DNA of 64,000 bases. It comes from Ohtaekwangia koreensis (GTDB lineage: Bacteria; Bacteroidota; Bacteroidia; Cytophagales; Cyclobacteriaceae). Both the position numbers and the translations under genes were made by a program. A model generated the notes under the pieces. That model was not told the origin of the DNA, did not search any database, and was given only the letters and a program-made list of their open reading frames with translations. The stretch spans positions 654,580 to 718,579 of the forward strand of contig NZ_FUZU01000001.1 of NCBI RefSeq assembly GCF_900167975.1. Direction: 5' to 3'. Below, in pieces: positions 1-64,000 of the stretch; position 1 is the stretch's first letter, and every line of letters begins with the position of its first letter.

Positions 1-1
1 G

Positions 2-1387
2 GTTGTAGAAATGGGATTGGTAAAGCTATACCGCATCACGGGTAAAAAAGAATACTTGCAAACGGCAAAGTATTTCATTGAGGAGCGAGGCCATTATACT
101 GGCTACGATCCCAAGAGTAAAGATCCCTGGAAAAGCGGAGCCTACTGGCAGGATCATAAACCTGTTACGGAACAAATGGAAGCTACAGGACACGCCGTCC
201 GCGCTGGATATTTATATGCCGCCATGGCAGATATAGCAGCCTTAACCGATGATAAAGCTTTTCTGAATGCTATCGATTCTATCTGGAACAACGTTGTTAC
301 CAAGAAGATCTATATACAAGGAGGCGTTGGCGCGATTGGTGATGGCGAACGTTTCGGTGAAAACTACGAATTGCCGAATGCAACGGCATACAATGAAACC
401 TGTGCCGCGATTGCCAATGTATATTGGAACCACCGGATGTTCCTGTTACACGGTGATGCCAAGTATATAGATATACTCGAAAAATCTTTATACAACGGAT
501 TGATCTCGGGCGTAGGCATGGATGGTAAATCGTTTTTCTATACCAATGCAATGGAAATCAAGAATAGCTTCCTGCATAAAGATATGGAAGCACAACGTTC
601 AGGCTGGTTCCCATGTTCCTGCTGTCCTACAAACGTTACCCGGCTAATTCCCTCCGTGCCAGGCTATATATACGCGCAGAAAGGTAGCGATGTATATGTG
701 AATCTGTTCATCAGCGGTACGTCCTCTATTACGGTGAATAACAAACCTGTACAGATTGAGCAGAAGAACAATTACCCATGGGATGGAAAACTGACGTTCG
801 CCATAGCGCCCAAAACAGCGCAGGCATTTAATTTACTTGTGCGCCTTCCGGGATGGTCGCAGAACCAGGCCATGCCCTCCGATCTATATACTTTCGCAGA
901 TGCTTCTGATAAAAAAGTAGTAATCACCGTCAACGGGAAACCTGAAAATTACACAGTGCAAAACGGTTACGCTGTATTGAATAAGAAATGGAAGAAAGGT
1001 GATGTAGTAGAAGTAAATCTGCCGATGGATGTCAGAAAGATTGTCGCCAATAAAAATGTTAAAAATGATATTGGGAAGATCGCGTTACAACGCGGCCCTA
1101 TAGTATACTGCGCAGAGTGGCCTGATAACAACGGAAAGACCAGCAACCTCATTATCCCTGCTGGGACATCTTTTACAACCGAGTATAAAGCTGATCTGCT
1201 GAATGGCGTTACCGTATTGAAGGGTGAGGCGACTGCTATAAAAGTTGATACGCAACATAACGCGGTATCAACTACAAAGCAAAACTTCACTGCGATTCCA
1301 TACTATGCCTGGGCACATCGCGGTAAAGGTGAAATGGCGATTTGGTTCCCGGTCACCATCACCGATATAGATATCATTTCAAAATAG
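2..1387 (+). CDS. GH127 beta-L-arabinofuranosidase, 5' partial
   Basis: The reading frame is open to the left window edge (codons for Val-Val-Glu precede the first Met at position 11), so the N-terminus and any signal peptide lie outside the window. The visible 458+ residues match the (alpha/alpha)6-barrel glycoside hydrolase family 127 (HypBA1 type), which removes beta-L-arabinofuranosyl units. The family's zinc/catalytic cysteine site is visible: Glu and Cys in [11 protein letters not shown] and the Cys pair in [15 protein letters not shown]. The remaining C-terminal part is beta-rich and fits the family's C-terminal domain. It is followed 31 bp later by araA on the same strand, which supports a role in arabinose release. 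Some homologues are annotated only as DUF1680; the substrate is inferred. Confidence 0.85.
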
Positions 1388-1418
1388 TATATACTTTAAA
1401 AGAATAAACAATACATCG

Positions 1419-2909
1419 ATGACTGATCTGAAAAAATTGGAAGTGTGGTTTGTTACCGGTAGCCAGCATTTGTATGGTGAGGAGACCCTGAAGAAAGTAG
1501 CAGAACACTCGCAGCAGATTGCCCGCGAACTGGATGCTTCACCAGATATAGCTGTGAAAGTAATCTTCAAGCCGGTATTGAAATCACCGGAAGAAATATA
1601 CCAACTCTGTCAGGAAGTAAATACAGCAAAAAATTGCATCGGTATCATCGCATGGATGCATACATTCTCGCCTGCTAAAATGTGGATTGGCGGACTTAAA
1701 GTATTGCAGAAACCACTGCTTCATTTGCACACACAGTTCAACCGTGATATACCTTGGAAAGATATAGACATGGATTTCATGAACCTCAATCAAAGTGCGC
1801 ACGGTGACCGTGAATTCGGTTTCATTATGTCGCGTATGCGGTTGGAGCGTAAAGTCGTTGTAGGACATTGGCAGGATAAAGGTGTACAGGCAAAGTTAAA
1901 TGCATGGCTTCGCGCAGCCAGCGGATGGCACGATTGGCAAGGCGCTAAGTTTTGTCGCTTCGGAGATAACATGCGCCAGGTGGCCGTTACAGAAGGCGAT
2001 AAAGTTGAAGCCGAAATCAAATTCGGTTACTCCGTCAACGGTTTTGGTATGGGCGACCTCGTAAAAGTGATCAACGCTATATCTGACAATGCCATCGACA
2101 AACTCACCAGTGAATACGAGCAGAGATATACTATAGGAGCATCCTTGCGTAAAGGTGGCGACAAGCATCAGGCATTGCGTGAAGCAGCAAAGATTGAACT
2201 TGGTCTGCGTACATTTTTAGAAGAAGGAAATTTTAAGGGCTTTACCGATACATTCGAAGACCTTCATGGACTCGTGCAACTTCCCGGTATAGCAGTACAA
2301 CGTCTGATGGCCGATGGCTACGGCTTCGGTGCAGAAGGCGATTGGAAGACAGCGGCTTTGGTTCGCGCTATGAAAGTGATGGGAAGCGGATTGAAAGGTG
2401 GTAATTCATTTATGGAAGACTATACGTATCATTTCGATCCATCGAATCAAATGGTATTGGGAGCACACATGCTGGAAATTTGTGAGTCGATTGCAGATGG
2501 TAAAGCATCGTGCGAGATTCATCCATTGGGTATAGGAGGAAAAGCTGATCCTGTACGATTGGTATTTAATAGCGCACCGGGTGCAGCCCTAAACGCTTCC
2601 GTTGTTGATATGGGAAATCGTTTCAGGTTACTGGTAAATGAAGTAGAGGCTGTTGCACCGTTGCACGATCTGCCAAAGCTTCCGGTAGCACGTGTACTCT
2701 GGAAACCATATCCGGATATGCTCACCGGTTGTGCCGCGTGGATTCTAGCCGGAGGCGCTCACCATACGTGCTATAGTCAGAATCTGACTTCCGAACATTT
2801 ACAGGATTTCGCTGAGATGGCAGGAATAGAATATGTGCTCATCGGTAAAGAAACCAATCTATACCAGTTCAAGAACGAACTGCGCTGGAACGAAGTATAC
2901 TATAAATAA
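1419..2909 (+). CDS. araA: L-arabinose isomerase
   Basis: This enzyme converts L-arabinose to L-ribulose in the cytoplasm, the first intracellular step of the isomerase pathway. At 496 residues it has the family's usual length. The N-terminus ([16 protein letters not shown]) is typical. The metal/catalytic residues known from E. coli AraA are all recognisable: Glu in [17 protein letters not shown], Glu in [10 protein letters not shown], His in [11 protein letters not shown] and His in [11 protein letters not shown]. It sits between a GH127 gene and a sugar symporter, on the same strand. The kinase and epimerase (araB, araD) are not in the window and may lie to the left. The ATG at 1419 is preceded by AT-rich sequence with no Shine-Dalgarno, as is common in Bacteroidota. 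Confidence 0.97.
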
Positions 2910-2915
2910 TTGCTG

Positions 2916-2955
2916 ATTGCTCGCTATTGAATTTTTGTAATCAATAGCGAGCAAT
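2916..2955 (+). terminator. 15-bp perfect stem-loop between araA and the symporter
   Basis: Positions 2916-2930 (ATTGCTCGCTATTGA) and 2941-2955 are exact reverse complements with a 10-base loop. No T-run follows, so it does not look like a standard intrinsic terminator. It may instead be an mRNA-stabilising or processing hairpin, or a partial terminator that lowers expression of the downstream symporter. The structure is seen directly; the role is inferred. Confidence 0.5.
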
Positions 2956-2998
2956 AGTAAGCCGTAACCTTAAACTCCAAAACCTATATCTATATCTT

Positions 2999-4687
2999 AT
3001 GAATCAAAATCTTGTTTTTGCTGATTACCTGGTATTTATAATTTACTTCGTTATTGTATCGGGCTATGGATATTGGGTATACCAACGGAAGAAGAAAGAG
3101 GTTACCGATACAAAAGATTTTTTTCTCGCAGAAGGATCACTCACCTGGTGGGCTATTGGTGCTTCGCTGATCGCTTCAAATATTTCGGCCGAACAGTTTA
3201 TCGGTATGAGCGGTGAAGGTTATTTTGTGGGGATTGCTGTGGCGGCCTACGAATGGATTGCTGCTGTAGCCCTGATCATTATAGCGATCTGGTTCATTCC
3301 GATTTATTTGAAGAATAAGATCTATACCATGCCGCAGTTTTTGAAAACACGCTACAATGAAACAGTAGCGTTGATCATGGCGGTGTTCTGGTTGTTCCTG
3401 TACATCTTCGTTAATCTTACTTCAATTTTATATTTAGGTGCTGTTGCCATCAATGGACTAGTAGGCGGGGAGTCTTTACATATACTCATGATAGGACTGG
3501 CGCTATTCGCGTTGGTGATTACACTCGGTGGTATGAAGGTGATTGGTTATACCGATGTAATCCAGGTAGGCGTGCTAATCATTGGCGGACTGGCAACTAT
3601 ATATTTAGCGTTGACAATCGTCAGTGAAAAATTCGGTATGGGCTCCAGCGCGGTAGAAGGTTTTAAAATATTGATGAAAGATGCTCCGGATCATTTTCAC
3701 ATGATTCTTGCCAAGCCTGATGCTGACGCACCACAGGCATATATTGATAAATATTTAGTACTGCCGGGCATTGCCATGTACTTTGCAGGTCAGTGGATTG
3801 TAAACCTGAATTACTGGGGATGCAATCAGTATATAACTCAACGTGCATTGGGAGCAGATCTTCAAACAGCCCGCACCGGTATTTTGTTTGCAGGCTTGAT
3901 CAAGCTGATGATGCCAATCATCGTAATGTTGCCAGGTATAGCAGCATATGTACTCTATAAAAATGGACACTTGCCACAACTTGAAGGTGGAAGCAAAGAT
4001 GGCGCGTACTCTGCTATCCTTGGTTTTCTTCCGAGCGGTCTGAAAGGTCTTTCTATTGCAGCGTTGACTGCGGCTATTGTTGCATCGCTTGCCGGAAAGC
4101 TCAATAGTATATCTACAATCTTCACGCTCGATATATATAAGAAGTACTTCAAGACCTCGGCCGATGAAAAGAACATGGTGTGGATCGGACGTCTTACTGT
4201 ATTTGGTTCTATGATCCTTGCATTGATCTTTACCTGGGAAGATCTGTTGGGTATAGGTGGTGAAGGTGGTTTTACATTCATCCAAAAATATACAGGGTAT
4301 ATTAGCCCAGGTGTATTTGCCATGTTCATTCTCGGCATGTTCTGGAAACGAACTACCGGTGCAGCTGCAATTGCAGGTGTCATAACCGGTTTTGCTTTGT
4401 CTGTTTTCTTCAACCAGTTTGCTACATCTGTTTTTGGTAATGAGACATTTTTCTACACAGCATTTCCAAATGGAAAAGGTGGATACGAAATACCGTTCCT
4501 GATCTGCATGGGGTTATCGTTCATGTTCACCATGATCGTGATGATCGTCATGAGTTTTGCAGGACCGAAAGTAAACCCGAAAGCTTTCGATATTGATCGG
4601 AAGATGTTCGCGGTGAAGCCCGCTACATTGGTATTGATCATTCTGACACTTATGATTTTGGCAGCTTTATATGTTAAGTTCTGGTAA
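2999..4687 (+). CDS. Sodium:solute symporter (SSS/SGLT family), probable arabinose importer
   Basis: This 562-residue integral membrane protein has about 14 hydrophobic segments from residue 8 to the C-terminus. The first-helix region FFLAEGSLTWWAIGASLIAS followed by NISAEQFIGMSGEGY is characteristic of vSGLT-like sodium/sugar symporters. The segment NLNYWGCNQYITQRALGA matches the conserved SGLT substrate/sodium region. By family it imports a sugar with Na+ across the cytoplasmic membrane. The position between araA and araR makes L-arabinose the likely substrate, which is inferred. Close relatives carry galactose, glucose or myo-inositol, so substrate cannot be fixed from sequence alone. Confidence 0.9.
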   Translation: MNQNLVFADYLVFIIYFVIVSGYGYWVYQRKKKEVTDTKDFFLAEGSLTWWAIGASLIASNISAEQFIGMSGEGYFVGIAVAAYEWIAAVALIIIAIWFIPIYLKNKIYTMPQFLKTRYNETVALIMAVFWLFLYIFVNLTSILYLGAVAINGLVGGESLHILMIGLALFALVITLGGMKVIGYTDVIQVGVLIIGGLATIYLALTIVSEKFGMGSSAVEGFKILMKDAPDHFHMILAKPDADAPQAYIDKYLVLPGIAMYFAGQWIVNLNYWGCNQYITQRALGADLQTARTGILFAGLIKLMMPIIVMLPGIAAYVLYKNGHLPQLEGGSKDGAYSAILGFLPSGLKGLSIAALTAAIVASLAGKLNSISTIFTLDIYKKYFKTSADEKNMVWIGRLTVFGSMILALIFTWEDLLGIGGEGGFTFIQKYTGYISPGVFAMFILGMFWKRTTGAAAIAGVITGFALSVFFNQFATSVFGNETFFYTAFPNGKGGYEIPFLICMGLSFMFTMIVMIVMSFAGPKVNPKAFDIDRKMFAVKPATLVLIILTLMILAALYVKFW

Positions 4688-4723
4688 TATTTAGGATATT
4701 ACGGGCTACTTAGCGCCTCATCT

Positions 4724-5413
4724 ATGGATATTAATAAATACAAGAGTCATGATCGCATACTGGTCGCTGTAGACTGTATCATTTTCGGCTTCGATGGTCA
4801 GCAGTTGAAAGCACTGCTGATCAAACGAGGCTTCGAACCGGAAATAGGAAAGTGGTCGTTGATGGGAGGTTTTGTTAGCCAGGATGAAAGTACAGATGAA
4901 GCTGCAGCACGCGTGTTGCATCAGCTCACCGGTATGCACAATATATATATGGAGCAGTTACATTGCTTTAGCGATGTTAAGCGTGATGCTGCGGGCCGCG
5001 TTATATCTGTAGCATATTTTGCATTGATCAACATTGCAGATTATAGTGAACAACTACAACTTGAACATGAAGCTCGTTGGTTTCATCTCAACAAGATACC
5101 GGAATTGATCTTCGACCATAAAGAGATGGTGACGCTGGCGAAAGAAAGACTTCGACAGAAAGTAACCAATCATCCGATCGGATTTGAATTGCTCCCTGAA
5201 AAATTTACGTTGCCCTCTCTTCAGAACCTATATGAAGCCATCTATGAAGAACCGCTCGACAAACGGAACTTCACACGTAAAATCTTATCACTCGGTATAC
5301 TGAACAAACTTGATGAGAAGGAAAAAGAGTCGTCCCGTAAGGGTGCCTTCTACTATATCTTTGATAAGAATAAATATAGCAAGCTTCACCAGGAAGGTGT
5401 AAAGTTTATCTGA
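4724..5413 (+). CDS. araR: Nudix-type transcriptional regulator AraR
   Basis: This 229-residue protein has an N-terminal Nudix fold (about residues 10-145) and a C-terminal winged-helix region (about 150-225), the layout of the NrtR/AraR family. In Bacteroides the family member AraR represses arabinose genes and releases DNA when L-arabinose binds. The Nudix box (residues 49-71, GGFVSQDESTDEAAARVLHQ then LTGM) keeps the glycines and first Glu, but the REUxEE glutamates are Val64, Gln67 and Leu68. Hydrolase activity is therefore unlikely and ligand sensing is expected. It lies 36 bp behind the symporter and just before the GH51/GH43 operon. Function as arabinose regulator is inferred from family and context. 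Confidence 0.85.
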   Translation: MDINKYKSHDRILVAVDCIIFGFDGQQLKALLIKRGFEPEIGKWSLMGGFVSQDESTDEAAARVLHQLTGMHNIYMEQLHCFSDVKRDAAGRVISVAYFALINIADYSEQLQLEHEARWFHLNKIPELIFDHKEMVTLAKERLRQKVTNHPIGFELLPEKFTLPSLQNLYEAIYEEPLDKRNFTRKILSLGILNKLDEKEKESSRKGAFYYIFDKNKYSKLHQEGVKFI

Positions 5414-5791
5414 TATACTCTTTGCTGATTTTTTTATTTTTCAAATGAATTTCCTTTGAACGGGGTTTCTATTCCTGTTTTTTATTCTTGAAAAAAATGG
5501 TTTAAAAAAATAAATGTTGTCGATACATTTTAATTTAATAAGTGTAAATTGTACTGTTATTGTAAACGATTTAACTGCTCGGAATGGCATACTTGTAAAA
5601 ACTATAAGCCTAATTGGCGAACACTGTCAGTCAAGATGAGCTGGTTTTACGCATCGATTTAGTTGTCCAATAAAGACAATATATAGTATCGATGATGAAT
5701 GAATTTGCAATAACTAAAATATACTTCATTGGTTTTCGCAACAGCATGATCAATGAAATCAGAAGCCGTCTTAATTTAACTTAAACCAATA
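5414..5791. promoter_or_regulatory. Control region of the arabinanase operon, candidate AraR operators
   Basis: This 378-bp gap between araR and the GH51/GH51/GH43 operon is strongly AT-rich and contains two notable dyads. At 5512-5530, AAATGT and ACATTT flank 7 bases. At 5652-5694 there is a nested inverted repeat: outer arms CATCGAT (5652-5658) and ATCGATG (5688-5694), inner arms TTGTC (5663-5667) and GACAA (5675-5679). A regulator gene next to a gap of this size suggests operators and a promoter for the operon. No clean TAnnTTTG box was found. A 30-codon ORF at 5692-5784 is probably chance. Confidence 0.4.
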
Positions 5792-7327
5792 ATGAAAAAG
5801 TATTTCTTACTGTGTAGTTTGTGTCTACTCTTCACTCTTACACAAAGCTTTGGACAGTCACAAGCAAAGCTTAGCCTGCAGCCTGGTACTCCGCAGCTCA
5901 CCATCAGTAAACATATCTATGGAAATTTTGCCGAGCATCTTGGCAAATGTGTATACGGTGGTTTTTATGTCGGAGAGAACAATACTAAAATTCCAAATAC
6001 AAATGGTGTCCGTAACGATGTTGTGGCAGCATTGAAGAAATTAAAAATTCCAAACCTGCGTTGGCCAGGCGGTTGCTTCGCTGACACCTATCATTGGAAA
6101 CAGGGTATAGGACCAAAAGATAAACGTCCTACTATGATAAACCAATGGTGGGGTGGCGTCACAGAAGATAACAGTTTTGGTACACATGATTTTCTAAACA
6201 TGTGCGAACTGATTGGTACCGAACCATACCTCGCAGCAAATGTAGGAAGTGGAACCGTGGAAGAATTAACGGACTGGGTACAGTACGTAAACTTCCAAGG
6301 CACAAGTCCGATGTCGAAACTGCGTGCTGAAAACGGAAGAGCAAATCCATGGAAAGTAAAATACTGGGGTGTAGGCAATGAAGCCTGGGGCTGCGGTGGA
6401 AACATGAAGCCTGAGCACTACGCAAATATCTACAGACAGTACTCTACATTTATGGCTGGTGACAAACTTTTCAAAATTGCTTCCGGTGCAAACTCTTCAG
6501 ACTATAACTGGACAGAAGTATTAATGCGTGATATACCACACCACATGATGTCGGGTGTTGCACTTCATCATTACTCTGTAATCCAATGGGATAAGAAAGG
6601 ATCTGCTACCAATTTCTCAGAAGATCTATACTTTGCTACACTGAAGTCTGCGCTGTTTATGGATGAGCTGATCACCAAGCACACAGCCATCATGGATAAG
6701 TATGATCCGAAAAAACAAGTAGCCCTTGTAGTGGACGAATGGGGTGGGTGGTATGACGTTGAGCCTGGAACAAACCCTGGTTTCCTGTATCAGCAAAACA
6801 CCATGCGTGATGCGATGATCGCTGGAACAACACTGAATATATTCCATAAACATTGTGAACGTGTACGCATGGCAAACCTGGCGCAGACTATAAATGTACT
6901 GCAGGCAGTAATTCTTACGAATGAAGAAAAAATGATCCTGACGCCAACGTACCATGTACTCGAAATGTATAATGTACACCAGGACGCTACGTTGCTTCCA
7001 CTCGAATTGAAAAGCACAGACTATACATTGGGTGCTGATAAGTTACCGGCTATATCCGCATCTGCATCGAAAGATAAGAATGGTGTAATCCATGTGTCGC
7101 TGGTAAACATCGATCCCAAGAAAGCACAGGACATCACGATTACATTGGATGGAAAAGCTACCGCAGTGACCGGAAAAATTCTGGCGTCTGCTTCTATGCA
7201 AGACCACAATACATTTGAAAGTCCGGAGAAGATCAAGCCAGTTCCTTTCAAAGGCGCTCAGTTAAAAGGCAATAACCTGACGGTAAAATTACCGGCTTGT
7301 TCTGTGGTGGTGCTAGAACTAAAATAA
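5792..7327 (+). CDS. GH51 alpha-L-arabinofuranosidase, exported
   Basis: This 511-residue glycosidase removes alpha-L-arabinofuranosyl residues from arabinan or arabinoxylan fragments. A signal peptide covers roughly residues 1-21 (ending near QSFGQ), so it acts in the periplasm or outside. The GH51 acid/base is Glu197 in GVGNEAWGCGG and the nucleophile is Glu316 in VVDEWGGWYD. The (beta/alpha)8 barrel is followed by a C-terminal beta domain (about 390-511). It is the first gene of a tight operon with 7337-9319 (9-bp gap) and 9333-10310 (13-bp gap). Compared with the next gene it belongs to the shorter AbfA-type branch. The exact linkage preference is not readable from sequence. Confidence 0.93.
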   Translation: MKKYFLLCSLCLLFTLTQSFGQSQAKLSLQPGTPQLTISKHIYGNFAEHLGKCVYGGFYVGENNTKIPNTNGVRNDVVAALKKLKIPNLRWPGGCFADTYHWKQGIGPKDKRPTMINQWWGGVTEDNSFGTHDFLNMCELIGTEPYLAANVGSGTVEELTDWVQYVNFQGTSPMSKLRAENGRANPWKVKYWGVGNEAWGCGGNMKPEHYANIYRQYSTFMAGDKLFKIASGANSSDYNWTEVLMRDIPHHMMSGVALHHYSVIQWDKKGSATNFSEDLYFATLKSALFMDELITKHTAIMDKYDPKKQVALVVDEWGGWYDVEPGTNPGFLYQQNTMRDAMIAGTTLNIFHKHCERVRMANLAQTINVLQAVILTNEEKMILTPTYHVLEMYNVHQDATLLPLELKSTDYTLGADKLPAISASASKDKNGVIHVSLVNIDPKKAQDITITLDGKATAVTGKILASASMQDHNTFESPEKIKPVPFKGAQLKGNNLTVKLPACSVVVLELK

Positions 7328-7336
7328 TCAGCAATC

Positions 7337-9319
7337 ATGAAACTATATAAGGTATATAGATGTGTAATGATGCTGTTGGCAGCAACTATAGTGTTAAGTC
7401 AGCTTGCCACTGCCCAGTCTACAGTACTTACCGTGAAAGCTGATAAACCCGGTGTTGCCATTCAGCCCAACATGTGGGGAATCTTCTTCGAAGATATAAA
7501 CTTCGCTGCAGATGGTGGTATATATGCTGAGCTGGTGAAGAACCGTTCATTTGAATTCTATGAGCCGTTAATGGGTTGGAAAGAAGCCCGCGAAGGTAGC
7601 GCAACGGGAGGGATACTGATTCAGAATCTCAGCACAACACGTCCATCAAACCCGCGGCATGCCAGTATATCATGGAATGCTGCAACGGGAGTATATAGCC
7701 TTACGAATGAAGGCTTCAGAGGAATGGGTATCAAAAAAGATCTCCAATATAATTTTTCGCTCTGGGCAAAAACGGAAGGCAATGTAAAACTGAAAATAGA
7801 GTTGCTGAATGCAAGTGGCGCAAGTATAGGCAGTACTACAATTTCAATTTCCGGTAATGAATGGAAAAAGCATACTGCTTCTTTCACAGCATCGGCAACC
7901 GAACCAAAAGGTAAACTGCGTATTTCATTTGAAGGTAAAGGTTCACTGGATGCCGACATGATCTCGTTGTTTCCAAATGACACCTGGAAGAATCGTCCCG
8001 GGGGATTGCGCGCTGATCTTGTTCAGTTGTTAGCAGACCTCAAGCCCGGCTTCATTCGTTTTCCCGGAGGATGTATAGTAGAGGGACATGAACTGGACAC
8101 ACGTTACCAATGGAAAAAAACGGTTGGACAAGTTGAGAATCGTGAGTTGATCGTGAATCGTTGGAATACGGAATTTAAGCATCGTTCCGCTCCGGATTAT
8201 TACCAGACTTTTGGCCTGGGCTTCTTTGAATATTTTCAACTGGCGGAAGATATAGGTGCAGATCCACTTCCGATTATCAACTGCGGCATGGCATGTCAGT
8301 TCAATACATCGGAAGTAGTGCCGTTAAACCAACTCGACCCCTACCTGCAGGATGCTCTTGACCTGATTGAATTTGCCAATGGATCTACCGATACCAAGTG
8401 GGGCAAGCTTCGCGCAGACATGGGACATCCGGCACCATTCAATTTGAAGATGATGGGTGTTGGTAATGAGCAGTGGGGTGAGCAATATGTAGAGCGGTAT
8501 AAAATATTTGCGAGTGCTATCAAAGCAAAGTATCCGGGTATAAAGATCATAACGAGTGCAGGTCCTTCACCAGACGGTCCGTTGTTTGAATACCTGAATC
8601 CGATATTGCGTAGTCTTAACGTTGACTTCATTGACGAGCATTATTACCGCTCGCCTGAATGGTTTTTGAAAAACGCAAGCCGCTATGATACATACGACCG
8701 GAAAGGTCCGAATATTTTTGCAGGCGAGTATGCTGCGCACACCGAGAAGAAAGTACAACCGGAAAATAAAAATAACTGGGAGAGTGCTTTGGCAGAGGCC
8801 GCTTTCATGACTGGCCTGGAGCGTAATGCAGACGTTGTGCAGATGGCTTCGTATGCTCCGCTGTTTGCGCATGTAGAAGGCTGGCAATGGACTCCTGATC
8901 TCATTTGGTTTGACAACCTTCGTTCTTTCGGTACACCAAATTATTATGTTCAGAAATTATTCTCACTGAATAAAGGAACGAATGTTCTGTCTATTACAAC
9001 CGGCAATGAAACTATAGCGGGTAAGAATGGACTATATGCTTCTGCTGTCGCAGATAACAATACGAAAGACGTTATCATTAAAGTGGTAAATACCGGTGAT
9101 AAGGAACAGAGTGTTGTGATCGAAGTGCCTGGAGTAAAGAAAGCTTCTGCTGCCGGAACATTAACCGTAATCAGAAGTGCAAATGCGGAAGATGTTAATA
9201 CCCTTGATAATCCGTTTAATGTAAAACCTGTTGAGCAAGCGATCAGCCTCAAAGGTAAAAGTATAAAAACGGTTCTTCCTGCAGGTTCCGTTTCTATTAT
9301 CAAAGTTAAGGCACTATAA
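7337..9319 (+). CDS. GH51 alpha-L-arabinofuranosidase with N-terminal carbohydrate-binding-like domain, exported
   Basis: This 660-residue protein has a signal peptide ending near TATAQS (about residue 27). The conserved start of the catalytic region (NMWGIFFEDINFAADGGIYA) is followed by an inserted beta-sandwich of CBM4/9 type (about 80-215). The barrel carries acid/base Glu378 in GVGNEQWGEQY and nucleophile Glu464 in IFAGEYAAHT. This is the longer GH51 branch, distinct from the shorter upstream GH51. It probably removes arabinose side chains from larger polymers, with the extra domain aiding binding; this is inferred. It is the second gene of the operon. A C-terminal beta domain closes the protein. 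Confidence 0.92.
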   Translation: MKLYKVYRCVMMLLAATIVLSQLATAQSTVLTVKADKPGVAIQPNMWGIFFEDINFAADGGIYAELVKNRSFEFYEPLMGWKEAREGSATGGILIQNLSTTRPSNPRHASISWNAATGVYSLTNEGFRGMGIKKDLQYNFSLWAKTEGNVKLKIELLNASGASIGSTTISISGNEWKKHTASFTASATEPKGKLRISFEGKGSLDADMISLFPNDTWKNRPGGLRADLVQLLADLKPGFIRFPGGCIVEGHELDTRYQWKKTVGQVENRELIVNRWNTEFKHRSAPDYYQTFGLGFFEYFQLAEDIGADPLPIINCGMACQFNTSEVVPLNQLDPYLQDALDLIEFANGSTDTKWGKLRADMGHPAPFNLKMMGVGNEQWGEQYVERYKIFASAIKAKYPGIKIITSAGPSPDGPLFEYLNPILRSLNVDFIDEHYYRSPEWFLKNASRYDTYDRKGPNIFAGEYAAHTEKKVQPENKNNWESALAEAAFMTGLERNADVVQMASYAPLFAHVEGWQWTPDLIWFDNLRSFGTPNYYVQKLFSLNKGTNVLSITTGNETIAGKNGLYASAVADNNTKDVIIKVVNTGDKEQSVVIEVPGVKKASAAGTLTVIRSANAEDVNTLDNPFNVKPVEQAISLKGKSIKTVLPAGSVSIIKVKAL

Positions 9320-9332
9320 ATATAGGTATACA

Positions 9333-10310
9333 ATGAAGCGGGTATGCTATACATTGCTGTTGGTAAGCATAGCAGCTTCATGGGTATACGCGCAGGATGT
9401 TCGGGTTCACGATCCTGTGATGATCAAACACGGAAATACGTATTACCTGTTTTGTACAGGAATGGGTATTTCCGTTTTTTCTTCTACTGATCTTCAGCAC
9501 TGGAAACCAGAAAAAGCTGTATTCGATTTACCACCGTCTTGGGCGGTGAAGGCAGTGCCAGGTTTTAAAGGACATATCTGGGCACCGGATATATCTTTTT
9601 ACAACGGACTATATTATCTATACTACTCCGTTTCTGCCTTTGGAAAAAACACATCGTGTATAGGGGTCGCTACCAATAAAACGTTAGATCCGCAGGATAA
9701 AGATTTCCATTGGACAGATCATGGTAAAGTGATTGAGTCGGTGCCGGGCAGAGACCTCTGGAATGCCATCGATCCGAATCTAATCTTGGACGATCAACAA
9801 AATCCGTGGCTTGCTTTTGGATCTTTCTGGAGTGGTATAAAACTGGTGAAGTTGAATAAAGATCTTACAGCAATAGCGCGTCCTGAAGAATGGTATACTA
9901 TATCAAAGCGTGATCGAAGTTTTAAAACACCTGATGCACAAGGTGGAGACGCTGCTGTTGAAGCACCGTTCATCTTTAAGAAGAACAACTATTACTATCT
10001 CTTTGTGTCATTTGATTTTTGTTGCAAAGGCGTGAACAGTACCTATAAGATTGCTATAGGGCGCTCTGATAAAATACAAGGACCATATGTTGATAAGGCT
10101 GGAATGCGAATGGATGAAGGAGGTGGTACTATATTGCTGAAAGGAAATGCTTCCTGGCCCGGTCTCGGTCACAACGCCGTATATACTATGGATGGAAAGG
10201 ATTACCTGGTATTCCACGCGTATGATGCATCTGATAATGGCAAGCCTAAATTAAAAATTATACAGATGCAGTGGGACGACCAAGGCTGGCCGATTGCTTC
10301 AATCGAGTAG
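9333..10310 (+). CDS. GH43 endo-1,5-alpha-L-arabinanase, exported
   Basis: This 325-residue five-bladed beta-propeller hydrolase would cut the alpha-1,5-arabinan backbone. A signal peptide ends at about residue 20 (SWVYAQ). The three GH43 catalytic acids are visible: Asp27 in VHDPVMIKHGNTYYLF (base), Asp147 in WNAIDPNLILDD (pKa modulator) and Glu210 in AVEAPFIF (acid). Motifs HIWAPDISFYNGLYYLYYS and GLGHNAVY fit subfamilies with endo-arabinanase activity. It is the last gene of the operon and meets the MgtC-like gene on the opposite strand 58 bp downstream. Exo activity cannot be excluded from sequence. Confidence 0.9.
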   Translation: MKRVCYTLLLVSIAASWVYAQDVRVHDPVMIKHGNTYYLFCTGMGISVFSSTDLQHWKPEKAVFDLPPSWAVKAVPGFKGHIWAPDISFYNGLYYLYYSVSAFGKNTSCIGVATNKTLDPQDKDFHWTDHGKVIESVPGRDLWNAIDPNLILDDQQNPWLAFGSFWSGIKLVKLNKDLTAIARPEEWYTISKRDRSFKTPDAQGGDAAVEAPFIFKKNNYYYLFVSFDFCCKGVNSTYKIAIGRSDKIQGPYVDKAGMRMDEGGGTILLKGNASWPGLGHNAVYTMDGKDYLVFHAYDASDNGKPKLKIIQMQWDDQGWPIASIE

Positions 10311-10368
10311 TAATGATGAGACTACTGTAAGGCGTAGAATTTGCAACCTCCGATACTGGAGAAAGATC

Positions 10369-11013
10369 TTAATACTCGTACGCCTTTACATGCATGTTGT
10401 TTTTTAGAAATATAGTAAGTGCATCCAATTGCTTGGCGCTGCCAAACATCTCATATACCAGGATATAATTATTCTCGCTTTTCATATAGCGTTCCTGCGA
10501 GCATTTTACCTTTAGAATTTTCAATTCTGCCTCCAACGATTTAATGAATGGCTCATCCTGTTCAATTGTAATTTTATAAGTACGCGCCTGGTGAATGCGA
10601 CTGATCACAAGTTTAGTTTTCTCCAGTACCGTCAGTACGATTAACACAGCGATCGATCCGGCAAATGCTATAAAGTATTCACCTGCACCAACGGCCATAC
10701 CGAGCGCAGCAGAGATCCATATTGTTGTAGCCGTAGTGATGCCGGTAATCGTAAGGCTATCTTTGAAAATTACACCTGCTCCTAAAAAGCCTATACCTGT
10801 AATAATGTTGGATGCGATACGATCTGGAGAAGATACGCCAATGGAAATAGATACCTCTGTAAAAATGGTGGAACCCAAACAGATCATGATCATCGTGCGC
10901 AGCCCTGCAGCTTTACTTCTATATTCACGCTCCAGGCCGATGGCGGTTCCTATGATAAATGAGATCAGCAGTTGAAGGGCTGTTTCGTAATTGATTGTAA
11001 AGGTATGTTCCAT
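10369..11013 (-). CDS. MgtC/SapB family membrane protein
   Basis: This inner-membrane protein of about 214 residues has four or five N-terminal hydrophobic helices (about 10-140) containing the family motif GTAIGLEREYRSKAAGLRT, then a soluble C-terminal ACT-like domain (about 145-214). Family members are linked to Mg2+ stress, acid tolerance or membrane energetics; the molecular role is unsettled. The open frame extends 24 codons further upstream to 11085, but that extension runs through the terminator at 11062-11095, so the ATG at 11013 (MEHTFTINYETALQ) is preferred. It converges with the GH43 gene. No operon partner is evident. Confidence 0.85.
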   Translation of the reverse strand: MEHTFTINYETALQLLISFIIGTAIGLEREYRSKAAGLRTMIMICLGSTIFTEVSISIGVSSPDRIASNIITGIGFLGAGVIFKDSLTITGITTATTIWISAALGMAVGAGEYFIAFAGSIAVLIVLTVLEKTKLVISRIHQARTYKITIEQDEPFIKSLEAELKILKVKCSQERYMKSENNYILVYEMFGSAKQLDALTIFLKNNMHVKAYEY

Positions 11014-11061
11014 GGTAGAAGGTATGAAAAAAGTATGCCGTCCGGAAAATGTGAAAGGTAT

Positions 11062-11095
11062 AAAAAAAGGACAGCCTGTTTGCACAGGCTGTCCT
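11062..11095 (-). terminator. Intrinsic terminator of the DUF2807 gene
   Basis: Positions 11068-11079 and 11084-11095 form a perfect 12-bp GC-rich stem (AGGACAGCCTGT arms) with a 4-base loop. On the minus strand the stem is followed by a T-run (complement of 11062-11068). It lies 42 bp behind the stop of the gene at 11137-11952. Confidence 0.85.
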
Positions 11096-11099
11096 CGGT

Positions 11100-11119
11100 G
11101 AATATACTGCAGTATATTC
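11100..11119. repeat. 20-bp perfect palindrome
   Basis: GAATATACTGCAGTATATTC reads the same on both strands with no spacer. It lies between the stop codon of the DUF2807 gene and that gene's terminator. It could be a protein-binding site or simply part of the 3' untranslated hairpin structure. Confidence 0.6.
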
Positions 11120-11136
11120 TATACCTTCCTCATCCG

Positions 11137-11952
11137 TTATATCTTTCTTACTTTGCCGCTTCCTGAAGAGTGACTGTTCAATCTTTTAGGCTCGCCTTTG
11201 TACGATACACTGCCACTGCCGCTGATGTTCGCGTCAAGTGCTTCTGTCACATTGATCTCTACATCACCAGAACCAGAGATCCGCACATCGCATGTATTGG
11301 TCACAAGTTCAGCAGCCAATACTTTACCAGAACCACTGATGGAAGTTTTAACTGCATTCGCAGAACCACTTGCTTCAATTTTACCTGATCCGGATATACC
11401 AAAGTCAGCCAGGTTCTCTATAGCAAGAGCCAATGATACTTTACCCGATCCACTTACATCGCTGTTAAAGCTTTTGCATTTACCTTTTACTACAACATCA
11501 CCTGAGCCGGATACATCTGCTTCCAACGCACCCGCTACTTCAACTTCAATGCGCATAGAACCAGAGCCACTTACATTCAGGTCAAGATCTTGTGATTTGA
11601 TTCGCGTCTCTGCGATCAGGTCGCCAGAGCCACCAACACTCAAGCCTTCTATAGTCGGCATCGTAATATATACATTCACATTATCATCATCTTCCCAATG
11701 CCAGTTCGACCATTTACCTTCTTTGCCAATCACCAGTTTGTTGCCTTCTAACTTCGTTTCAATTTCATCCAACAAATCTTTTTTACCTTCAATTTCTACT
11801 TTTATAGTGCTACCCTGGCGCAGATAAAATTTACCTGGAACCCGGAATGATACTTTTGTAAATCCGGAAACATTACGCGTTTCTTTGGTCTGTGCGAAAA
11901 TGGACGCACTTGCCAGCAGAATGATCAGGAGAAGGAAAATATATTTTTTCAT
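11137..11952 (-). CDS. Exported DUF2807 (GIN-domain) protein with SGSG repeats
   Basis: This 271-residue protein begins with a signal peptide (residues 1-20, ending SIFAQ). It then has the typical GIN/DUF2807 start TRNVSGFTKVSFRVPGKFYL and a right-handed beta-solenoid-like body in which a GSG/SGSG turn recurs about every 20 residues (roughly nine copies between 105 and 268). Such proteins are predicted to be envelope or surface adhesin-like heads in Bacteroidota; no enzymatic residues are seen. It is a single-gene unit with its own terminator. The upstream 110 bp to yigZ is divergent and presumably holds both promoters. Biological role is unknown. Confidence 0.85.
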   Translation of the reverse strand: MKKYIFLLLIILLASASIFAQTKETRNVSGFTKVSFRVPGKFYLRQGSTIKVEIEGKKDLLDEIETKLEGNKLVIGKEGKWSNWHWEDDDNVNVYITMPTIEGLSVGGSGDLIAETRIKSQDLDLNVSGSGSMRIEVEVAGALEADVSGSGDVVVKGKCKSFNSDVSGSGKVSLALAIENLADFGISGSGKIEASGSANAVKTSISGSGKVLAAELVTNTCDVRISGSGDVEINVTEALDANISGSGSVSYKGEPKRLNSHSSGSGKVRKI

Positions 11953-12062
11953 AATTTCTAAGGTTAATACTTTTTACAGACTTGTTTAGCCAAAGGAAGG
12001 TTGCATCAAAGCATGTAAATTTTTATTCTTTTCTTTGACGCACAATTTGAGCAGCGTGTTAC

Positions 12063-12692
12063 ATGCCGGTATTTGCCTATAGAACCATTCAACAATCCAC
12101 AGAAGGTATTTATAAAGAGAAGGGAAGTAAATTTCTGGCCTTTGCATACCCTGTAATTTCTGAGTCGGAGATCAGGGAGAAACTTGAAAGTTTACGCAAA
12201 GAATATTTCGATGCGCGACATCATTGCTATGCTTGGATGTTGGGGGCTGAACGAAAACACTTTCGTGCGAATGATGATGGGGAGCCGAATCATTCGGCAG
12301 GCGATCCTATACTTGGACAGATTCGTTCAAAAGAATTAACAAATATACTCGTAGTAGTGGTGCGCTATTTTGGAGGAACAAAATTAGGCGTGGGTGGATT
12401 GATCAATGCGTATCGTGTAGCAGCCGAAGATGCTTTGAGTCATGCTGTGATCATTGAGAGAGAGGTTACCGAAGGTATCCGTATTCAATATGATTATGCG
12501 TCCACGCCGGAAGTAATGAAGCTTGTTAAAGATTTTGACCTGAAAATTCTGGGGCAAAATTTCACAACAGGTTGTACCATGGAAGCGGAGATAAAATTGA
12601 AAATGAAAGATGTATTTACCGAAAAGGTAAAGCTTATGAAAGCACTCGGGACCTCGATTGATGTTACCGTATCGCCAGCGTCAATGTTCTAG
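12063..12692 (+). CDS. yigZ: YigZ/IMPACT family protein
   Basis: This 209-residue member of the UPF0029/IMPACT family has the diagnostic N-terminal domain: KGSKFLAFAYPV, then ARHHCYAWMLG, DDGEPNHSAGDPILGQI and VVVVRYFGGTKLGVGGLINAY. The C-terminal RNA-binding-like (DUF1949) domain occupies about residues 138-205. Related proteins contact ribosomes or act in translation control, but bacterial function is not well defined. Its stop codon overlaps the end of the convergent MBL-fold gene by four bases, so neither gene has room for its own terminator. Confidence 0.9.
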   Translation: MPVFAYRTIQQSTEGIYKEKGSKFLAFAYPVISESEIREKLESLRKEYFDARHHCYAWMLGAERKHFRANDDGEPNHSAGDPILGQIRSKELTNILVVVVRYFGGTKLGVGGLINAYRVAAEDALSHAVIIEREVTEGIRIQYDYASTPEVMKLVKDFDLKILGQNFTTGCTMEAEIKLKMKDVFTEKVKLMKALGTSIDVTVSPASMF

Positions 12693-13450
12693 AATTGCAG
12701 AACATCGCCGTCTTCTGGTATAAGACAATTCTGCGATAGATTTTTGGACTCCAAAAGTTTTTTCAGATCTTTTCGTTTCAACAGGCAATGATTCACAGTG
12801 TTCATGTGTACTGCTATAACTTTTGCTTTCGGCACAGTCTCACAAACCTTCACTACATCTTCACCTGTCATGGTAATAGGGCCTCCTTCTAAAAACTGTG
12901 CAGCCCCCGCATTGACAACAACATGTGTAGGCTTATATATCTTCAGAGCGTCTGCTACTTCAGTACACCATATAGTATCTCCTGCTATATAGATGCGATG
13001 GTGATCTTGTTCGATCACAAATCCGGAGACATGTCCCATCTTTACCGCGACCTCACCGCTGCCATGCTGACCATCGGTTCGGTTTATCTTCAATCTTTTA
13101 AAAGTAGTTGTTATAGTGACCGGTAAAGGATTTGTAAAACCTTGCTCGCGGATGTCTTTTTCATCTGAAGGTTGAATGATGAGCGGAGTATTTTTAGGGA
13201 TCATCTCCTGTGCTCGCGTGTCCCAATGATCACGGTGCGTATGCGTAATGAGAACAGCATTGATGCTGGTAAGCTGATCGCGTAAGGCGTCTTCTGATAA
13301 CGGCAGATCAACCATGGGAATTCGCGATGCATCGGAAGCATTGCCCACCGGGTCCATAGCATCTTTCGGACTTAACATCGGATCTACCAGAATCTTTATA
13401 CCATTTGTTTCCAGGAAAAAAGTAGCATGTCGGAGAAAGTGAATTTTCAT
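12689..13450 (-). CDS. MBL-fold metallo-hydrolase
   Basis: This 253-residue cytoplasmic protein (no signal peptide) has the metallo-beta-lactamase fold. The metal ligands appear in ITHTHRDHWD (HxHxDH), GHVSGFVIE, AGDTIW and a C-terminal AVHMNTVNHC. It resembles the UPF0173/UlaG-like group of lactonase- or phosphodiesterase-type hydrolases. The substrate is unknown. It converges with yigZ, overlapping by four bases, and a 500-bp gene-poor region lies upstream. Confidence 0.8.
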   Translation of the reverse strand: MKIHFLRHATFFLETNGIKILVDPMLSPKDAMDPVGNASDASRIPMVDLPLSEDALRDQLTSINAVLITHTHRDHWDTRAQEMIPKNTPLIIQPSDEKDIREQGFTNPLPVTITTTFKRLKINRTDGQHGSGEVAVKMGHVSGFVIEQDHHRIYIAGDTIWCTEVADALKIYKPTHVVVNAGAAQFLEGGPITMTGEDVVKVCETVPKAKVIAVHMNTVNHCLLKRKDLKKLLESKNLSQNCLIPEDGDVLQF

Positions 13451-13500
13451 AGAGCCTTTGTTACAAGTGTTGAAGATGATTTATCATCCTACGAAACCGC

Positions 13501-13542
13501 AGCTATATACAAGAAACTTTAGCTATATACGAGATAAACTTT
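13501..13542. repeat. Imperfect tandem duplication, about 20 bp per unit
   Basis: AGCTATATACAAGAAACTTT (13501-13520) is followed at once by a 22-base copy (13521-13542) that begins with the same AGCTATATAC and ends AAACTTT, differing by one substitution and small insertions. It sits just upstream of the MBL-fold gene's start (minus strand), where it could be part of its control region. Confidence 0.7.
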
Positions 13543-13549
13543 GATCTGT

Positions 13550-13636
13550 TCACAAAAGTGCTAATAATCCCCAAATTATTACGGAGACTGCCATGCCAAT
13601 AGCAATGCTTACATTATTGAGATTCCTGTTTATCAT
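13550..13636 (-). CDS. Candidate 28-residue single-span membrane peptide
   Basis: An ATG-to-TGA frame of 28 codons encodes a polar N-terminus (MINRNLNNV) followed by about 18 hydrophobic residues (SIAIGMAVSVIIWGLLALL). No homologue is recognised. Short one-helix proteins are common partners of membrane complexes in bacteria, so the frame deserves listing. Chance occurrence is possible because the region is AT-rich. It ends with a W-G-L-L pattern comparable to Y-G-I-L in the tiny ORF at 26836-26925. Confidence 0.3.
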   Translation of the reverse strand: MINRNLNNVSIAIGMAVSVIIWGLLALL

Positions 13637-13948
13637 ATCCACTTCACTTGTAGATATACGCTTTAAAGATCATGCCTGCCTGATAAACAACCTGTATTTG
13701 TAATAATGAGGGATGCGCTCATTTTGATGCGTACTGTCAACACTTGCCTGTATAATAATGTTACAGATTGTAACATAACCGGTGACAGGCTGATATCCTT
13801 GTGGAGTGTGATCTTTCGTAATGCATTTGTTGAAATAGAAATGGTCATCTGTGAAGTATCTATATTCCTGATAATTTGTCGTGATTATACAATTCTTCAT
13901 CTGGTGCTAATTCTATTTTAGCTTTATTTGCGAAATAAATGCTCACAC

Positions 13949-15163
13949 ATGGCTGTAAAGAAAAATGCTGCGCTCGGATTTATCTTTGTTACCTTATTGA
14001 TTGATGTTATAGGCTTCGGTATCATCATTCCGGTTATGCCGCGATTGATCAGCGAGATGCTTCATGTAGGTATTCCGGAAGCAGCAGAATACGGAGGTTG
14101 GCTGCTTGCCGCATTCGCGATCATGCAGTTTGTATTTTCACCACTCATGGGTAACCTGAGTGACCGCTATGGGCGCAGACCAATTTTGCTGGCTTCACTT
14201 TTCGGTTTTACGATTGATTATATATTTCTGGTTTTTGCTCCCACGATCGGATGGCTTTTTGTAGGAAGGATCATTGCCGGTATTATGGGCGCGAGCTTTA
14301 CCACTGCGGCAGCATATATAGCCGACATCAGTGAACCTGAAAAACGTGCACAGAATTTTGGTATGATCGGAGCTGCCTTCGGATTAGGTTTTATCATCGG
14401 CCCGGCACTGGGAGGTATATTAGCAAAGTACGGACTGCGTGTGCCGTTTATTGGCGCAGCTGTTCTTACCATGCTCAACTGGCTGTATGGATTCTTTGTT
14501 TTGCCAGAGTCGTTGAAACCAGAAAACAGAAGAGCATTTAGCTGGGCACGCGCCAATCCAATAGGGTCTATAGAGTTTTTCTTTCGCTATAAAGTTATTC
14601 TTGGTCTTGTGGCCTCCATTGTACTAATCTATATAGCAGGTCATGCCGTGCAAAGTACATGGTCGTATTATACCATGGAAAAATTTAATTGGACAGAAGA
14701 GTGGGTTGGATATTCTCTTGCTTTTGTTGGGCTTATGGTGGCTATTGTACAGGGCGGGCTCATCCGGTTCATCATACCGAAGTTAGGGCAGGAGCGAAGT
14801 ATATATATAGGGCTCGCTTTATATGCATTGGGCTTTTTCCTGTTTGGCATTGCTACACAGGGATGGATGATGTTTGCATTCCTGATTCCGTATTGTCTGG
14901 GGGGAATCACAGGCCCGGCACTACAGGGTATTATGTCAAGCCAGGTGCCGGCTAATGAGCAAGGAGAATTGCAAGGAGCACTTACCAGTTTAATGAGCCT
15001 CACATCCATTATAGGGCCCGTAATGATGACGTGGATCTTCCATCGTTATTCCCAACATGACGCTGGTATGTACTTTCCGGGTGCAGTTATGTTAGCCGGA
15101 GCTTTTCTTACAATCATCAGTGCTTTCCTGGCGCGTCTGAGCCTAAAGAAAAATGTAGCGTAA
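13949..15163 (+). CDS. MFS drug-efflux transporter, TCR/Tet type
   Basis: This protein of about 404 residues has twelve predicted membrane segments. The MFS motif A appears as [14 protein letters not shown] after helix 2, and helix 1 carries [19 protein letters not shown], typical of TetA-like antiporters. By family it exports a drug or metabolite in exchange for protons. The open frame can be extended seven codons to a TTG at 13928, but the ATG at 13949 ([10 protein letters not shown]) is preferred. It stands alone between the gene-poor region and the LytTR pair, with which it converges. Whether it confers tetracycline resistance cannot be said. Confidence 0.85.
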
Positions 15164-15171
15164 CGGTACCT

Positions 15172-15912
15172 CTACAGGCCGAGTACCGTTTTCAATTTCG
15201 CATAGCCACTTTTGCTGAGAGGTACACGCACGTTGCTCTTCAGCAACGCTATATGGGTATCTTTCTCCAGCGGTTCAATGCGTGTAAGCTGACTCAATTG
15301 AATGATATAGGAGCGATGTACCCGCACAAACTGATTGGCATCCAGGGATTGTTCGTAAAAGCTCATCGTCTTTTTCTTGAGAAACATTTCCTTTTGCGTG
15401 AAGATTTTTACGTAATCATCATAGGCTTCTATATACTGAATTTCATGTACCGGTATAATACGGATGTTGCCACCTTCTTTTACAACGATACGATTACGCT
15501 CTTCCGGTTGCCGGATTTCTTCCTGCAATAATGTTTGCGGATTTTTATCAGGTGCATTCCCGCGTTGCTGAAACCATTTCAATAAAGCTTTATCAAAACG
15601 ATCTTTGCTAAAAGGTTTCAGGAGGTAGTCGATAGCGTGTGCCTCAAAAGCCTTCATCGCGTATTCATCAAATGCAGTGGTAAAGATCACAGCAGGGGGG
15701 TGATCAATAAGTTCAAGCATTTCGAAACCATTTATCTTCGGCATCTGTATATCCAGGAATATAAGATCAGGTTTATAGTGTGTAATTGCTTTAACACCTT
15801 CAAAGCCATCATTACATTCCTGCACAATTTCTACTTCCGCATGGGACTGTAAATATTCACGTGTGATGCTACGTGCCAGGGGTTCATCGTCTATGAGTAT
15901 AACTTTAATCAT
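15172..15912 (-). CDS. LytTR-family response regulator
   Basis: This 246-residue cytoplasmic protein has an N-terminal receiver domain (residues 1-120) with acidic pocket Asp8/Asp9 and phospho-acceptor Asp54 in DLIFLDIQMPKINGF. A C-terminal LytTR DNA-binding domain (about 145-246) contains RIIPVHEIQYIEAYDDYVKI and FVRVHRSYIIQL. It overlaps the upstream kinase gene by eight bases, which shows co-transcription and likely translational coupling. Target genes are unknown; the LiaF-like genes just upstream are plausible candidates by proximity only. Confidence 0.95.
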   Translation of the reverse strand: MIKVILIDDEPLARSITREYLQSHAEVEIVQECNDGFEGVKAITHYKPDLIFLDIQMPKINGFEMLELIDHPPAVIFTTAFDEYAMKAFEAHAIDYLLKPFSKDRFDKALLKWFQQRGNAPDKNPQTLLQEEIRQPEERNRIVVKEGGNIRIIPVHEIQYIEAYDDYVKIFTQKEMFLKKKTMSFYEQSLDANQFVRVHRSYIIQLSQLTRIEPLEKDTHIALLKSNVRVPLSKSGYAKLKTVLGL

Positions 15913-16966
15913 GAGGCTGGGGTATTCGTACTATGGTTATAAATATAGGGTGTTCGTTCTCTTCATTTTGTTTTGTCTCGAGCAAATCATTGCGGGCATA
16001 CAACAGGTAGAGCCTGCGTTGTACGGCACTCAGTCCGAAGCCTGTACCTTGCCGGGGTTGCGCAGTAGCAGGATCAAAAGGGTTCTCAATGGTTAATACC
16101 AGGTGGTGATCCTTTAAAGATGAATTGATCCGTATGGTGATTTCTCCTGTTGTATCGTACAATCCAAATTTGATTGCGTTCTCTACTATGGGTTGAAGTA
16201 GTAAGGAAGGAAGCTTCAACGCGAGCGTTGCATCCTCTTTCGTTACTTCCGTTTTCAATCGGTGACCAAACCGTACTTTCTCTATTTCGAGATATAGTTG
16301 TAAATGTTTTAATTCTTCTTCAAGTGTTACCAGTTGCTGATCATCGCGTTTAATTGTGCCGCGCAGAAAATCAGAAAGTTGCTGGATCATCATGCGTGCT
16401 TGCTCAGGTCTGGAACCCGCAAGGGCACTGATGGAGTTTAAACTGTTAAATAAAAAATGAGGCTGTAATTGTTGACGCAAACTTGCCAGCTCGGCTTCAC
16501 GTGCCAAACGTGCAGCGTCCTCTTCGCGTTTTTCATAGGCTTGTTGATCCTGAATCACAAACCAAACCCAACTTAATACTGCGATCAACGCAATCATTAA
16601 CCAGGCGATTACACCTCTTAGTAAATGTGAGCCTGCTAAATAAGTAAGGTACTGCACATCATCCGTAAATATATAGGTAGCCATGAGCCACCGGTGTAAT
16701 ACAACACTCAGCACGGCTAACGTAACGCTCCACACCACCAGGTAAAAAGCATTCTTCAGACTAGGCTGATAGAAGCGGAGCGAGTTGAACATGAAGTATC
16801 CGGCTGTAGCGATAAGCAGGTTCATGTTCAGTGCATCAGCCAGTGCTACTTTTAAACTGAAATTAAATGTACTGCTGATTGCATACGTCTCTAACGAGAT
16901 CAGCAATAGCCACCAGGCTATATATGCAGTGGTAATCTTTTTTATGGATAAGCGGTTTGAGTTCAA
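15905..16966 (-). CDS. LytS-type sensor histidine kinase
   Basis: This 353-residue membrane kinase has four hydrophobic segments between residues 12 and 137 and no large periplasmic domain. A short coiled stretch leads to the His_kinase (PF06580) motif with His170 in LRQQLQPHFLFNSLNSIS. The ATPase part includes PSLLLQPIVENAIKFGL and GTGFGLSAVQRRL. It phosphorylates the response regulator encoded by the overlapping downstream gene. The only upstream start in frame is TTG at 16966, since a stop codon lies 15 bases before it, so a TTG start is likely. The ligand is unknown. Confidence 0.92.
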   Translation of the reverse strand: MNSNRLSIKKITTAYIAWWLLLISLETYAISSTFNFSLKVALADALNMNLLIATAGYFMFNSLRFYQPSLKNAFYLVVWSVTLAVLSVVLHRWLMATYIFTDDVQYLTYLAGSHLLRGVIAWLMIALIAVLSWVWFVIQDQQAYEKREEDAARLAREAELASLRQQLQPHFLFNSLNSISALAGSRPEQARMMIQQLSDFLRGTIKRDDQQLVTLEEELKHLQLYLEIEKVRFGHRLKTEVTKEDATLALKLPSLLLQPIVENAIKFGLYDTTGEITIRINSSLKDHHLVLTIENPFDPATAQPRQGTGFGLSAVQRRLYLLYARNDLLETKQNEENEHPIFITIVRIPQPHD

Positions 16967-16984
16967 GGGTTGGTGTGGTTAAGA

Positions 16985-17329
16985 TCAGAACAAGGGCATG
17001 GTGTTTAACCGCAGTGCCATGGCTTTCTGATGGATAAAATTAACATATGATTTCGCTTCCTCCATTTCATGTATACGTGAATATACCTCTACACCATCTT
17101 CCAGTCTTTTAATAGGTACAAGCTCTGATACATTGATGAATTCCCATTTTACCATTTTGTTCTTGTCGTTCACGAACGAATCCTCTTCGCTCAATCCGAT
17201 CATTCTTGATTTCAGGAATGCTTCCTCCTGAGTTTCAGCCTCGATGAGCCGTAGTTGCTCGTCAAATTGTTTTGTGTCTTTGTTTTCAGCTGTGATTCCA
17301 AAGACGATTTTTGCGATGTACCAGTTCAT
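16985..17329 (-). CDS. DUF4288 family protein
   Basis: This small protein of about 114 residues starts with MNWYIAKIVFGI and carries FDEQLRLIEAETQEEAF, recognisable features of DUF4288. No catalytic motif is visible and function is unknown. The open frame extends 12 codons further to an ATG at 17365, which would add a hydrophobic stretch; the ATG at 17329 fits the family better. It lies between the LytTR pair and the LiaF-like gene on the same strand, so it may be part of one transcription unit. Confidence 0.7.
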   Translation of the reverse strand: MNWYIAKIVFGITAENKDTKQFDEQLRLIEAETQEEAFLKSRMIGLSEEDSFVNDKNKMVKWEFINVSELVPIKRLEDGVEVYSRIHEMEEAKSYVNFIHQKAMALRLNTMPLF

Positions 17330-17423
17330 AAGTAATACTTGAAGCGTTATAAAGATGAAATACATAGTTTGATTTTTATTTGTGATCAGCTGCCTTTCAG
17401 CATGTGAAGTCAGCTATAGATCA

Positions 17424-18170
17424 CTAATAATTTTTAATATCAATGCCACCAAAGATGCAAGTACCTTTCAGTACCAATGTTTTGTCTGGATCAGGTGTCG
17501 TAATGTTTTTACGCTTATCATCCAGACCACCGAATACGCTTACGAGTTCTTCTGTTTGAATTTTCCAGTTGGAAGGAACGACAAGTTTTGTACCGCCAAA
17601 TACTTGTGTAAGTTCAAGCTCAGCACGACCGTTGATGTCGGCTTGTGTCAGGTTAATCTCCACACCACCAAAGAATGTAGTAGCCTCGCCGCCCTTAAAG
17701 TCTTTCGAGATGATAACTTTTTTGGCACCGCCAAATACCGTTATAGCGTTGATAAAATCTTCTTCTGTGTTTTGAGAACTCATCGCTGAGAACTGTTGAT
17801 GCTGTTTTTCATTCCAGCGTTTCCATGCACCGTCACGATTGCGTTTGGGTTTGAAGATCATTACTAAGCCTATAAAGATGATGATGATAGGCCAGAAGAA
17901 TTGTTCGATTGATATATCTTCGATGAACCTGTCAGCGAGAAATACAGATCCGATAGCAACCGGAACCAACCACCCCCAGTCACGGAACCTATGTTTAGCG
18001 CCAACAAACACACCAAAGGTGATAAGCGCCATTTGCCATGTAAAAAGCCAGGATGGTAAATCGGCTCCTGCTTTTTTAGCAAGCAACACTGCGCCAACCG
18101 CTACGATGATCAAGCCTCCCCACGCGCGTCCTGATTGATTAGAAGGAGATGTATTTTCTTGTGTATCCAT
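17424..18170 (-). CDS. LiaF-like membrane protein with C-terminal beta domain
   Basis: This 248-residue protein has four hydrophobic helices (about residues 18-107) of the LiaI/LiaF-like transmembrane region, then a soluble C-terminal domain (about 135-248) with repeated FGG motifs (AITVFGGAKKVIISKDFKGG, FFGGVEINL, VFGGTKLVVP, IFGGIDIKN). In Firmicutes LiaF restrains a cell-envelope stress kinase. Bacteroidota homologues often sit near LytTR systems, as here. A role in envelope stress sensing is inferred. A shorter paralogue lies 376 bp upstream on the same strand. Confidence 0.8.
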   Translation of the reverse strand: MDTQENTSPSNQSGRAWGGLIIVAVGAVLLAKKAGADLPSWLFTWQMALITFGVFVGAKHRFRDWGWLVPVAIGSVFLADRFIEDISIEQFFWPIIIIFIGLVMIFKPKRNRDGAWKRWNEKQHQQFSAMSSQNTEEDFINAITVFGGAKKVIISKDFKGGEATTFFGGVEINLTQADINGRAELELTQVFGGTKLVVPSNWKIQTEELVSVFGGLDDKRKNITTPDPDKTLVLKGTCIFGGIDIKNY

Positions 18171-18546
18171 TTTCGTTGATTTATATTCAAATGTACGGGC
18201 AGATTACCCTCACGACTATGGCATATAGGTCTGTAAAGGCGACCGGTAGGTGAAAAGAGGAAAGCGGGCGGTGAAAATTTTTTGGGGCGGTATTCCCTCT
18301 GGCAAGTATACTTCAAGAGCATCCATTGGTAAGGTAAAGTTGTTGGTTAGCTAGCAAGCTTAGCGGATGGCGTTTGCTTTATGTACCTCTGTGTCTTCTT
18401 TGTGCCAGGGATTTTAATGCTACGACAACAAGTGATTGCCCCATAGCTTCTCCGTTAGACGAAGGGATATAGTACCGATCTCTGTAAATAAAAAATGGCT
18501 TTGCCGAATCTCAGCAAAGCCATGAAAATGTCAGGAGTGATGATAT
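18171..18546. other. Intergenic region between the two LiaF/LiaI-like paralogues
   Basis: This 376-bp gap carries the presumed minus-strand promoter of the LiaF-like gene near 18180-18290. That segment resembles the sequence upstream of the paralogue (18925-19025). The stretch CCTCTGTGTCTTCTTTGTGC around 18385-18405 resembles a CTCTGTGT-type intergenic repeat seen in other bacterial genomes. The terminator of the upstream paralogue lies at its far end (18486-18523). No convincing gene was found. Confidence 0.45.
18486..18523 (-). terminator. Intrinsic terminator of the LiaI-like paralogue
   Basis: ATGGCTTTGC (18495-18504) and GCAAAGCCAT (18514-18523) form a perfect 10-bp stem with a 9-base loop. 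On the minus strand it is followed by a T-rich run (complement of 18486-18494). It lies 24 bases after the stop of the gene at 18547-18915. Confidence 0.8.
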
Positions 18547-18915
18547 TTACCTGCAGTAATGTTTACGGCTCGGTTTCAACATGATGCTTAAGCCAATGGC
18601 GATGATAATCAGCGGCCACATAAAATTCCCGATAGAGAAACCTTCAACGAAGCGCTCAGTCAGGAATAAAAGACCTATCGCTACGGGTATCAACCATCTG
18701 AAATTACGGAAACTATGTCGCGCACCTTGATATATACCTGCGGCAACGACAATCATCGGCCAGGTAAATAACCACTCGGGGAGTTCAGCCCCGGCTTTAT
18801 GGGCAAGCAATACAGTACCCACTGTTACAACAACGAGTCCGCCCAATACCCGCCCCTTTCGTTTCTCAGCTTTTCTATTTTCTTTACTTTCCAAAGTATC
18901 ATTGATGGTTTCCAT
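18547..18915 (-). CDS. LiaI-like membrane protein, short paralogue lacking the beta domain
   Basis: These 122 residues align almost end to end with the first ~118 residues of the LiaF-like neighbour. Shared blocks include KAGAELPEWLFTWPM against KAGADLPSWLFTWQM and RWLIPVAIG against GWLVPVAIG. It stops just after the fourth helix (MLKPSRKHYCR). It therefore lacks the FGG-repeat soluble domain and could act as a separate membrane anchor or modulator. The gene has its own terminator. It looks like a tandem duplicate that lost, or never had, the C-terminal half; the sequence ends cleanly without a visible frameshift remnant. Confidence 0.8.
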   Translation of the reverse strand: METINDTLESKENRKAEKRKGRVLGGLVVVTVGTVLLAHKAGAELPEWLFTWPMIVVAAGIYQGARHSFRNFRWLIPVAIGLLFLTERFVEGFSIGNFMWPLIIIAIGLSIMLKPSRKHYCR

Positions 18916-19109
18916 AAGTGGTATAGTTTTTTATTTCAATTTACGGTCAAGAGGTATAGATCGGCCATTGCGATTAGGTGTACCGTAGAGACGCGTAGGT
19001 GAATGAAAGAACGCAGTCGGCAAACAATCACACCGGTCATCATGTTTTTGTAAAAGGTATGCGTACAACCAACTTTTAAATTATTTTTGTTATATAAAAA
19101 AAGAACCCT

Positions 19110-19664
19110 ATGAAAAACAATTTACTATTGTCAGGGGCATTTTGCGCCCTAACGTTTTTTGCAAGTTGCAGTGATGATGATATACCAGCCATCGAGTACA
19201 AGGAGCAAGGCTTCGTAAAAGGCCAGATCACAGGAACTGCTTCCGATGATGCCACTGCCATCAATGAGAGTTTTAGCTATTCAAAGTATAATCCCGGTTA
19301 TTTTGATGGACCATATGCTTCCAACTATGTGGTGAATGATAATGGCACGATTGACATCAATATAGTGCGGCAGGATGTTCAGGGTGGTGGCGGAGTATAT
19401 ATCAACTTGCTGTTGGATGGCCCTGGAGACACTTCACCTGCATATGAGGTTGAACTCACATATATCAAGGAGTCTGATAAAATTCTATACTTCTCTACAG
19501 AATCGGATTCGGACAATGAATCTGACGTGACAAATTTTTCCTTTGATGCAACCTCTGGTCGCGTGAAAGGAGAATTTTCAATTGAAGGAAGCGATAACAG
19601 TACAAACAACGACGCTACTGTAACAGGTTCTTTCGATGTGGTAGTGAAGCAGGTAATCCAATAA
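19110..19664 (+). CDS. Surface-type lipoprotein, tandem paralogue 1
   Basis: This 184-residue protein has a lipoprotein signal peptide with lipobox FFASC (Cys20) followed at once by SDDD, an acidic lipoprotein-export signal that in Bacteroidota directs proteins to the cell surface. The body is small, acidic and beta-rich, with the markers YKEQGFVKGQITGT, FSFDATSGRVKGEF and NDATVTGSFDVVVKQ. No known domain is recognised. A near relative follows 9 bp downstream. A TATTTTTG box at 19082-19089 could be the -7 element, but no -33 partner is spaced correctly. Confidence 0.75.
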   Translation: MKNNLLLSGAFCALTFFASCSDDDIPAIEYKEQGFVKGQITGTASDDATAINESFSYSKYNPGYFDGPYASNYVVNDNGTIDINIVRQDVQGGGGVYINLLLDGPGDTSPAYEVELTYIKESDKILYFSTESDSDNESDVTNFSFDATSGRVKGEFSIEGSDNSTNNDATVTGSFDVVVKQVIQ

Positions 19665-19673
19665 CGAACGAAT

Positions 19674-20234
19674 ATGAAAAGCGCTTTTAAGGTCCTCTTG
19701 ATGGCCGTAGCAATTATAGTATTTGCTCGTTGCAGTGACGATGATGAACCAGCACTGGAGTATAGACAGCAGGGATTTGTAAAAGGTACGATTGCCGGAA
19801 CTACAGGTTCAAGCAGTGCCATCATAAACGAATCGTTTACCTACTCACAGTATCTGCCAGGTTTATATGGAGAAGAAGGTATGTCATATTATGAAATTAA
19901 TGATGATGGATCAATTTACGCCCGTGTCATCCGACATGATGTAAATACAGGTGGATATGTTGGTTTTTACTTTACTCTTGATGATGAAAATGATGTAACA
20001 CCAGAAGATGTATATTATATCGTGATCTATAGAAATAACAATTTGGATGGTAAGGCCTTTGATTTTTCTATCAGTTCATCCGGGAATGACTTTTCAATAT
20101 CAGACTTTTCGTTTGATATTTCTTCCGGAAGAACAAAGGGTAAATATGTATTGGAAGGATCCGCAAACAGTACAGGCAAAAACGCCACGGTTACCGGAGA
20201 GTTTGATGTCGTGATAAAACAAATCGTATATTAA
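19674..20234 (+). CDS. Surface-type lipoprotein, tandem paralogue 2
   Basis: This 186-residue protein has lipobox VFARC followed by SDDDEPA, so it is predicted to be lipidated and surface-exposed. It shares its architecture and motifs with the upstream gene (YRQQGFVKGTIAGT, FSFDISSGRTKGKY, NATVTGEFDVVIKQI) but diverges in the middle. The pair is clearly a tandem duplication. Function is unknown; no enzymatic residues are apparent. The short gap suggests one transcript ending at the terminator at 20262-20290. Confidence 0.75.
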   Translation: MKSAFKVLLMAVAIIVFARCSDDDEPALEYRQQGFVKGTIAGTTGSSSAIINESFTYSQYLPGLYGEEGMSYYEINDDGSIYARVIRHDVNTGGYVGFYFTLDDENDVTPEDVYYIVIYRNNNLDGKAFDFSISSSGNDFSISDFSFDISSGRTKGKYVLEGSANSTGKNATVTGEFDVVIKQIVY

Positions 20235-20261
20235 TCAATATCTGTTGATTACTGTGTAATT

Positions 20262-20290
20262 AAAAATAGCCGCTAACAGCGGCTATTTTT
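20262..20290. terminator. Bidirectional intrinsic terminator
   Basis: AAAAATAGCCGCT (20262-20274) and AGCGGCTATTTTT (20278-20290) form a perfect 13-bp stem with a 3-base loop, giving a T-run on both strands. It ends the lipoprotein pair (plus) and the rhamnosidase gene (minus), which converge here. Confidence 0.92.
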
Positions 20291-20320
20291 ATGAGTATAT
20301 ATATAGATTCGATCACTACA

Positions 20321-23029
20321 CTAAGGCATACTATATTCAAAGTGATAGACTCCTGATCCAATCGCCAGCCTGGAATCATTGCCAATGGTTTGTGATTTGA
20401 ATTTTGAGGCATTAATATCTTTCATTTGCTCCGTTATCTTCTTTCCGGAAGCTTTTGGCAGTACTACCTCTGCGGTTGTATTGGCAGGTATAACAATGTC
20501 AATTTTAAAATTGCCATTCTCAATTTTCCAGGCCGATTTCGCAAGGCCATATATAGTCTTTAGCTCCGCTGTAGCGCTCGACAGTTTCCCTCCAGGTTGA
20601 GGGGCAATCATGATTTGTTTATACCCGGGAGATGCTTCCCTTAATCCGGCTACTGTTCTATACATCCAGTCACCGATAGCGCCATAGGCATAATGATTAA
20701 ATGAATTCATACCCGGTGTTTGAAATGTACTATCCGGTTTCATACCATCCCAACGCTCCCATATAGTAGTCGCGCCCATTTTAACAGGATATAGCCACGA
20801 TGGATATTCTTCCTGCAGAAGCAGGTCGTAAGCGACATCTGTATATCCGAAGCGGGTAAGCACATGGCAGAGGTAAGGTGTGCCGAGAAAACCGGTAGTC
20901 AGGTGGTTGCCATAGTCTTTTACATTTTGCGCGAGCTTCTCAGCAGCCTGTGAACGCATCGTTTCGGGAAGCATATCAAAATGCAAAGCAAGTACATAAG
21001 CAGTTTGGGTACTCGACACCAATCTGCCGGAAGGCGTTACATATTCTTTTATAAAAGCATCTTTAATCTTCTTTAGTTGAGATGTATAGTGTTGTACATC
21101 GGCTGTCTTTCCCAATACTTGTGCCGTGTTCAACATCAACTGCGTTGAATATGCCCAGAAGCATTGCGCGATCAAATATTTATCCGTTACAGCAGAGCGA
21201 CCATCATTATCATCGAAGGGTCTATAGAAAAGCCAGTCACCAAAGTGGAAGCCTGTGTTCCAAAGATCATTCTTGCTTTTACTTTCCATAAAGCCTACCC
21301 AGGCTTTCATGCTTTCGTATTGTTGCTCGAGGATTTTCTGATCGCCATATGCATAGTATAGATTCCAGGGTATAATAACAGCAACATCGGCCCAGCCTGT
21401 GGAGGCAACATCATTATCACTCAATACATTTGGAATGACGAATGGCACGGCACCGTCTTTACGTTGATCGGCTGCGAGATCCTTCAACCATTTGTGAAAG
21501 AACGGAGCTACATTCATGTTATACGCAGCCGTGCGAAAGAAGACCTGTGCATCGCCTGTCCAGCCCAACCGCTCATCACGTTGTGGACAATCGGAAGGTA
21601 TATCTACAAAATTTCCTTTTTGCCCCCATTGAATATTATGCTGCAGTTGATTTACCAATGCATTAGAGGAAGTAAAATTCCCCGTAGGTTGCATATCCGA
21701 ATATACGGCCGTGGCTATAATTTTATCAGGTGTCAATGTACCCGGATATCCTTCGACATGCGCATAGCGGAAGCCGAAGAAACTGAAGCGCGGTTCGTAT
21801 ACTTCTTCTTCACCACCTTTCAGTGTATATACAATCTCCGCTTTGGCGGCACGTAAATTATCAAGGTATATATTTTTGTTTTTGTCGAGCACCTCAGCAT
21901 GGTGTATGGTTATTTTGTCACCTGCTTTACCTTTAACTTTCAGTGTAACCCATCCCACCAGGTTCTGTCCGAAGTCAATAACAGTCTCACCTTTGGGTGT
22001 TTTAAAGATTTTTACGGGCTTAAACGTTTCATGTTTTTTTACAGGTGGGCCATACGAGGCAAGTATATTTTCTTTTCCTCCGTTCACCACCGTTACGGAA
22101 GACCAATCGGCATCCCGAAAGGTTGATTGCGTCCAATCTTTCTTTTCGAGTTGCGCATCGTATGCTTCACCGTAGTATATACCGGCTTTGCGAATTGGCC
22201 CTGTTGATGATTTCCATTGCGCATCAGAAGTGATTACTTCAGATGTACCATCCATATAGGTTACTTCAAGCTGGTATAGCAGCCCCAATGTTTTTCCATA
22301 GATATTTTTTTTGTCTCCCCATGCAAGGTTGCCTCGGTACCAGCCATCGCCCAGGAATACACCGGTAGCATTGTTGCCTTGCTTTAGTAAAGCGGTAACA
22401 TCGTATGTTTGGTATTGAAGTCTCTTGTTATAGCTTGTCCAGCCAGGCGTAAGGTACTGATCGCCTACACGCTTACCATTGACATGTGCTTCGTATAGTC
22501 CATGCGAAGTAATATATAGTCTCCCGGATTTTATAGTTTTCTTCAGATCAAAAATTCTGCGCAGGAGCGGGGCTGGCCCGTTCACACTGTCACCTGGTAC
22601 AGCAGGCTCAATCCATTGTGCTGTCCAATCTGTTGCTTGCAGCAATCCCAACTCAAAAAAGACAGGTTTACTCCAGGCGGAAGCATTTCCTTTGTTATCC
22701 CAGACGCGTGCCTGCCAGTGGTACCGTTGTTTTGCTTTGAGCGGTGAACCACTATAGGTAATAAATGCTGATTGATCGGAAGTAACTTTCCCGGTTTGCC
22801 AGAGAATGTTTTTAAAACTTTCATCCCTGCTCACGCGCAACTCGTAAGCAGTTTGCAATACATCGCGTTGTGGTGAGACCAGCGTCCAGCTAAAACGTGG
22901 AGCCGTGATATCCAGTCCAATAGGATTATTTTGATATTCAGTCGTGAGCTCAGCGATCTGAAGTTTTTGCGCCACAGCAGATAAACCTGCCGTGATGCAA
23001 AAAAAGAATACAAGTAGTATACGTGGCAT
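20321..23029 (-). CDS. GH78 alpha-L-rhamnosidase, exported
   Basis: This 902-residue enzyme releases L-rhamnose from glycans or glycosides. A signal peptide ends near LSAVAQ (residue 21). A fibronectin-like N-terminal domain with NPIGLDITAPRFSWTL is followed by the Bac_rhamnosid_N domain (WTAQWIEP), a concanavalin-like domain, the six-hairpin catalytic domain and a C-terminal beta domain. The proposed general acid is Glu486 in DCPQRDERLGWTGDAQVF and the base is Glu758 in TIWERWDGM. The product is presumably periplasmic. It is a single-gene unit; no rhamnose catabolic genes are adjacent. Pectin-type rhamnogalacturonan fits the arabinan locus nearby, but the substrate is inferred. Confidence 0.93.
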   Translation of the reverse strand: MPRILLVFFFCITAGLSAVAQKLQIAELTTEYQNNPIGLDITAPRFSWTLVSPQRDVLQTAYELRVSRDESFKNILWQTGKVTSDQSAFITYSGSPLKAKQRYHWQARVWDNKGNASAWSKPVFFELGLLQATDWTAQWIEPAVPGDSVNGPAPLLRRIFDLKKTIKSGRLYITSHGLYEAHVNGKRVGDQYLTPGWTSYNKRLQYQTYDVTALLKQGNNATGVFLGDGWYRGNLAWGDKKNIYGKTLGLLYQLEVTYMDGTSEVITSDAQWKSSTGPIRKAGIYYGEAYDAQLEKKDWTQSTFRDADWSSVTVVNGGKENILASYGPPVKKHETFKPVKIFKTPKGETVIDFGQNLVGWVTLKVKGKAGDKITIHHAEVLDKNKNIYLDNLRAAKAEIVYTLKGGEEEVYEPRFSFFGFRYAHVEGYPGTLTPDKIIATAVYSDMQPTGNFTSSNALVNQLQHNIQWGQKGNFVDIPSDCPQRDERLGWTGDAQVFFRTAAYNMNVAPFFHKWLKDLAADQRKDGAVPFVIPNVLSDNDVASTGWADVAVIIPWNLYYAYGDQKILEQQYESMKAWVGFMESKSKNDLWNTGFHFGDWLFYRPFDDNDGRSAVTDKYLIAQCFWAYSTQLMLNTAQVLGKTADVQHYTSQLKKIKDAFIKEYVTPSGRLVSSTQTAYVLALHFDMLPETMRSQAAEKLAQNVKDYGNHLTTGFLGTPYLCHVLTRFGYTDVAYDLLLQEEYPSWLYPVKMGATTIWERWDGMKPDSTFQTPGMNSFNHYAYGAIGDWMYRTVAGLREASPGYKQIMIAPQPGGKLSSATAELKTIYGLAKSAWKIENGNFKIDIVIPANTTAEVVLPKASGKKITEQMKDINASKFKSQTIGNDSRLAIGSGVYHFEYSMP

Positions 23030-23096
23030 AAGGTTGGTGTTATGCCGGTAAAATAAAAAGTTACATGTAATTAACTACCCTGCTCTTTACTGTGTG

Positions 23097-23672
23097 CTAT
23101 AAAAGATTGTGAAGTTTAGCGTATTGCAGCAACATAATTGTTTTCGCGTCACGAATCTCTCCAGAAGCAATCATGCCGTAAGCCTTTTCGAAGTCAAGCT
23201 CCAGTACTTCGATGTTTTCATCCTCATCTACACCACCACCCTCATTTACTTTCTGTTCGTGCGAATACTCACCAATAAAGAAATAGAGTATCTCGGTAAC
23301 AGATCCCGGTGACATGTAAACTTCAAAGATCTTTTTAACGTGCGAGATGCGATACCCGGTTTCTTCTTCGGTTTCTCTGCGGATGCAATCTTCAGGGTTG
23401 TCAAGATCCAATAAGCCGGCACAAGTCTCAACCAACATTCCACTTTCATTTCCATTCACGAACGTGGGCAACCTGAATTGTCGTGTGAGAATTACGGTGC
23501 GTTGTTGCTTATTATATAGTAGGATGGTAGCACCATTGCCACGATCATAAGCCTCGCGGCTTTGCGTGGTTTCATGGCCATGCTTGTCGGTGAAAGTATA
23601 GGTATACTTGTAAAGCTTATACCAGTTGGCAGAAAGAATTTCTTTCTGAAGAATCTTAACAGAGGAGGTCAT
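23097..23672 (-). CDS. nudK: Nudix hydrolase, NudK-like (GDP-mannose/ADP-sugar pyrophosphatase)
   Basis: This 191-residue cytoplasmic hydrolase has an intact Nudix box: GLLDLDNPEDCIRRETEEET followed by GY, with all three REUxEE glutamates present. The upstream segment GNGATILLYNKQQRTVILTR and the C-terminal region GVDEDENIEVLEL match the NudK/AdpP group, which hydrolyses nucleotide sugars. Exact substrate is not determined by sequence. It lies 93 bp behind the exonuclease gene on the same strand. Confidence 0.82.
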   Translation of the reverse strand: MTSSVKILQKEILSANWYKLYKYTYTFTDKHGHETTQSREAYDRGNGATILLYNKQQRTVILTRQFRLPTFVNGNESGMLVETCAGLLDLDNPEDCIRRETEEETGYRISHVKKIFEVYMSPGSVTEILYFFIGEYSHEQKVNEGGGVDEDENIEVLELDFEKAYGMIASGEIRDAKTIMLLQYAKLHNLL

Positions 23673-23765
23673 TTGTTTTGCTATCAGTGATTATAGTCTG
23701 AAGGTCTTTAAACTTGATCCTCGTCTGTTTTGTTGCATGCTGTTTTTAGTAAACAGCAAACAACG

Positions 23766-24401
23766 CTATACAACAACAGGTTGTGCAGTGATCAGTCTCT
23801 TGTAGATCTCCAGGCATACCCATGCATCGGTGGCTGCATATTCAAGTTGCTTTTCAGTAAGAGTCGGTGCTTCCCAGTTGGAAGTTTGCGCACTTTTCGA
23901 AATCCTGAATCCCAATAAAAGTCCGGTGAGTTTTTTTACACTCTCCACTTGCAGACCTTTTTCTTTAGACAGTGTTGCAAGCTCTACAAATGCCTGGGGT
24001 TGGAATCGCTTGTTCTTTTGCAATGCCTTGATGTCGTCACGAATCGCGACACCGGCTTTTATGATATTATCATTTTCAAAAAAAGCAGCCAGCTCATCTG
24101 TTACACCAGTATGATGCAACCTGATCAGGAATACTTTATGAGGTAACGCGAGCTGCAGGAGCGCCACGTTGTACGATTGTCCTTTTTTAAAACTCGGGCG
24201 CGTTTCCGTATCAAACCCGACTGCATCGTGCTTTTCCATCTCTTTGATGGCTTTCGAGAGCTTTTCTGTATCCGTAATCACGCTCACTTTTCCACTGAAA
24301 GCCTTCAGTGGGAGCAAGTTGAGCTCGTCAGCCGTGATGTTCGTTTTAGGCTCTACACTATGCTCGGCAGCGTTGTTGAGATGTTCTTTCGGAGGAGTCA
24401 T
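23766..24401 (-). CDS. Ribonuclease D-like 3'-5' exonuclease (DEDD family)
   Basis: This protein of about 211 residues has a single DEDD exonuclease domain. Exo I is AVGFDTETRPSF (Asp, Glu), Exo II contains IKAGVAIRDDIKAL, and Exo III is YAATDAWVCLEIYKRL (Tyr/Asp). No HRDC domain follows, so it is shorter than classic RNase D. It probably trims RNA or single-stranded nucleic acid. The frame extends 14 codons further to a GTG at 24443; the ATG at 24401 (MTPPKEHL) is preferred but not certain. Confidence 0.85.
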   Translation of the reverse strand: MTPPKEHLNNAAEHSVEPKTNITADELNLLPLKAFSGKVSVITDTEKLSKAIKEMEKHDAVGFDTETRPSFKKGQSYNVALLQLALPHKVFLIRLHHTGVTDELAAFFENDNIIKAGVAIRDDIKALQKNKRFQPQAFVELATLSKEKGLQVESVKKLTGLLLGFRISKSAQTSNWEAPTLTEKQLEYAATDAWVCLEIYKRLITAQPVVV

Positions 24402-24598
24402 TAAAAAATCCAAATTGACAGCGTTTAAAAAATTTCCTTCCACTTAAGCCATTAAGATAATTTAAAAAATCGTCCCATCTTTTAATCGCTATAAATTTTC
24501 ATTCATATTCTGAAAACAAGTTGCCCCGATCCCCCAATTGCGCTGCAAATCCTGTTTAATTTTTACTTATTTTGAGCCCTCCTTAAAACCTGAACCGA

Positions 24599-26308
24599 AT
24601 GTTTGACTCTTTATTTCGAAAGAAACCCCTGTCCAAAATTCTGCTGGATGCTGAGCAAGGTGTTGATGACGGGCATGGCACCCACGGCCTTAAAAAAATA
24701 TTAGGCGTCAAAGACCTCACTTCTATGGGCATTGCCGCAGTTGTGGGCGCGGGCATTTTCTCTACCATCGGTACAGCAGCCTTTAACGGTGGCCCGGGTA
24801 TCTCTCTCTTGTTTATTATCACGGCTGTTACCTGCGGGTTTTCAGCTTTGTGTTATGCCGAGTTTGCAAGCCGGGTACCGATCGCAGGAAGTGCCTATAC
24901 ATATGCATATGTATCATTCGGTGAGTTGGTTGCATGGATTATCGGCTGGGCTTTAATCCTGGAATATGCGATCGGAAATATAGTGGTGGCTATATCCTGG
25001 AGTGGCTATTTCAATAACCTGCTGGAAGGTTTTGGTTTACATCTGCCAGCCTGGCTTACCACAGACCCCACTACAGCAAAGCATGCCTTTCTGCTTTCGC
25101 AGGAAGCAGTAGCGGCCGGCACTCCGCTAACGGAGAGCCTACTGTACGCACAAAATGCGTGGAATACAGCTCCTGTAATATTCGGTAAACATATATTTGT
25201 TAACCTGCCCGCGTTCATCATCGTGGTTCTCATTAGTATACTTACGTATATAGGTATCCGGGAAAGTAAGAAGATGACGAATTTCCTGGTGGTGTTTAAA
25301 TTACTGGTGATTATACTGGTAATTCTGGTCGGTTTCTTTTTTGTTGATCCAGGAAACTGGAGCCCTTTTTTACCAAATGGATTTGAAGGTGTACTGCGCG
25401 GGGTATCAGCGGTGTTTTATGCGTATATAGGCTTTGATGCAATCTCAACGACAGCCGAGGAATGTAAAAATCCGCAGCGCGATTTACCACGGGGTATGAT
25501 TTATTCATTGGTGATCTGTACCGTCCTATATATACTTATAGCTTTTGTATTAACCGGAATGGTGCCTTTCACACAACTGAAAGTCGCAGATCCGTTAGCA
25601 TTTGTTTTTGATACCGTAGGACAAAAATGGATTGGTTATATAGTTTCCGTCAGCGCTGTGATTGCCACCACAAGTGTGTTGCTTGTATTTCAATTGGGAC
25701 AACCACGTATTTGGATGAGCATGAGCCGTGATGGCCTGATGCCAAAAGCATTCGCGAAGATTCACCCAAAGTATCAAACACCCTGGTTCTCTACCATTAT
25801 AACCGGATGTATTGTAGCGATCCCGTCTTTGTTCATGGAAAGCGGACTGATGACTGACCTTACAAGTATCGGAACATTGTTTGCATTTGTACTGGTGTCA
25901 GCCGGAGTACTAACGTTACCTCATGTTACCAATATAAAAGGCACTGCACCCGCTGGTAAATTTAAGTTGCCCTATATCAATGGTAAATTTATAGTGCCGG
26001 TATTGTATATCGTGTTTATTTATTTTTCCCGTGATAGAGTTTTATCCGCAGTGCAAAATATAGGCAATGAAGGTCTTCAGGAAATCCTGTTCCTCATCTT
26101 TATCATATTAGGAGCTATACTTAGTGTATTAACCTTTATACGCAACTACTCCATTATACCTATACTGGGTGTTTTATTCTGCGCGTATTTACTGATCGAG
26201 ATCCCCGCACTTTCCTGGCTCTATTTCTTTTGCTGGATGGGTGTAGGGTTGGTGATCTACTTTAGCTATGGGTATTGGAAGAGTAAGCTAGCAACAAATA
26301 AGAGTTGA
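24599..26308 (+). CDS. APC-family amino acid permease (cationic amino acid transporter-like)
   Basis: This 569-residue membrane protein has about 14 hydrophobic helices. The N-terminus carries LGVKDLTSMGIAAVVGAGIF, the helix-1 substrate motif GAGIF of the APC superfamily. Later landmarks are FYAYIGFDAISTTAEECKNP and a long extracellular loop at about 150-200 before LTYIGIRESKKM, which match the CAT subgroup. By family it imports an amino acid. Specificity is unknown. It appears to be transcribed alone, divergent from the exonuclease, with the GlcG-like gene 36 bp downstream. Confidence 0.9.
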   Translation: MFDSLFRKKPLSKILLDAEQGVDDGHGTHGLKKILGVKDLTSMGIAAVVGAGIFSTIGTAAFNGGPGISLLFIITAVTCGFSALCYAEFASRVPIAGSAYTYAYVSFGELVAWIIGWALILEYAIGNIVVAISWSGYFNNLLEGFGLHLPAWLTTDPTTAKHAFLLSQEAVAAGTPLTESLLYAQNAWNTAPVIFGKHIFVNLPAFIIVVLISILTYIGIRESKKMTNFLVVFKLLVIILVILVGFFFVDPGNWSPFLPNGFEGVLRGVSAVFYAYIGFDAISTTAEECKNPQRDLPRGMIYSLVICTVLYILIAFVLTGMVPFTQLKVADPLAFVFDTVGQKWIGYIVSVSAVIATTSVLLVFQLGQPRIWMSMSRDGLMPKAFAKIHPKYQTPWFSTIITGCIVAIPSLFMESGLMTDLTSIGTLFAFVLVSAGVLTLPHVTNIKGTAPAGKFKLPYINGKFIVPVLYIVFIYFSRDRVLSAVQNIGNEGLQEILFLIFIILGAILSVLTFIRNYSIIPILGVLFCAYLLIEIPALSWLYFFCWMGVGLVIYFSYGYWKSKLATNKS

Positions 26309-26344
26309 TCCTTTTCAAAATCACAGTATATAATTAACCCATGC

Positions 26345-26758
26345 ATGTATACTATACAAAAAGTAAGCTCTAAAGAAGCACAGGCTTTGATCAACGCAGT
26401 GATCGCGGAAGCGGAGCGGATCAATGAATCTATAGCGGTAGCTATAGTAGGCCCGGAAGGGGAGCCTATTGCTTTTCTGCGTATGGATGAAGCCAGCCCT
26501 GCAGCATCGGTTATTGCACAGAACAAAGCCTATACTTCTGCGCGCGATCGTAAGTCTACGCGCAAAATGGGCGAGTTTATGTTAGACAATGACCGCCCTC
26601 CAGCCTTCTGGGGCGATAAAGGTATAACTGGCTTTGGCGGTGGTTTACCCATCGTTCAAAACAATAAAGTTATAGGCGGAATCGGCATCAGCGGTTTGTC
26701 AGAAGACGAAGATGAAAGGATTGCTGCCATCGCTATTCAAGCAGTATATAAGTATTGA
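26345..26758 (+). CDS. GlcG/HbpS-family (DUF336) protein
   Basis: This 137-residue cytoplasmic protein fits the GlcG/HbpS fold: EAQALINAVIAEAERINESI, then DEASPAASVIAQNKAYTSAR and a C-terminal GGLPIVQNNKVIGGIGISG. Some family members bind haem or small molecules, but no conclusive ligand is visible. The gene follows the permease by 36 bp and may be co-transcribed with it. Function is unknown. Confidence 0.8.
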   Translation: MYTIQKVSSKEAQALINAVIAEAERINESIAVAIVGPEGEPIAFLRMDEASPAASVIAQNKAYTSARDRKSTRKMGEFMLDNDRPPAFWGDKGITGFGGGLPIVQNNKVIGGIGISGLSEDEDERIAAIAIQAVYKY

Positions 26759-27058
26759 TACAGGTATACCTATATAGGAATTACCAATGAGTTGAAATAC
26801 TTAAAAACAGATTGAATTGTGGACTAGACTTCTGATCAGAGTGCGAAAGATAATATACCGTACAACAGAACAGCCACGGTAGGGAGCATAAGTACAAGGT
26901 CGATCAGATTAAATTTAGCTTTCATTTTGTAGTGAGGAATTTCCTCGTGTTAGAATACTGAAAGACTATATTCTAAAATCATGCCAACCGCTGGGTGGAT
27001 TTTCGATTGTCCTAAAAAACAGTAAATTCCTCTTTATTCTTATTGAATCGCTATACTT
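26759..27058. other. Intergenic region with a tiny minus-strand ORF
   Basis: This 300-bp gap is AT-rich. It holds a 29-codon hydrophobic ORF on the minus strand (26836-26925), a GAGGAATTTCCTC dyad at 26934-26946 just upstream of that ORF, and a TCTGATCAGA palindrome at 26831-26840 over its stop codon. The promoter of the downstream DUF4442 operon should also be here, but no clear box was found. Confidence 0.4.
26836..26925 (-). CDS. Candidate 29-residue single-span membrane peptide
   Basis: An ATG-to-TGA frame encodes MKAKFNLIDLVLMLPTVAVL followed by LYGILSFAL. The peptide has a basic start and one hydrophobic helix of about 21 residues. The Met-Lys-x-Lys start and ordinary codon use make it look more like a gene than random sequence. 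No homologue is recognised. It lies antisense in orientation to both flanking genes, so it would need its own promoter. Chance cannot be excluded. Confidence 0.38.
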   Translation of the reverse strand: MKAKFNLIDLVLMLPTVAVLLYGILSFAL

Positions 27059-27574
27059 ATGCTTGATCCGAACACGATTTTACAAAAAGCTAAGACCTCT
27101 TCGTTCTATCGGACTATATTGAACTGGTCGCTTAACCGGATGATCCCGTTCAATAAACCGCATGATTTCCGGATCCTGGAAATCGGAGATTATCATCTTA
27201 AGACAGTTATTCCCTATAAAAGAAAAAACTTCAATCACATCCGTGGATTACATGCTTGTGCGTTGGCTACGATCTCCGAGTTTACGACTGGCTTTTTGCT
27301 GGTGAGTAAATTGGATTCAAAAAAGTATCGGCTAATTATGCAACGCCTTGAGATGGATTATCATTACCAAGGCAAGATGGACGCTACGGCTACATTTTCG
27401 ATCTCTGAAGAATGGCTCCGTCAGAATATTTATGAGCCGCTCCAATCGCAGGAGGCCGTTGTCATTATATGTGAAATAAAAATACATGACGCGAAGGGAA
27501 ACCATCTTACAACCGGAAAAGTATACTGGCAGATCAAAGACTGGCAAAAGGTGAAAACCAAGCTTTCCGCATGA
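27059..27574 (+). CDS. DUF4442 (hotdog-fold, thioesterase-like) protein
   Basis: This 171-residue protein resembles the DUF4442 group of hotdog-fold acyl-CoA thioesterase-like proteins. The region NFNHIRGLHACALATISEFT corresponds to the hotdog helix and its preceding turn, followed by four beta strands. A clear catalytic Asp/Glu is not assigned. It is the first gene of a probable operon with the Mpo1-like, FemAB-like and GT2 genes. An activity on acyl-CoA is an inference. Confidence 0.65.
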   Translation: MLDPNTILQKAKTSSFYRTILNWSLNRMIPFNKPHDFRILEIGDYHLKTVIPYKRKNFNHIRGLHACALATISEFTTGFLLVSKLDSKKYRLIMQRLEMDYHYQGKMDATATFSISEEWLRQNIYEPLQSQEAVVIICEIKIHDAKGNHLTTGKVYWQIKDWQKVKTKLSA

Positions 27575-27638
27575 TCGAAATCGTTTGAAGATTGACGGGA
27601 ATACATTAAATTTCTTCTCTCAAAACCGGAGAAATGTT

Positions 27639-28118
27639 ATGCGAAGAATTGATCATCTACTAAGTGAGTATGGCGAAAGTCATCAGAACGTTACCAACAA
27701 ATCTATTCATTGGGTTTGCGTACCGCTGATATTCTTCAGCATCGTAGGGTTGGTTGCCTCTATTCCTGCCCAAACAGTTCAATCATTTTTAGGAGAAGGC
27801 AACGCCTATGCTAACTGGGCAACAGTAGTATTGGTGCTCGTTACCATTTATTATGTTACACTTTCTATACCTTTGAGTGTTGGCATGATGTTGTTCGGAG
27901 TATTGTGCCTCGTATTGGTAAATGTGATCGTACGATTGAATATTGCTCCACTTTGGGCCGTATGTATTGGTATATTTGTACTGGCATGGATCGGTCAGTT
28001 CTACGGTCATAAAGTAGAAGGGAAGAAACCATCTTTTTTTAAAGATGTACAGTTCCTGCTCATAGGCCCAGCGTGGCTTATGCATTTTATTTATAAGAAA
28101 CTAGGAATCCCATATTGA
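27639..28118 (+). CDS. Mpo1-like (DUF962, YGL010w) membrane protein
   Basis: This 159-residue protein has the family start MRRIDHLLSEYGESHQNVTN, with His and Asn residues that bind iron in yeast Mpo1, followed by NKSIHWVCVPLIFFS. Three or four membrane helices follow, and GQFYGHKVEGKKPS carries further conserved His residues. Yeast Mpo1 is an Fe2+-dependent dioxygenase that removes a carbon from 2-hydroxy fatty acids. A similar lipid role is inferred. The frame opens 18 codons earlier at a TTG (27585), but the ATG at 27639 matches the family. Its TGA is immediately followed by the next start codon. Confidence 0.8.
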   Translation: MRRIDHLLSEYGESHQNVTNKSIHWVCVPLIFFSIVGLVASIPAQTVQSFLGEGNAYANWATVVLVLVTIYYVTLSIPLSVGMMLFGVLCLVLVNVIVRLNIAPLWAVCIGIFVLAWIGQFYGHKVEGKKPSFFKDVQFLLIGPAWLMHFIYKKLGIPY

Positions 28119-29054
28119 TTGGAAGAGTATAATTTTTACGAAGGCATTCCTTCGGCTGCCTATTCAGCAGATTTTGAAGTCGCTCTTTTTAATAAGTACC
28201 AGCATCTATACCTTCAGTCGGAGGAAGGCTGGTATACCTTTTATGCTGCCAACGAGAAGTATAAAAGCATTGCCTGCTGCATGCACGTTCATGTTTCAGA
28301 AAGAGATGCATGGAGTCCGTTGCGATCACCTTTCGGAGGTATAGAGTGTTCAGACGAGGTTCCTCCTGTAATTCTTTTCAGGTTTCTGGAATTTATAGAG
28401 GAGAAACTAAAAGAAAAAGGTGTTACAAACCTTGTCATTAAAAACCCACCACAATTCTATAATCCCAGGCGGGCAGCGTTAACAGAAACGTTGCTCTTTA
28501 ACCTGGGCTATTCAGTGATAGATGCAGAGTTAGGAACGATCGTTGAAATTAAGGAAGAATTTGGCAAGCATGCCGATTTATGGGAGAGGCGCAAGCTTCG
28601 CCAGGCTCGTGAGGCCGGATTCTTTTTTCGCGCAGTGCCCAATGAAATGCTCAACGATGTATACTTCTTTATTCTGGCCTGCCGGAAACAGAAAGGATAT
28701 AGTCTGTCGATGAACCTGGCGGATCTCCGTGAGACTGCAAGTCGTTTCCCAGATCAACATATACTCTCGGCAGTATACCAGGAAGAGAAAATGATTGCAG
28801 CTTCCATCGCCATTCGTGTACATCAGGATGTATTGTATAATTTTTATTCCGATCACGATAAACAATACGATGTATATAGTCCAATTGTACTATTGATGGA
28901 AGGCTTGCATAACTACTGCATGACCAATCGTATTCCATTACTCGATCTCGGAACATCTGCTGTGAATGGTAAGCCGAATTTCGGGTTACTGGATTTTAAA
29001 CTGCGACTGGGTGGAGTTCCAACGTCCAAGCTTACCTTTAAAAAGGACTGGTAA
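28119..29054 (+). CDS. FemAB/GNAT-fold acyltransferase-like protein
   Basis: This 311-residue protein has no signal peptide. The C-terminal half (about 150-290) looks like an Acetyltransf_6/FemAB-type GNAT domain, with WERRKLRQAREAGF, the ACRKQKGYSLSM block and LLDLGTSAVNGKPN, which is typical of FemAB-like proteins of glycan clusters. The start is a TTG directly after the stop of the Mpo1-like gene (zero spacing), since no other start occurs in the first 50 codons; translational coupling is likely. The following GT2 gene overlaps by one base. A role in modifying a surface sugar or peptide is inferred. Confidence 0.6.
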   Translation: MEEYNFYEGIPSAAYSADFEVALFNKYQHLYLQSEEGWYTFYAANEKYKSIACCMHVHVSERDAWSPLRSPFGGIECSDEVPPVILFRFLEFIEEKLKEKGVTNLVIKNPPQFYNPRRAALTETLLFNLGYSVIDAELGTIVEIKEEFGKHADLWERRKLRQAREAGFFFRAVPNEMLNDVYFFILACRKQKGYSLSMNLADLRETASRFPDQHILSAVYQEEKMIAASIAIRVHQDVLYNFYSDHDKQYDVYSPIVLLMEGLHNYCMTNRIPLLDLGTSAVNGKPNFGLLDFKLRLGGVPTSKLTFKKDW

Positions 29055-30022
29055 TGCAGATGCCACTGGTCTCTGTCATTTGTCTGTGTTACAATCACAG
29101 TCATTTTGTCGAGGAGGCCGTTCAGTCAGTAATCGATCAGAGCTATCCCAATATTCAGATCATTATTGTAGACGATGCCAGTATAGATGATAGTGTAACT
29201 GCGATTAGAAGAGTAATCGAACAAAGCGGCAGAGCCGATATACAATTCCTGCCGCTCTCACAAAATGTTGGCAACTGCAAAGCTTTCAATCAAGGATTTT
29301 TATTGGCGAAAGGCGAGTATATAATTGATTTCGCCACAGATGATATTATGGTGCCGAAGCGAATTCAGCAACAGGTAAATTTTTTCGCTTCTTTGGATCA
29401 ATCGTTTGGTGTGATATTTTCAGATGCAGTATATGTTACCAGCGACCGTAAATTTTTATACAATCATTTTGAGAATCTGGTTCAAAAAGGAATAGTCAGG
29501 GCTATACCCGTTGGCGATGTTTTTAAAGATATACTCACCACTTATTTTATATCATCGCCTACCATGATGATCAGGAAGAAGGTGCTGGATGAGTTGAATG
29601 GTTATGATGAGACACTCGCGTACGAGGATTTTGATTTCTGGGTTCGATCATCAAGAAAGTATAAGTATAATTATATGGATGCGAAACTTACCATCGTGCG
29701 AAAGACAGCATCATCGATGTCTACCGGATGGTATCGGGTTGGCGATAAACAACTGCACTCTACTTACCTCGTATGCAGAAAGGGACAGAATCTGGTACGA
29801 TCGCAGGAGGAGAAGGCTGCGCTGATAAAACGTGTACGATATGAATTAGGACAATCCGCTTTCTCAGAAAATTTTATCGAAGGAAAGTTATTTTTTACGC
29901 TTCTGAAGGAACTCACCGCCATTACATTCAGTGACCGTATCTTCAATCTCATTATTACGATCAAGCTGCCGTTGACTATATTTAGGAAGTTGTACTATAA
30001 AGTTAAGTTCAAAGAATCATAG
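29054..30022 (+). CDS. GT2-family glycosyltransferase
   Basis: This 322-residue cytoplasmic transferase begins with the GT-A fold: PLVSVICLCYNHSHFVEEAV, then the nucleotide-binding IIIVDDASIDDSV and the acidic metal-binding segment FATDDIMVPKRIQ. A second region (about 170-200, TMMIRKKVLDELNGYDETL and YEDFDFWVR) carries the ED motif likely to hold the catalytic base. Donor and acceptor are unknown. ATG overlaps the previous gene's TAA (TAATG), so it belongs to the same operon. It overlaps the end of the convergent oxygenase gene by six bases. Confidence 0.88.
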   Translation: MQMPLVSVICLCYNHSHFVEEAVQSVIDQSYPNIQIIIVDDASIDDSVTAIRRVIEQSGRADIQFLPLSQNVGNCKAFNQGFLLAKGEYIIDFATDDIMVPKRIQQQVNFFASLDQSFGVIFSDAVYVTSDRKFLYNHFENLVQKGIVRAIPVGDVFKDILTTYFISSPTMMIRKKVLDELNGYDETLAYEDFDFWVRSSRKYKYNYMDAKLTIVRKTASSMSTGWYRVGDKQLHSTYLVCRKGQNLVRSQEEKAALIKRVRYELGQSAFSENFIEGKLFFTLLKELTAITFSDRIFNLIITIKLPLTIFRKLYYKVKFKES

Positions 30023-30823
30023 CTTCCACAAGCGGATCTCAATGGAGATTCTCGTTTGGTTTACCGATGAATTTATAGCGCCTCCATGGATTAAGTAAGG
30101 AGAGAAGATCAATACTTCGTTCTCTCCAGGCGAAGGTCTGAGCATTGTGAAGTTATCTTTAATATCTGTGACGGCAGGAACATTATACTTTACGCCATTG
30201 ATCTCTGCTCCAGAAACTGTACGTTCAATTTTTGATTCTGCCCACGTATGACTTCCAGGTATCAGCATGAGTGACGTTAGTTCATTGCTGCCCGCGATGG
30301 GTATATATAGGTTGATGCAGTTGTCGTAATCTTCCAGCCACACATCGCGATGCAGCGGATTGTTATCGGTTTTGCTTGGGCGGATCACACGAAAGTGAAA
30401 AACAGATTGTTGATCAAACGGATTTTTACAAACGAGCGGTGTCTTGCAGATCGCTGAGATCTTTTCTTCCAATAAACGTATAGGAATTGGAAAATCTTCT
30501 ATAGGTAACAACTTCGTTTTCTCGACTGCGCGAAGATGTGTTTCAAAATCCTTCGCGACCGTATGATAGGTATCTAGCGGAAACCCAATGTCGATGGGAA
30601 ATCCGGCCTGTCTCCAACGGTCGATCAATAGTATATCTGTGTTCTCTTTGAAATCTTTATATAACGAATCGTCAAAAAGCTTTTCAATGGTATAGCCTTC
30701 CGGGTGCCATGGCATGTTTGCTGTAAGGTCAACACCTGTGTTCAATAGAACGGTATCATCACCCCACATTCGCTCGCCTTTTGCATCGTATGTATAGTCA
30801 TGTCCCTGAACGGAGTATTTCAT
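30017..30823 (-). CDS. Fe(II)/2-oxoglutarate dioxygenase, phytanoyl-CoA dioxygenase-like
   Basis: This 268-residue soluble protein has the facial triad of non-haem iron oxygenases: His158 and Asp160 in PLHRDVWLED and His246 in YLIHGGA, with Arg in NQTRISIEIR to bind 2-oxoglutarate. The fold fits the PhyH group, which hydroxylates lipids, sugars or small molecules. The substrate is unknown. It lies 3 bp behind rsgA on the same strand and converges with the GT2 gene, so it may be expressed with rsgA yet relate functionally to the neighbouring glycan operon. Confidence 0.75.
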   Translation of the reverse strand: MKYSVQGHDYTYDAKGERMWGDDTVLLNTGVDLTANMPWHPEGYTIEKLFDDSLYKDFKENTDILLIDRWRQAGFPIDIGFPLDTYHTVAKDFETHLRAVEKTKLLPIEDFPIPIRLLEEKISAICKTPLVCKNPFDQQSVFHFRVIRPSKTDNNPLHRDVWLEDYDNCINLYIPIAGSNELTSLMLIPGSHTWAESKIERTVSGAEINGVKYNVPAVTDIKDNFTMLRPSPGENEVLIFSPYLIHGGAINSSVNQTRISIEIRLWKL

Positions 30824-30826
30824 AAT

Positions 30827-31741
30827 TTATTTCCTGTTATCCTCCCCCAATACCATACTATAATAACTTTGATAGCGGCTGATCGCGATTTTTTCATTTT
30901 GCACAGCATCGATAATGGCGCACTTCGGTTCGTTTATATGTATACAACGCGCACCAAATTTACATTCCAGTCGCAGGTCACGCATCTCCGGAAAATAGTC
31001 TGATAGTTCCTGCTCGCTCATTTCCACAAGGCCCCATTCTTTTACACCAGGAGTATCGATCACATACGTCTTGTTATCTAAAGGAAACATTTCCGCGAAG
31101 GTCGTGGTGTGCATACCTTTTTCAGAGAACGTAGAGATGTCACCAACGGCCTGGCTAATGGTCGGAGCGATCCTGTTCAGGAGGGTAGATTTACCAACAC
31201 CGGAGTGTCCCGCGATCAATGTGACTTTGTTTTGTAAAATTTTTCGGACCTCCACTAAATCATCCTGGTGGGCCGAAGTAGAGAAGCACGTTACACCTAT
31301 ACTTTCATACAGGTTGATCAATTGATTAACATAGATCGCTTCCTCTTCCACTAGCAAATCCCGCTTGTTGAAAATAATTATTTGTGGAATGCGATACGCT
31401 TCCGCACTCACCAGAAACCGGTCTATAAATCCTAATGAAGTTCTGGGAAGAGCAAGCGTTACAACGAGCAGTGCCTGGTCAATGTTTGCAGCGAGTACAT
31501 GTGAGTGCCCGGTCTTCTTTACCGATTGCCGCAGTATATGATTGTGGCGTGGAAGAATTTCTGTGATCGATCCAATCTCATGTTCAAGGTCTATAATCAC
31601 ATAGTCACCTACTGCTACCGGGTTTGTTTCCTTTATACCCTCCAGCCTGATCTTTCCACGTACACGGCAATTATACTTCTTCCCGTCTTCTGCAAGCACG
31701 TCATAAAACGATCCGGTGGAGCGCATCACTGTTCCCTTCAT
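30827..31741 (-). CDS. rsgA: Small ribosomal subunit maturation GTPase RsgA
   Basis: This 304-residue circularly permuted GTPase helps mature the 30S subunit. An OB-fold comes first (about 1-70), followed by G4 (FNKRDLL), G1 (GHSGVGKSTLLN), the switch region (TTTFAEMFPL) and G3 (DTPGVKEWG) in that permuted order. The C-terminal zinc knuckle reads CKFGARCIHINEPKC. Full length and all motifs are intact. Confidence 0.96.
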   Translation of the reverse strand: MKGTVMRSTGSFYDVLAEDGKKYNCRVRGKIRLEGIKETNPVAVGDYVIIDLEHEIGSITEILPRHNHILRQSVKKTGHSHVLAANIDQALLVVTLALPRTSLGFIDRFLVSAEAYRIPQIIIFNKRDLLVEEEAIYVNQLINLYESIGVTCFSTSAHQDDLVEVRKILQNKVTLIAGHSGVGKSTLLNRIAPTISQAVGDISTFSEKGMHTTTFAEMFPLDNKTYVIDTPGVKEWGLVEMSEQELSDYFPEMRDLRLECKFGARCIHINEPKCAIIDAVQNEKIAISRYQSYYSMVLGEDNRK

Positions 31742-31813
31742 TTCTTTTCAGTTAACCGTTATCAGTCAGGTAAAGTTAGCTTTTTCCTACAACGCTATAC
31801 CGGGCAATTGCAA

Positions 31814-33061
31814 CTAATGTGGTTTAACACCTAATTGTTCCCGGCAGTAGTGCATGATCTTTTCAGTTGCTCCCAAATTCTCTTCCGTATATTGGCGCGT
31901 CACTTCACATGCCAGTAGAAAATTTTCAGGCAGGTTGAGCATTTCATACTTTGCCTTCAGGTCTGTATAGTCAGCGATCTCAAAAGCGCCACCACGGTTA
32001 ATCAAGTCTTTGGCTTCCTGGAATTTTTCGAAGTTTTTGTTTCCGAAAAGTATAGGAACACCATAGCAGGCGGCTTCCAGTATATTATGAAGACCTTTAC
32101 CAAATGCGCCTCCTATATATGCAAATTCGCCGTAGCGGTATAATCGCGAAAGCATTCCTATATTATCGATGATCAACACCTGGTAATCCTCCAGGTGTGT
32201 TTGTTGTGATGCAGCAGTATAGCGGATCGATTTTACGAGAAGCTGTTTTTCAAGCCACACCACAGAAGACTCGGAAATCTCATGGGGTGCAATGATAAAT
32301 TTCATCTTGTTCTCATTGATGAAAGGCGCAAGTATCTCTATATCTTCCGGCCAGCAGCTTCCAATCACCATTGCCTTTTGATCGTTCTTGAATGCTTTGG
32401 CTATATCAATTTCGCCACCTTGTTTTACGATCTGGTGTACTCTGTCGAAACGTGTATCGCCAACGCGTTTGCTATTGGTAATGTTGATCGATTGAAGCAA
32501 TTGTCGCGATTCATCGTTCTGTACAAAGAAGTATGAAAAGTTGTCGAGGATCTTGCGATAAAAGCCACCAAGGCGATGAAAGAATATCTGGTCTTTCCGA
32601 AATATAGCAGAGATGGAGATCAACGGAATTTTACGGGCGTGAAGTTCTTTTGCGTAATAATGCCAGAACTCATACTTCACAAAAATGACAAGCACAGGTT
32701 TGGTAAGGGCTATGAATCGTGCAGCATTTTTTCGAGTGTCCAATGGCAAGTAATAAATATAGTCTGCTTTATCATAATTCTTTCTCACCTCATAGCCGGA
32801 AGGTGAGAAGAAGGTTAGCAAAATTTTTATGTTGGGAAATTCCTTTTTCAACGCTTCGATCACAGGTCTTCCCTGTTCAAATTCACCCAGCGAGGCGCAA
32901 TGGATCCATACCAGCGGAGATGTATCCGTGATGCTGGCAGATAATTGTTTGAATAGTTTTTTGCGTCCCGCAACAAAAGCTTTTGCCTTTGGATGAAAAG
33001 GACTTGCGAGTCTTAAAAGAAACCCCAATAGTCCTATAAAAACACTATATAAAACCTCCAT
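31814..33061 (-). CDS. waaA: 3-deoxy-D-manno-octulosonic acid (Kdo) transferase, GT30
   Basis: This protein of about 415 residues is membrane-anchored by an N-terminal hydrophobic segment (MEVLYSVFIGLLGFLLRL) and transfers Kdo to lipid A precursor. Family markers are VWIHCASLGEFEQGRP, which holds the catalytic Glu, and LTFFSPSGYEVRKNY, followed by IIAPHEI and AYIGGAFGKGLHNILEAACYG with EAA near the donor site. The frame extends six codons to a TTG at 33079; the ATG at 33061 is preferred. It is a single gene between rsgA and the DUF6588 gene. Confidence 0.94.
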   Translation of the reverse strand: MEVLYSVFIGLLGFLLRLASPFHPKAKAFVAGRKKLFKQLSASITDTSPLVWIHCASLGEFEQGRPVIEALKKEFPNIKILLTFFSPSGYEVRKNYDKADYIYYLPLDTRKNAARFIALTKPVLVIFVKYEFWHYYAKELHARKIPLISISAIFRKDQIFFHRLGGFYRKILDNFSYFFVQNDESRQLLQSINITNSKRVGDTRFDRVHQIVKQGGEIDIAKAFKNDQKAMVIGSCWPEDIEILAPFINENKMKFIIAPHEISESSVVWLEKQLLVKSIRYTAASQQTHLEDYQVLIIDNIGMLSRLYRYGEFAYIGGAFGKGLHNILEAACYGVPILFGNKNFEKFQEAKDLINRGGAFEIADYTDLKAKYEMLNLPENFLLACEVTRQYTEENLGATEKIMHYCREQLGVKPH

Positions 33062-33178
33062 TATCCGGTAAAAATACAAACATGTGTTGAAGACGTATTA
33101 TTATTTGACGATCTTTCATTAAAACAAAGATTACCAAACGTTAGATTTTGGAATGAATCAGCGTCTAATTAAAAATCT

Positions 33179-34225
33179 ATGGAATTATTCAAAAAAACAG
33201 CAGTTGTATTCGGATTATTTTTTGCGATGTCGGTACCGACTTTTGCGCAGGATGACATTGACGAGTTGTTGAGAGAAAGTGTTGATGACGGAAAGAAATT
33301 GATAGATGGTTACATTTCTCCTTTTATGAAAAGTGTAACGTTGGGATTAAACTCGGGATGGTATAACACAGCAAAGACGCATAAAATTGTTGGCATCGAC
33401 CTTACGGTAACAGCCAGTGCCATGACTATTCCCAAGAGTGATCTATTTTATGATGTAACAAAACTAGGATTGACAAAGGTTGAACTGGTGCAGCCTGGTG
33501 ATCCAATGTATCCTGCGGGCTCTCCTGATTATCCTAACGCTCCCACTATATTTGGACCGGACCGGTCTCCGCAGTATAAAGAGAAAGGTAACTTGTTAGA
33601 TCAGCCTTTTGATGGACCCAGCGGTCTTGATCTGAAAGGTAATGTCGGTAAGAACTGGATGCCGGTGCCCATGGTACATTTAGGTATAGGCTTACCAAAA
33701 GGTACTGATCTTAAAATCCGCTTTACTCCCAGTATCGATCTGGATGATGACTCACAATTTAAACTATTTGGTATAGGCGTCATGCACGATGTGAAGCAAT
33801 ATATACCAGGTCTTAAATTATTACCATTCGATCTTTCAGCATTCGTAGGCTATACTAGACTTTCGCTTGACTATAAATATACCAGTACAGATATCCAAAC
33901 TGAAAATGCAAGGGGTGAAATGGTGATGAATGCAACCACAATGCAGGCCGTTATCTCCAAAAAGGTTTCTGTGCTCACCGTATATGGAGGCTTGGGATAT
34001 AACATTGCCAAGTCCAACTTAAGTGTGTTGGGGAAATGGGATGTGAATAATAGCGGAACGTATGATGCGGATGAGATCGATCCTGTTCAGTTGAATTATG
34101 CAGCATCCGGTCCTCGCGTAACCGCAGGCTTCCGGTTGAAGCTGGCGGTGTTTACGTTGCATGCTGACTACACTTTGCAAAAGTATAATGCGCTTACGGT
34201 AGGTTTCGGTATCAACGTGAGATAG
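33179..34225 (+). CDS. DUF6588-like outer-membrane beta-barrel protein
   Basis: This 348-residue protein has a signal peptide ending at about residue 23 (SVPTFAQ). The body alternates strands and glycines, with HLGIGLPKGTDLKIRFTPS and LLPFDLSAFVGYTRLSLDY, and ends in the strand LQKYNALTVGFGINVR, which fits an outer-membrane barrel. It resembles the DUF6588 group; no enzymatic motif is seen. It is a single gene followed by a strong terminator. Confidence 0.75.
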   Translation: MELFKKTAVVFGLFFAMSVPTFAQDDIDELLRESVDDGKKLIDGYISPFMKSVTLGLNSGWYNTAKTHKIVGIDLTVTASAMTIPKSDLFYDVTKLGLTKVELVQPGDPMYPAGSPDYPNAPTIFGPDRSPQYKEKGNLLDQPFDGPSGLDLKGNVGKNWMPVPMVHLGIGLPKGTDLKIRFTPSIDLDDDSQFKLFGIGVMHDVKQYIPGLKLLPFDLSAFVGYTRLSLDYKYTSTDIQTENARGEMVMNATTMQAVISKKVSVLTVYGGLGYNIAKSNLSVLGKWDVNNSGTYDADEIDPVQLNYAASGPRVTAGFRLKLAVFTLHADYTLQKYNALTVGFGINVR

Positions 34226-34266
34226 CGTTATGAGATACTAGCGAAGAGTTTACTCTTAACTTGTAG

Positions 34267-34306
34267 AACAAAGGCAACGGTTTTGAATCGTTGCCTTTGT
34301 TTTTTC
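34267..34306 (+). terminator. Intrinsic terminator of the DUF6588-like gene
   Basis: AACAAAGGCAACG (34267-34279) pairs perfectly with CGTTGCCTTTGTT (34289-34301) around a 9-base loop, followed by a T-run. Confidence 0.92.
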
Positions 34307-34369
34307 ATGGATTCCGTGATTGTTATTGAATAATCATTGTGGTTCCCTTTTTTAACAGTTAGGCGTAAC

Positions 34370-35371
34370 GTGGCAAAACTAATATCAGTAGTCTTATTTG
34401 TGGTGTGGGCTTTTCAGGGAATGGCCCAGAGTGATGCTCGGGATACTACCTATTATGCTACATATGATAAGATTATTACAGCACGCTTTTACTTTTCTCA
34501 GAAGTATACCTCATATCAATATAGAGATGATGCGGAGGGGATACGCTTGCGGTATAAGCCGAACACTACATTAAACATGGGGGTAGGTGCCACCTATAAA
34601 TGGGCGACATTAAACCTCGCCTACGGCTTCGGCTTTTTGAATCGCGATGAAGCGAAAGGCAAAACAAAATACCTCGATCTTCAAACACATATATATGGTC
34701 GCAAATTAATCATTGACGCCTTCGGTCAATTCTATACGGGCTTCTATATGAATAAGGACGAGATCGAGCAAGGTGCTTCGGGGTATTATTTGCGACCCGA
34801 TATTAAAGTGCGATACCTCGGAGCTTCGGGGCAGTATCTTTTTAATCATAAACGATTTTCGTATCGAGCTTCTTTTTTGCAAAGTGAGTGGCAAAAGAAA
34901 TCAGCAGGATCGTTATTGGCAGGAGTAGAATTTTTTCTGGGAAGAAGTAAAGCTGACAGCTCCATCGTTCCTGCTGTGATCCGTGGACAAATCAATGAAA
35001 CCGACCTGAATCAGGTAGATTTTTTTGACATTGGACCCAACATCGGATACATCTACACCTTTGTTTACAAGAAGCACTTTTATATAACGGGTCAGGCAAC
35101 AGTAAGTCTCGACTATGGCATACATACCTTACGTATGAATGGAGAAAATAAACGCTCCTCTGTTTTCAGTCCAAACTCTTCCTTTAGTTTCTTTGCAGGG
35201 TATAATTCGAAGACGTGGGCGTTAAGTTTTATTTTCGTTAACAAGAATATAAGCATCGCTTCGGAAGAGGACCGCATCGATTTTAATACAGGCAATCTAC
35301 GCTTTAATATCGTGCATCGGTTTGTGCCACACGGAAAAACAAAGCGCGTATTGAAAGAGGTGATCCGATAA
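34370..35371 (+). CDS. DUF4421 family protein, exported
   Basis: This protein of about 333 residues resembles DUF4421, an outer-membrane barrel family of Bacteroidota. Landmarks are RDTTYYATYDKIITARFYFS, LRYKPNTTLNMGVGATYKW and GPNIGYIYTFVYKKHFYITG. The GTG at 34370 gives a regular signal peptide (MAKLISVVLFVVWAFQGMAQ); a longer frame begins at a TTG at 34337 and would add 11 residues. The downstream gap contains only AT-rich inverted repeats (about 35385-35415) before the convergent enoyl-CoA hydratase. Confidence 0.75.
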   Translation: MAKLISVVLFVVWAFQGMAQSDARDTTYYATYDKIITARFYFSQKYTSYQYRDDAEGIRLRYKPNTTLNMGVGATYKWATLNLAYGFGFLNRDEAKGKTKYLDLQTHIYGRKLIIDAFGQFYTGFYMNKDEIEQGASGYYLRPDIKVRYLGASGQYLFNHKRFSYRASFLQSEWQKKSAGSLLAGVEFFLGRSKADSSIVPAVIRGQINETDLNQVDFFDIGPNIGYIYTFVYKKHFYITGQATVSLDYGIHTLRMNGENKRSSVFSPNSSFSFFAGYNSKTWALSFIFVNKNISIASEEDRIDFNTGNLRFNIVHRFVPHGKTKRVLKEVIR

Positions 35372-35413
35372 TATAATAGATACTATATATACTGTATTAT
35401 ATATAGCTATATC

Positions 35414-36187
35414 TTACTTTCCTTTGAAATCAGGTTTACGTCTCTCTACAAATGCACGCATGCCTTCCTTCTGATCTTCCGAAGCGAAGGTGAGGTAAAA
35501 ATTCTTTCGCTCGAAAGATAGTCCTTCATCCAGGTGTGTTTCGAATGATCGGTTCACGGCTTCTTTCGCAAGCTGTGCTGCTATAGGCGACATCTGTGCG
35601 ATTTCTTTTGCTAATTGCGCAGCTTCATATAGGTACATTTCAACCGGCACCACTTTATTAACAAGTCCGTAGGCTTGAGCTTCTTCAGCGGTAATAAATC
35701 TTCCGGTCAAGATGAGTTCCATCGCTTTAGCTTTACCGATGGCTTTTGTTAATCGCTGTGTTCCACCGGCTCCGGGCATTACACCGATCTTGATCTCGGG
35801 CTGACCAAACTTCGCAGTTTCAGAAGCGATGATCATATCACACATCATGGCAAGTTCACAACCTCCGCCCAACGCAAAACCAGAGACTGCAGCAATGATC
35901 GGTTTTTTTATCCTGCGGATCTGATCCCACGTACTGAACTGGTCGATCACCAGCATATCGATAGCACTCTTATCAGACATTTGTTTAATATCAGCACCTG
36001 CTGCAAAAGCTTGTTCATTGCCGGTGATGATCACCACCCGGACGGAATCATTTTTATCAAGTTGTTGTAACGTATCGCGTAACTCCTGCATGAGCTGTGT
36101 ATTCAGCGCATTTAATTCTTTAGGACGGTTTAGTTGTATCAGCGCAACAGCAGGTTCGTACTGCTCGCGAACAAGAATATATTCCAT
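35414..36187 (-). CDS. Enoyl-CoA hydratase
   Basis: This 257-residue crotonase-fold enzyme hydrates 2-enoyl-CoA in fatty-acid or phenylacetyl-type degradation. Both catalytic glutamates are present: one in GGGCELAMMCDM and one in GQPEIKIGVMPGAGGTQRL. The oxyanion-hole region AFAAGADIKQM is intact. No other beta-oxidation genes are adjacent, so the exact pathway is unknown. Confidence 0.92.
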   Translation of the reverse strand: MEYILVREQYEPAVALIQLNRPKELNALNTQLMQELRDTLQQLDKNDSVRVVIITGNEQAFAAGADIKQMSDKSAIDMLVIDQFSTWDQIRRIKKPIIAAVSGFALGGGCELAMMCDMIIASETAKFGQPEIKIGVMPGAGGTQRLTKAIGKAKAMELILTGRFITAEEAQAYGLVNKVVPVEMYLYEAAQLAKEIAQMSPIAAQLAKEAVNRSFETHLDEGLSFERKNFYLTFASEDQKEGMRAFVERRKPDFKGK

Positions 36188-36240
36188 GAGCGTTATTTTC
36201 TATAAATGTAAATAACGGGAATGAAGGATAGAAACTGCTA

Positions 36241-36275
36241 TAAAAAGAGAAAGCCCCCTTTTGCAAGGAGGCCTT
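36241..36275 (-). terminator. Orphan terminator-like hairpin upstream of the enoyl-CoA hydratase gene
   Basis: AAGCCCCCTT (36251-36260) pairs with AAGGAGGCCTT (36265-36275) with one mismatch and one bulge around a TTGC loop. On the minus strand it is followed by a T-rich tract (complement of 36241-36250). It lies about 55 bp before the hydratase start and directly at the stop codon of the tiny ORF at 36275-36334. It may end a small transcript or act as an attenuator. Confidence 0.55.
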
Positions 36276-36334
36276 CAAACCAAAAGGCAGTACTTAAAAA
36301 AGTGTGCTATGCATACATAAATAAGATTTTGCAT
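36275..36334 (-). CDS. Candidate 19-residue hydrophobic peptide ahead of a terminator
   Basis: An ATG-to-TGA frame encodes MQNLIYVCIAHFFKYCLLV. The stop codon touches the terminator-like hairpin at 36241-36275. The arrangement (tiny ORF, then hairpin, then enoyl-CoA hydratase) resembles either an independent small-peptide gene or a leader. No known leader family is recognised and the length is short enough for chance. Confidence 0.22.
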   Translation of the reverse strand: MQNLIYVCIAHFFKYCLLV

Positions 36335-36337
36335 GCT

Positions 36338-36366
36338 TTTGTAACCCTTTATCTCGATTATTTTTG
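36338..36366 (+). promoter_or_regulatory. Candidate promoter of the LMW phosphatase gene
   Basis: TTTG (36338-36341) and TATTTTTG (36359-36366) are separated by 17 bases, matching the Bacteroidota -33/-7 pattern TTTG / TAnnTTTG. The gene starts 108 bp downstream. Confidence 0.4.
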
Positions 36367-36474
36367 CAGCAGCATTTTAAAGGCGCTGGGTGATTTTGAT
36401 ACGGAAATTAGTTAAAATCCTCATTTTTAACATCTTCCGCGTTCAAAGAACCGCACGAACGCTATTCGAAAATT

Positions 36475-36969
36475 ATGGAGCGTGTCAAGATATTGTTTGT
36501 ATGCCTTGGTAATATTTGTCGATCACCACTGGCCGAGGCTGTTTTTAAGCATAAAATAAAGGGTAGCGCATTAGAGAAATATGTGGTAGCTGACTCCTGT
36601 GGTACTTCCAATTATCATATTGGCGACATCCCGGATAGCCGCACAATTGCCAATGCACTTAAGAATGGAGTAAGCATCGATCACTTCGGAAGGCAGCTGT
36701 GTACGAACGATTTGGATCAATTCGACTATATATTAGCGATGGATCACAGCAATCACAAGAATATATTAAGACTTACCAATGCAGATCAGCACACGCAGAA
36801 AGTTATGTTGATGCGCGATTTTGATCCGCATGGTAAAGGGCTTGAGGTACCAGATCCATACTATGGCGGTGAAAAAGGTTTCCAGGAAGTGTTTGATATA
36901 CTCGACCGCTCGATGGATCAGTTCATCAAACACCTTGAAGTAAAATACCTTCCACAGGTTAAAGCCTGA
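36475..36969 (+). CDS. Low-molecular-weight protein-tyrosine phosphatase
   Basis: This 164-residue cytoplasmic phosphatase has the P-loop VCLGNICRSPLAEAVF (nucleophile Cys10, Arg16) and the general acid Asp127 in VPDPYYGG. Length and motifs are typical. In Bacteroidota such enzymes often act on tyrosine kinases of exopolysaccharide systems, but no such kinase is nearby. It overlaps the end of the convergent aspartokinase gene by 11 bases. Confidence 0.94.
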   Translation: MERVKILFVCLGNICRSPLAEAVFKHKIKGSALEKYVVADSCGTSNYHIGDIPDSRTIANALKNGVSIDHFGRQLCTNDLDQFDYILAMDHSNHKNILRLTNADQHTQKVMLMRDFDPHGKGLEVPDPYYGGEKGFQEVFDILDRSMDQFIKHLEVKYLPQVKA

Positions 36970-38203
36970 CCAGCACTTGTAGTGTTGATCGTGAAGATTG
37001 CTCAAGCAATACTCCGGCATGACTGCGGTACATTTCAAAAGTCTTCTCATCGTAGTTCTTCACGGTGATAAGCGTGAGCCCTGTATTATAGTATACTTCA
37101 AAATGCTCCTGCAATTTTTGAATCAGCGATAGCACTTTATGCTCACGGAAGTCAAGGCAAAATGAAAATGATATAGCAGAATTCTGCATAACATTTACAC
37201 GAAGGTCGAGCGATGAAAGTGCATTGAAAATGATACTGAGGTGTTGCTCGGTAACAAAAGTATAGTCTGTAACCTTACAGGATATGAGACATTGATTGTC
37301 TTTGAATACGATTAAAGGCGGAAGGTCATATACCTTGCATTCATGGATCTTGGTTCCGGGTAAGGATGGATCTTCGAAGTTCTTTACTAGCAGCGGTATA
37401 CCTTTATTGGCGAGCGGTTTAATGGTTTTGGGATGGATCACGTTCGCACCATAGTACGTCATCTCTGCAGCTTCCTGAAAAGGTAATTCTTCAAACACCG
37501 TAGCGGCAGATAGTCGCTTGGGATCGGCATTCATAACACCCGGTACATCTTTCCAGATTGTTACTGAGCTAGCAACAAGCGATGAAGCAAATATAGCAGC
37601 CGAAAAATCGGAGCCCTCTCTGCCAAGCGTGGTGGTATATCCGTCTTCTGTGCTTCCTATAAAGCCTTGCGTTATAATGATATTCTTTTCGAGTACCGGT
37701 TTAAGCGCTTGAATTTTAGCTGATGTTTTTATCCAGTCTACCTTTCCTTCACGAAAGTTTTTATCGGTTGTTATACACGTGCGCGCATCAAGCCAATGAG
37801 AATGAAGGCCGATGCTTATGAGGTAATGATGGACGATCACTGAAGAGATCATCTCTCCGATTGAAACAACCTGGTCATATATCTGGTCAAATTCTCCGGA
37901 ACCCTGAAGCTGTGTTCGCAGTTCCTGAAAGAGTGTCTCAACAGCTATATATACTTCATGCCCTGCCGGGAATAATTGTTTGAGTATTTCTTGATGATAG
38001 TCGTTGAGTATGGTAATTTGAGAAGAACTGTTTTGACCGGAGATAGCCAGGCTGTGGATTTTCTCAAGTGCGTTTGTACTCTTCCCCATGGCAGAAACAA
38101 CGACCAATAATTTATCTGGACCATGCTGGCGAATGATGGAAGCAACATTCTTTACCCCGTCCGCATTTTTCAGCGAAGCTCCTCCGAATTTAAAAACCTT
38201 CAT
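36959..38203 (-). CDS. lysC: Aspartokinase
   Basis: This 414-residue monofunctional enzyme phosphorylates aspartate, the first step toward lysine, threonine and methionine. The N-terminal kinase domain begins MKVFKFGGASLKNADGVKNV and includes GFIGSTEDGYTTTLGREGSD and DVPGVMNADPK. The C-terminal ~120 residues form an ACT-like region (LISCKVTDYTFVTEQHL), so allosteric control is likely. The gene stands alone and is divergent from fructose-1,6-bisphosphatase. Confidence 0.93.
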   Translation of the reverse strand: MKVFKFGGASLKNADGVKNVASIIRQHGPDKLLVVVSAMGKSTNALEKIHSLAISGQNSSSQITILNDYHQEILKQLFPAGHEVYIAVETLFQELRTQLQGSGEFDQIYDQVVSIGEMISSVIVHHYLISIGLHSHWLDARTCITTDKNFREGKVDWIKTSAKIQALKPVLEKNIIITQGFIGSTEDGYTTTLGREGSDFSAAIFASSLVASSVTIWKDVPGVMNADPKRLSAATVFEELPFQEAAEMTYYGANVIHPKTIKPLANKGIPLLVKNFEDPSLPGTKIHECKVYDLPPLIVFKDNQCLISCKVTDYTFVTEQHLSIIFNALSSLDLRVNVMQNSAISFSFCLDFREHKVLSLIQKLQEHFEVYYNTGLTLITVKNYDEKTFEMYRSHAGVLLEQSSRSTLQVLVRL

Positions 38204-38208
38204 TTCAG

Positions 38209-38238
38209 TTGACTAAATCGTTTGCAAATTTAACTTTA
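38209..38238 (+). promoter_or_regulatory. Candidate promoter of fbp
   Basis: TTG (38209-38211) and TAACTTTA (38231-38238) are separated by 19 bases. The last base departs from the TAnnTTTG consensus. The fbp ATG follows 14 bases later, implying a very short leader. Confidence 0.33.
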
Positions 38239-38252
38239 GGCAAATTTTGACC

Positions 38253-39275
38253 ATGCAAAGATCAATCAATAAAGCCAACACACCAAGTATTGAGACCTCT
38301 AGAATTGCACAACCGATAGGCAGCCCGCTGGATCGTTTCATTAAAAACAATCAAGACCAGTTCGCATATGCAAGTGGCGAGCTATCACAAATACTTCGCG
38401 ATATAGCACTTGCCTCGAAAGTAGTGAACCGCGAAGTGAATAAGGCCGGCCTCATTGATATCATGGGTGCGGTTGGATCTCAAAACATGGCGGGCGATGA
38501 TCAACAAAAACTGGATGTACTGGCCAACATCCGCTTCACGCGTGCACTGGCAAAAGGTGGTGAAGTATGTGCGCTGGTTTCAGAAGAATCGGATTCTTTT
38601 GTGGATTTGAGCAATGAAGGTAAATATGTGATCGCCATTGATCCGCTTGACGGTTCCTCAAATATAGATGTAAATGTATCCATCGGCACCATCTTCTCTG
38701 TATACCGCAGGAAGAGTCCGGCGGGCACGCCTATTCAGCAGGAAGATATACTTCAGCGCGGTGCAGACCAGGTTGCTGCCGGTTATGTTTTATATGGATC
38801 TTCCACCATGTTGGTATATACTACCGGTCATGGTGTGAATGGTTTTACCTACGATCCGACACTTGGCGAATACTTCCTTTCCCATCCGAATATGCATATG
38901 CCTGAAGACGGCAGGATATATTCTGTGAATGAGGGTTCTGCAAATTCTTTTTCGAAACCTGTGAAAGACTATATTCAGTATTGCAAAGACCAGAAATATA
39001 CTGCGCGCTATATTGGTTCGCTGGTGGCTGATTTTCACCGTAACATGCTGAAGGGTGGCGTCTATATTTATCCGGCAACGGCAAAAGATCCCGATGGTAA
39101 ATTAAGGTTGATATACGAATGCAACGCGCTTGCTTTTATAGCAGAGCAAGCCGGAGGAAAAGCTACCAACGGGCAAATGCGTATACTGGATATCACACCG
39201 GGTACACTGCATCAGCGCACCGCGTTTTATGTAGGCTCAAAAAACATGGTCGATAAGTCGGGGTCGTTTAGCTAA
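38253..39275 (+). CDS. fbp: Class I fructose-1,6-bisphosphatase
   Basis: This protein of about 340 residues hydrolyses fructose-1,6-bisphosphate in gluconeogenesis. The metal/phosphate site is seen in [20 protein letters not shown], and the substrate loop in [19 protein letters not shown] and [19 protein letters not shown]. The frame opens six bases earlier at a TTG (38247); the ATG at 38253 is preferred. It is transcribed divergently from aspartokinase. Confidence 0.96.
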
Positions 39276-39320
39276 AAGAACGTCCCAGGGAGAAGATACT
39301 ATACATTTAACCTTTCAATC

Positions 39321-40364
39321 ATGAAGAGCATTCGTTTCCTTATTCTTTCAGGGCTGGTATATATGATGATCAATTCTGTTTATGCGCAAAAAGGTTTCTC
39401 AGTAATCGAAAAGAAAGACAACAAGAAAATTGAAATCCTATACGATGGAAAATTTCTAACGGCATATTGTTATTTCGACTCTACTGAAAAGCCTGTTTTA
39501 TTTCCGATCAAAACCCTTACGGGAAATGTGATCACACGCGGCTACCCGATAGCTCCCCGTGCCGGAGAACGTACTGACCATCCGCACCATGTAGGGCTGT
39601 GGTTGAATTATGAAAGTGTAAACGGTCTGGACTTCTGGAATAACAGCGATGCTATTCCGAAGGAAAAGAAAGATAAATATGGATCAATTCATCATCAGAA
39701 AGCACTTCTTGCAAAAGGAGGAAAAGACAAAGCTGAACTACAAACCGTAAGCCATTGGGTAGATATAAATGGAAATGTACTACTCGAAGAAACCACTCAT
39801 TTTGTATTCACGGCAAAGAATGGAAATTTTATCATCGATCGGTCTTGTGTTCTCAAGGCTATAGCAAATGAGGTTTTGTTTAAAGATGTGAAAGATGGTT
39901 TCATTGCTATTCGCGTGGCGAGGGCTTTGGAGATGCCATCGAAGCAGGAAGATAAATTTGTAGATGTACATGGTAATGTAACGTCTGTGTCGAAGCTGGA
40001 CAACGCAGGGGTTACCGGACTATATGTGAACAAGGAAGGTATAACGGGAGATCAAACCTGGGCTAAACGTTCTGTTTGGACATGTTTGAATGGCGTAAAA
40101 GATGGAGAGACTATATCAATCGCTATCATTGATCATCCTAAAAATCCCGGCTATCCTACATATTGGCATGCAAGAGGATATGGCCTGTTTGCTGCTAATC
40201 CGCTAGGGCAAAAGATCTTTAGTGAAGGTAAAGAAGAATTGAATTTGAAATTAACGAAAGATCAGACAACTGAATTTCGATTTAGAGTTGTAATTCACGC
40301 AGGTAAAGGTCTTGCAGCACAGGACTTGAATCGCTTAGCCGATAATTTTGCTGCTGGCAAATAG
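39321..40364 (+). CDS. DUF6807 (PmoA-like) family exported protein
   Basis: This 347-residue protein has a signal peptide ending near residue 23 (SVYAQ). The family signature APRAGERTDHPHHVGLWLNY with a His-rich stretch is clear, followed by GLDFWNN and WHARGYGLFAANPLG near the C-terminus. The name PmoA used in databases for this family is historical; no methane oxygenase activity is implied. Such proteins often occur in carbohydrate loci, but no enzymatic role is established. It is the last plus-strand gene before a convergent terminator. Confidence 0.8.
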   Translation: MKSIRFLILSGLVYMMINSVYAQKGFSVIEKKDNKKIEILYDGKFLTAYCYFDSTEKPVLFPIKTLTGNVITRGYPIAPRAGERTDHPHHVGLWLNYESVNGLDFWNNSDAIPKEKKDKYGSIHHQKALLAKGGKDKAELQTVSHWVDINGNVLLEETTHFVFTAKNGNFIIDRSCVLKAIANEVLFKDVKDGFIAIRVARALEMPSKQEDKFVDVHGNVTSVSKLDNAGVTGLYVNKEGITGDQTWAKRSVWTCLNGVKDGETISIAIIDHPKNPGYPTYWHARGYGLFAANPLGQKIFSEGKEELNLKLTKDQTTEFRFRVVIHAGKGLAAQDLNRLADNFAAGK

Positions 40365-40390
40365 TTTGGCTATATAAAAGCTAAAGCACA

Positions 40391-40430
40391 AAAAAGCAAA
40401 AGAGAAAGTCATGAAGACTTTCTCTTTTGC
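40391..40430. terminator. Bidirectional terminator hairpin
   Basis: GCAAAAGAGAAAGTC (40396-40410) pairs perfectly over 15 bp with 40416-40430 around the loop ATGAA. An A-run on the left gives a T-run for minus-strand transcripts. It separates the convergent DUF6807 and DUF5606 genes. Confidence 0.85.
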
Positions 40431-40455
40431 TATATATACCTTCTAAGTGATACTG

Positions 40456-40875
40456 TTACTTTTTCTCTTCTTCTTTTGCTGCCGTTAGAATATCGGGAGC
40501 AAATTTCTGGATGAGTTCATACCATTTTACAAGTTTCTTGATATCAGAAACGTAAACACGGTTCTCATCATATTCCGGAAGAATAGCCTTCAAGAAAGAT
40601 TTCAGTTCATTACCATCCGAGTTAGAATCAACTCCAAGGTCGTTACCAAAATCCGCATGGATTTTTTTCAAAACTTCTTCCAGCGATACCGTGCCTTCTT
40701 TGGTTGTGGTATAGATGGAGATTTCATTCAACAATGAAAGTCTGTGACTGGCTGTAGCAACCAGTTTGGTTTTGGTTTCATCCAAAGACTCCAGGATCAC
40801 TCCGGACTTTGTTGGCGCCATTACTTTAAAGAGTCCTCCTTTTCCGGAGATCGTTGCTAATTCCGCTAATGTCAT
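40456..40875 (-). CDS. DUF5606 family protein
   Basis: This 139-residue cytoplasmic protein matches the Bacteroidota-restricted DUF5606 family: LAELATISGKGGLFKVMAPT, then VILESLDETKTKLV and a helical C-terminus with VYVSDIKKLVKWYELI. The fold starts with a small beta-barrel-like half. Function is unknown. It lies 77 bp behind engB on the same strand and may be co-transcribed with it. Confidence 0.82.
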   Translation of the reverse strand: MTLAELATISGKGGLFKVMAPTKSGVILESLDETKTKLVATASHRLSLLNEISIYTTTKEGTVSLEEVLKKIHADFGNDLGVDSNSDGNELKSFLKAILPEYDENRVYVSDIKKLVKWYELIQKFAPDILTAAKEEEKK

Positions 40876-40952
40876 AATTTAAATTATCTCTATCGCGCAA
40901 AGCTAATTAAAACACGAAGCAGGCAAAAGACAGAGGTTAAAATAGTAGGATG

Positions 40953-41570
40953 CTATTCTTCTTCCTTTTGTTGCTGATAAACCTTTAACGCTTCTTCGAT
41001 GAATGTTAATACTTCATCGCGGCCAATTTTCTTTTCAGAAGAAGTTATAAGAACAGGAGGGACCTCATCCCAATCTTCTAACAAAGTTTTTTTAAAAAGG
41101 CTGACGTTTCGTTGCAGCTCGTTCGGTTTCAGTTTGTCACTCTTGGTAAAAAGCAACGCCATGGGTACCCCCTGACTTCCAACCCAGTTGATAAAGCTCA
41201 AATCATTTTTTTGTGGCTCGAGTCGTGAGTCTATCAAAATAAAAATGCAGGAAAGATTTTCGCGTTTCAAAACATAATCTTCAATCATTTGCCCGAATCC
41301 TTCGCGCGTAGTTTTGCTTACGCTGGCATAGCCATACCCTGGAAGATCGACCAGGTACCAGGCTTCGTTAATCAGAAAATGATTTATAGTTTGCGTTTTG
41401 CCAGGCTTGGCAGAAGTCTTCGCGAGACCTTTAGTCTGCGTTAACATGTTGATCACCGAAGACTTGCCTACATTTGATCGTCCGATGAAAGCGAACTCCG
41501 GCTTGTTGGGTTCAGGGCATTTACGCACATCAGCATAACTCGAAATAAACTCAGCCGCAGTAATCTTCAT
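40953..41570 (-). CDS. engB: Ribosome biogenesis GTPase EngB (YihA/YsxC)
   Basis: This protein of about 205 residues is a GTPase needed for large-subunit assembly. G1 is FIGRSNVGKSSVIN, G3 is DLPGYGYASVSK, and G4 is FTKSDKL. The ATG at 41570 (MKITAAEFISSY) is preferred; the frame continues nine codons to a TTG at 41597. Length is typical. Confidence 0.95.
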   Translation of the reverse strand: MKITAAEFISSYADVRKCPEPNKPEFAFIGRSNVGKSSVINMLTQTKGLAKTSAKPGKTQTINHFLINEAWYLVDLPGYGYASVSKTTREGFGQMIEDYVLKRENLSCIFILIDSRLEPQKNDLSFINWVGSQGVPMALLFTKSDKLKPNELQRNVSLFKKTLLEDWDEVPPVLITSSEKKIGRDEVLTFIEEALKVYQQQKEEE

Positions 41571-41680
41571 CCTCTTAAAGTAATAATTGAAGGCCAAAAT
41601 ACTAAGTTTGTAATGAATTTGAGTTTATGATTTCAAAAATCTATTCCGAAATCCACAGTTTTTCCTATCTTGTAGTATTA

Positions 41681-41708
41681 TTGTGAAGCTTTTTTATTCA
41701 TAACTTTA
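41681..41708 (+). promoter_or_regulatory. Candidate promoter of the OmpA/PorE-like gene
   Basis: TTG (41681-41683) and TAACTTTA (41701-41708) are 17 bases apart, close to the Bacteroidota TTG / TAnnTTTG pattern with the final G replaced by A. The start codon is 20 bases downstream. Confidence 0.38.
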
Positions 41709-41728
41709 GTGTACAAACTTTTTAAGCG

Positions 41729-43891
41729 ATGTCCAGTATCCGAAGTGTACTGATTTTTTTGACTTTACTTGTACTATCCAGACCAGTTTTCGCCCAGCAG
41801 CCTCCCAAGGAACTTGCTGAGGAATACATGACTCAGGCCGAACTTACATTGGAAGCCACAAAGGCCCTTGATGATGCGCGAGCGCTTGTGGTTACAGCCG
41901 CTGATCTTGATACGACATTTCTGAAAGCCAATTATGAAGCAGGGCGGTTGCACCTGATCACCATTGATAAACAGATGGCTGCAAAATATTTGCTGCGTGT
42001 TTACCGGCAAGACCCTGACTATAGATTTGATATTGAATATTCTATCGGAAGAAGTTTTCAATACGGTGAGAAATTCGATCAGGCTATAGATTTCTATAAT
42101 CGTTATAAAGATAAGCTTGCCAAAAAACCAGGCTATCAGGGTAAAGATAAAGTCGATGTTGCTGTTGTTGACCGTGCCATCTTCGAATGTCAGAACGCAA
42201 AAGAGTATTTTTCAAACCCGAAGAATTTTTCGATTGTAAATATTGGCCGTGAAATCAATTCGGAATATGAAGACTATGTACCGGTATTGAACGAACAGGA
42301 AAACGAACTCTTTTTTACTACCCGAAGAAGAGATGACAACTTGAACCAAAATGTGGCAGACGATAACAAGCCATGGGAAGATATTTTCTTTGCTACAAAG
42401 AGTGGCAATACCTGGTCGTACGCCAAAAATATTGGTATGCCTGTCAATACTCCTTACCACAACTCAAACCTCGGTTTGTCTGCAGATGGTAATACATTGT
42501 TCATTTACATGGATGAAGGTGGAGGAGATATATACTACAGCGAACGTGTCAATGGTGTTTGGGGAGAACCTTTGCCTATGCCCGGAATCATTAACTCAAG
42601 CTTTGAAGAAAAATCCGTTTCCATATCAAGTGATGAGAAAACGCTTTACTTCTCCAGTAATCGCCCCGGTGGATTTGGAGGATTAGATCTCTACCGTGCT
42701 ACCAAAGACAGCAAAGGCGAATGGTCGAATGTGAAGAATCTTGGCCCGAAGATCAATACTGATTTGGATGATGACGCTCCTTTTATAGACTACGATCTGG
42801 TAACACTATATTTCAGTAGTAAAGGACATAAAGGAATGGGTGGATTCGATGTATTTAAAAGTACATTCGATCTGAAAGGTAACGAGTGGAGTGAACCGGA
42901 AAACCTCGGGTATCCTATCAATACACCGGACAATGATATATACTTCGTTTCATCGAAGGACAGCAAGCGTGCCTATTACTCATCCGTTCGTGAAGATGGC
43001 ATGGGGTATACCGATATATATATGATCACCATTCCGGATGGCCTTAAAAACCCGCAACCGGCCGTTGCAAAAAATCCGGAGCCTCCAAAAGATACTACTA
43101 CTGCGAGTACCACTACAACTCCGACCGTTACAAAGAACGAACCGAAGACTGATCCTGTAAAGGTGACACCAACGAAAGTTGAGCCTAAGAATCAACCGAA
43201 GACTGATGTTGTTAAGACAGAACCTAAGACAGAGCCTAAAAAGGAACCTAAGAAACCAATCGTTCCAATTAAATATATAGTGTCGGTGGTAGATTCGGAA
43301 GGTAAAACTCCGCTGGATGCTAAAGTTAAACTCGTAGGTGCCAAGGATAATGTAATTATAGGATCAACCTCGAACGGGAATGGTGTTTATGAGTTTACCA
43401 TCAAGAATGGGCAAGCAAAAGATTACCGGTTGTCGGTTGATCGTGATGGCTATGCATTCCAGAATATGAATGTGAAAATTCAAGGTGCGACCACAGAAGA
43501 GAAAACGATTAACCGCACAATAGAACTTCGTAAACTTTCTGTTGGCGTTACTTCCATTCTTCGGAATATATACTTTGATTTTGACAAGGCAAGCTTCCAG
43601 ACCGAATCGTATGCTGAGCTTAATAAGCTTGAAGCAATGATGCGTACCAATAGCAATATGACGATCGAATTAGCGGGTCATACAGATGCCATAGGCACAA
43701 AAGCTTATAACATGTTCCTCTCTCAGAAGCGTGCTGAAGCGGTAAAGGATTATCTTACCAAGAAAGGTATTGACACCCGCAGAATCAAAGCCGTTGGTTA
43801 TGGCAAAACCAAGCCACTCGCCAGCAACGATGATGAAGACGAAGGCCGCGAGCTGAACAGACGCGTTGAATTTAAAGTGCTCTCGAATTAA
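41729..43891 (+). CDS. OmpA-family protein with beta-propeller and CRD, PorE-like
   Basis: This 720-residue envelope protein has a signal peptide (residues 1-23, PVFAQ), a TPR-like helical region (about 25-160), WD40/PD40 propeller repeats (about 165-430; LGLSADGNTLFIYM, KSVSISSDEKTLYFSSNRPG), a Thr/Pro/Lys-rich linker (about 440-512), a carboxypeptidase regulatory-like domain (about 515-600) and an OmpA C-terminal peptidoglycan-binding domain (about 610-720; YFDFDKASFQTES, LAGHTDAIGTKAYN). This order matches PorE of the type IX secretion system, although PorE is a lipoprotein and this has an ordinary signal peptide. Many Bacteroidota carry several such paralogues, so a T9SS role is inferred only. 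Confidence 0.8.
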   Translation: MSSIRSVLIFLTLLVLSRPVFAQQPPKELAEEYMTQAELTLEATKALDDARALVVTAADLDTTFLKANYEAGRLHLITIDKQMAAKYLLRVYRQDPDYRFDIEYSIGRSFQYGEKFDQAIDFYNRYKDKLAKKPGYQGKDKVDVAVVDRAIFECQNAKEYFSNPKNFSIVNIGREINSEYEDYVPVLNEQENELFFTTRRRDDNLNQNVADDNKPWEDIFFATKSGNTWSYAKNIGMPVNTPYHNSNLGLSADGNTLFIYMDEGGGDIYYSERVNGVWGEPLPMPGIINSSFEEKSVSISSDEKTLYFSSNRPGGFGGLDLYRATKDSKGEWSNVKNLGPKINTDLDDDAPFIDYDLVTLYFSSKGHKGMGGFDVFKSTFDLKGNEWSEPENLGYPINTPDNDIYFVSSKDSKRAYYSSVREDGMGYTDIYMITIPDGLKNPQPAVAKNPEPPKDTTTASTTTTPTVTKNEPKTDPVKVTPTKVEPKNQPKTDVVKTEPKTEPKKEPKKPIVPIKYIVSVVDSEGKTPLDAKVKLVGAKDNVIIGSTSNGNGVYEFTIKNGQAKDYRLSVDRDGYAFQNMNVKIQGATTEEKTINRTIELRKLSVGVTSILRNIYFDFDKASFQTESYAELNKLEAMMRTNSNMTIELAGHTDAIGTKAYNMFLSQKRAEAVKDYLTKKGIDTRRIKAVGYGKTKPLASNDDEDEGRELNRRVEFKVLSN

Positions 43892-43896
43892 TTAGC

Positions 43897-43940
43897 CGTT
43901 AATTGTTATCCGAAAAATGCCTTTCGGATAACAATTAACG
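43897..43940. terminator. 19-bp perfect stem-loop after the OmpA gene
   Basis: Arms 43897-43915 and 43922-43940 are exact reverse complements with a 6-base loop (AATGCC). No T-run follows. It probably ends the OmpA transcript or protects the mRNA end. It contains TTGTTATCCG, a resemblance to the lac operator that is likely coincidental. Confidence 0.6.
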
Positions 43941-44000
43941 ATTCACTACTAACGGATATCCCTCAAACCATTACCTTCGTCCCTTGTTATAGCGAGTACA

Positions 44001-44720
44001 ATGGTTGTTCCCTACAAAGAAGAAAAATCAGGTAAGAAAGAGCAGGTGGCTAAAATGTTTGATAACATTAGCCATCGTTACGATTTCTTAAATCACTTTC
44101 TGAGCCTTGGTATCGATAAAGGCTGGCGAAAAAAAGCAATTCAGTATTTAAAGCCTTTTCAACCCAAGCAACTCCTAGATGTTGCTACGGGCACAGGCGA
44201 TTTTGCCATTCAGGCACTCGCGCTCAATCCTGAAAAGATCATTGGCATTGATATTTCGGCAGGCATGCTGGAAGTAGGCAAACGAAAAATCGTGGACCGG
44301 CATGTATCGGATCGCATCGAATTGATGCTCGGAGATTCTGAAAACCTTCCGTTCGAGGATGGCAGATTTGATGCCGTGACGGTTGCTTTTGGCGTTCGTA
44401 ACTTCGAAAATCTGGAACGTGGTCTCCGTGAAATTAACCGCGTGTTAAAGCCGAATGGACAACTGGTGGTGCTGGAATTCTCCAAACCTCAAAAATTTCC
44501 TTTCCGGCAGGTATATAATTTTTATTTTAAATTCGTTTTGCCTAAGATCGGTAGAGCAATATCAAGCGATAAAGCTGCCTATACGTATCTTCCTGAATCT
44601 GTAGAGGCTTTTCCGGATGGTGAAAAATTTCTTCACATCCTTAATATTGTCGGATTTAAACATGCGAAATGCAGAACACTCACATTTGGAATAAGCTCTA
44701 TATACACCGGTACAAAGTAA
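44001..44720 (+). CDS. ubiE: Demethylmenaquinone methyltransferase
   Basis: This 239-residue SAM-dependent methyltransferase performs the last step of menaquinone synthesis (also called menG). Motifs LLDVATGTGDFAIQA (SAM site), DAVTVAFGVRNFENLERGL and REINRVLKPNGQLVVLEFSK are diagnostic. Menaquinone is the usual quinone in this phylum. The next gene, porT, starts within its last 52 bases, so the two are probably translationally coupled. Confidence 0.95.
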   Translation: MVVPYKEEKSGKKEQVAKMFDNISHRYDFLNHFLSLGIDKGWRKKAIQYLKPFQPKQLLDVATGTGDFAIQALALNPEKIIGIDISAGMLEVGKRKIVDRHVSDRIELMLGDSENLPFEDGRFDAVTVAFGVRNFENLERGLREINRVLKPNGQLVVLEFSKPQKFPFRQVYNFYFKFVLPKIGRAISSDKAAYTYLPESVEAFPDGEKFLHILNIVGFKHAKCRTLTFGISSIYTGTK

Positions 44721-45409
44721 TCTTTGTACTAAGTTTACTGATATGTGCTACAACTGGCTATGGACAGAAAACCCGTTGGGTTCAAAAGAATAACCCCAAC
44801 TACGATGACAAGAAGTTAACCTATGGTTTCCTCATCGGACTCCACTCATCCACCTATCAATTAAAGTATTCGGATAGTTTTGTGACACCTGATTTCGATA
44901 CGGTGCATTCAGTTGTTCCGGCTTGGTCAGCAGGATTCTCATTGGGTTTTATTGTGAATTATAGACTGGATGATCAACTCGACATCCGCCTGACACCCAA
45001 GGTTGGTTTCTATGAGCACAGATTAAGCTATATCTATACAGATGATACACCCCGGGAAGATATTTTGGTAGAAAGCACGATGGTGGAATTGCCGATCCTG
45101 TTAAAGTATAAATCGCAGCGAAGAGGTAACATCCGGATGTATATGATTGGTGGTGTAGTGCCGTCAATTGAAGCATCAGGTAAAAAGAAAACAGAAGAGC
45201 GTCAGATCGGCATCAACAGTAGCAACCTTAGTATCGATGCTGGTTTTGGGTTCGATCTTTACTATCCGCTTTTTAAATTCTCTCCTGAAATACGATTTTC
45301 CCGTGGGCTCGTAAATCTTTTAAACGATAATGGCACTACCGATAAATATGGAGCTCCATTAAAGCGGATTAATACGAACACCATTACACTGTATTTCCTT
45401 TTTCAATAA
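44669..45409 (+). CDS. porT: PorT-family outer-membrane protein (type IX secretion)
   Basis: This 246-residue beta-barrel protein has a signal-like N-terminus (YKVIFVLSLLICATTGYGQ) and strands LTYGFLIGLHSSTYQLKYSD and AGFSLGFIVNYRLDDQLDIRL, which are PorT-like. PorT is an accessory barrel of the type IX secretion system. The position directly behind ubiE is a known conserved neighbourhood in the phylum. The start lies 52 bases inside ubiE in another frame, and the end overlaps the next start by one base (TAATG). Confidence 0.85.
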   Translation: MQNTHIWNKLYIHRYKVIFVLSLLICATTGYGQKTRWVQKNNPNYDDKKLTYGFLIGLHSSTYQLKYSDSFVTPDFDTVHSVVPAWSAGFSLGFIVNYRLDDQLDIRLTPKVGFYEHRLSYIYTDDTPREDILVESTMVELPILLKYKSQRRGNIRMYMIGGVVPSIEASGKKKTEERQIGINSSNLSIDAGFGFDLYYPLFKFSPEIRFSRGLVNLLNDNGTTDKYGAPLKRINTNTITLYFLFQ

Positions 45410-46167
45410 TGATGACGAAACGAATTGCTTTGATTACCGGTGCAACCTCTGGGATCGGTGAGGCTACGGCACGGCTACTGGCAGGTAATAACTTTAAACT
45501 TATACTCTGTGGCAGAAGAGAAGACCGGCTGCAAAGCCTAAAGCGTGAGCTTGAAGCATCAACAGAAGTAACGACTCTATCCTTTGATGTTCGTGATCAG
45601 CAAGCTATAGCAACAGCAGTAGCATCATTACCTGCAGCCTGGAAAGCAATTGATATACTTGTAAACAATGCTGGTAACGCCCATGGTTTAGATCCGATTC
45701 AAAACGGAAGTGTTGATGATTGGGATGCCATGATTGATATAAATGTGAAGGGACTTTTATATGTATCCAAGGCGGTGATTCCGGTGATGACAGAGCGAAA
45801 ATCAGGACACATTATAAACCTGGGATCGATTGCCGGTAAAGAAGTATACCCGAACGGAAATGTATACTGTGCCAGTAAATTTGCTGTTGATGCACTAACA
45901 CGCGGCATGCGGATCGATCTGAATCCCTTCGATATAAAAGTAACGTCAATTAATCCTGGATTAGTTGAAACCGAATTTTCACTTGTACGATTTAAAGGTG
46001 ACAAGGAACGGGCTGATTTGACTTACAAAGGTATGACGCCGCTCTCGGGTAAAGACATTGCCGATATAATTCTATATGTATTGCAAGCACCAGCTCATGT
46101 TCAGCTTGCGGACATCACCGTGTTGCCTTCCGCGCAAGCAAGCAGTACGGTTGTGAAGAGAAGCTAG
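45409..46167 (+). CDS. SDR-family oxidoreductase (YdfG-like)
   Basis: This 252-residue classical short-chain dehydrogenase has the cofactor motif ITGATSGIGEATARLL, NNAGNAHGLDP, the active-site Ser in LGSIAGKEVYPNG and the YxxxK in VYCASKFAVDAL. Relatives such as YdfG use NADP+ to oxidise 3-hydroxy acids (serine, allo-threonine, 3-hydroxypropionate). The substrate is not certain. It completes the ubiE-porT-SDR chain and overlaps the end of the convergent hydrolase by four bases. Confidence 0.92.
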   Translation: MMTKRIALITGATSGIGEATARLLAGNNFKLILCGRREDRLQSLKRELEASTEVTTLSFDVRDQQAIATAVASLPAAWKAIDILVNNAGNAHGLDPIQNGSVDDWDAMIDINVKGLLYVSKAVIPVMTERKSGHIINLGSIAGKEVYPNGNVYCASKFAVDALTRGMRIDLNPFDIKVTSINPGLVETEFSLVRFKGDKERADLTYKGMTPLSGKDIADIILYVLQAPAHVQLADITVLPSAQASSTVVKRS

Positions 46168-46820
46168 GTAAACTTCAAAAGTGTTTTTGAATCTATATCG
46201 TGCTTACCTTCGAATTCAACCAGAGTAGGCTCGATACCCAGTGTAGAAGATACAGATTTCATTTCAGCGAAACGGCTATCGTTTATAAATGGGTCAGATT
46301 TACCATATACCAGGAAAGTATCTTTACCTTTTAGCGTACTGTGTCCCTTCTCGAAGTTCGTATCCGGAGGGAAAACTCCGGCCCAAAGTATCAAACGCTG
46401 AAAATTTATTTTTCCATCCGTAACCCAGCGTGATGCAGTTGCGCATCCTTGAGAGAAACCGAGTATAGTAACGGGTATAGTATTAGTATTACCAATCTCG
46501 CGATGATATAGTATATTCAGATACTCCACATAATTTTCAATGTCCATTATCCGATTCTCTTTCGTCATCCATGTAGCACCAACACGATTATTGCCAGACT
46601 GCATTCGCGATGTTACGTCTTCAAGGTAAAAACGTGAAAGTCCCTCGGGAGCAATGATACAGATCTGATGCTCTTCCAGTATTTTAAACTTTTGAATAAA
46701 GTATTGGGCAAGCTGTCCATATCCATGAAGTACGATCCAGATTTGTTGTGTATCAGGAGTGATGCTTCCGATTTTATAGTAGCGTGCACGGCAATTGAAA
46801 GACAGTTCTTGTTGTTCCAT
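46164..46820 (-). CDS. Alpha/beta hydrolase (phospholipase/carboxylesterase type)
   Basis: This 218-residue cytoplasmic hydrolase has the nucleophile elbow ILGFSQGCATASRW, an oxyanion region around WIVLHGYGQLAQYF, and a candidate catalytic His in EGKHDID near the C-terminus. It is compact, like small carboxylesterases. Substrate is unknown. It is separated from the next minus-strand gene by a terminator at 46836-46868, so it has its own promoter. Confidence 0.8.
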   Translation of the reverse strand: MEQQELSFNCRARYYKIGSITPDTQQIWIVLHGYGQLAQYFIQKFKILEEHQICIIAPEGLSRFYLEDVTSRMQSGNNRVGATWMTKENRIMDIENYVEYLNILYHREIGNTNTIPVTILGFSQGCATASRWVTDGKINFQRLILWAGVFPPDTNFEKGHSTLKGKDTFLVYGKSDPFINDSRFAEMKSVSSTLGIEPTLVEFEGKHDIDSKTLLKFT

Positions 46821-46835
46821 ACAGGAAAGGTATAA

Positions 46836-46868
46836 AATAAAAAAAGCCTTCCGGGGTAGGAAGGCTTT
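46836..46868 (-). terminator. Intrinsic terminator of the secreted-protein gene
   Basis: AAAGCCTTCC (46843-46852) and GGAAGGCTTT (46859-46868) form a perfect 10-bp stem with a 6-base loop; an A-run before it is a T-run on the minus strand. It follows the gene at 46891-47310 by 22 bases. Confidence 0.88.
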
Positions 46869-46890
46869 GGTATGTTATACAGAGATCTGA

Positions 46891-47310
46891 TTAGCGCTTG
46901 AATCCAAGAGCACTACCACCACAATAGGCAGTAGAACCATCAAAGGTATATTGGATGTAATAGATACCCGTTGTGTTGCAAGGGTATGCTATAGCAGAGA
47001 TAAACTGTCCGTTTACTTTGCTGGTAGCAACTTTATTACGGTTAGAATCAAAGAGGCTTACCACGATACCATCCGTAGGTTCTTTCGCAGCACAGATGTT
47101 GATCATGTATTGAGTTCCTTTGGTGAACACATAAGAATACTCAACAAAGTCTTTTCCTCCTTTTTCAATTTTATAGCTCTTTAAGAAATTGAAGCCAGTT
47201 GCTAATTTAGGAATGCAGAGGTTGCTCATGGCTTCAGAGTTGCACTGACCGATAACCTCTAATGTGCTTAGAACGCAAACGGTAAGAACAATTAATATTA
47301 ATTTTTTCAT
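46891..47310 (-). CDS. Small secreted protein of unknown function
   Basis: This 139-residue protein has a signal peptide (residues 1-21, ending EVIGQ) and a mature part with six or so Cys residues (CNSEAMSNLCIPKL, INICAAKE, AYPCNTTGIYYIQY, TAYCGGSALGF). The beta-rich layout suggests a small sandwich stabilised by disulfides, perhaps carbohydrate- or lipid-binding. No family is recognised. It follows the lipoprotein gene by 24 bp and precedes a terminator, so it is the last gene of the long minus-strand block. Confidence 0.6.
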   Translation of the reverse strand: MKKLILIVLTVCVLSTLEVIGQCNSEAMSNLCIPKLATGFNFLKSYKIEKGGKDFVEYSYVFTKGTQYMINICAAKEPTDGIVVSLFDSNRNKVATSKVNGQFISAIAYPCNTTGIYYIQYTFDGSTAYCGGSALGFKR

Positions 47311-47334
47311 AGGGCAAAATAAATTATACTTGGC

Positions 47335-48234
47335 TTATGCTATTATTTTGTTTCTGATAGAAGACGTTGCTGCGCTGATATTGGCGATATCCTCGGGTGT
47401 AATTTCAATGGTACTGGTACTGTTATCCTTAATTACCATTACACCGTCAACAACTTCGAAAGTAGATTCTTTATAGGTATATGTAATCTTTACTTTATCA
47501 TATATCTTCTTCAACTCTTCCATGTCTTTCAACAATGATGCCATATTCTGATCTGATTCTTTATAGAAAGAAAGAAGCAGCATGATGTTTTCAAGAATGA
47601 TTTTTTGCTCGCCTATAGTTTCTTTTAATTGAGCGTTATCAGGATTAGCAGCAGCTACACCACACGTAATGTGAAGAGCTTCCAACCATCCACCAGTCAG
47701 GAACAACACACTTAAATTTGCACGATCCTGAGTTTGCAGGTAGTGATTGATTGTGTTGAAGTTCTGTGTAGTGATCAATAAAAGTGAATCGAGATTTTTA
47801 CTATTCGTAGCTAACCGTCCGATCGTTTCAATATCGAAGAACTGACCGATGCTTAATCCATTTGCCAACTCTTTAATAGAGGCCATGTATTTAACACCGT
47901 CTTGATTCTGCTCGTATATATTCGTGTAGCCAAGATCAGTACCATAAATTCCAAGGTTCAACGCCTTTTTATAGTTGCTGTTATACTTGGATGTATTGTC
48001 CGCTGAGTTAAGAAAGCTCGCATTGTATTTCTTGCCAGACTCTTTCAGTAAAACTGAAATTTCCAATGGACTTGGTATTTGCTGGAGGATGTCACCAATA
48101 ACCTCAGAAGAGATGGTCGGTCCATCAGTAGCAGCAGTATCCAATGTATCAGCAAAAATAGGGTCGTCCGTTTTTTTACCGGATCCGCAGGCGGTAAAAA
48201 GTGCCAGGATCAGCCCGATAATTAGTATTCTCAT
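47335..48234 (-). CDS. Lipoprotein of unknown function
   Basis: This 299-residue lipoprotein has lipobox LFTACGSGKK (Cys16). The residue after the Cys is Gly, without an acidic run, so it probably remains in the periplasm. The rest is largely helical (SVLLKESGKKYNASFLN, QDRANLSVLFLTGGWLEALH, LEELKKIYDKVK-like segments). It may be associated with the ABC transporter gene 68 bp upstream. No family was recognised. Confidence 0.6.
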   Translation of the reverse strand: MRILIIGLILALFTACGSGKKTDDPIFADTLDTAATDGPTISSEVIGDILQQIPSPLEISVLLKESGKKYNASFLNSADNTSKYNSNYKKALNLGIYGTDLGYTNIYEQNQDGVKYMASIKELANGLSIGQFFDIETIGRLATNSKNLDSLLLITTQNFNTINHYLQTQDRANLSVLFLTGGWLEALHITCGVAAANPDNAQLKETIGEQKIILENIMLLLSFYKESDQNMASLLKDMEELKKIYDKVKITYTYKESTFEVVDGVMVIKDNSTSTIEITPEDIANISAATSSIRNKIIA

Positions 48235-48302
48235 AGATATAAAATTATACAGTTACAAAGTTAAAAATTAAGCATTCCCTGCCAAAAAGTTACGTTGTTG
48301 CT

Positions 48303-51300
48303 TTAATTCTTTTTCTTGGCAGATCCTTTAGATTTCCCAGGGATCCCGTCAAATGAATTGATCAGCTTGCGTAATAATTCGAAGTATAAAGTGATGTACA
48401 GGCCTATCGTCATAAACCAGATCACCAGTATATCGAATGTATAGGTACCAATTGATAATCCGAATACCTTCTTTACGGGAGCAAAAAATGGAGTACGATA
48501 ATTGAGTATTCCTTCTGCTTTTGGTTCAATAAAAACCGGATTAATTTGTTGGATCAACTCACCATTATATTCAATGATGCGCTCTTTTTCGTTCACATTC
48601 TTCACAAGGTCGGCCAGACTCTCGTTGTAGTAATTATCCTTTAGCGTATTCAGGTTGTTACCTTCTTTCTCAATTTTAGCGAAGGAAGCCTCACGCAAGG
48701 CCACTGCTTTATTATAGGTGCCCTGATAGAATTTCTTATACGCCGCAAAAAAGTCTTCGAGCTTTTTATTAAAGGTTGGTGTGAAATCTTTCAGTGTCCA
48801 CGGAGTTGCAAGTTCTTTTTCAATTCCTTTTTTAAAGAAGTCGTCTTGGAGTGTAGACTGAATGACATACAGATCTTTCTGCAGAATCTGTTTTATAGAA
48901 TCACTTTTCTCATTGATATTATCTGCTATAAATCGGCGTTTCTTCTCCATCTCATCTACGAGGAATGAAGAGTGAAAATCAGACTGCGCTTCAAGTCTGT
49001 CGAAATTATAGAAAGGCTCTTCGTATGAATTGTTCTTAAACTGATATACTGCCATCGCCTCATACGCCCAGCGCGATGCCATCATGTCGGCTACCACCGG
49101 AACTTTACCTTTGGTACTGATAAGATCGTTAAGCTTATCGAAGTTAAAGAGTAATCCGCTTAAGATCATTTGTGGAATCAGCAACAGTGGAATCATTACA
49201 TATACCGTTACAGCTGAATTGAACGCAGATGAAATGTTTAGTCCCAATACACTGGCAAAGCAAGATGTTGTAAATAACACAAGCCAGAAGGGAAGTAGCA
49301 TACTCCATTCAATCTCCAGGATCAGATTGCCAATCAATACAAATGTAAACGTCTGTATAGCAGAGAGTGTAAAAAGTATAGTGAGTTTAGACATCAGGTA
49401 ACTACTCCAACTCAAATTCAGGAATGATTCCCTCCGAAGTATTTTACGGTCGCGAATGATCTCTTCCGCACTAACTGTTAGCCCCATGAATAAGGCTACA
49501 ATAATGCTCATGAGCATAAAGGCCGGTATATTTTCGTTGAAGCGGAAAATATACTCTTTGCCGCCCGGAGCGCTTTTATACTTAATGATGAATGCCAGGA
49601 TAAGCGCCAGTAACGGAGCCTCTAACAGGTTGATCAGCAAGTATTGTTTATTGCTGAGTTTAGCCAATGTATCGCGCGTAGCGAAGATCACCGTTTGTTT
49701 GATCTTGCTGGGAAGTGTGAGGGAGTGAGGAGGTTCCTCTTTTATATCCTCAACCTTTGTTATTTTGAAACGCTCCGTATATAGATCGTACCATTGTGGT
49801 GGTGATATCTTTCGCTTGTTCGTTGGCTGTCCGTATTCATCCACCACCTTGGCTTCAATGATGTTGAAGATCTGTTCGGGATTAACATTACCACACGTTT
49901 CACACTGACCACGGCTACTATCTACCTGGTGCGTGGATTTCTTGAAGTATGTTACGGCTTCAACCGGAGGGCCATAATAAGCAGGATATCCACCGGTGTC
50001 CATGATCACCATTTTGTCGAACATCTTGTATATATCCGATGATGGCTGGTGAATAACCACAAAGATCAGCTTACCCTTTAGTGACAATTCTTTCAATAAG
50101 TCAATTACGTTTTCGGAGTCACGTGAGGAAAGACCGGAAGTAGGTTCATCAAGGAAGAGAATGGCGGGTTCACGAATTAACTCCAACGCTATATTCAGAC
50201 GCTTACGCTGACCACCACTGATGGTTTTATCTAACGGATTGCCTACACGAAGATCTTTGCGCTGATCAAGGCCGAGGTTTTCCAGCACTTCCATTACACG
50301 CTTGTGTAGCTGGTCTTCGGTAAAGTGAGCAAAGCAAAGCTTCGCGTTATAGTATAAGTTTTCATATACGGTGAGTTCCTCGATCAGAAGATCATCCTGA
50401 GATACATACCCTATAACTCCGTGTATTCTGTCTTTTTCTGTGTTGATATCAAAGCCATTGATTAGTATCTGGCCTTTGGTAGGCTCTACTAATCCGGCCA
50501 TAACATTTAGTAGTGTAGTTTTACCGGCACCACTCGCACCCATTATACCGATAAGTTTTCCGGGGCCTTCTGCAATTAATACATTTCGTAAACCTATAGC
50601 GCCATTTGGAAACTTCAGTTCATCGATGATAGCATTGAATGAGAGTTTAGTTGTTTTTAACTCTTCATTGTAGTTGGCAACCAGATCGCTATAGTATAGC
50701 GCATCACCGGCTTGTGTTTTGATCGTGCTTCCATGCGAGAAGAGATATACTCTGTTGGGTTGCATGGTAAAGCCGTTCAGTATATTGAGCTCATCACCGT
50801 TATATTTGGTGAAGTACATTTCAACACTGCGTACACGCATAAAAGCCAGGTTACCCTGTATATGGCCGTGTACATGTTTATATAGTTTGCCTTCTTCCGC
50901 TTTTTGATTTGAGTTGAGCAGAAGAATATCCGCGAAGTCTAATGATAAAGTGTCGTTGGAGCGAACGAAGCTCTCAATGAGATTATATTCGTCCTGGATA
51001 ATATTAAAAACGGTAGAGACCGTGTTGATGATCTCCATACGCTGCGGACTGAAGTTTTTATCTGTACTTACCAGTTCGAGCAGCTTTATTAATACAACAA
51101 CTTTTTGTTTTTGTGTAAGCGTTTTGTTGATCTTCTTACAGATACCGAGTGTCTTAACGGAGTCTTTTACAGAGGTAAGTTTCTTTTTGCCATCCTCCTC
51201 GTCATCTGCTTTTCCGTAGCCGGAGAATTGATCATACAGATCCAAATATTCCTTGACGGAATCTTGGTCAAGTTCTGTTTGAAAAAAGTTAATGACGTAC

Positions 51301-51386
51301 TGTCGTTCGCGTTCAGTAACTCCGCCATCCTGTTTCGTGATAATTGCAAAAAGTTGTGTGAGGGCTTTGAGTATTTCTTCACTCAT
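48303..51386 (-). CDS. Very large ABCG-type ABC transporter with TerB-like N-terminal domain
   Basis: This 1027-residue protein begins with a TerB-like helical domain (about 1-150) and a region resembling an FHA-like beta domain (about 150-250, containing QPNRVYLFSHGSTIKTQAGD). The ABC ATPase (about 255-500) has Walker A GIMGASGAGKTTLLN, Q-loop YVSQDDLL, signature TISGGQRKRLNIALEL and Walker B AILFLDEPTSGLSSRD. An ABC2-type permease part (about 590-1010) has six or so helices, including LLEAPLLALILAFIIKY. A large soluble loop of about 200 residues sits between helices five and six. Related half-transporters export lipids or glycans; the substrate here is unknown. The stretch after the ATPase holds a Cys pair (GQCETCGN). 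Confidence 0.75.
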   Translation of the reverse strand: MSEEILKALTQLFAIITKQDGGVTERERQYVINFFQTELDQDSVKEYLDLYDQFSGYGKADDEEDGKKKLTSVKDSVKTLGICKKINKTLTQKQKVVVLIKLLELVSTDKNFSPQRMEIINTVSTVFNIIQDEYNLIESFVRSNDTLSLDFADILLLNSNQKAEEGKLYKHVHGHIQGNLAFMRVRSVEMYFTKYNGDELNILNGFTMQPNRVYLFSHGSTIKTQAGDALYYSDLVANYNEELKTTKLSFNAIIDELKFPNGAIGLRNVLIAEGPGKLIGIMGASGAGKTTLLNVMAGLVEPTKGQILINGFDINTEKDRIHGVIGYVSQDDLLIEELTVYENLYYNAKLCFAHFTEDQLHKRVMEVLENLGLDQRKDLRVGNPLDKTISGGQRKRLNIALELIREPAILFLDEPTSGLSSRDSENVIDLLKELSLKGKLIFVVIHQPSSDIYKMFDKMVIMDTGGYPAYYGPPVEAVTYFKKSTHQVDSSRGQCETCGNVNPEQIFNIIEAKVVDEYGQPTNKRKISPPQWYDLYTERFKITKVEDIKEEPPHSLTLPSKIKQTVIFATRDTLAKLSNKQYLLINLLEAPLLALILAFIIKYKSAPGGKEYIFRFNENIPAFMLMSIIVALFMGLTVSAEEIIRDRKILRRESFLNLSWSSYLMSKLTILFTLSAIQTFTFVLIGNLILEIEWSMLLPFWLVLFTTSCFASVLGLNISSAFNSAVTVYVMIPLLLIPQMILSGLLFNFDKLNDLISTKGKVPVVADMMASRWAYEAMAVYQFKNNSYEEPFYNFDRLEAQSDFHSSFLVDEMEKKRRFIADNINEKSDSIKQILQKDLYVIQSTLQDDFFKKGIEKELATPWTLKDFTPTFNKKLEDFFAAYKKFYQGTYNKAVALREASFAKIEKEGNNLNTLKDNYYNESLADLVKNVNEKERIIEYNGELIQQINPVFIEPKAEGILNYRTPFFAPVKKVFGLSIGTYTFDILVIWFMTIGLYITLYFELLRKLINSFDGIPGKSKGSAKKKN

Positions 51387-51515
51387 AGGTTAGATATAGC
51401 AATTTTATAAAGGTATAAAAAAATATCGGTTACCAGTCATTCTGAACACCACTTGCCGGGTCCTTTTAGTGACTGATAACCGATTAGTTATTAGGAGGTT
51501 ATCCCCTTAATGTAA

Positions 51516-51878
51516 TCAGTACGTCTTAAACTCAAACGGTATCTCTACCAGTTCTGAAAACTCTTGCCCGGCCTCTTCCATATCTTCATCATCCTCGTGG
51601 AAATACCACAGGATTTTCATGCTCTTAATGTCTTCGAGCGCAGACAATACATCCAGGATAAGCTTGGATGATGCTGTGTTAAAATACTCGAGTTTGAAAA
51701 CAAACTCCGTTGAAGGATTGGCATCGGCACTATACTTCTCAATCCATTCTAATACTGGGCGGTAAAACTCAGCAGAGTCTTCAGGCAATGAGCGACCGGA
51801 GATTTCAAAGATTCCGTTTTTCTTATCGAGGATTATTTTCGGGGTGTCTTCTGTTCCTTCCAGATTCAAAATTTCCAT
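51516..51878 (-). CDS. SiaC-like regulatory phosphoprotein (DUF1987)
   Basis: This 120-residue STAS-like protein belongs to the DUF1987/SiaC family. The phosphorylation region LEYFNTASSK places Thr68 at the position of the site reported for Pseudomonas SiaC. It probably switches partners depending on phosphorylation by the SiaB-like kinase (gene just upstream) and dephosphorylation by the SpoIIE protein. In Pseudomonas the partner is the diguanylate cyclase SiaD; no GGDEF protein is seen here. It is 32 bp from the kinase gene. Confidence 0.85.
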   Translation of the reverse strand: MEILNLEGTEDTPKIILDKKNGIFEISGRSLPEDSAEFYRPVLEWIEKYSADANPSTEFVFKLEYFNTASSKLILDVLSALEDIKSMKILWYFHEDDEDMEEAGQEFSELVEIPFEFKTY

Positions 51879-51910
51879 GGTATAAAGCTATTTATATTAT
51901 TCTAAATCAA

Positions 51911-52459
51911 TTATTCGTTATCTCTAGGCACATTCACTTTCAAGCAAAAGAAGCAGTACTCAGTGTTCATCTCAGGGAATTCAAATTCCAATTTTTCGCC
52001 TGATTTTCTGGCCATATCAACAAAGCCTAGTCCCGCACCACCTTTATCAGAGATTGTTGTATTCTTAATGATCTCTTTGTAAAGATCCTTCAAACCATCT
52101 TTGTCAAGGCTATTGATACGGTCCAATGCGTCCTTCAACTTGCTAACATTCTCCTTACGGATCGGGTTGCCGGTCATGATACAGTAACGATTGGATTCCT
52201 TGCCGATCAGAAAGATCGCTGCATGGCTTCTTATCTGTCCGTCTACCAATTCATCGCTATGCTTCACAATATTCTGGAGCGCCTCAACCATCACATTGAA
52301 TACCTTGCGCTTGATGCTGGACTCCTCTCCGGAAGAATCAAGGTTTCGCTCGGCCATGGACAGTATAGATTTGGTGCTCTCCTGGGTAAAATCACCCTGA
52401 AACACCAGAATCAGTTTCTGCGACATCATGGTGCGGTGCAGGTCATAAATAAAATTCAT
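51911..52459 (-). CDS. SiaB-like protein kinase (DUF6272)
   Basis: This 182-residue protein has an HATPase-type kinase fold. The N-box is VMVEALQNIVKHSD, with the ATP-lid region DKGGAGLGFVDMARKSGE. This is the SiaB family, which phosphorylates SiaC. The order SpoIIE phosphatase, SiaB, SiaC on the same strand matches siaA-siaB-siaC. The upstream neighbour's stop is 104 bp away. Confidence 0.85.
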   Translation of the reverse strand: MNFIYDLHRTMMSQKLILVFQGDFTQESTKSILSMAERNLDSSGEESSIKRKVFNVMVEALQNIVKHSDELVDGQIRSHAAIFLIGKESNRYCIMTGNPIRKENVSKLKDALDRINSLDKDGLKDLYKEIIKNTTISDKGGAGLGFVDMARKSGEKLEFEFPEMNTEYCFFCLKVNVPRDNE

Positions 52460-52563
52460 GCGTCAGAAGATTAGATTAAAATTGATTGAGATTCACTAAG
52501 TTATAATTTATTTTATTATTCACCCTTTACACCAAAAAGCGAAAGGTTAATTCTTTTACAGTT

Positions 52564-55500
52564 TTAAAATTTTATCCCGATCAACAACACGTCATCGGTT
52601 TGTTTATGATCGCCTCTCCAGCCTTCCCACTCTTCATCAAAGATAGTTACTGCATCGTTCATAGACGATGTATGAACTCGTTCGATTATTTCCCGTACAC
52701 GCTTCGGCCCGAACTTGCGTCCTTCCGGTCCACCAAACTGATCAGGGAAACCATCTGAACTAAAGTAGATAGAGTCACCTTCATCCAGCTTAACGTAGGT
52801 GTTGGTAAAGTTAGTTTGGTTCTTAAATATACCACCTCCTATCGGGAATTTATTACCTTTCACTTCCTCCATGTTACCACCCTTCATAATATATAGCGGG
52901 CGGTGAGCACCGGCATACTCTACTTCGCGGGTAGCCATGTTAATCTTACAAAGCGCGATGTCCATACCATCTTTTGTGGTGGAATCTTCATCCTGACGCA
53001 ATGTTGTCGTAACACCTTCATCGAGTAAGTCGAGAATTTTTCCGGGTTCTGTAATCTTACGACTTCTAACGATGTCATTTAACAGGAAGTATCCGATCAA
53101 TGATAACAAAGCTCCTGGAACACCGTGACCAGTGCAGTCAACAGCAGCAATAAAGATTTCTTCTTTGATCTGTACAAACCAAGGAAAATCTCCGGATACA
53201 ACGTCACGTGGTTTGTAAAGTATAAATGAATCAGGTAAAGCACGGTTGATCACTTTGCTATTCGGAAGTATCGCTGTCTGGATACGTTTCGCATAGTTTA
53301 TACTTTCTGTGATCTTCTTATTCTTATTCTGGATTTCAAGTTCGATCATCTTCCTTTCGGTGATGTCGTGAGAAACTACCAGTACTGATTCCAGTTTGTT
53401 AGACTCATCAAATTCAGGAATAGCGTTTACCTGCATGATACGCTTGCCCATCTCTGAAGGGAAGTCCATTTCAGTATCTGCTTTCTGATTGGTAGCATTT
53501 ACCTGCTCCACTACCTTTAACCATCCTTCCAATACCGATCCATCGAGTTCGACATCCTTCACTTTCTTATTGAGGAAGAATGCAGGTTGCTTGCCGGTAT
53601 ATTCTTCAATCACCGGGTTAATATAGGAGATCGATTCACCTTCCAGACGTGTGATAAGGTCAAGCGAGTTTTCGGAGAGCGCCTGCATCTTACTGCGCAT
53701 CCGTTGTTCAAGCTCAGCTCTTCTCTTCTCTGTGATGTCGCGAGAGTTAAGTATATATCCGTGGATCGCGGCATTGGACATAAAGTTTGTTCCTGTGGAT
53801 TCTATCCAAATGAAGCTTCCATCTTTTGTGCGATACTCGTATTGTGTAGTAACTTTTTCATCCGGGCTCTCGGTAAGTTTCCGGAAGAGATCTTTGAAGT
53901 TTTCGCGATAATCAGGATGTACCTTATCGATATCGCTTTTGCCGATCATCTCTTTCTGTCCATACCCAAGAATGGTTTCTACAGAAGGAGATATATAGCG
54001 TATACTTTCATCTTCTTCGTAGATCGTAATTACCTCTGACGCATTCTCAAGCAGAAGCTGCATCCGCTTTTGTGTGCGATTTACTTCTTCGATCTGCTCT
54101 TCGAGTTTTTGATTTGAACGTTGCAGTTCCTCTTGCGTAGCCTGCATTTCTTCTGCATTCTGACGAAGTACTTCCTGCTTTTCCTTCAACTCATTACTCA
54201 TCTCCTGCGATTCGGCAAGGAGTATACGTGTGCGTTCGTTTACCTTAATGTTAAAGATGGTACGGGCCAGTATAAGTGAAAGCTCCTGCACGAATTTTAC
54301 CTGTGATGGATCAAATTTCCGGAAGCCTGCAAATTCAAGTACACCGTATACTTCTTCGTTGGTAATGAGTGGAACAATCAATACGCATGTAGGGCGTTGA
54401 TCGCCAAGTATACCCGAAGTTATAGTTACATAATCCTCTGGAATTTCAGTTCGCATTACAGCATCTTTTTCTGCTGCTGCTTGTCCGATAAGACCTTCTG
54501 CGAACTTGAACTTTGCTTTTAAATACTTCTTACGGTTGTATGCATAGCTTGCACGCATTTCTATTACAGGAGGAGAATCTTCATCGTTCACCACATAGAA
54601 AGCTCCTTGTATAGCACCGATCTTTTCAAGTATAAATTTGATAACATCTTCACCGAGTGCATCGATCGAGTCGTGCATACGCAGAATCTCACTGATCTCA
54701 GCAACACCGCGTACAATCCAGTTACGTTCCTTATCTCTTCTTTCATTTTCAATCAGGTTGTTACGCATGTCGATAAGCGAAAGACCGAGTATATCATTTT
54801 CACTTGCAGGCTTGAACTCGGTATCATATTTACCTTCTCCAATACGTTTTGCAAACTCTGCATTGCCACGAAGGGTTTGTACAAGCTCATTTACTTTAGC
54901 ACCCATCTGCCCGAATTCATCGTTGCTTGTTTGATCTGTGCTTTCCGGTAACACACCTTGTGCAACAAGACTCACGGTATTTCGCATGGCATATAGAGGC
55001 CGTGTAAGCGAGCGTGAAAAAAGCATTGAAAGAAATACGGCTAGTGCTACGATGCAAAGTCCGGCATATAGAAATGTACCCATTAATCCCTTTGCGTCTC
55101 CATTGGCTTCGTCAAGATCCATCTTGGCGATAAGGGCCATGTTGTTGCCAACCTTGCGTGCTGTTTGCAGGATCGGTTTACCGTCAAGGTCTTTGCCTAT
55201 GGAAGCGACTTTCTTTCCTTCTACTGCATCGACAAAGGAGCTTATGAATGGCTCATTCGGATTATATAGTATAATAGCAGATGATGTATCTCCGCGTAAG
55301 GGACTAACAATGGCTACTTTTTTAGAAGCAGGATCAACACGTCCCAATAATGATTCTCCAGTTTGTCCAAGCCCATGGTAATTCTTAAGAATTTTATACG
55401 CAGAATTCAGATTCAGTTTTACAATGATAAATTGCTGGTTTCCACTGCTTGTGTTAAAAGAACCAGCTGCATAGGATATATAATTCTTTTTAGACTTGTC

Positions 55501-56031
55501 GCGAAAGATGGATGTAAAGTGTACTCCGTTCTTGGCGCGGTCAAATGTGATCCCATCGGGATCGATAAAATTTCCTTTTACTTCAGTATCTGTTGAAGCT
55601 ACAACAGCACCTGTAGGAGACGTGATTATAATTGCATCTACATCAAAGATAAATTTCTGTTCTTCCAGAAAGCCAGCGAGACTGCCATCAGTCGCGGAAG
55701 ATTCACCTACTGAAGCTGTGGTGGTATCTTCCTCTGCAGGAGGGCCTCCCATCATTGACATCATGTCCATGCCACCGGAAGCAGGTGCGCTTTCACCTTT
55801 CTTTAAGGTCTCTGAGTTTTTTAATACTTCTATAGTATTTGCTGCCTTGTCAAAGTAAGTATTGAGATAGGCTGCACGATTATCGGCCAGGGCATTGAGT
55901 GTAGCAGAAAATTTCTCCCGATTAGTCTTCAGGTTGTAATCGTAACTAAAAAAACTGATCGCGGCTACGGCCACGAGCGACACCGCGAGTATTAAAATTG
56001 TAATCTTGGTGCTGACGTTTATGCTTTTCAT
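52564..56031 (-). CDS. Sensor SpoIIE-family phosphatase (Cache-like/HAMP/GAF/PAS/PAS/PP2C), SiaA-like
   Basis: This 1155-residue membrane protein has TM1 (residues 9-29), a periplasmic sensor domain (about 30-315, probably Cache-like), TM2 (about 318-340), HAMP (about 340-395), a GAF domain (about 460-600), a coiled-coil (about 605-665) with EEMQATQEEL (627-636), two PAS domains (about 660-780 and 790-905) and a SpoIIE-type PP2C phosphatase (about 930-1155; DCTGHGVPGALLSL, DDVLLIGIKF). The periplasmic part has an unusual Met-rich insert at residues 85-98. It would dephosphorylate the SiaC-like protein in response to an extracellular signal. The gene follows the GAF gene by 22 bp. Confidence 0.87.
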   Translation of the reverse strand: MKSINVSTKITILILAVSLVAVAAISFFSYDYNLKTNREKFSATLNALADNRAAYLNTYFDKAANTIEVLKNSETLKKGESAPASGGMDMMSMMGGPPAEEDTTTASVGESSATDGSLAGFLEEQKFIFDVDAIIITSPTGAVVASTDTEVKGNFIDPDGITFDRAKNGVHFTSIFRDKSKKNYISYAAGSFNTSSGNQQFIIVKLNLNSAYKILKNYHGLGQTGESLLGRVDPASKKVAIVSPLRGDTSSAIILYNPNEPFISSFVDAVEGKKVASIGKDLDGKPILQTARKVGNNMALIAKMDLDEANGDAKGLMGTFLYAGLCIVALAVFLSMLFSRSLTRPLYAMRNTVSLVAQGVLPESTDQTSNDEFGQMGAKVNELVQTLRGNAEFAKRIGEGKYDTEFKPASENDILGLSLIDMRNNLIENERRDKERNWIVRGVAEISEILRMHDSIDALGEDVIKFILEKIGAIQGAFYVVNDEDSPPVIEMRASYAYNRKKYLKAKFKFAEGLIGQAAAEKDAVMRTEIPEDYVTITSGILGDQRPTCVLIVPLITNEEVYGVLEFAGFRKFDPSQVKFVQELSLILARTIFNIKVNERTRILLAESQEMSNELKEKQEVLRQNAEEMQATQEELQRSNQKLEEQIEEVNRTQKRMQLLLENASEVITIYEEDESIRYISPSVETILGYGQKEMIGKSDIDKVHPDYRENFKDLFRKLTESPDEKVTTQYEYRTKDGSFIWIESTGTNFMSNAAIHGYILNSRDITEKRRAELEQRMRSKMQALSENSLDLITRLEGESISYINPVIEEYTGKQPAFFLNKKVKDVELDGSVLEGWLKVVEQVNATNQKADTEMDFPSEMGKRIMQVNAIPEFDESNKLESVLVVSHDITERKMIELEIQNKNKKITESINYAKRIQTAILPNSKVINRALPDSFILYKPRDVVSGDFPWFVQIKEEIFIAAVDCTGHGVPGALLSLIGYFLLNDIVRSRKITEPGKILDLLDEGVTTTLRQDEDSTTKDGMDIALCKINMATREVEYAGAHRPLYIMKGGNMEEVKGNKFPIGGGIFKNQTNFTNTYVKLDEGDSIYFSSDGFPDQFGGPEGRKFGPKRVREIIERVHTSSMNDAVTIFDEEWEGWRGDHKQTDDVLLIGIKF

Positions 56032-56053
56032 AATACGCGTTGGACGCTTCTGT

Positions 56054-56818
56054 TTAGGCTCTTGTTGAAATTTTATCCGCTATTAACTCTGCTGATTCTT
56101 CTACAAACTTCCGCTGGTCTTCTGTCAGTGCAGTGAACGATGCAATCTCCACGATGCCCAGCACGCGGTCTTTCTTTATGGGTACAATCAAAAGATATTT
56201 AGGAGAGGCACTTCCTAATCCTGAGATGATCTTTACATATCCTTGCGGTACATCATCAACGTATAGCGTGCGCGCACCGGCTGCTGCTTGTCCGATAAGC
56301 CCTTCTCCAAATTCGTAACTGATTACGGTGCTCTCACCAATGGTAAGTGCATATCCGTTTTTCAATTCTACTTTGCGTTTGCCATCTTCTTCTTTCACTA
56401 TATAGATAGCACCCTGGCCAGCTTCGAGTTGCTTGCATACTGCTTGTAAACCTGCCTGAAAAATTTCCTTTTCAGTGCTGGCTTGACTCAGATTGCTTTT
56501 AACCGTATCCAGGCTAATAGAAGTTTTTCCTGCTTGTTCTGCCGCTTCACGCTCTGCAGACGCAGCATCCACAATTCTGTCGCGCATTACTATAATTTCT
56601 TTTTTATAGCGCAATGCAGAGAGTAGTGTAACTGCTCCCAATATGAATGTGAGAATGAGTATACTATATATGCTGATAAAATCAGACTGATAACCATCCG
56701 TCAGGCGTAAATTAGCCGGAAGCGAATAGATCAGATATAGGGAAACACCAATGCCTGCAGTGAAGAGCACTGCCAAGATCAGGTTCAGGTAATAGCGATC
56801 GTTAAATAGACCTGTCAT
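56054..56818 (-). CDS. Membrane GAF-domain protein
   Basis: This 254-residue protein has two N-terminal transmembrane segments (about 12-32 and 46-66), a short coil, and one GAF domain (about 105-254). The signature EFGEGLIGQAAAGARTLYVD and the later SGLGSASPKYLLIVPIKK are shared with the GAF domains of the two large sensors in this block. It overlaps the cheB start by four bases. It may be a small sensor input for the CheB/SpoIIE pathway; ligand is unknown. Confidence 0.8.
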   Translation of the reverse strand: MTGLFNDRYYLNLILAVLFTAGIGVSLYLIYSLPANLRLTDGYQSDFISIYSILILTFILGAVTLLSALRYKKEIIVMRDRIVDAASAEREAAEQAGKTSISLDTVKSNLSQASTEKEIFQAGLQAVCKQLEAGQGAIYIVKEEDGKRKVELKNGYALTIGESTVISYEFGEGLIGQAAAGARTLYVDDVPQGYVKIISGLGSASPKYLLIVPIKKDRVLGIVEIASFTALTEDQRKFVEESAELIADKISTRA

Positions 56819-57408
56819 CGATATTGTTTATCTAGTTCTTTTAAAAACTCTACAATTTGGTCAACCTTTAGCACATGATCAATTTTAGTTGCTGCCAGAG
56901 CCGCACGCGGCATGGTATCGATCATACACTCGGAAGGTTCCTGTACTATAGTTAATCCACCTCGGTCGTGTATATTTTTCATTCCCAGCGCACCGTCTTT
57001 ATTTGCACCTGAGAGAAGAATTCCGATCAGTTTCTCTTTATACACAAAGGCGCTTGTGCCTAATGTTATATCAATTGCTGGTCTGGAATTGTTGATCATC
57101 TCTTCTGTTGAAAGGGCGAAGTAAAGTCCAAGTTCCACTGACATATGATAATTGGCCGGAGCCAGGTATACACTGCCTTTTTTTATATTCTCTTTATCAT
57201 GGGGTTCCGTAACCTGCACAACGCTTTTAATTGAAAGGGCTTCCACAAAACCATTGCGCACATGCTTCAGCCTGTGCAAGCACATGATTATAGGTAACGG
57301 GAAACCTTTAGGCAACTGTGACAGGATTTTTACTACACCCTGGAAGCTGCCTGCTGACCCACCGATAACAACGGCTTTATAGCTGTTATTTAGGTTGTAC
57401 TTACTCAT
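56815..57408 (-). CDS. cheB: CheB-type protein-glutamate methylesterase, no receiver domain
   Basis: This 197-residue protein consists only of the CheB catalytic domain. The Ser-His-Asp triad is Ser18 (VIGGSAGSFQGV), His45 (CLHRLKHV) and Asp138 (SGANKDGALGM). A normal CheB has an N-terminal receiver of about 130 residues, absent here, so activity is not controlled by CheA phosphorylation. It lies between cheR and the GAF gene. Its substrate is unknown; the GAF/HAMP sensors encoded in this block are candidates. Confidence 0.9.
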   Translation of the reverse strand: MSKYNLNNSYKAVVIGGSAGSFQGVVKILSQLPKGFPLPIIMCLHRLKHVRNGFVEALSIKSVVQVTEPHDKENIKKGSVYLAPANYHMSVELGLYFALSTEEMINNSRPAIDITLGTSAFVYKEKLIGILLSGANKDGALGMKNIHDRGGLTIVQEPSECMIDTMPRAALAATKIDHVLKVDQIVEFLKELDKQYR

Positions 57409-57428
57409 TCGTAAAAGGCAAACTTCAC

Positions 57429-58250
57429 TTAATCTTTTATTTTCTTATAAATCTTCTCTTCGTTGTTCACCACGATGAAGCGGTTCGCATAGTCGCACCA
57501 GATCAGCGATTCTTTCGAACCAATAGCCAGGTACCCGTACTTGAATAAGCTCTCATGGAATTTTTTTAATACCTCGTTCTGCAAAGCCTGATTGAAATAG
57601 ATCATCACGTTACGGCATAGCACAAGGTCGAATTTGTTAAAGATGTCTCCAGTTACCAGGTCATGCCTGCGGAACGAAACATTCATCAGAAGATCTTTAT
57701 TGAAAACAGCGTTGCCGTTTTCTTCGCGGTAGTAGTCTTTGAAACTTCGTGTACCCTGAAAGCGGATATAGTTCTTTTCGTTGAGCTCCATATTCTTTAT
57801 TGGATATGTAGCCAGCTTCGCTTTATCAAGGATGTTTACATCAAGGTCGGTAGCAATAAGGGTAACGTCATGAAGTATACCCATCTCCTTCAACATGATA
57901 CACATCGAGACAACCTCTTCTCCGGAGGAGCAGCCTGCATGCCATATTTTAAATTGCTTATGGTTAAGCATGATGGCCGGGATGATCTCTTCGCGCATAA
58001 TGCGCCAGAAGCTCGGGTCACGGAACATCTCTGTTACGTTTACCGTAAGCTCATCCAGAAACTCATTGATGAACGAAGGTTGATCCACCAATTTTTTTAA
58101 AAGTGCATCAACGGAAAGTTTCTTCAATTCCATGATGCGGAGTACGCGCCTTTTAAAAGAAGACATCGCATAATTCCTGAAGTCGTAATTATACTTCTGG
58201 TAGATTAGCTCCGAGATTCTTTTAAGGTCAGCAATGTCGATATCGAGCAT
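57429..58250 (-). CDS. cheR: CheR-type protein-glutamate methyltransferase
   Basis: This 273-residue SAM-dependent methyltransferase has the CheR N-terminal helical domain (about 1-75) and the catalytic domain with IWHAGCSSGEEVVSMCIMLK, IATDLDVNILDKA, LVLCRNVMIYFNQALQ and YGYLAIGSKESLIW. It is a stand-alone enzyme with no C-terminal pentapeptide-binding TPR. It precedes cheB by 20 bp. No MCP is present in the window to be methylated. Confidence 0.93.
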   Translation of the reverse strand: MLDIDIADLKRISELIYQKYNYDFRNYAMSSFKRRVLRIMELKKLSVDALLKKLVDQPSFINEFLDELTVNVTEMFRDPSFWRIMREEIIPAIMLNHKQFKIWHAGCSSGEEVVSMCIMLKEMGILHDVTLIATDLDVNILDKAKLATYPIKNMELNEKNYIRFQGTRSFKDYYREENGNAVFNKDLLMNVSFRRHDLVTGDIFNKFDLVLCRNVMIYFNQALQNEVLKKFHESLFKYGYLAIGSKESLIWCDYANRFIVVNNEEKIYKKIKD

Positions 58251-58540
58251 GAACAGGTCTTTATAAAAAGGAACCCAAAATTAATTTCTCTGGTAAACTA
58301 CCGGATGGATTTGATCATTAAATCTTACATATGTTCAAAAGCATCTGTAGCACACAATTTTCTAAGTAAATCAAATTAACTAAATCGTCCTAATTAGTTG
58401 ATAAAAGGGGACTAAAAACTTTGAAAAAACGAATGGCAGGTCAAACACTGGAATTCGAAGTTACGCAATGCAAAGGCTAGTGAGTAATGTATATCCATCT
58501 ACTTCAAGACACCTTTACTTCCCGTCTTTCGGGCCATTTA

Positions 58541-60421
58541 TTACTTTAATTTACGATTAAGTTCTTCTTGTGTAATCTCCAGTGCTTTCAAATTTATTTT
58601 CAGCGTTTGGACAACCTCTTCTGCAATTTGCCAGTCATCGGCTTTCTCAGGTTTTTGAGAAAGTTGTTTTTCAAGGGCGTTAATCTTCTCCAGATGATCG
58701 CGTTCTTTGCGAATAAAGTCTGATGTTACCTCTTCTAATTTATCTGTAGTAACAGATGAGTTAACAGATTGTTGTTCTAACTCCTGTATACGTTCAATGT
58801 AGCCACGTTCTTTACGAGCAACTTCTTCTTGTGTGGCTTGTAGTTCCTCCATGTTCTGACGCATCTCTTCTTCCTGCGCGCGCATTTGTTCCGTCTGCGT
58901 CTGAAACTGTTCAATCAAATCTTTATTCTTCTCAGCAGCTTTAACCGATCCAATTGTGGAGGCAATGGTCTCTCCAAGTTTTTCTACGAATGCTATTTCG
59001 TGTGGCGCATATTCGTTAAAAGAAGCAAGCTCAACAATACCATAAATCTGAGTGTCGACTTTAAGTGGGACAATGAGGATAGACCTAGGGTTGGCGTCTC
59101 CTAAACCGGAAGTGATACGAATATACTCATCCGGAAAGTTCGTGTAATAATTTGTTTCTCCTTCAAGAAAAGTCTGTCCAAGAAGCCCTTCACCTAATTT
59201 GATCTTTCGTGTTTCATATTTCTTGATATCAAATGCAAACAACGATACCAGTTCGAGGTGCTTATTATACTCGTCATCATCATTGTAAATATAGAGCGCA
59301 CCCTGATTTGATTTGGTATACTGCGCGAGTGCGGCAATAACCTTATCACTTAAAGCAACAATGTTGTCATTCGAAGAGCGAAGAATGTCAACAAACTTAG
59401 CCAAGCCTTCATTGGCCCATTGACGCTTGCGTTCTTCTTCGTTCAATGATTTTAATTTGCCTTGCATGTCTATTAAAGAATCAGCAAGTTTATTCTTACC
59501 ATGATTATAGCGGCTGTCGAGCGATGCCTTGTAATCCATATCCAGATTGCCCTGTCCAATGGCAGTTACAAAGTCTGTGGCATCTTTTAAATTTTCAAGT
59601 GTCTCATTGATCTGCTCGGAGAGTTTACCAATTTCATTGGGAGCCGTGTTTGTAACCTGCTGGTGATTCGCTGTACTTAAGCGAAGTTTGTTGATAGGCT
59701 CAAGGACATATTTGTTGAATGCAAAGAAGATCAGCGTAAGCAAGGCAACATCAAAAATGATGATTGCAATTACCCAGCCGTGTACAGAAGATTTTTCTCT
59801 CCATACTTCTGTCTCCAGGTCGTCAAAGAGATTGTCGTACCATTGAGAAAGCGTAAGCGATAAACTTTCTTCCTTCAAGGCGGCAGCCGCCAACATTTTG
59901 GCTGACACAACCGGTTTAACTTCTGTAGGAGTTGCAACAGCAGGTGTGCTTGTGGTAGAGTCCGTAGTACTTTGTACCGGAACCTGAGCTTGGTCCGTTG
60001 TTGATGGAGTCTTATGTTGAAGCGCAAGAATATCGCGCACTGAAGCTTTATACTCTTCCCAATACTCTTTTAAATTGTCGTATGAAATTTTAGGAAGACG
60101 TGAAAGTGGTTTAAGAATCACATCGGTTCTATCTACGCGTCCGCCTTTTCCTAAAATCTCCAACAGGTGTTCCTGGTGAACAATTTTAGCTTCAATCTCT
60201 ACGGTAAGATCTTCATTATGGGCCAGGTGGCGTTGCACCAGCAAAGAAATTTGCTGACTTGAAAGTTCTGCACTGCGGGTAAAATCCAACTTCTGCTCCA
60301 CCTCATCGAGCACGTCAATGCGATGTTGAATAATATAGTATTCTGCGAAGTATATCAAAAACATTACAACGAGGAGATAGATACCGATCAGTCGCAGAGA
60401 AGTATTGCGCAGAAATTTCAT
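58541..60421 (-). CDS. Membrane HAMP/GAF sensor with long C-terminal coiled coil
   Basis: This protein of about 626 residues has TM1 (about 10-26), a periplasmic domain with a Ser/Thr/Val/Pro-rich segment (about 140-172), TM2 (about 214-236), HAMP (about 237-290), a helical linker, a GAF domain (about 350-490) and a coiled coil to the C-terminus (about 495-626) with EEEMRQNMEELQATQEEV (517-534). There is no kinase, cyclase or MCP signalling domain, so the output must pass through protein contacts. The frame extends three codons to a TTG at 60430; the ATG at 60421 is preferred. It lies 290 bp upstream of cheR with its own likely promoter. Confidence 0.8.
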   Translation of the reverse strand: MKFLRNTSLRLIGIYLLVVMFLIYFAEYYIIQHRIDVLDEVEQKLDFTRSAELSSQQISLLVQRHLAHNEDLTVEIEAKIVHQEHLLEILGKGGRVDRTDVILKPLSRLPKISYDNLKEYWEEYKASVRDILALQHKTPSTTDQAQVPVQSTTDSTTSTPAVATPTEVKPVVSAKMLAAAALKEESLSLTLSQWYDNLFDDLETEVWREKSSVHGWVIAIIIFDVALLTLIFFAFNKYVLEPINKLRLSTANHQQVTNTAPNEIGKLSEQINETLENLKDATDFVTAIGQGNLDMDYKASLDSRYNHGKNKLADSLIDMQGKLKSLNEEERKRQWANEGLAKFVDILRSSNDNIVALSDKVIAALAQYTKSNQGALYIYNDDDEYNKHLELVSLFAFDIKKYETRKIKLGEGLLGQTFLEGETNYYTNFPDEYIRITSGLGDANPRSILIVPLKVDTQIYGIVELASFNEYAPHEIAFVEKLGETIASTIGSVKAAEKNKDLIEQFQTQTEQMRAQEEEMRQNMEELQATQEEVARKERGYIERIQELEQQSVNSSVTTDKLEEVTSDFIRKERDHLEKINALEKQLSQKPEKADDWQIAEEVVQTLKINLKALEITQEELNRKLK

Positions 60422-60532
60422 AATCCCCAAGTAAACTAAAATACCCTAAACGCCAAAACGGCTGTATGAAAAAGGGTGAAAGTGAAAAATTGAAGAAGTG
60501 GTTTCCTGATCAAAACAGTATTTCAAATCAGA

Positions 60533-60997
60533 TCATAAACTGGCACTTGTGAAGCCAAAGGGAAGCAATGATAAAGCAGAAGGCGCTTTGATCCATTGAT
60601 GCTGCTGGCTCTGCATAATGATCTCAATGGGTGTTTTCTGGCGGTTTTCAAACTCCAACAACACCTGACGGCATTCGCCACAGCAGGTAGCGGGAGTTAA
60701 TTCACTCTCGCCACGCCTTTGCGCTGTCACGGCAACTTTAAGAATCGTAACATTTGGATAAAGTGAGTACGCTGAAAATAATGCTACTCGCTCCGCACAC
60801 AACCCGGAAGGATAAGCAGCATTCTCCTGATTCATGCCTGTGATGATGGAACCATCGTCCAGTAGCGCAGCAGCACCAACCATAAAGTTAGAGTACGGTG
60901 CATAGGCATGTGCGAGCGCTTCCTTCGCCTTTAAGACAAGTTCTTTTGAATGATCGTCCAGGTCACTGAGTTGATTAACAATTATAAATTCTTTCAT
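60533..60997 (-). CDS. cdd: Cytidine deaminase
   Basis: This protein of about 154 residues deaminates cytidine to uridine in pyrimidine salvage. The zinc site is visible in NQENAAYPSGLCAERVALF (Cys and catalytic Glu) and PATCCGECRQVLLEF (two Cys). AYAPYSNFMVGAAALLDDG is the family N-terminal signature. The ATG at 60997 (MKEFIIVNQ) is preferred over a TTG at 61021. Confidence 0.94.
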   Translation of the reverse strand: MKEFIIVNQLSDLDDHSKELVLKAKEALAHAYAPYSNFMVGAAALLDDGSIITGMNQENAAYPSGLCAERVALFSAYSLYPNVTILKVAVTAQRRGESELTPATCCGECRQVLLEFENRQKTPIEIIMQSQQHQWIKAPSALSLLPFGFTSASL

Positions 60998-61138
60998 AGT
61001 GAGCGTCTTTAAAAAAATCAAAAGTTAGTGAAAAAGCGATAGCAAAATGCATCACGCACAAAGCATATCGTTCCTACTTTCGGCTTTATGTTTTCTCCTG
61101 TAGTTTTACACGTTGCAGTATGGCTACATTTAAATTTT

Positions 61139-61146
61139 TAGATTTG
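61139..61146 (+). promoter_or_regulatory. Possible -7 promoter box upstream of the saccharopine dehydrogenase gene
   Basis: TAGATTTG matches TAnnTTTG exactly and lies 5 bp before the ATG. The nearest TTG (61113-61115) is 23 bases upstream, longer than usual. A transcript from here would be almost leaderless, so support is weak. Confidence 0.2.
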
Positions 61147-61151
61147 ATTTC

Positions 61152-62486
61152 ATGAAGACAATTCTATCATTAGGTGCCGGGCGATCATCGGCCGTTTTAA
61201 TTTCATATTTACTTCAGCAAGCGAAAGAGAATGGCTGGAAGATTTTAGTGGGTGATCTTTCTGTCGATGCAGCACGTGAACGTGTTGGAAGTTCACCTGC
61301 AGGAGAGGCCATCCGGTTTGATGTGAACCATGAAGAAGAGAGTATAAAATCTATAGCGCTGGCAGATGTTGTTATCTCATTATTACCCGCACACTTTCAT
61401 CCCATGGTTGCAAAGTATTGCCTTGCACTGGGCAAGCATTTATTAACAGCCAGTTATGTTTCGGAAGAGATGAATGCTCTTCATGAAGATGCCCGGGCGA
61501 AGGGTTTGCTTTTTTTGAATGAGTGTGGACTTGATCCGGGTATAGATCACATGAGCGCCATGCAGGTTATAGACAAGATCAAGCAGGATGGCGGAAAGCT
61601 TACTTCATTCGAATCGTTTACTGGCGGACTGATCGCTCCAGAGACTGATCCCGGCAATCCGTGGAGGTATAAATTCACCTGGAACTCACGCAATGTTGTA
61701 ATGGCGGGACAAAGTACTGCAAAGTATATCCAGGAAGGTGAGTATAAATATATACCCTATCAGCAGCTTTTTAAACGCATCACGCCCGTAAATGTGCCAG
61801 GTTATGGCGAGTATGAAGGATATGCCAACCGGGACTCATTGAAATATATAGATACCTATAAATTAACAGGCATCAAAACGATGCTGCGCGGTACACTTCG
61901 TAATAAAGGGTTTTGTGCAGCCTGGGATATATTTGTGCAATTAGGTTGTTGTGATGATACATATTTGATGGAAGGTGTCAACACCATGACGCACCGGAGT
62001 TTTATAAACTCATTTGTAGACGGTGATAGACGTATATCTCTCGAAGAGAAGTTGATAAAAAGTTTTTCGTTGAAATCCGATGGGCCGGAAATGGAGCGGT
62101 TACGTTGGTCAGGTTTGTTTGATGACGAGCTTGTTGGATTGAACAGTGGTACACCCGCTCAGATCCTGGAGTATATATTAAATAAGAAGTGGAAGCTTAA
62201 AGCAGGCGACAATGATTTTATTGTAATGTGGCATCGCTTTTTGTATGACAAAGGAAACCATCAGCATGAAATACAAGCATCCCTTATTGCAAGAGGTGAA
62301 GATGTTATCAATACGGCAATGGCAAAAACAGTAGGCTTGCCGTTGGGTATAGCAGCCAAGCTTTTACTGCAAGGCAAGATTCAAAGCAGGGGAGTGGTGA
62401 TACCGGTTTTCTCCGAATTCTATACACCGATTTTGCAGGAATTGAAAACATTGGGTGTAGAGCTGACTGAATCAGAAATGAACTAA
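61152..62486 (+). CDS. Saccharopine dehydrogenase-family protein
   Basis: This 444-residue NAD(P)-dependent enzyme has an N-terminal Rossmann fold beginning ILSLGAGRSSAVLISYLLQQ. Next come VVISLLPAHFHPMVAKYCL and NECGLDPGIDHMSAMQVID, which are typical of saccharopine reductase. It may act in lysine metabolism or on a related amino-acid adduct; the substrate is inferred. It is a single gene, 154 bp from the divergent cytidine deaminase, and ends in a stem at 62494-62523. Confidence 0.85.
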   Translation: MKTILSLGAGRSSAVLISYLLQQAKENGWKILVGDLSVDAARERVGSSPAGEAIRFDVNHEEESIKSIALADVVISLLPAHFHPMVAKYCLALGKHLLTASYVSEEMNALHEDARAKGLLFLNECGLDPGIDHMSAMQVIDKIKQDGGKLTSFESFTGGLIAPETDPGNPWRYKFTWNSRNVVMAGQSTAKYIQEGEYKYIPYQQLFKRITPVNVPGYGEYEGYANRDSLKYIDTYKLTGIKTMLRGTLRNKGFCAAWDIFVQLGCCDDTYLMEGVNTMTHRSFINSFVDGDRRISLEEKLIKSFSLKSDGPEMERLRWSGLFDDELVGLNSGTPAQILEYILNKKWKLKAGDNDFIVMWHRFLYDKGNHQHEIQASLIARGEDVINTAMAKTVGLPLGIAAKLLLQGKIQSRGVVIPVFSEFYTPILQELKTLGVELTESEMN

Positions 62487-62493
62487 AGAGAAA

Positions 62494-62540
62494 CAAGTAC
62501 ACCAACCGTGGTCGATGTACTTGCATCCTGATTTTTATTT
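62494..62540 (+). terminator. Weak terminator after the saccharopine dehydrogenase gene
   Basis: CAAGTACA (62494-62501) and TGTACTTG (62516-62523) form an 8-bp stem with a 14-base loop; a T-rich stretch (62531-62539) follows about 7 bases later. Confidence 0.45.
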
Positions 62541-62558
62541 TCAATATAGAAAGTATAC

Positions 62559-63998
62559 TTACGAGGAGCGATATGCCATCTCGTAGATTGATTTTACATG
62601 CGGCCCCAGGAAAACACGCGCATAGATCCGGATGATCGCCAATCCATCGATAATGAAACTCAATGAAATGAACAGTGCGAGCAATGCCTGATCTTCATGT
62701 ATATGGCTAAAGATCAAATCTTCACCAATGAAAGTAGGCGTGATCGGAAAGCCGGATAGTCCCAAACATGCCAGCAAAAATATCAATGCTATACCCCGGT
62801 GTTTATACGAGTGACCATGAAACTGATCGAGCCCTATACTTCCTTCAAGTGTCTTTAGTGTACGAAGACATATAAATCCTACCACACCGGCTATCGTGAT
62901 ACCACTCAGGTATAACACCGTATGATCATAACTGAAGTGCTCGTTGAATGAAACGGCCAGTGCTACCCAAAAGTGATTCATGATCACCAACGACCAGCTT
63001 AAACGTGCTCTCTTTCTTTCGGTGAAGGATTTAAGCACCATAATCAAACCGACAAGCGCAAATACTATAGGTAATTGTTCGTGAATGCTGGCTGGCAGAA
63101 CTTCTTCATTGTATAGGAAAAATACACCGAGGAGATATGCTGGTATAAAAAAGAACAGAGCACGTTGCAGTGTCAGAAACCCTAATTTTTTACCAGCCCA
63201 TTTTAATGGATTCCACAAGTAACGATACATGAACGAATCGAGATTCCATTCTTTCAGGCAAAGCATGTAAAAAGTATACTCTATCTTTTTAGGAAGAGAA
63301 TCTTCAAATGTATGTTCACGCGGAATGAAGTTATAAAACTGTTCGCGGATCAGGTAGCTTACTACAGATGGAGAAACCAGGAGCTGATAGGTTCTCAGGA
63401 AAGCGTTTCCTGCAAAGTGAAATAGCGCGAGTGTCTCCAGGCCGGCAGCTACTTCAATAAAGATCAAGCCGATCTGTGCTATAGATGCATAGGCGATCTG
63501 ACTTTTTACTGACGATTGAACGCGGGCTATGCCGGTAGCAATAATACTCGTAATCAAACCAACCACACCAATAAGAATTCTTACCGAAAGCTGATGCTCC
63601 CAAAAGGGAAATGTTCTTAGTAAAAGAAATACGCCCAGGTGAACCGAGAGTGATCCGTAAAATATAGCGCTTGAGGGTGTGGGGCCTTCCATGGCGCGTG
63701 GCAGCCACGATGAAAAAGGAAACTGTGCTGACTTGGCTGCAGCCGAGATCAGGATCATTAAGGATATAAATACACCAACGAGGCTATGCGTCTGAAGTTG
63801 TGCATCTACCAACGTATAATTATTTAATTTCAGGTATGTAATGTTCTCGTGCCACAAATGATGGCTTAGCCACATGGCCAGAATTATACCTATATCTGCT
63901 ATGCGATAAATTGAAAATATCTTTACTGCATTTTTTACAGGCAGATAACGATCCCTGTAAAACGCAATCAACAGAAAGGATGCAATGCCGAGGATCTC
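62559..63998 (-). CDS. NuoL-like proton-conducting membrane subunit, 5' partial
   Basis: The frame stays open to the right window edge. Codons beyond 63971 read E-I-L-G-I-A-S-F-L-L, a good match to the NuoL helix that precedes IAFYRDRYLPVKNAVKIF, so the N-terminal part lies outside the window. The visible ~480 residues are highly hydrophobic (about 11-12 helices) with the antiporter-subunit signature SAAAKSAQFPFSSWLPRAME followed by GPTPSSAIFYGSL. It may belong to respiratory complex I, a Mrp-type antiporter or a two-gene inorganic-carbon (DabB-like) system. It ends without a partner gene downstream in the window. Confidence 0.8.
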   Translation of the reverse strand, partial: EILGIASFLLIAFYRDRYLPVKNAVKIFSIYRIADIGIILAMWLSHHLWHENITYLKLNNYTLVDAQLQTHSLVGVFISLMILISAAAKSAQFPFSSWLPRAMEGPTPSSAIFYGSLSVHLGVFLLLRTFPFWEHQLSVRILIGVVGLITSIIATGIARVQSSVKSQIAYASIAQIGLIFIEVAAGLETLALFHFAGNAFLRTYQLLVSPSVVSYLIREQFYNFIPREHTFEDSLPKKIEYTFYMLCLKEWNLDSFMYRYLWNPLKWAGKKLGFLTLQRALFFFIPAYLLGVFFLYNEEVLPASIHEQLPIVFALVGLIMVLKSFTERKRARLSWSLVIMNHFWVALAVSFNEHFSYDHTVLYLSGITIAGVVGFICLRTLKTLEGSIGLDQFHGHSYKHRGIALIFLLACLGLSGFPITPTFIGEDLIFSHIHEDQALLALFISLSFIIDGLAIIRIYARVFLGPHVKSIYEMAYRSS

Positions 63999-64000
63999 CC

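Follow-up and report, generated by a model that had tools for sequence, protein, structure and literature searches.

A nine-gene block of environmental Bacteroidota appears to wire Che-type methylation enzymes and sensors to a phospho-switch over an ABC exporter. We analysed it in Ohtaekwangia koreensis (GCF_900167975.1), in a window of 64,000 nt (NZ_FUZU01000001.1, 654,580–718,579, forward strand); positions below are window positions. The genes lie on a single strand in the order CheR–CheB–GAFm–SiaA–SiaB–SiaC–ABC–lipoprotein–secreted protein. An earlier note on this DNA had proposed looking for the order elsewhere: it is complete in 47 of the 52 family genomes with a block-type SiaC, and the remaining five are truncated at contig ends. 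The same nine-gene order occurs at 47 of 80 named ABC-anchored loci, and the block is present across many genera. This conservation is far above chance, and the kept gene order rules out a chance run of neighbours. We see about an even chance that the block forms the centre of a sensory pathway of chemoreceptor-like type, built around a SiaABC partner switch and with output to an ABCG-type exporter. The sequence-level basis is the gene order, the catalytic residues, Thr68 of SiaC, a coiled-coil motif that tracks the block across genomes, receptors in which Pfam finds no output domain, and the retention of SiaC with the ABC gene.

All ten open reading frames of the neighbourhood, a sensor and the nine block genes, were found where the earlier note had placed them. 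Profile searches (Pfam and NCBIfam, E ≤ 0.001) confirmed its domains apart from the HAMP of the first sensor, and its minus-strand order holds. Alignments A1–A3 hold 17 of 18 block loci (L059 omitted). The features are:

58541..60430, minus strand: GAF receptor without output domain (GAF 359–493)
58276..58283, minus strand: TAATTTTG, Bacteroidota -7-like element, 25 bp upstream of cheR
57429..58250, minus strand: CheR-type methyltransferase (PF01739 and CheR_N)
56815..57408, minus strand: CheB-type methylesterase without receiver domain (esterase domain only, 197 aa)
56054..56818, minus strand: GAFm, two hydrophobic segments and a GAF domain
52564..56031, minus strand: SiaA-like receptor phosphatase (HAMP, GAF, Glx-Glx coiled coil, PAS domains, SpoIIE/PP2C)
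51911..52459, minus strand: SiaB-family kinase (SiaB_fam_kinase)
51516..51878, minus strand: SiaC phosphoprotein (PF09345, 134 bits)
48303..51386, minus strand: ABCG-type half-transporter, putative SiaC target (TerB (8–136), ABC_tran, ABC2_membrane)
47335..48234, minus strand: lipoprotein-like, mostly helical; no Pfam or NCBIfam match (E ≤ 0.001)
46891..47310, minus strand: small secreted protein with N-terminal hydrophobic segment; no Pfam or NCBIfam match (E ≤ 0.001)
46843..46868, minus strand: terminator-like hairpin (10 pairs) and T tract, just 3' of the last gene

The element upstream of cheR is called -7-like after the Bacteroidota consensus; its pattern occurs in the window at chance level, as do the hits of promoter scans for sigma-70 and TAnnTTTG. 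No known RNA element reached gathering scores between positions 44000 and 64000.

CheR and CheB are fixed members of the block. In CheR, G106, E111 and D135, presumably the SAM site, are invariant in 78 of 78 rows, and S18, H45 and D138 of CheB, which we take to be the catalytic triad, in 79 of 79 (row counts for catalytic residues, the SiaA motif and SiaC at reduced loci may include one genome fetched twice). The earlier reading of CheB as receiver-less holds, with the esterase domain alone detected by Pfam. The receiver domain of CheB normally gives feedback, and a CheB without a feedback-type receiver counts against an adaptation model. The GAFm gene overlaps cheB by 4 bp, and the coiled-coil motif described below is absent from GAFm.

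The SiaABCD system of Pseudomonas aeruginosa comprises the PP2C phosphatase SiaA, the kinase SiaB, the phosphoprotein SiaC and the diguanylate cyclase SiaD. The block shares the siaA–siaB–siaC order and a PP2C C-terminus of SiaA type, for which the best match is the SiaA model and the best PDB match of the phosphatase is 6k4e; D948, D965, D1146 and D1147 are invariant (84/84 rows). The SiaB-family kinase scores 181 bits against NF038262 (cut-off 85), and all 90 rows share its E59 and N63. In SiaC, T68 falls on the residue phosphorylated in P. aeruginosa SiaC (PDB 6kko/6k4f; phosphopeptide LLYLNTSSIK) and is invariant in all 94 rows above the score cut. Unlike SiaABCD, the block has a SiaA sensor half of GAF–Glx coiled coil–PAS type, with hydrophobic segments near residues 4 and 315, a HAMP match of 24.5 bits (below the cut-off of 25) and the coiled coil at about 622–646. 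It also differs in having CheR and CheB upstream and an ABCG transporter downstream, and its proteins stay under the NCBIfam equivalog cut-offs for SiaA, SiaB and SiaC (210.5 versus 700, 86.4 versus 225 and 87 versus 150 bits). Neither SiaD nor any other GGDEF protein was found. The earlier note had seen none in the window, and the entire genome likewise gave none at E ≤ 0.001, where the identical search gave matches in 8 of 14 control genomes; cyclic-di-GMP output via a GGDEF protein was ruled out on this count.

SiaA and the neighbouring sensor share a heptad-spaced Glx-Glx coiled coil placed after the GAF domain, and their GAF–coiled-coil regions are homologous (36% over 232 aa). The sensor, the variable member of the neighbourhood, 290 bp from cheR, has hydrophobic segments near residues 10 and 215 and the coiled coil around 514–536. 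It had been described as a HAMP/GAF protein; the GAF domain stands, and the HAMP domain does not (no Pfam match at E ≤ 0.001). The motif gave 417 matches in the 52 block genomes, with at least two in 51 of them and a median of 8 per genome (up to 22, SiaA included), versus 7 matches, at most one each, in 66 block-less family genomes. Among 386 genomes not of this family, 27 had a single match each, versus 8 reversed-control matches, so that single matches are not all due to chance. The block genomes are perhaps one clade, and the co-occurrence of motif and block is therefore not independent across genomes; shared ancestry may inflate it.

The Glx-Glx pairs recur at 7-residue spacing, with two pairs beyond the search pattern: across 51 segments, Glx occupies positions -14, -13, -7 and -6, all outside the pattern, in 96%, 82%, 96% and 94%, respectively. 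Residues other than the pairs are also conserved (Q-N, L-L, R), and the coiled coil hardly varies, in part as imposed by the search pattern, among proteins with a mean column identity of 15% (alignment A6: 41 of 42 motif ORFs, near-duplicate L232 omitted, and the window sensor). Ten of 100 SiaA rows carry near variants of the motif only, and one of 40 fetched regions (L237) gave no motif ORF. Besides SiaA, all 42 motif proteins scanned have a GAF domain, and no output domain, MCPsignal included, is among their Pfam matches (all 21 matching families listed). Most have two hydrophobic segments; one motif ORF (L218) is short, at 223 aa, and lacks such a segment. No CheR-binding pentapeptide is common by eye to the C-termini of the 42 ORFs; this pentapeptide is not universal in MCPs. 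Most receptor genes of O. koreensis are unlinked to the block. The conserved coiled coil, present in SiaA as well as in the sensors, supports the earlier guess of sensors tuned by methylation; the note missed the sensors' membership in a genome-wide set of output-less receptors that track the block.

The ABC protein, formerly a TerB-like 'giant half-transporter', is better described as an ABCG fold with N-terminal TerB (TM-score 0.75 to 8p7w, normalised by target length; ABCG2 matched by Foldseek at E 1.6e-23). Its ATPase precedes the ABC2 membrane domain, the order of an ABCG half-transporter, and both domains are shared with ABCG2 and ABCG5/8. Unlike these, it has TerB, a beta region (about 150–235) between TerB and the ATPase, and in the model a long helical stretch (about 793–930) before the last membrane helix, together with a partner lipoprotein and secreted protein. 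A Foldseek search of the lipoprotein model against the PDB gave no convincing fold match (best E 0.13). Alignments A4 and A5 hold 64 rows each, chosen from 141 ABC and 127 lipoprotein BLAST matches. Of the 16 named loci that are reduced, 14 have SiaC directly before the ABC gene. The count omits 15 of the 80 named loci, which a nearby contig end cuts short, takes SiaA/SiaB absence near SiaC from BLAST with the window proteins, and includes one locus (L179) with only 593 bp upstream of SiaC. This retention supports the earlier guess that SiaC may act on the transporter. At reduced loci without SiaA/SiaB nearby, the region around T68 drifts; against the model, 8 of 10 reduced loci retain Thr at position 68. 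A modulating effect of DUF1987 (SiaC) proteins on adjacent proteins is suggested by the authors of PMC8457831.

The three MCPs and six CheW-domain matches of the genome (CheA was covered through this domain) map to three sites, some 870 kb from the block or on a different contig. They leave the window without MCP or CheW, as earlier noted, and rule out a neighbouring MCP/CheA operon as the owner of the block; none of the six CheW-domain matches is linked to it. A clear heptad run under a strict pattern occurs in only one of the three MCPs. Like MCP–CheW–CheA–CheR–CheB pathways, the block has CheR and CheB catalytic domains, and its system has several receptors per genome with heptad-spaced Glx-Glx pairs in a coiled coil. 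Unlike such pathways, its receptors have GAF rather than an MCP signalling domain, CheA, CheW and CheY are missing from the block, CheB is receiver-less and a PP2C phosphatase presumably serves as output. Genus g15 of the same family (L132, L133) has a Che-type operon followed by siaABC, with CheR, CheB and SiaA–SiaB–SiaC in a single-strand run like the block. Unlike the block, these loci contain CheA-, CheW-, MCP-, CheD- and CheC-like genes, a CheB of 365 aa with a receiver-like start (by eye), and a SiaC only 53% identical with no block-type ABC behind it; the g15 genomes gave zero motif matches. Among titles and abstract starts, with subscription journals mostly uncovered, we found no description of CheR/CheB with SiaABC or of such receptors.

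We propose that membrane receptors with an extracytoplasmic part, sometimes a recognisable HAMP, a GAF domain and the coiled coil, and no output domain of their own, would signal to SiaA through the GAF–coiled-coil module they share with it, probably by assembling together. CheR would methylate and the receiver-less CheB demethylate glutamates of the Glx-Glx coiled coil, providing adaptation. SiaA as phosphatase and SiaB as kinase would set the phosphorylation of SiaC Thr68, and SiaC would bind or release the adjacent ABCG-type transporter, which may serve envelope export with the lipoprotein and secreted protein as its partners. We infer the methylation of the motif, the receptor–SiaA coupling, the SiaC–ABC contact and the exported substrate. 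The earlier interpretation is partly supported: of the outcomes that the note had named as counting against it, neither an order confined to this genome nor an MCP/CheA operon next to the block was observed.

Glx-rich heptads may serve coiled-coil packing alone. The motif could be a docking or packing surface for receptor–SiaA assembly, with CheR and CheB modifying another target such as GAFm or an unlinked protein. The interface-like conservation past the Glx pairs and the lack of a common CheR tether at the receptor C-termini favour this, but the pairs recur every 7 residues, the spacing found in methylation helices of MCPs (for FrzCD, PMC2535941 reports methylation at E168, E175 and E182), and CheR and CheB are fixed parts of the block; we consider it unlikely. 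That the two enzymes act in trans on classical MCPs, their place in the block being historical, is very improbable: the genome does hold three MCP loci with CheW-domain proteins, but every one carries its own CheR, the block is kept in many genera, and genome G300 has a single CheR genome-wide (position not listed), while its block contains a CheR.

SiaC might instead have an unlinked target, as other partner switches do, and the ABC, lipoprotein and secreted-protein genes would then be merely co-expressed. Four additional SiaC genes elsewhere in the O. koreensis genome and ABC–lipoprotein pairs outside Sia loci (L087, L093) are consistent with this. We judge it a minority prospect, given SiaC next to the ABC at the reduced loci and, outside the block order, a SiaB–SiaC pair beside a convergent ABC and lipoprotein in genome G162 (L088). 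It is similarly doubtful that the co-occurrence of motif and block reflects only the shared ancestry of one clade, with no common function. The contrast does lie within one family, and the counts ignore phylogeny; against this stand a coiled coil nearly invariant in otherwise divergent proteins and motif proteins that, having no Pfam output domain of their own, need a partner, which is present in the same genomes.

Tentatively, and with somewhat less than even confidence, the block may represent a second type of bacterial chemosensory network, in which methyl-accepting GAF receptors without kinase or MCP domain signal through SiaA to a Thr-phosphorylation switch on an ABCG exporter. In such a network, several receptors per genome would converge on one SiaA with the same coiled coil, CheR and CheB would adapt them, and the Thr-phosphorylation switch would replace CheA/CheY or cyclic-di-GMP. 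If true, SiaC proteins would gain an output in a bacterium where no GGDEF protein is detectable, stand-alone CheR/CheB would gain a non-MCP substrate family, and the output-less receptor-like proteins of block genomes would be accounted for. Cultured members, including Chryseolinea, Fulvivirga and Marivirga, make each link accessible.

All ten open reading frames (ORFs) described in the earlier note were found in the window, with domain matches in all but the lipoprotein and the secreted protein. The first encodes a GAF receptor, hereafter the first sensor. The other nine form a block in the order CheR, CheB, GAFm, SiaA, SiaB, SiaC, ABC transporter, lipoprotein and secreted protein, with spacers from cheR to the secreted-protein gene of 20, −4, 22, 104, 32, 129, 68 and 24 bp (ORF coordinates).

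Window 58541–60430, minus strand: first sensor, 290 bp upstream of cheR
Window 46891–58250, minus strand: nine-gene block
Window 46843–46868, minus strand: hairpin with a T tract, after the last block gene

The hairpin has a weaker T-rich tail on the opposite strand.

An alignment of 17 SiaC orthologues, searched against 118 genomes of the family, identified block-type SiaC in 52 at E ≤ 1e-63, the next match lying at 2.5e-50. SiaC surroundings were obtained for all 52, window included, and genes were located by tblastn. The nine genes run in one order on one strand in 47 of the 52, bearing out the conserved order envisaged earlier; one of these runs has CheR partly lost at a contig end and another carries an additional copy of the secreted-protein gene. 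The remaining five (L097, L107, L108, L112 and L127) reach a contig edge, with the order correct up to that edge. An ABC-anchored search returned the full run in 47 of 80 named loci. Sorted by reading, the other 33 comprise 15 cut near a contig end, 16 seemingly reduced (including L179, where only 593 bp are available upstream of SiaC) and 2 with CheR through ABC present and the last two block genes missing (L195 and L198). Two MAGs hold two loci apiece, a SiaC–ABC–lipoprotein–secreted protein set (L183, L174) and a CheR-to-ABC set (L195, L198). Cytidine-deaminase-like and saccharopine-dehydrogenase-like genes (window 60533–62486; named by eye) adjoin the block in many genomes and are also retained at several reduced loci. 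Among the matches listed, the closest block belongs to a MAG labelled uncultured Bacteroides sp., with 99% identity in ABC; among named isolates, Parachryseolinea, Pseudochryseolinea, Chryseosolibacter and Chryseolinea come closest (80–85%). For eight block proteins, pairwise distances over 76 distinct loci are correlated with one another (r = 0.61–0.92), which fits joint inheritance, although any vertically inherited genes would correlate too.

Residues that we take to be functional are unchanged in CheB (S18/H45/D138, 79/79 rows), CheR (G106/E111/D135, 78/78) and SiaA (four Asp, 84/84), as are SiaB E59/N63 (90/90) and SiaC T68 (94/94). Judged by these positions, the block enzymes look active. 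SiaC T68 aligns to the Thr of the Pseudomonas aeruginosa SiaC peptide LLYLNTSSIK; according to PMC7647112, P. aeruginosa T68 is phosphorylated by SiaB and dephosphorylated by SiaA.

SiaA and the first sensor are homologous across their GAF–coiled-coil regions (36% over 232 residues) and share a segment after the GAF domain, LRQNAEEMQATQEEL / MRQNMEELQATQEE. A strict expression for this motif matches 90 of 100 SiaA rows, with near variants in the other 10. As a DNA pattern, EE[hydrophobic]xAT[Q/E]E has 19 matches in the O. koreensis genome, in 16 proteins of which 14 lie outside the block, and none when reversed. The 52 block genomes hold 417 matches (at least two in 51 of 52; median 8, maximum 22, SiaA's own match counted), and the 66 family genomes without the block hold 7, at most one per genome, all as raw counts uncorrected for descent. 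The reversed pattern gave 5 matches across the 118, 3 of them among the 66. In a phylum sample of 395 genomes, the four with block SiaC have 19, 3, 4 and 4 matches and five same-family genomes without it have none; among the remaining 386, 27 have one match each versus 8 reversed-control matches, so conserved genes of another kind account for some of the single matches.

Counted from the pattern start, Glx occupies positions −14 (96%), −13 (82%), −7 (96%) and −6 (94%) in 51 motif segments, some of which overlap; the search imposed none of these positions, so Glx-Glx pairs repeat every seven residues. Methylation sites of methyl-accepting chemotaxis proteins (MCPs) are likewise Glx-Glx-type pairs, the E. 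coli consensus being E-[E/Q]-x-x-A-[S/T]. Of the three MCPs in the O. koreensis genome, one (L040) has a similar heptad run and the others gave 0 and 1 strict-pattern matches. According to PMC2535941, FrzCD is methylated at E168, E175 and E182; two of these sites belong to EQ and EE pairs, the third to an HE pair. CheR has also been reported (PMC8546571) to act on a non-MCP target, PhoP, at an arginine.

Fetching 40 regions with motif matches yielded 42 motif ORFs, 26 of which have exactly two hydrophobic segments ~115–305 residues apart with the motif further along. Domains were scanned in 41 of these and the first sensor. GAF is present in all 42 proteins, HAMP in 11, PAS in many and Cache or CHASE3 in a few; the 21 families that matched at E ≤ 0.001 include no histidine kinase, MCP, GGDEF, SpoIIE, receiver or DNA-binding domain. 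One motif receptor (L249:3197–6364) has no predicted hydrophobic segment and four motif copies ~165 residues apart.

Two conventional partners for the block were considered. The 7.24-Mb genome (6 contigs) has 7 CheR, 3 MCP and 6 CheW-domain matches.

Contig C5, one MCP locus: MCP, two CheW-domain frames and CheR
Contig C6, two MCP loci: each with MCP, two CheW-domain frames and CheR

One CheW-domain frame at each (575–672 aa) is presumably CheA. The earlier note had raised a complete MCP/CheA operon beside the block as a competing user of its cheR and cheB; none adjoins it, and the nearest MCP locus is ~870 kb from the window. Because these loci are remote and have their own CheR, a neighbouring chemotaxis operon is ruled out as partner, and a SiaD-type cyclase is ruled out because the genome search found no GGDEF domain. 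In G300, a genome whose block contains a CheR, CheR has a single match genome-wide.

SiaC directly precedes ABC in 14 of the 16 reduced loci (exceptions L173 and L211). In ten SiaC rows adjoining ABC with no SiaA or SiaB detected nearby (two contig-cut rows excluded), position 68 is Thr in eight and Ile in two, and the surrounding sequence, YFNTASSKLILD, is altered in all ten; Thr68 is present in all 107 rows adjoining ABC that have SiaB nearby, alone or together with SiaA. At four loci (L189, L192, L196 and L205), a minus-strand SiaC of another type occurs near the block; it has Ser for Thr68 (FNSSSVKQ) and lies beside SiaB, not ABC. In G162 (L088), which departs from the block order, SiaB–SiaC and an ABC–lipoprotein pair are convergently oriented, and a 138-aa ORF between ABC and the lipoprotein resembles the secreted protein by eye; this genome has no CheR match. 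ABC–lipoprotein pairs without Sia genes occur at L087 and L093. The former (G000:C6:1880489–1883527; L087:7490–11548) encodes an ABC paralogue (48%); a lipoprotein (29%) of its own lies upstream, and no Sia genes were detected in the fetched 20 kb. For orphan block-type SiaC genes (~60% identity; L086:11548–11913, L131:5992–6360), a fetched stretch of 20 kb showed no SiaA, SiaB or ABC. In PMC8457831 it is suggested that DUF1987 proteins often modulate the proteins adjacent to them. The predicted ABC model (mean pLDDT 81.5) matches ABCG2 and ABCG5/8; the best structural match to the lipoprotein model (pLDDT 76) has E 0.13.

The family contains another Che–Sia arrangement, in genus g15, where a che-type operon continues directly into siaABC.

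L132:414–13378 and L133:186–13158: apparent chemotaxis operon ending in siaA-siaB-siaC

The preceding genes, whose labels come from tblastn matches and from sequence starts read by eye, are ParA, CheY, CheA, CheW-like, MCP-like, CheR, CheD-like, CheB, CheY and CheC-like. Neither g15 genome has a motif match.

The main weakness of linking receptors to the block is that both may simply belong to a single clade, which their co-occurrence would then reflect. Under the pathway we propose, receptors adapted by CheR and CheB would act on SiaA, SiaA and SiaB would set the state of SiaC, and SiaC would act on the ABCG transporter; receptor–SiaA contact, SiaC–ABC contact and methylation are the steps we infer. 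From its ABCG fold, we would guess that the transporter serves lipid or envelope export.
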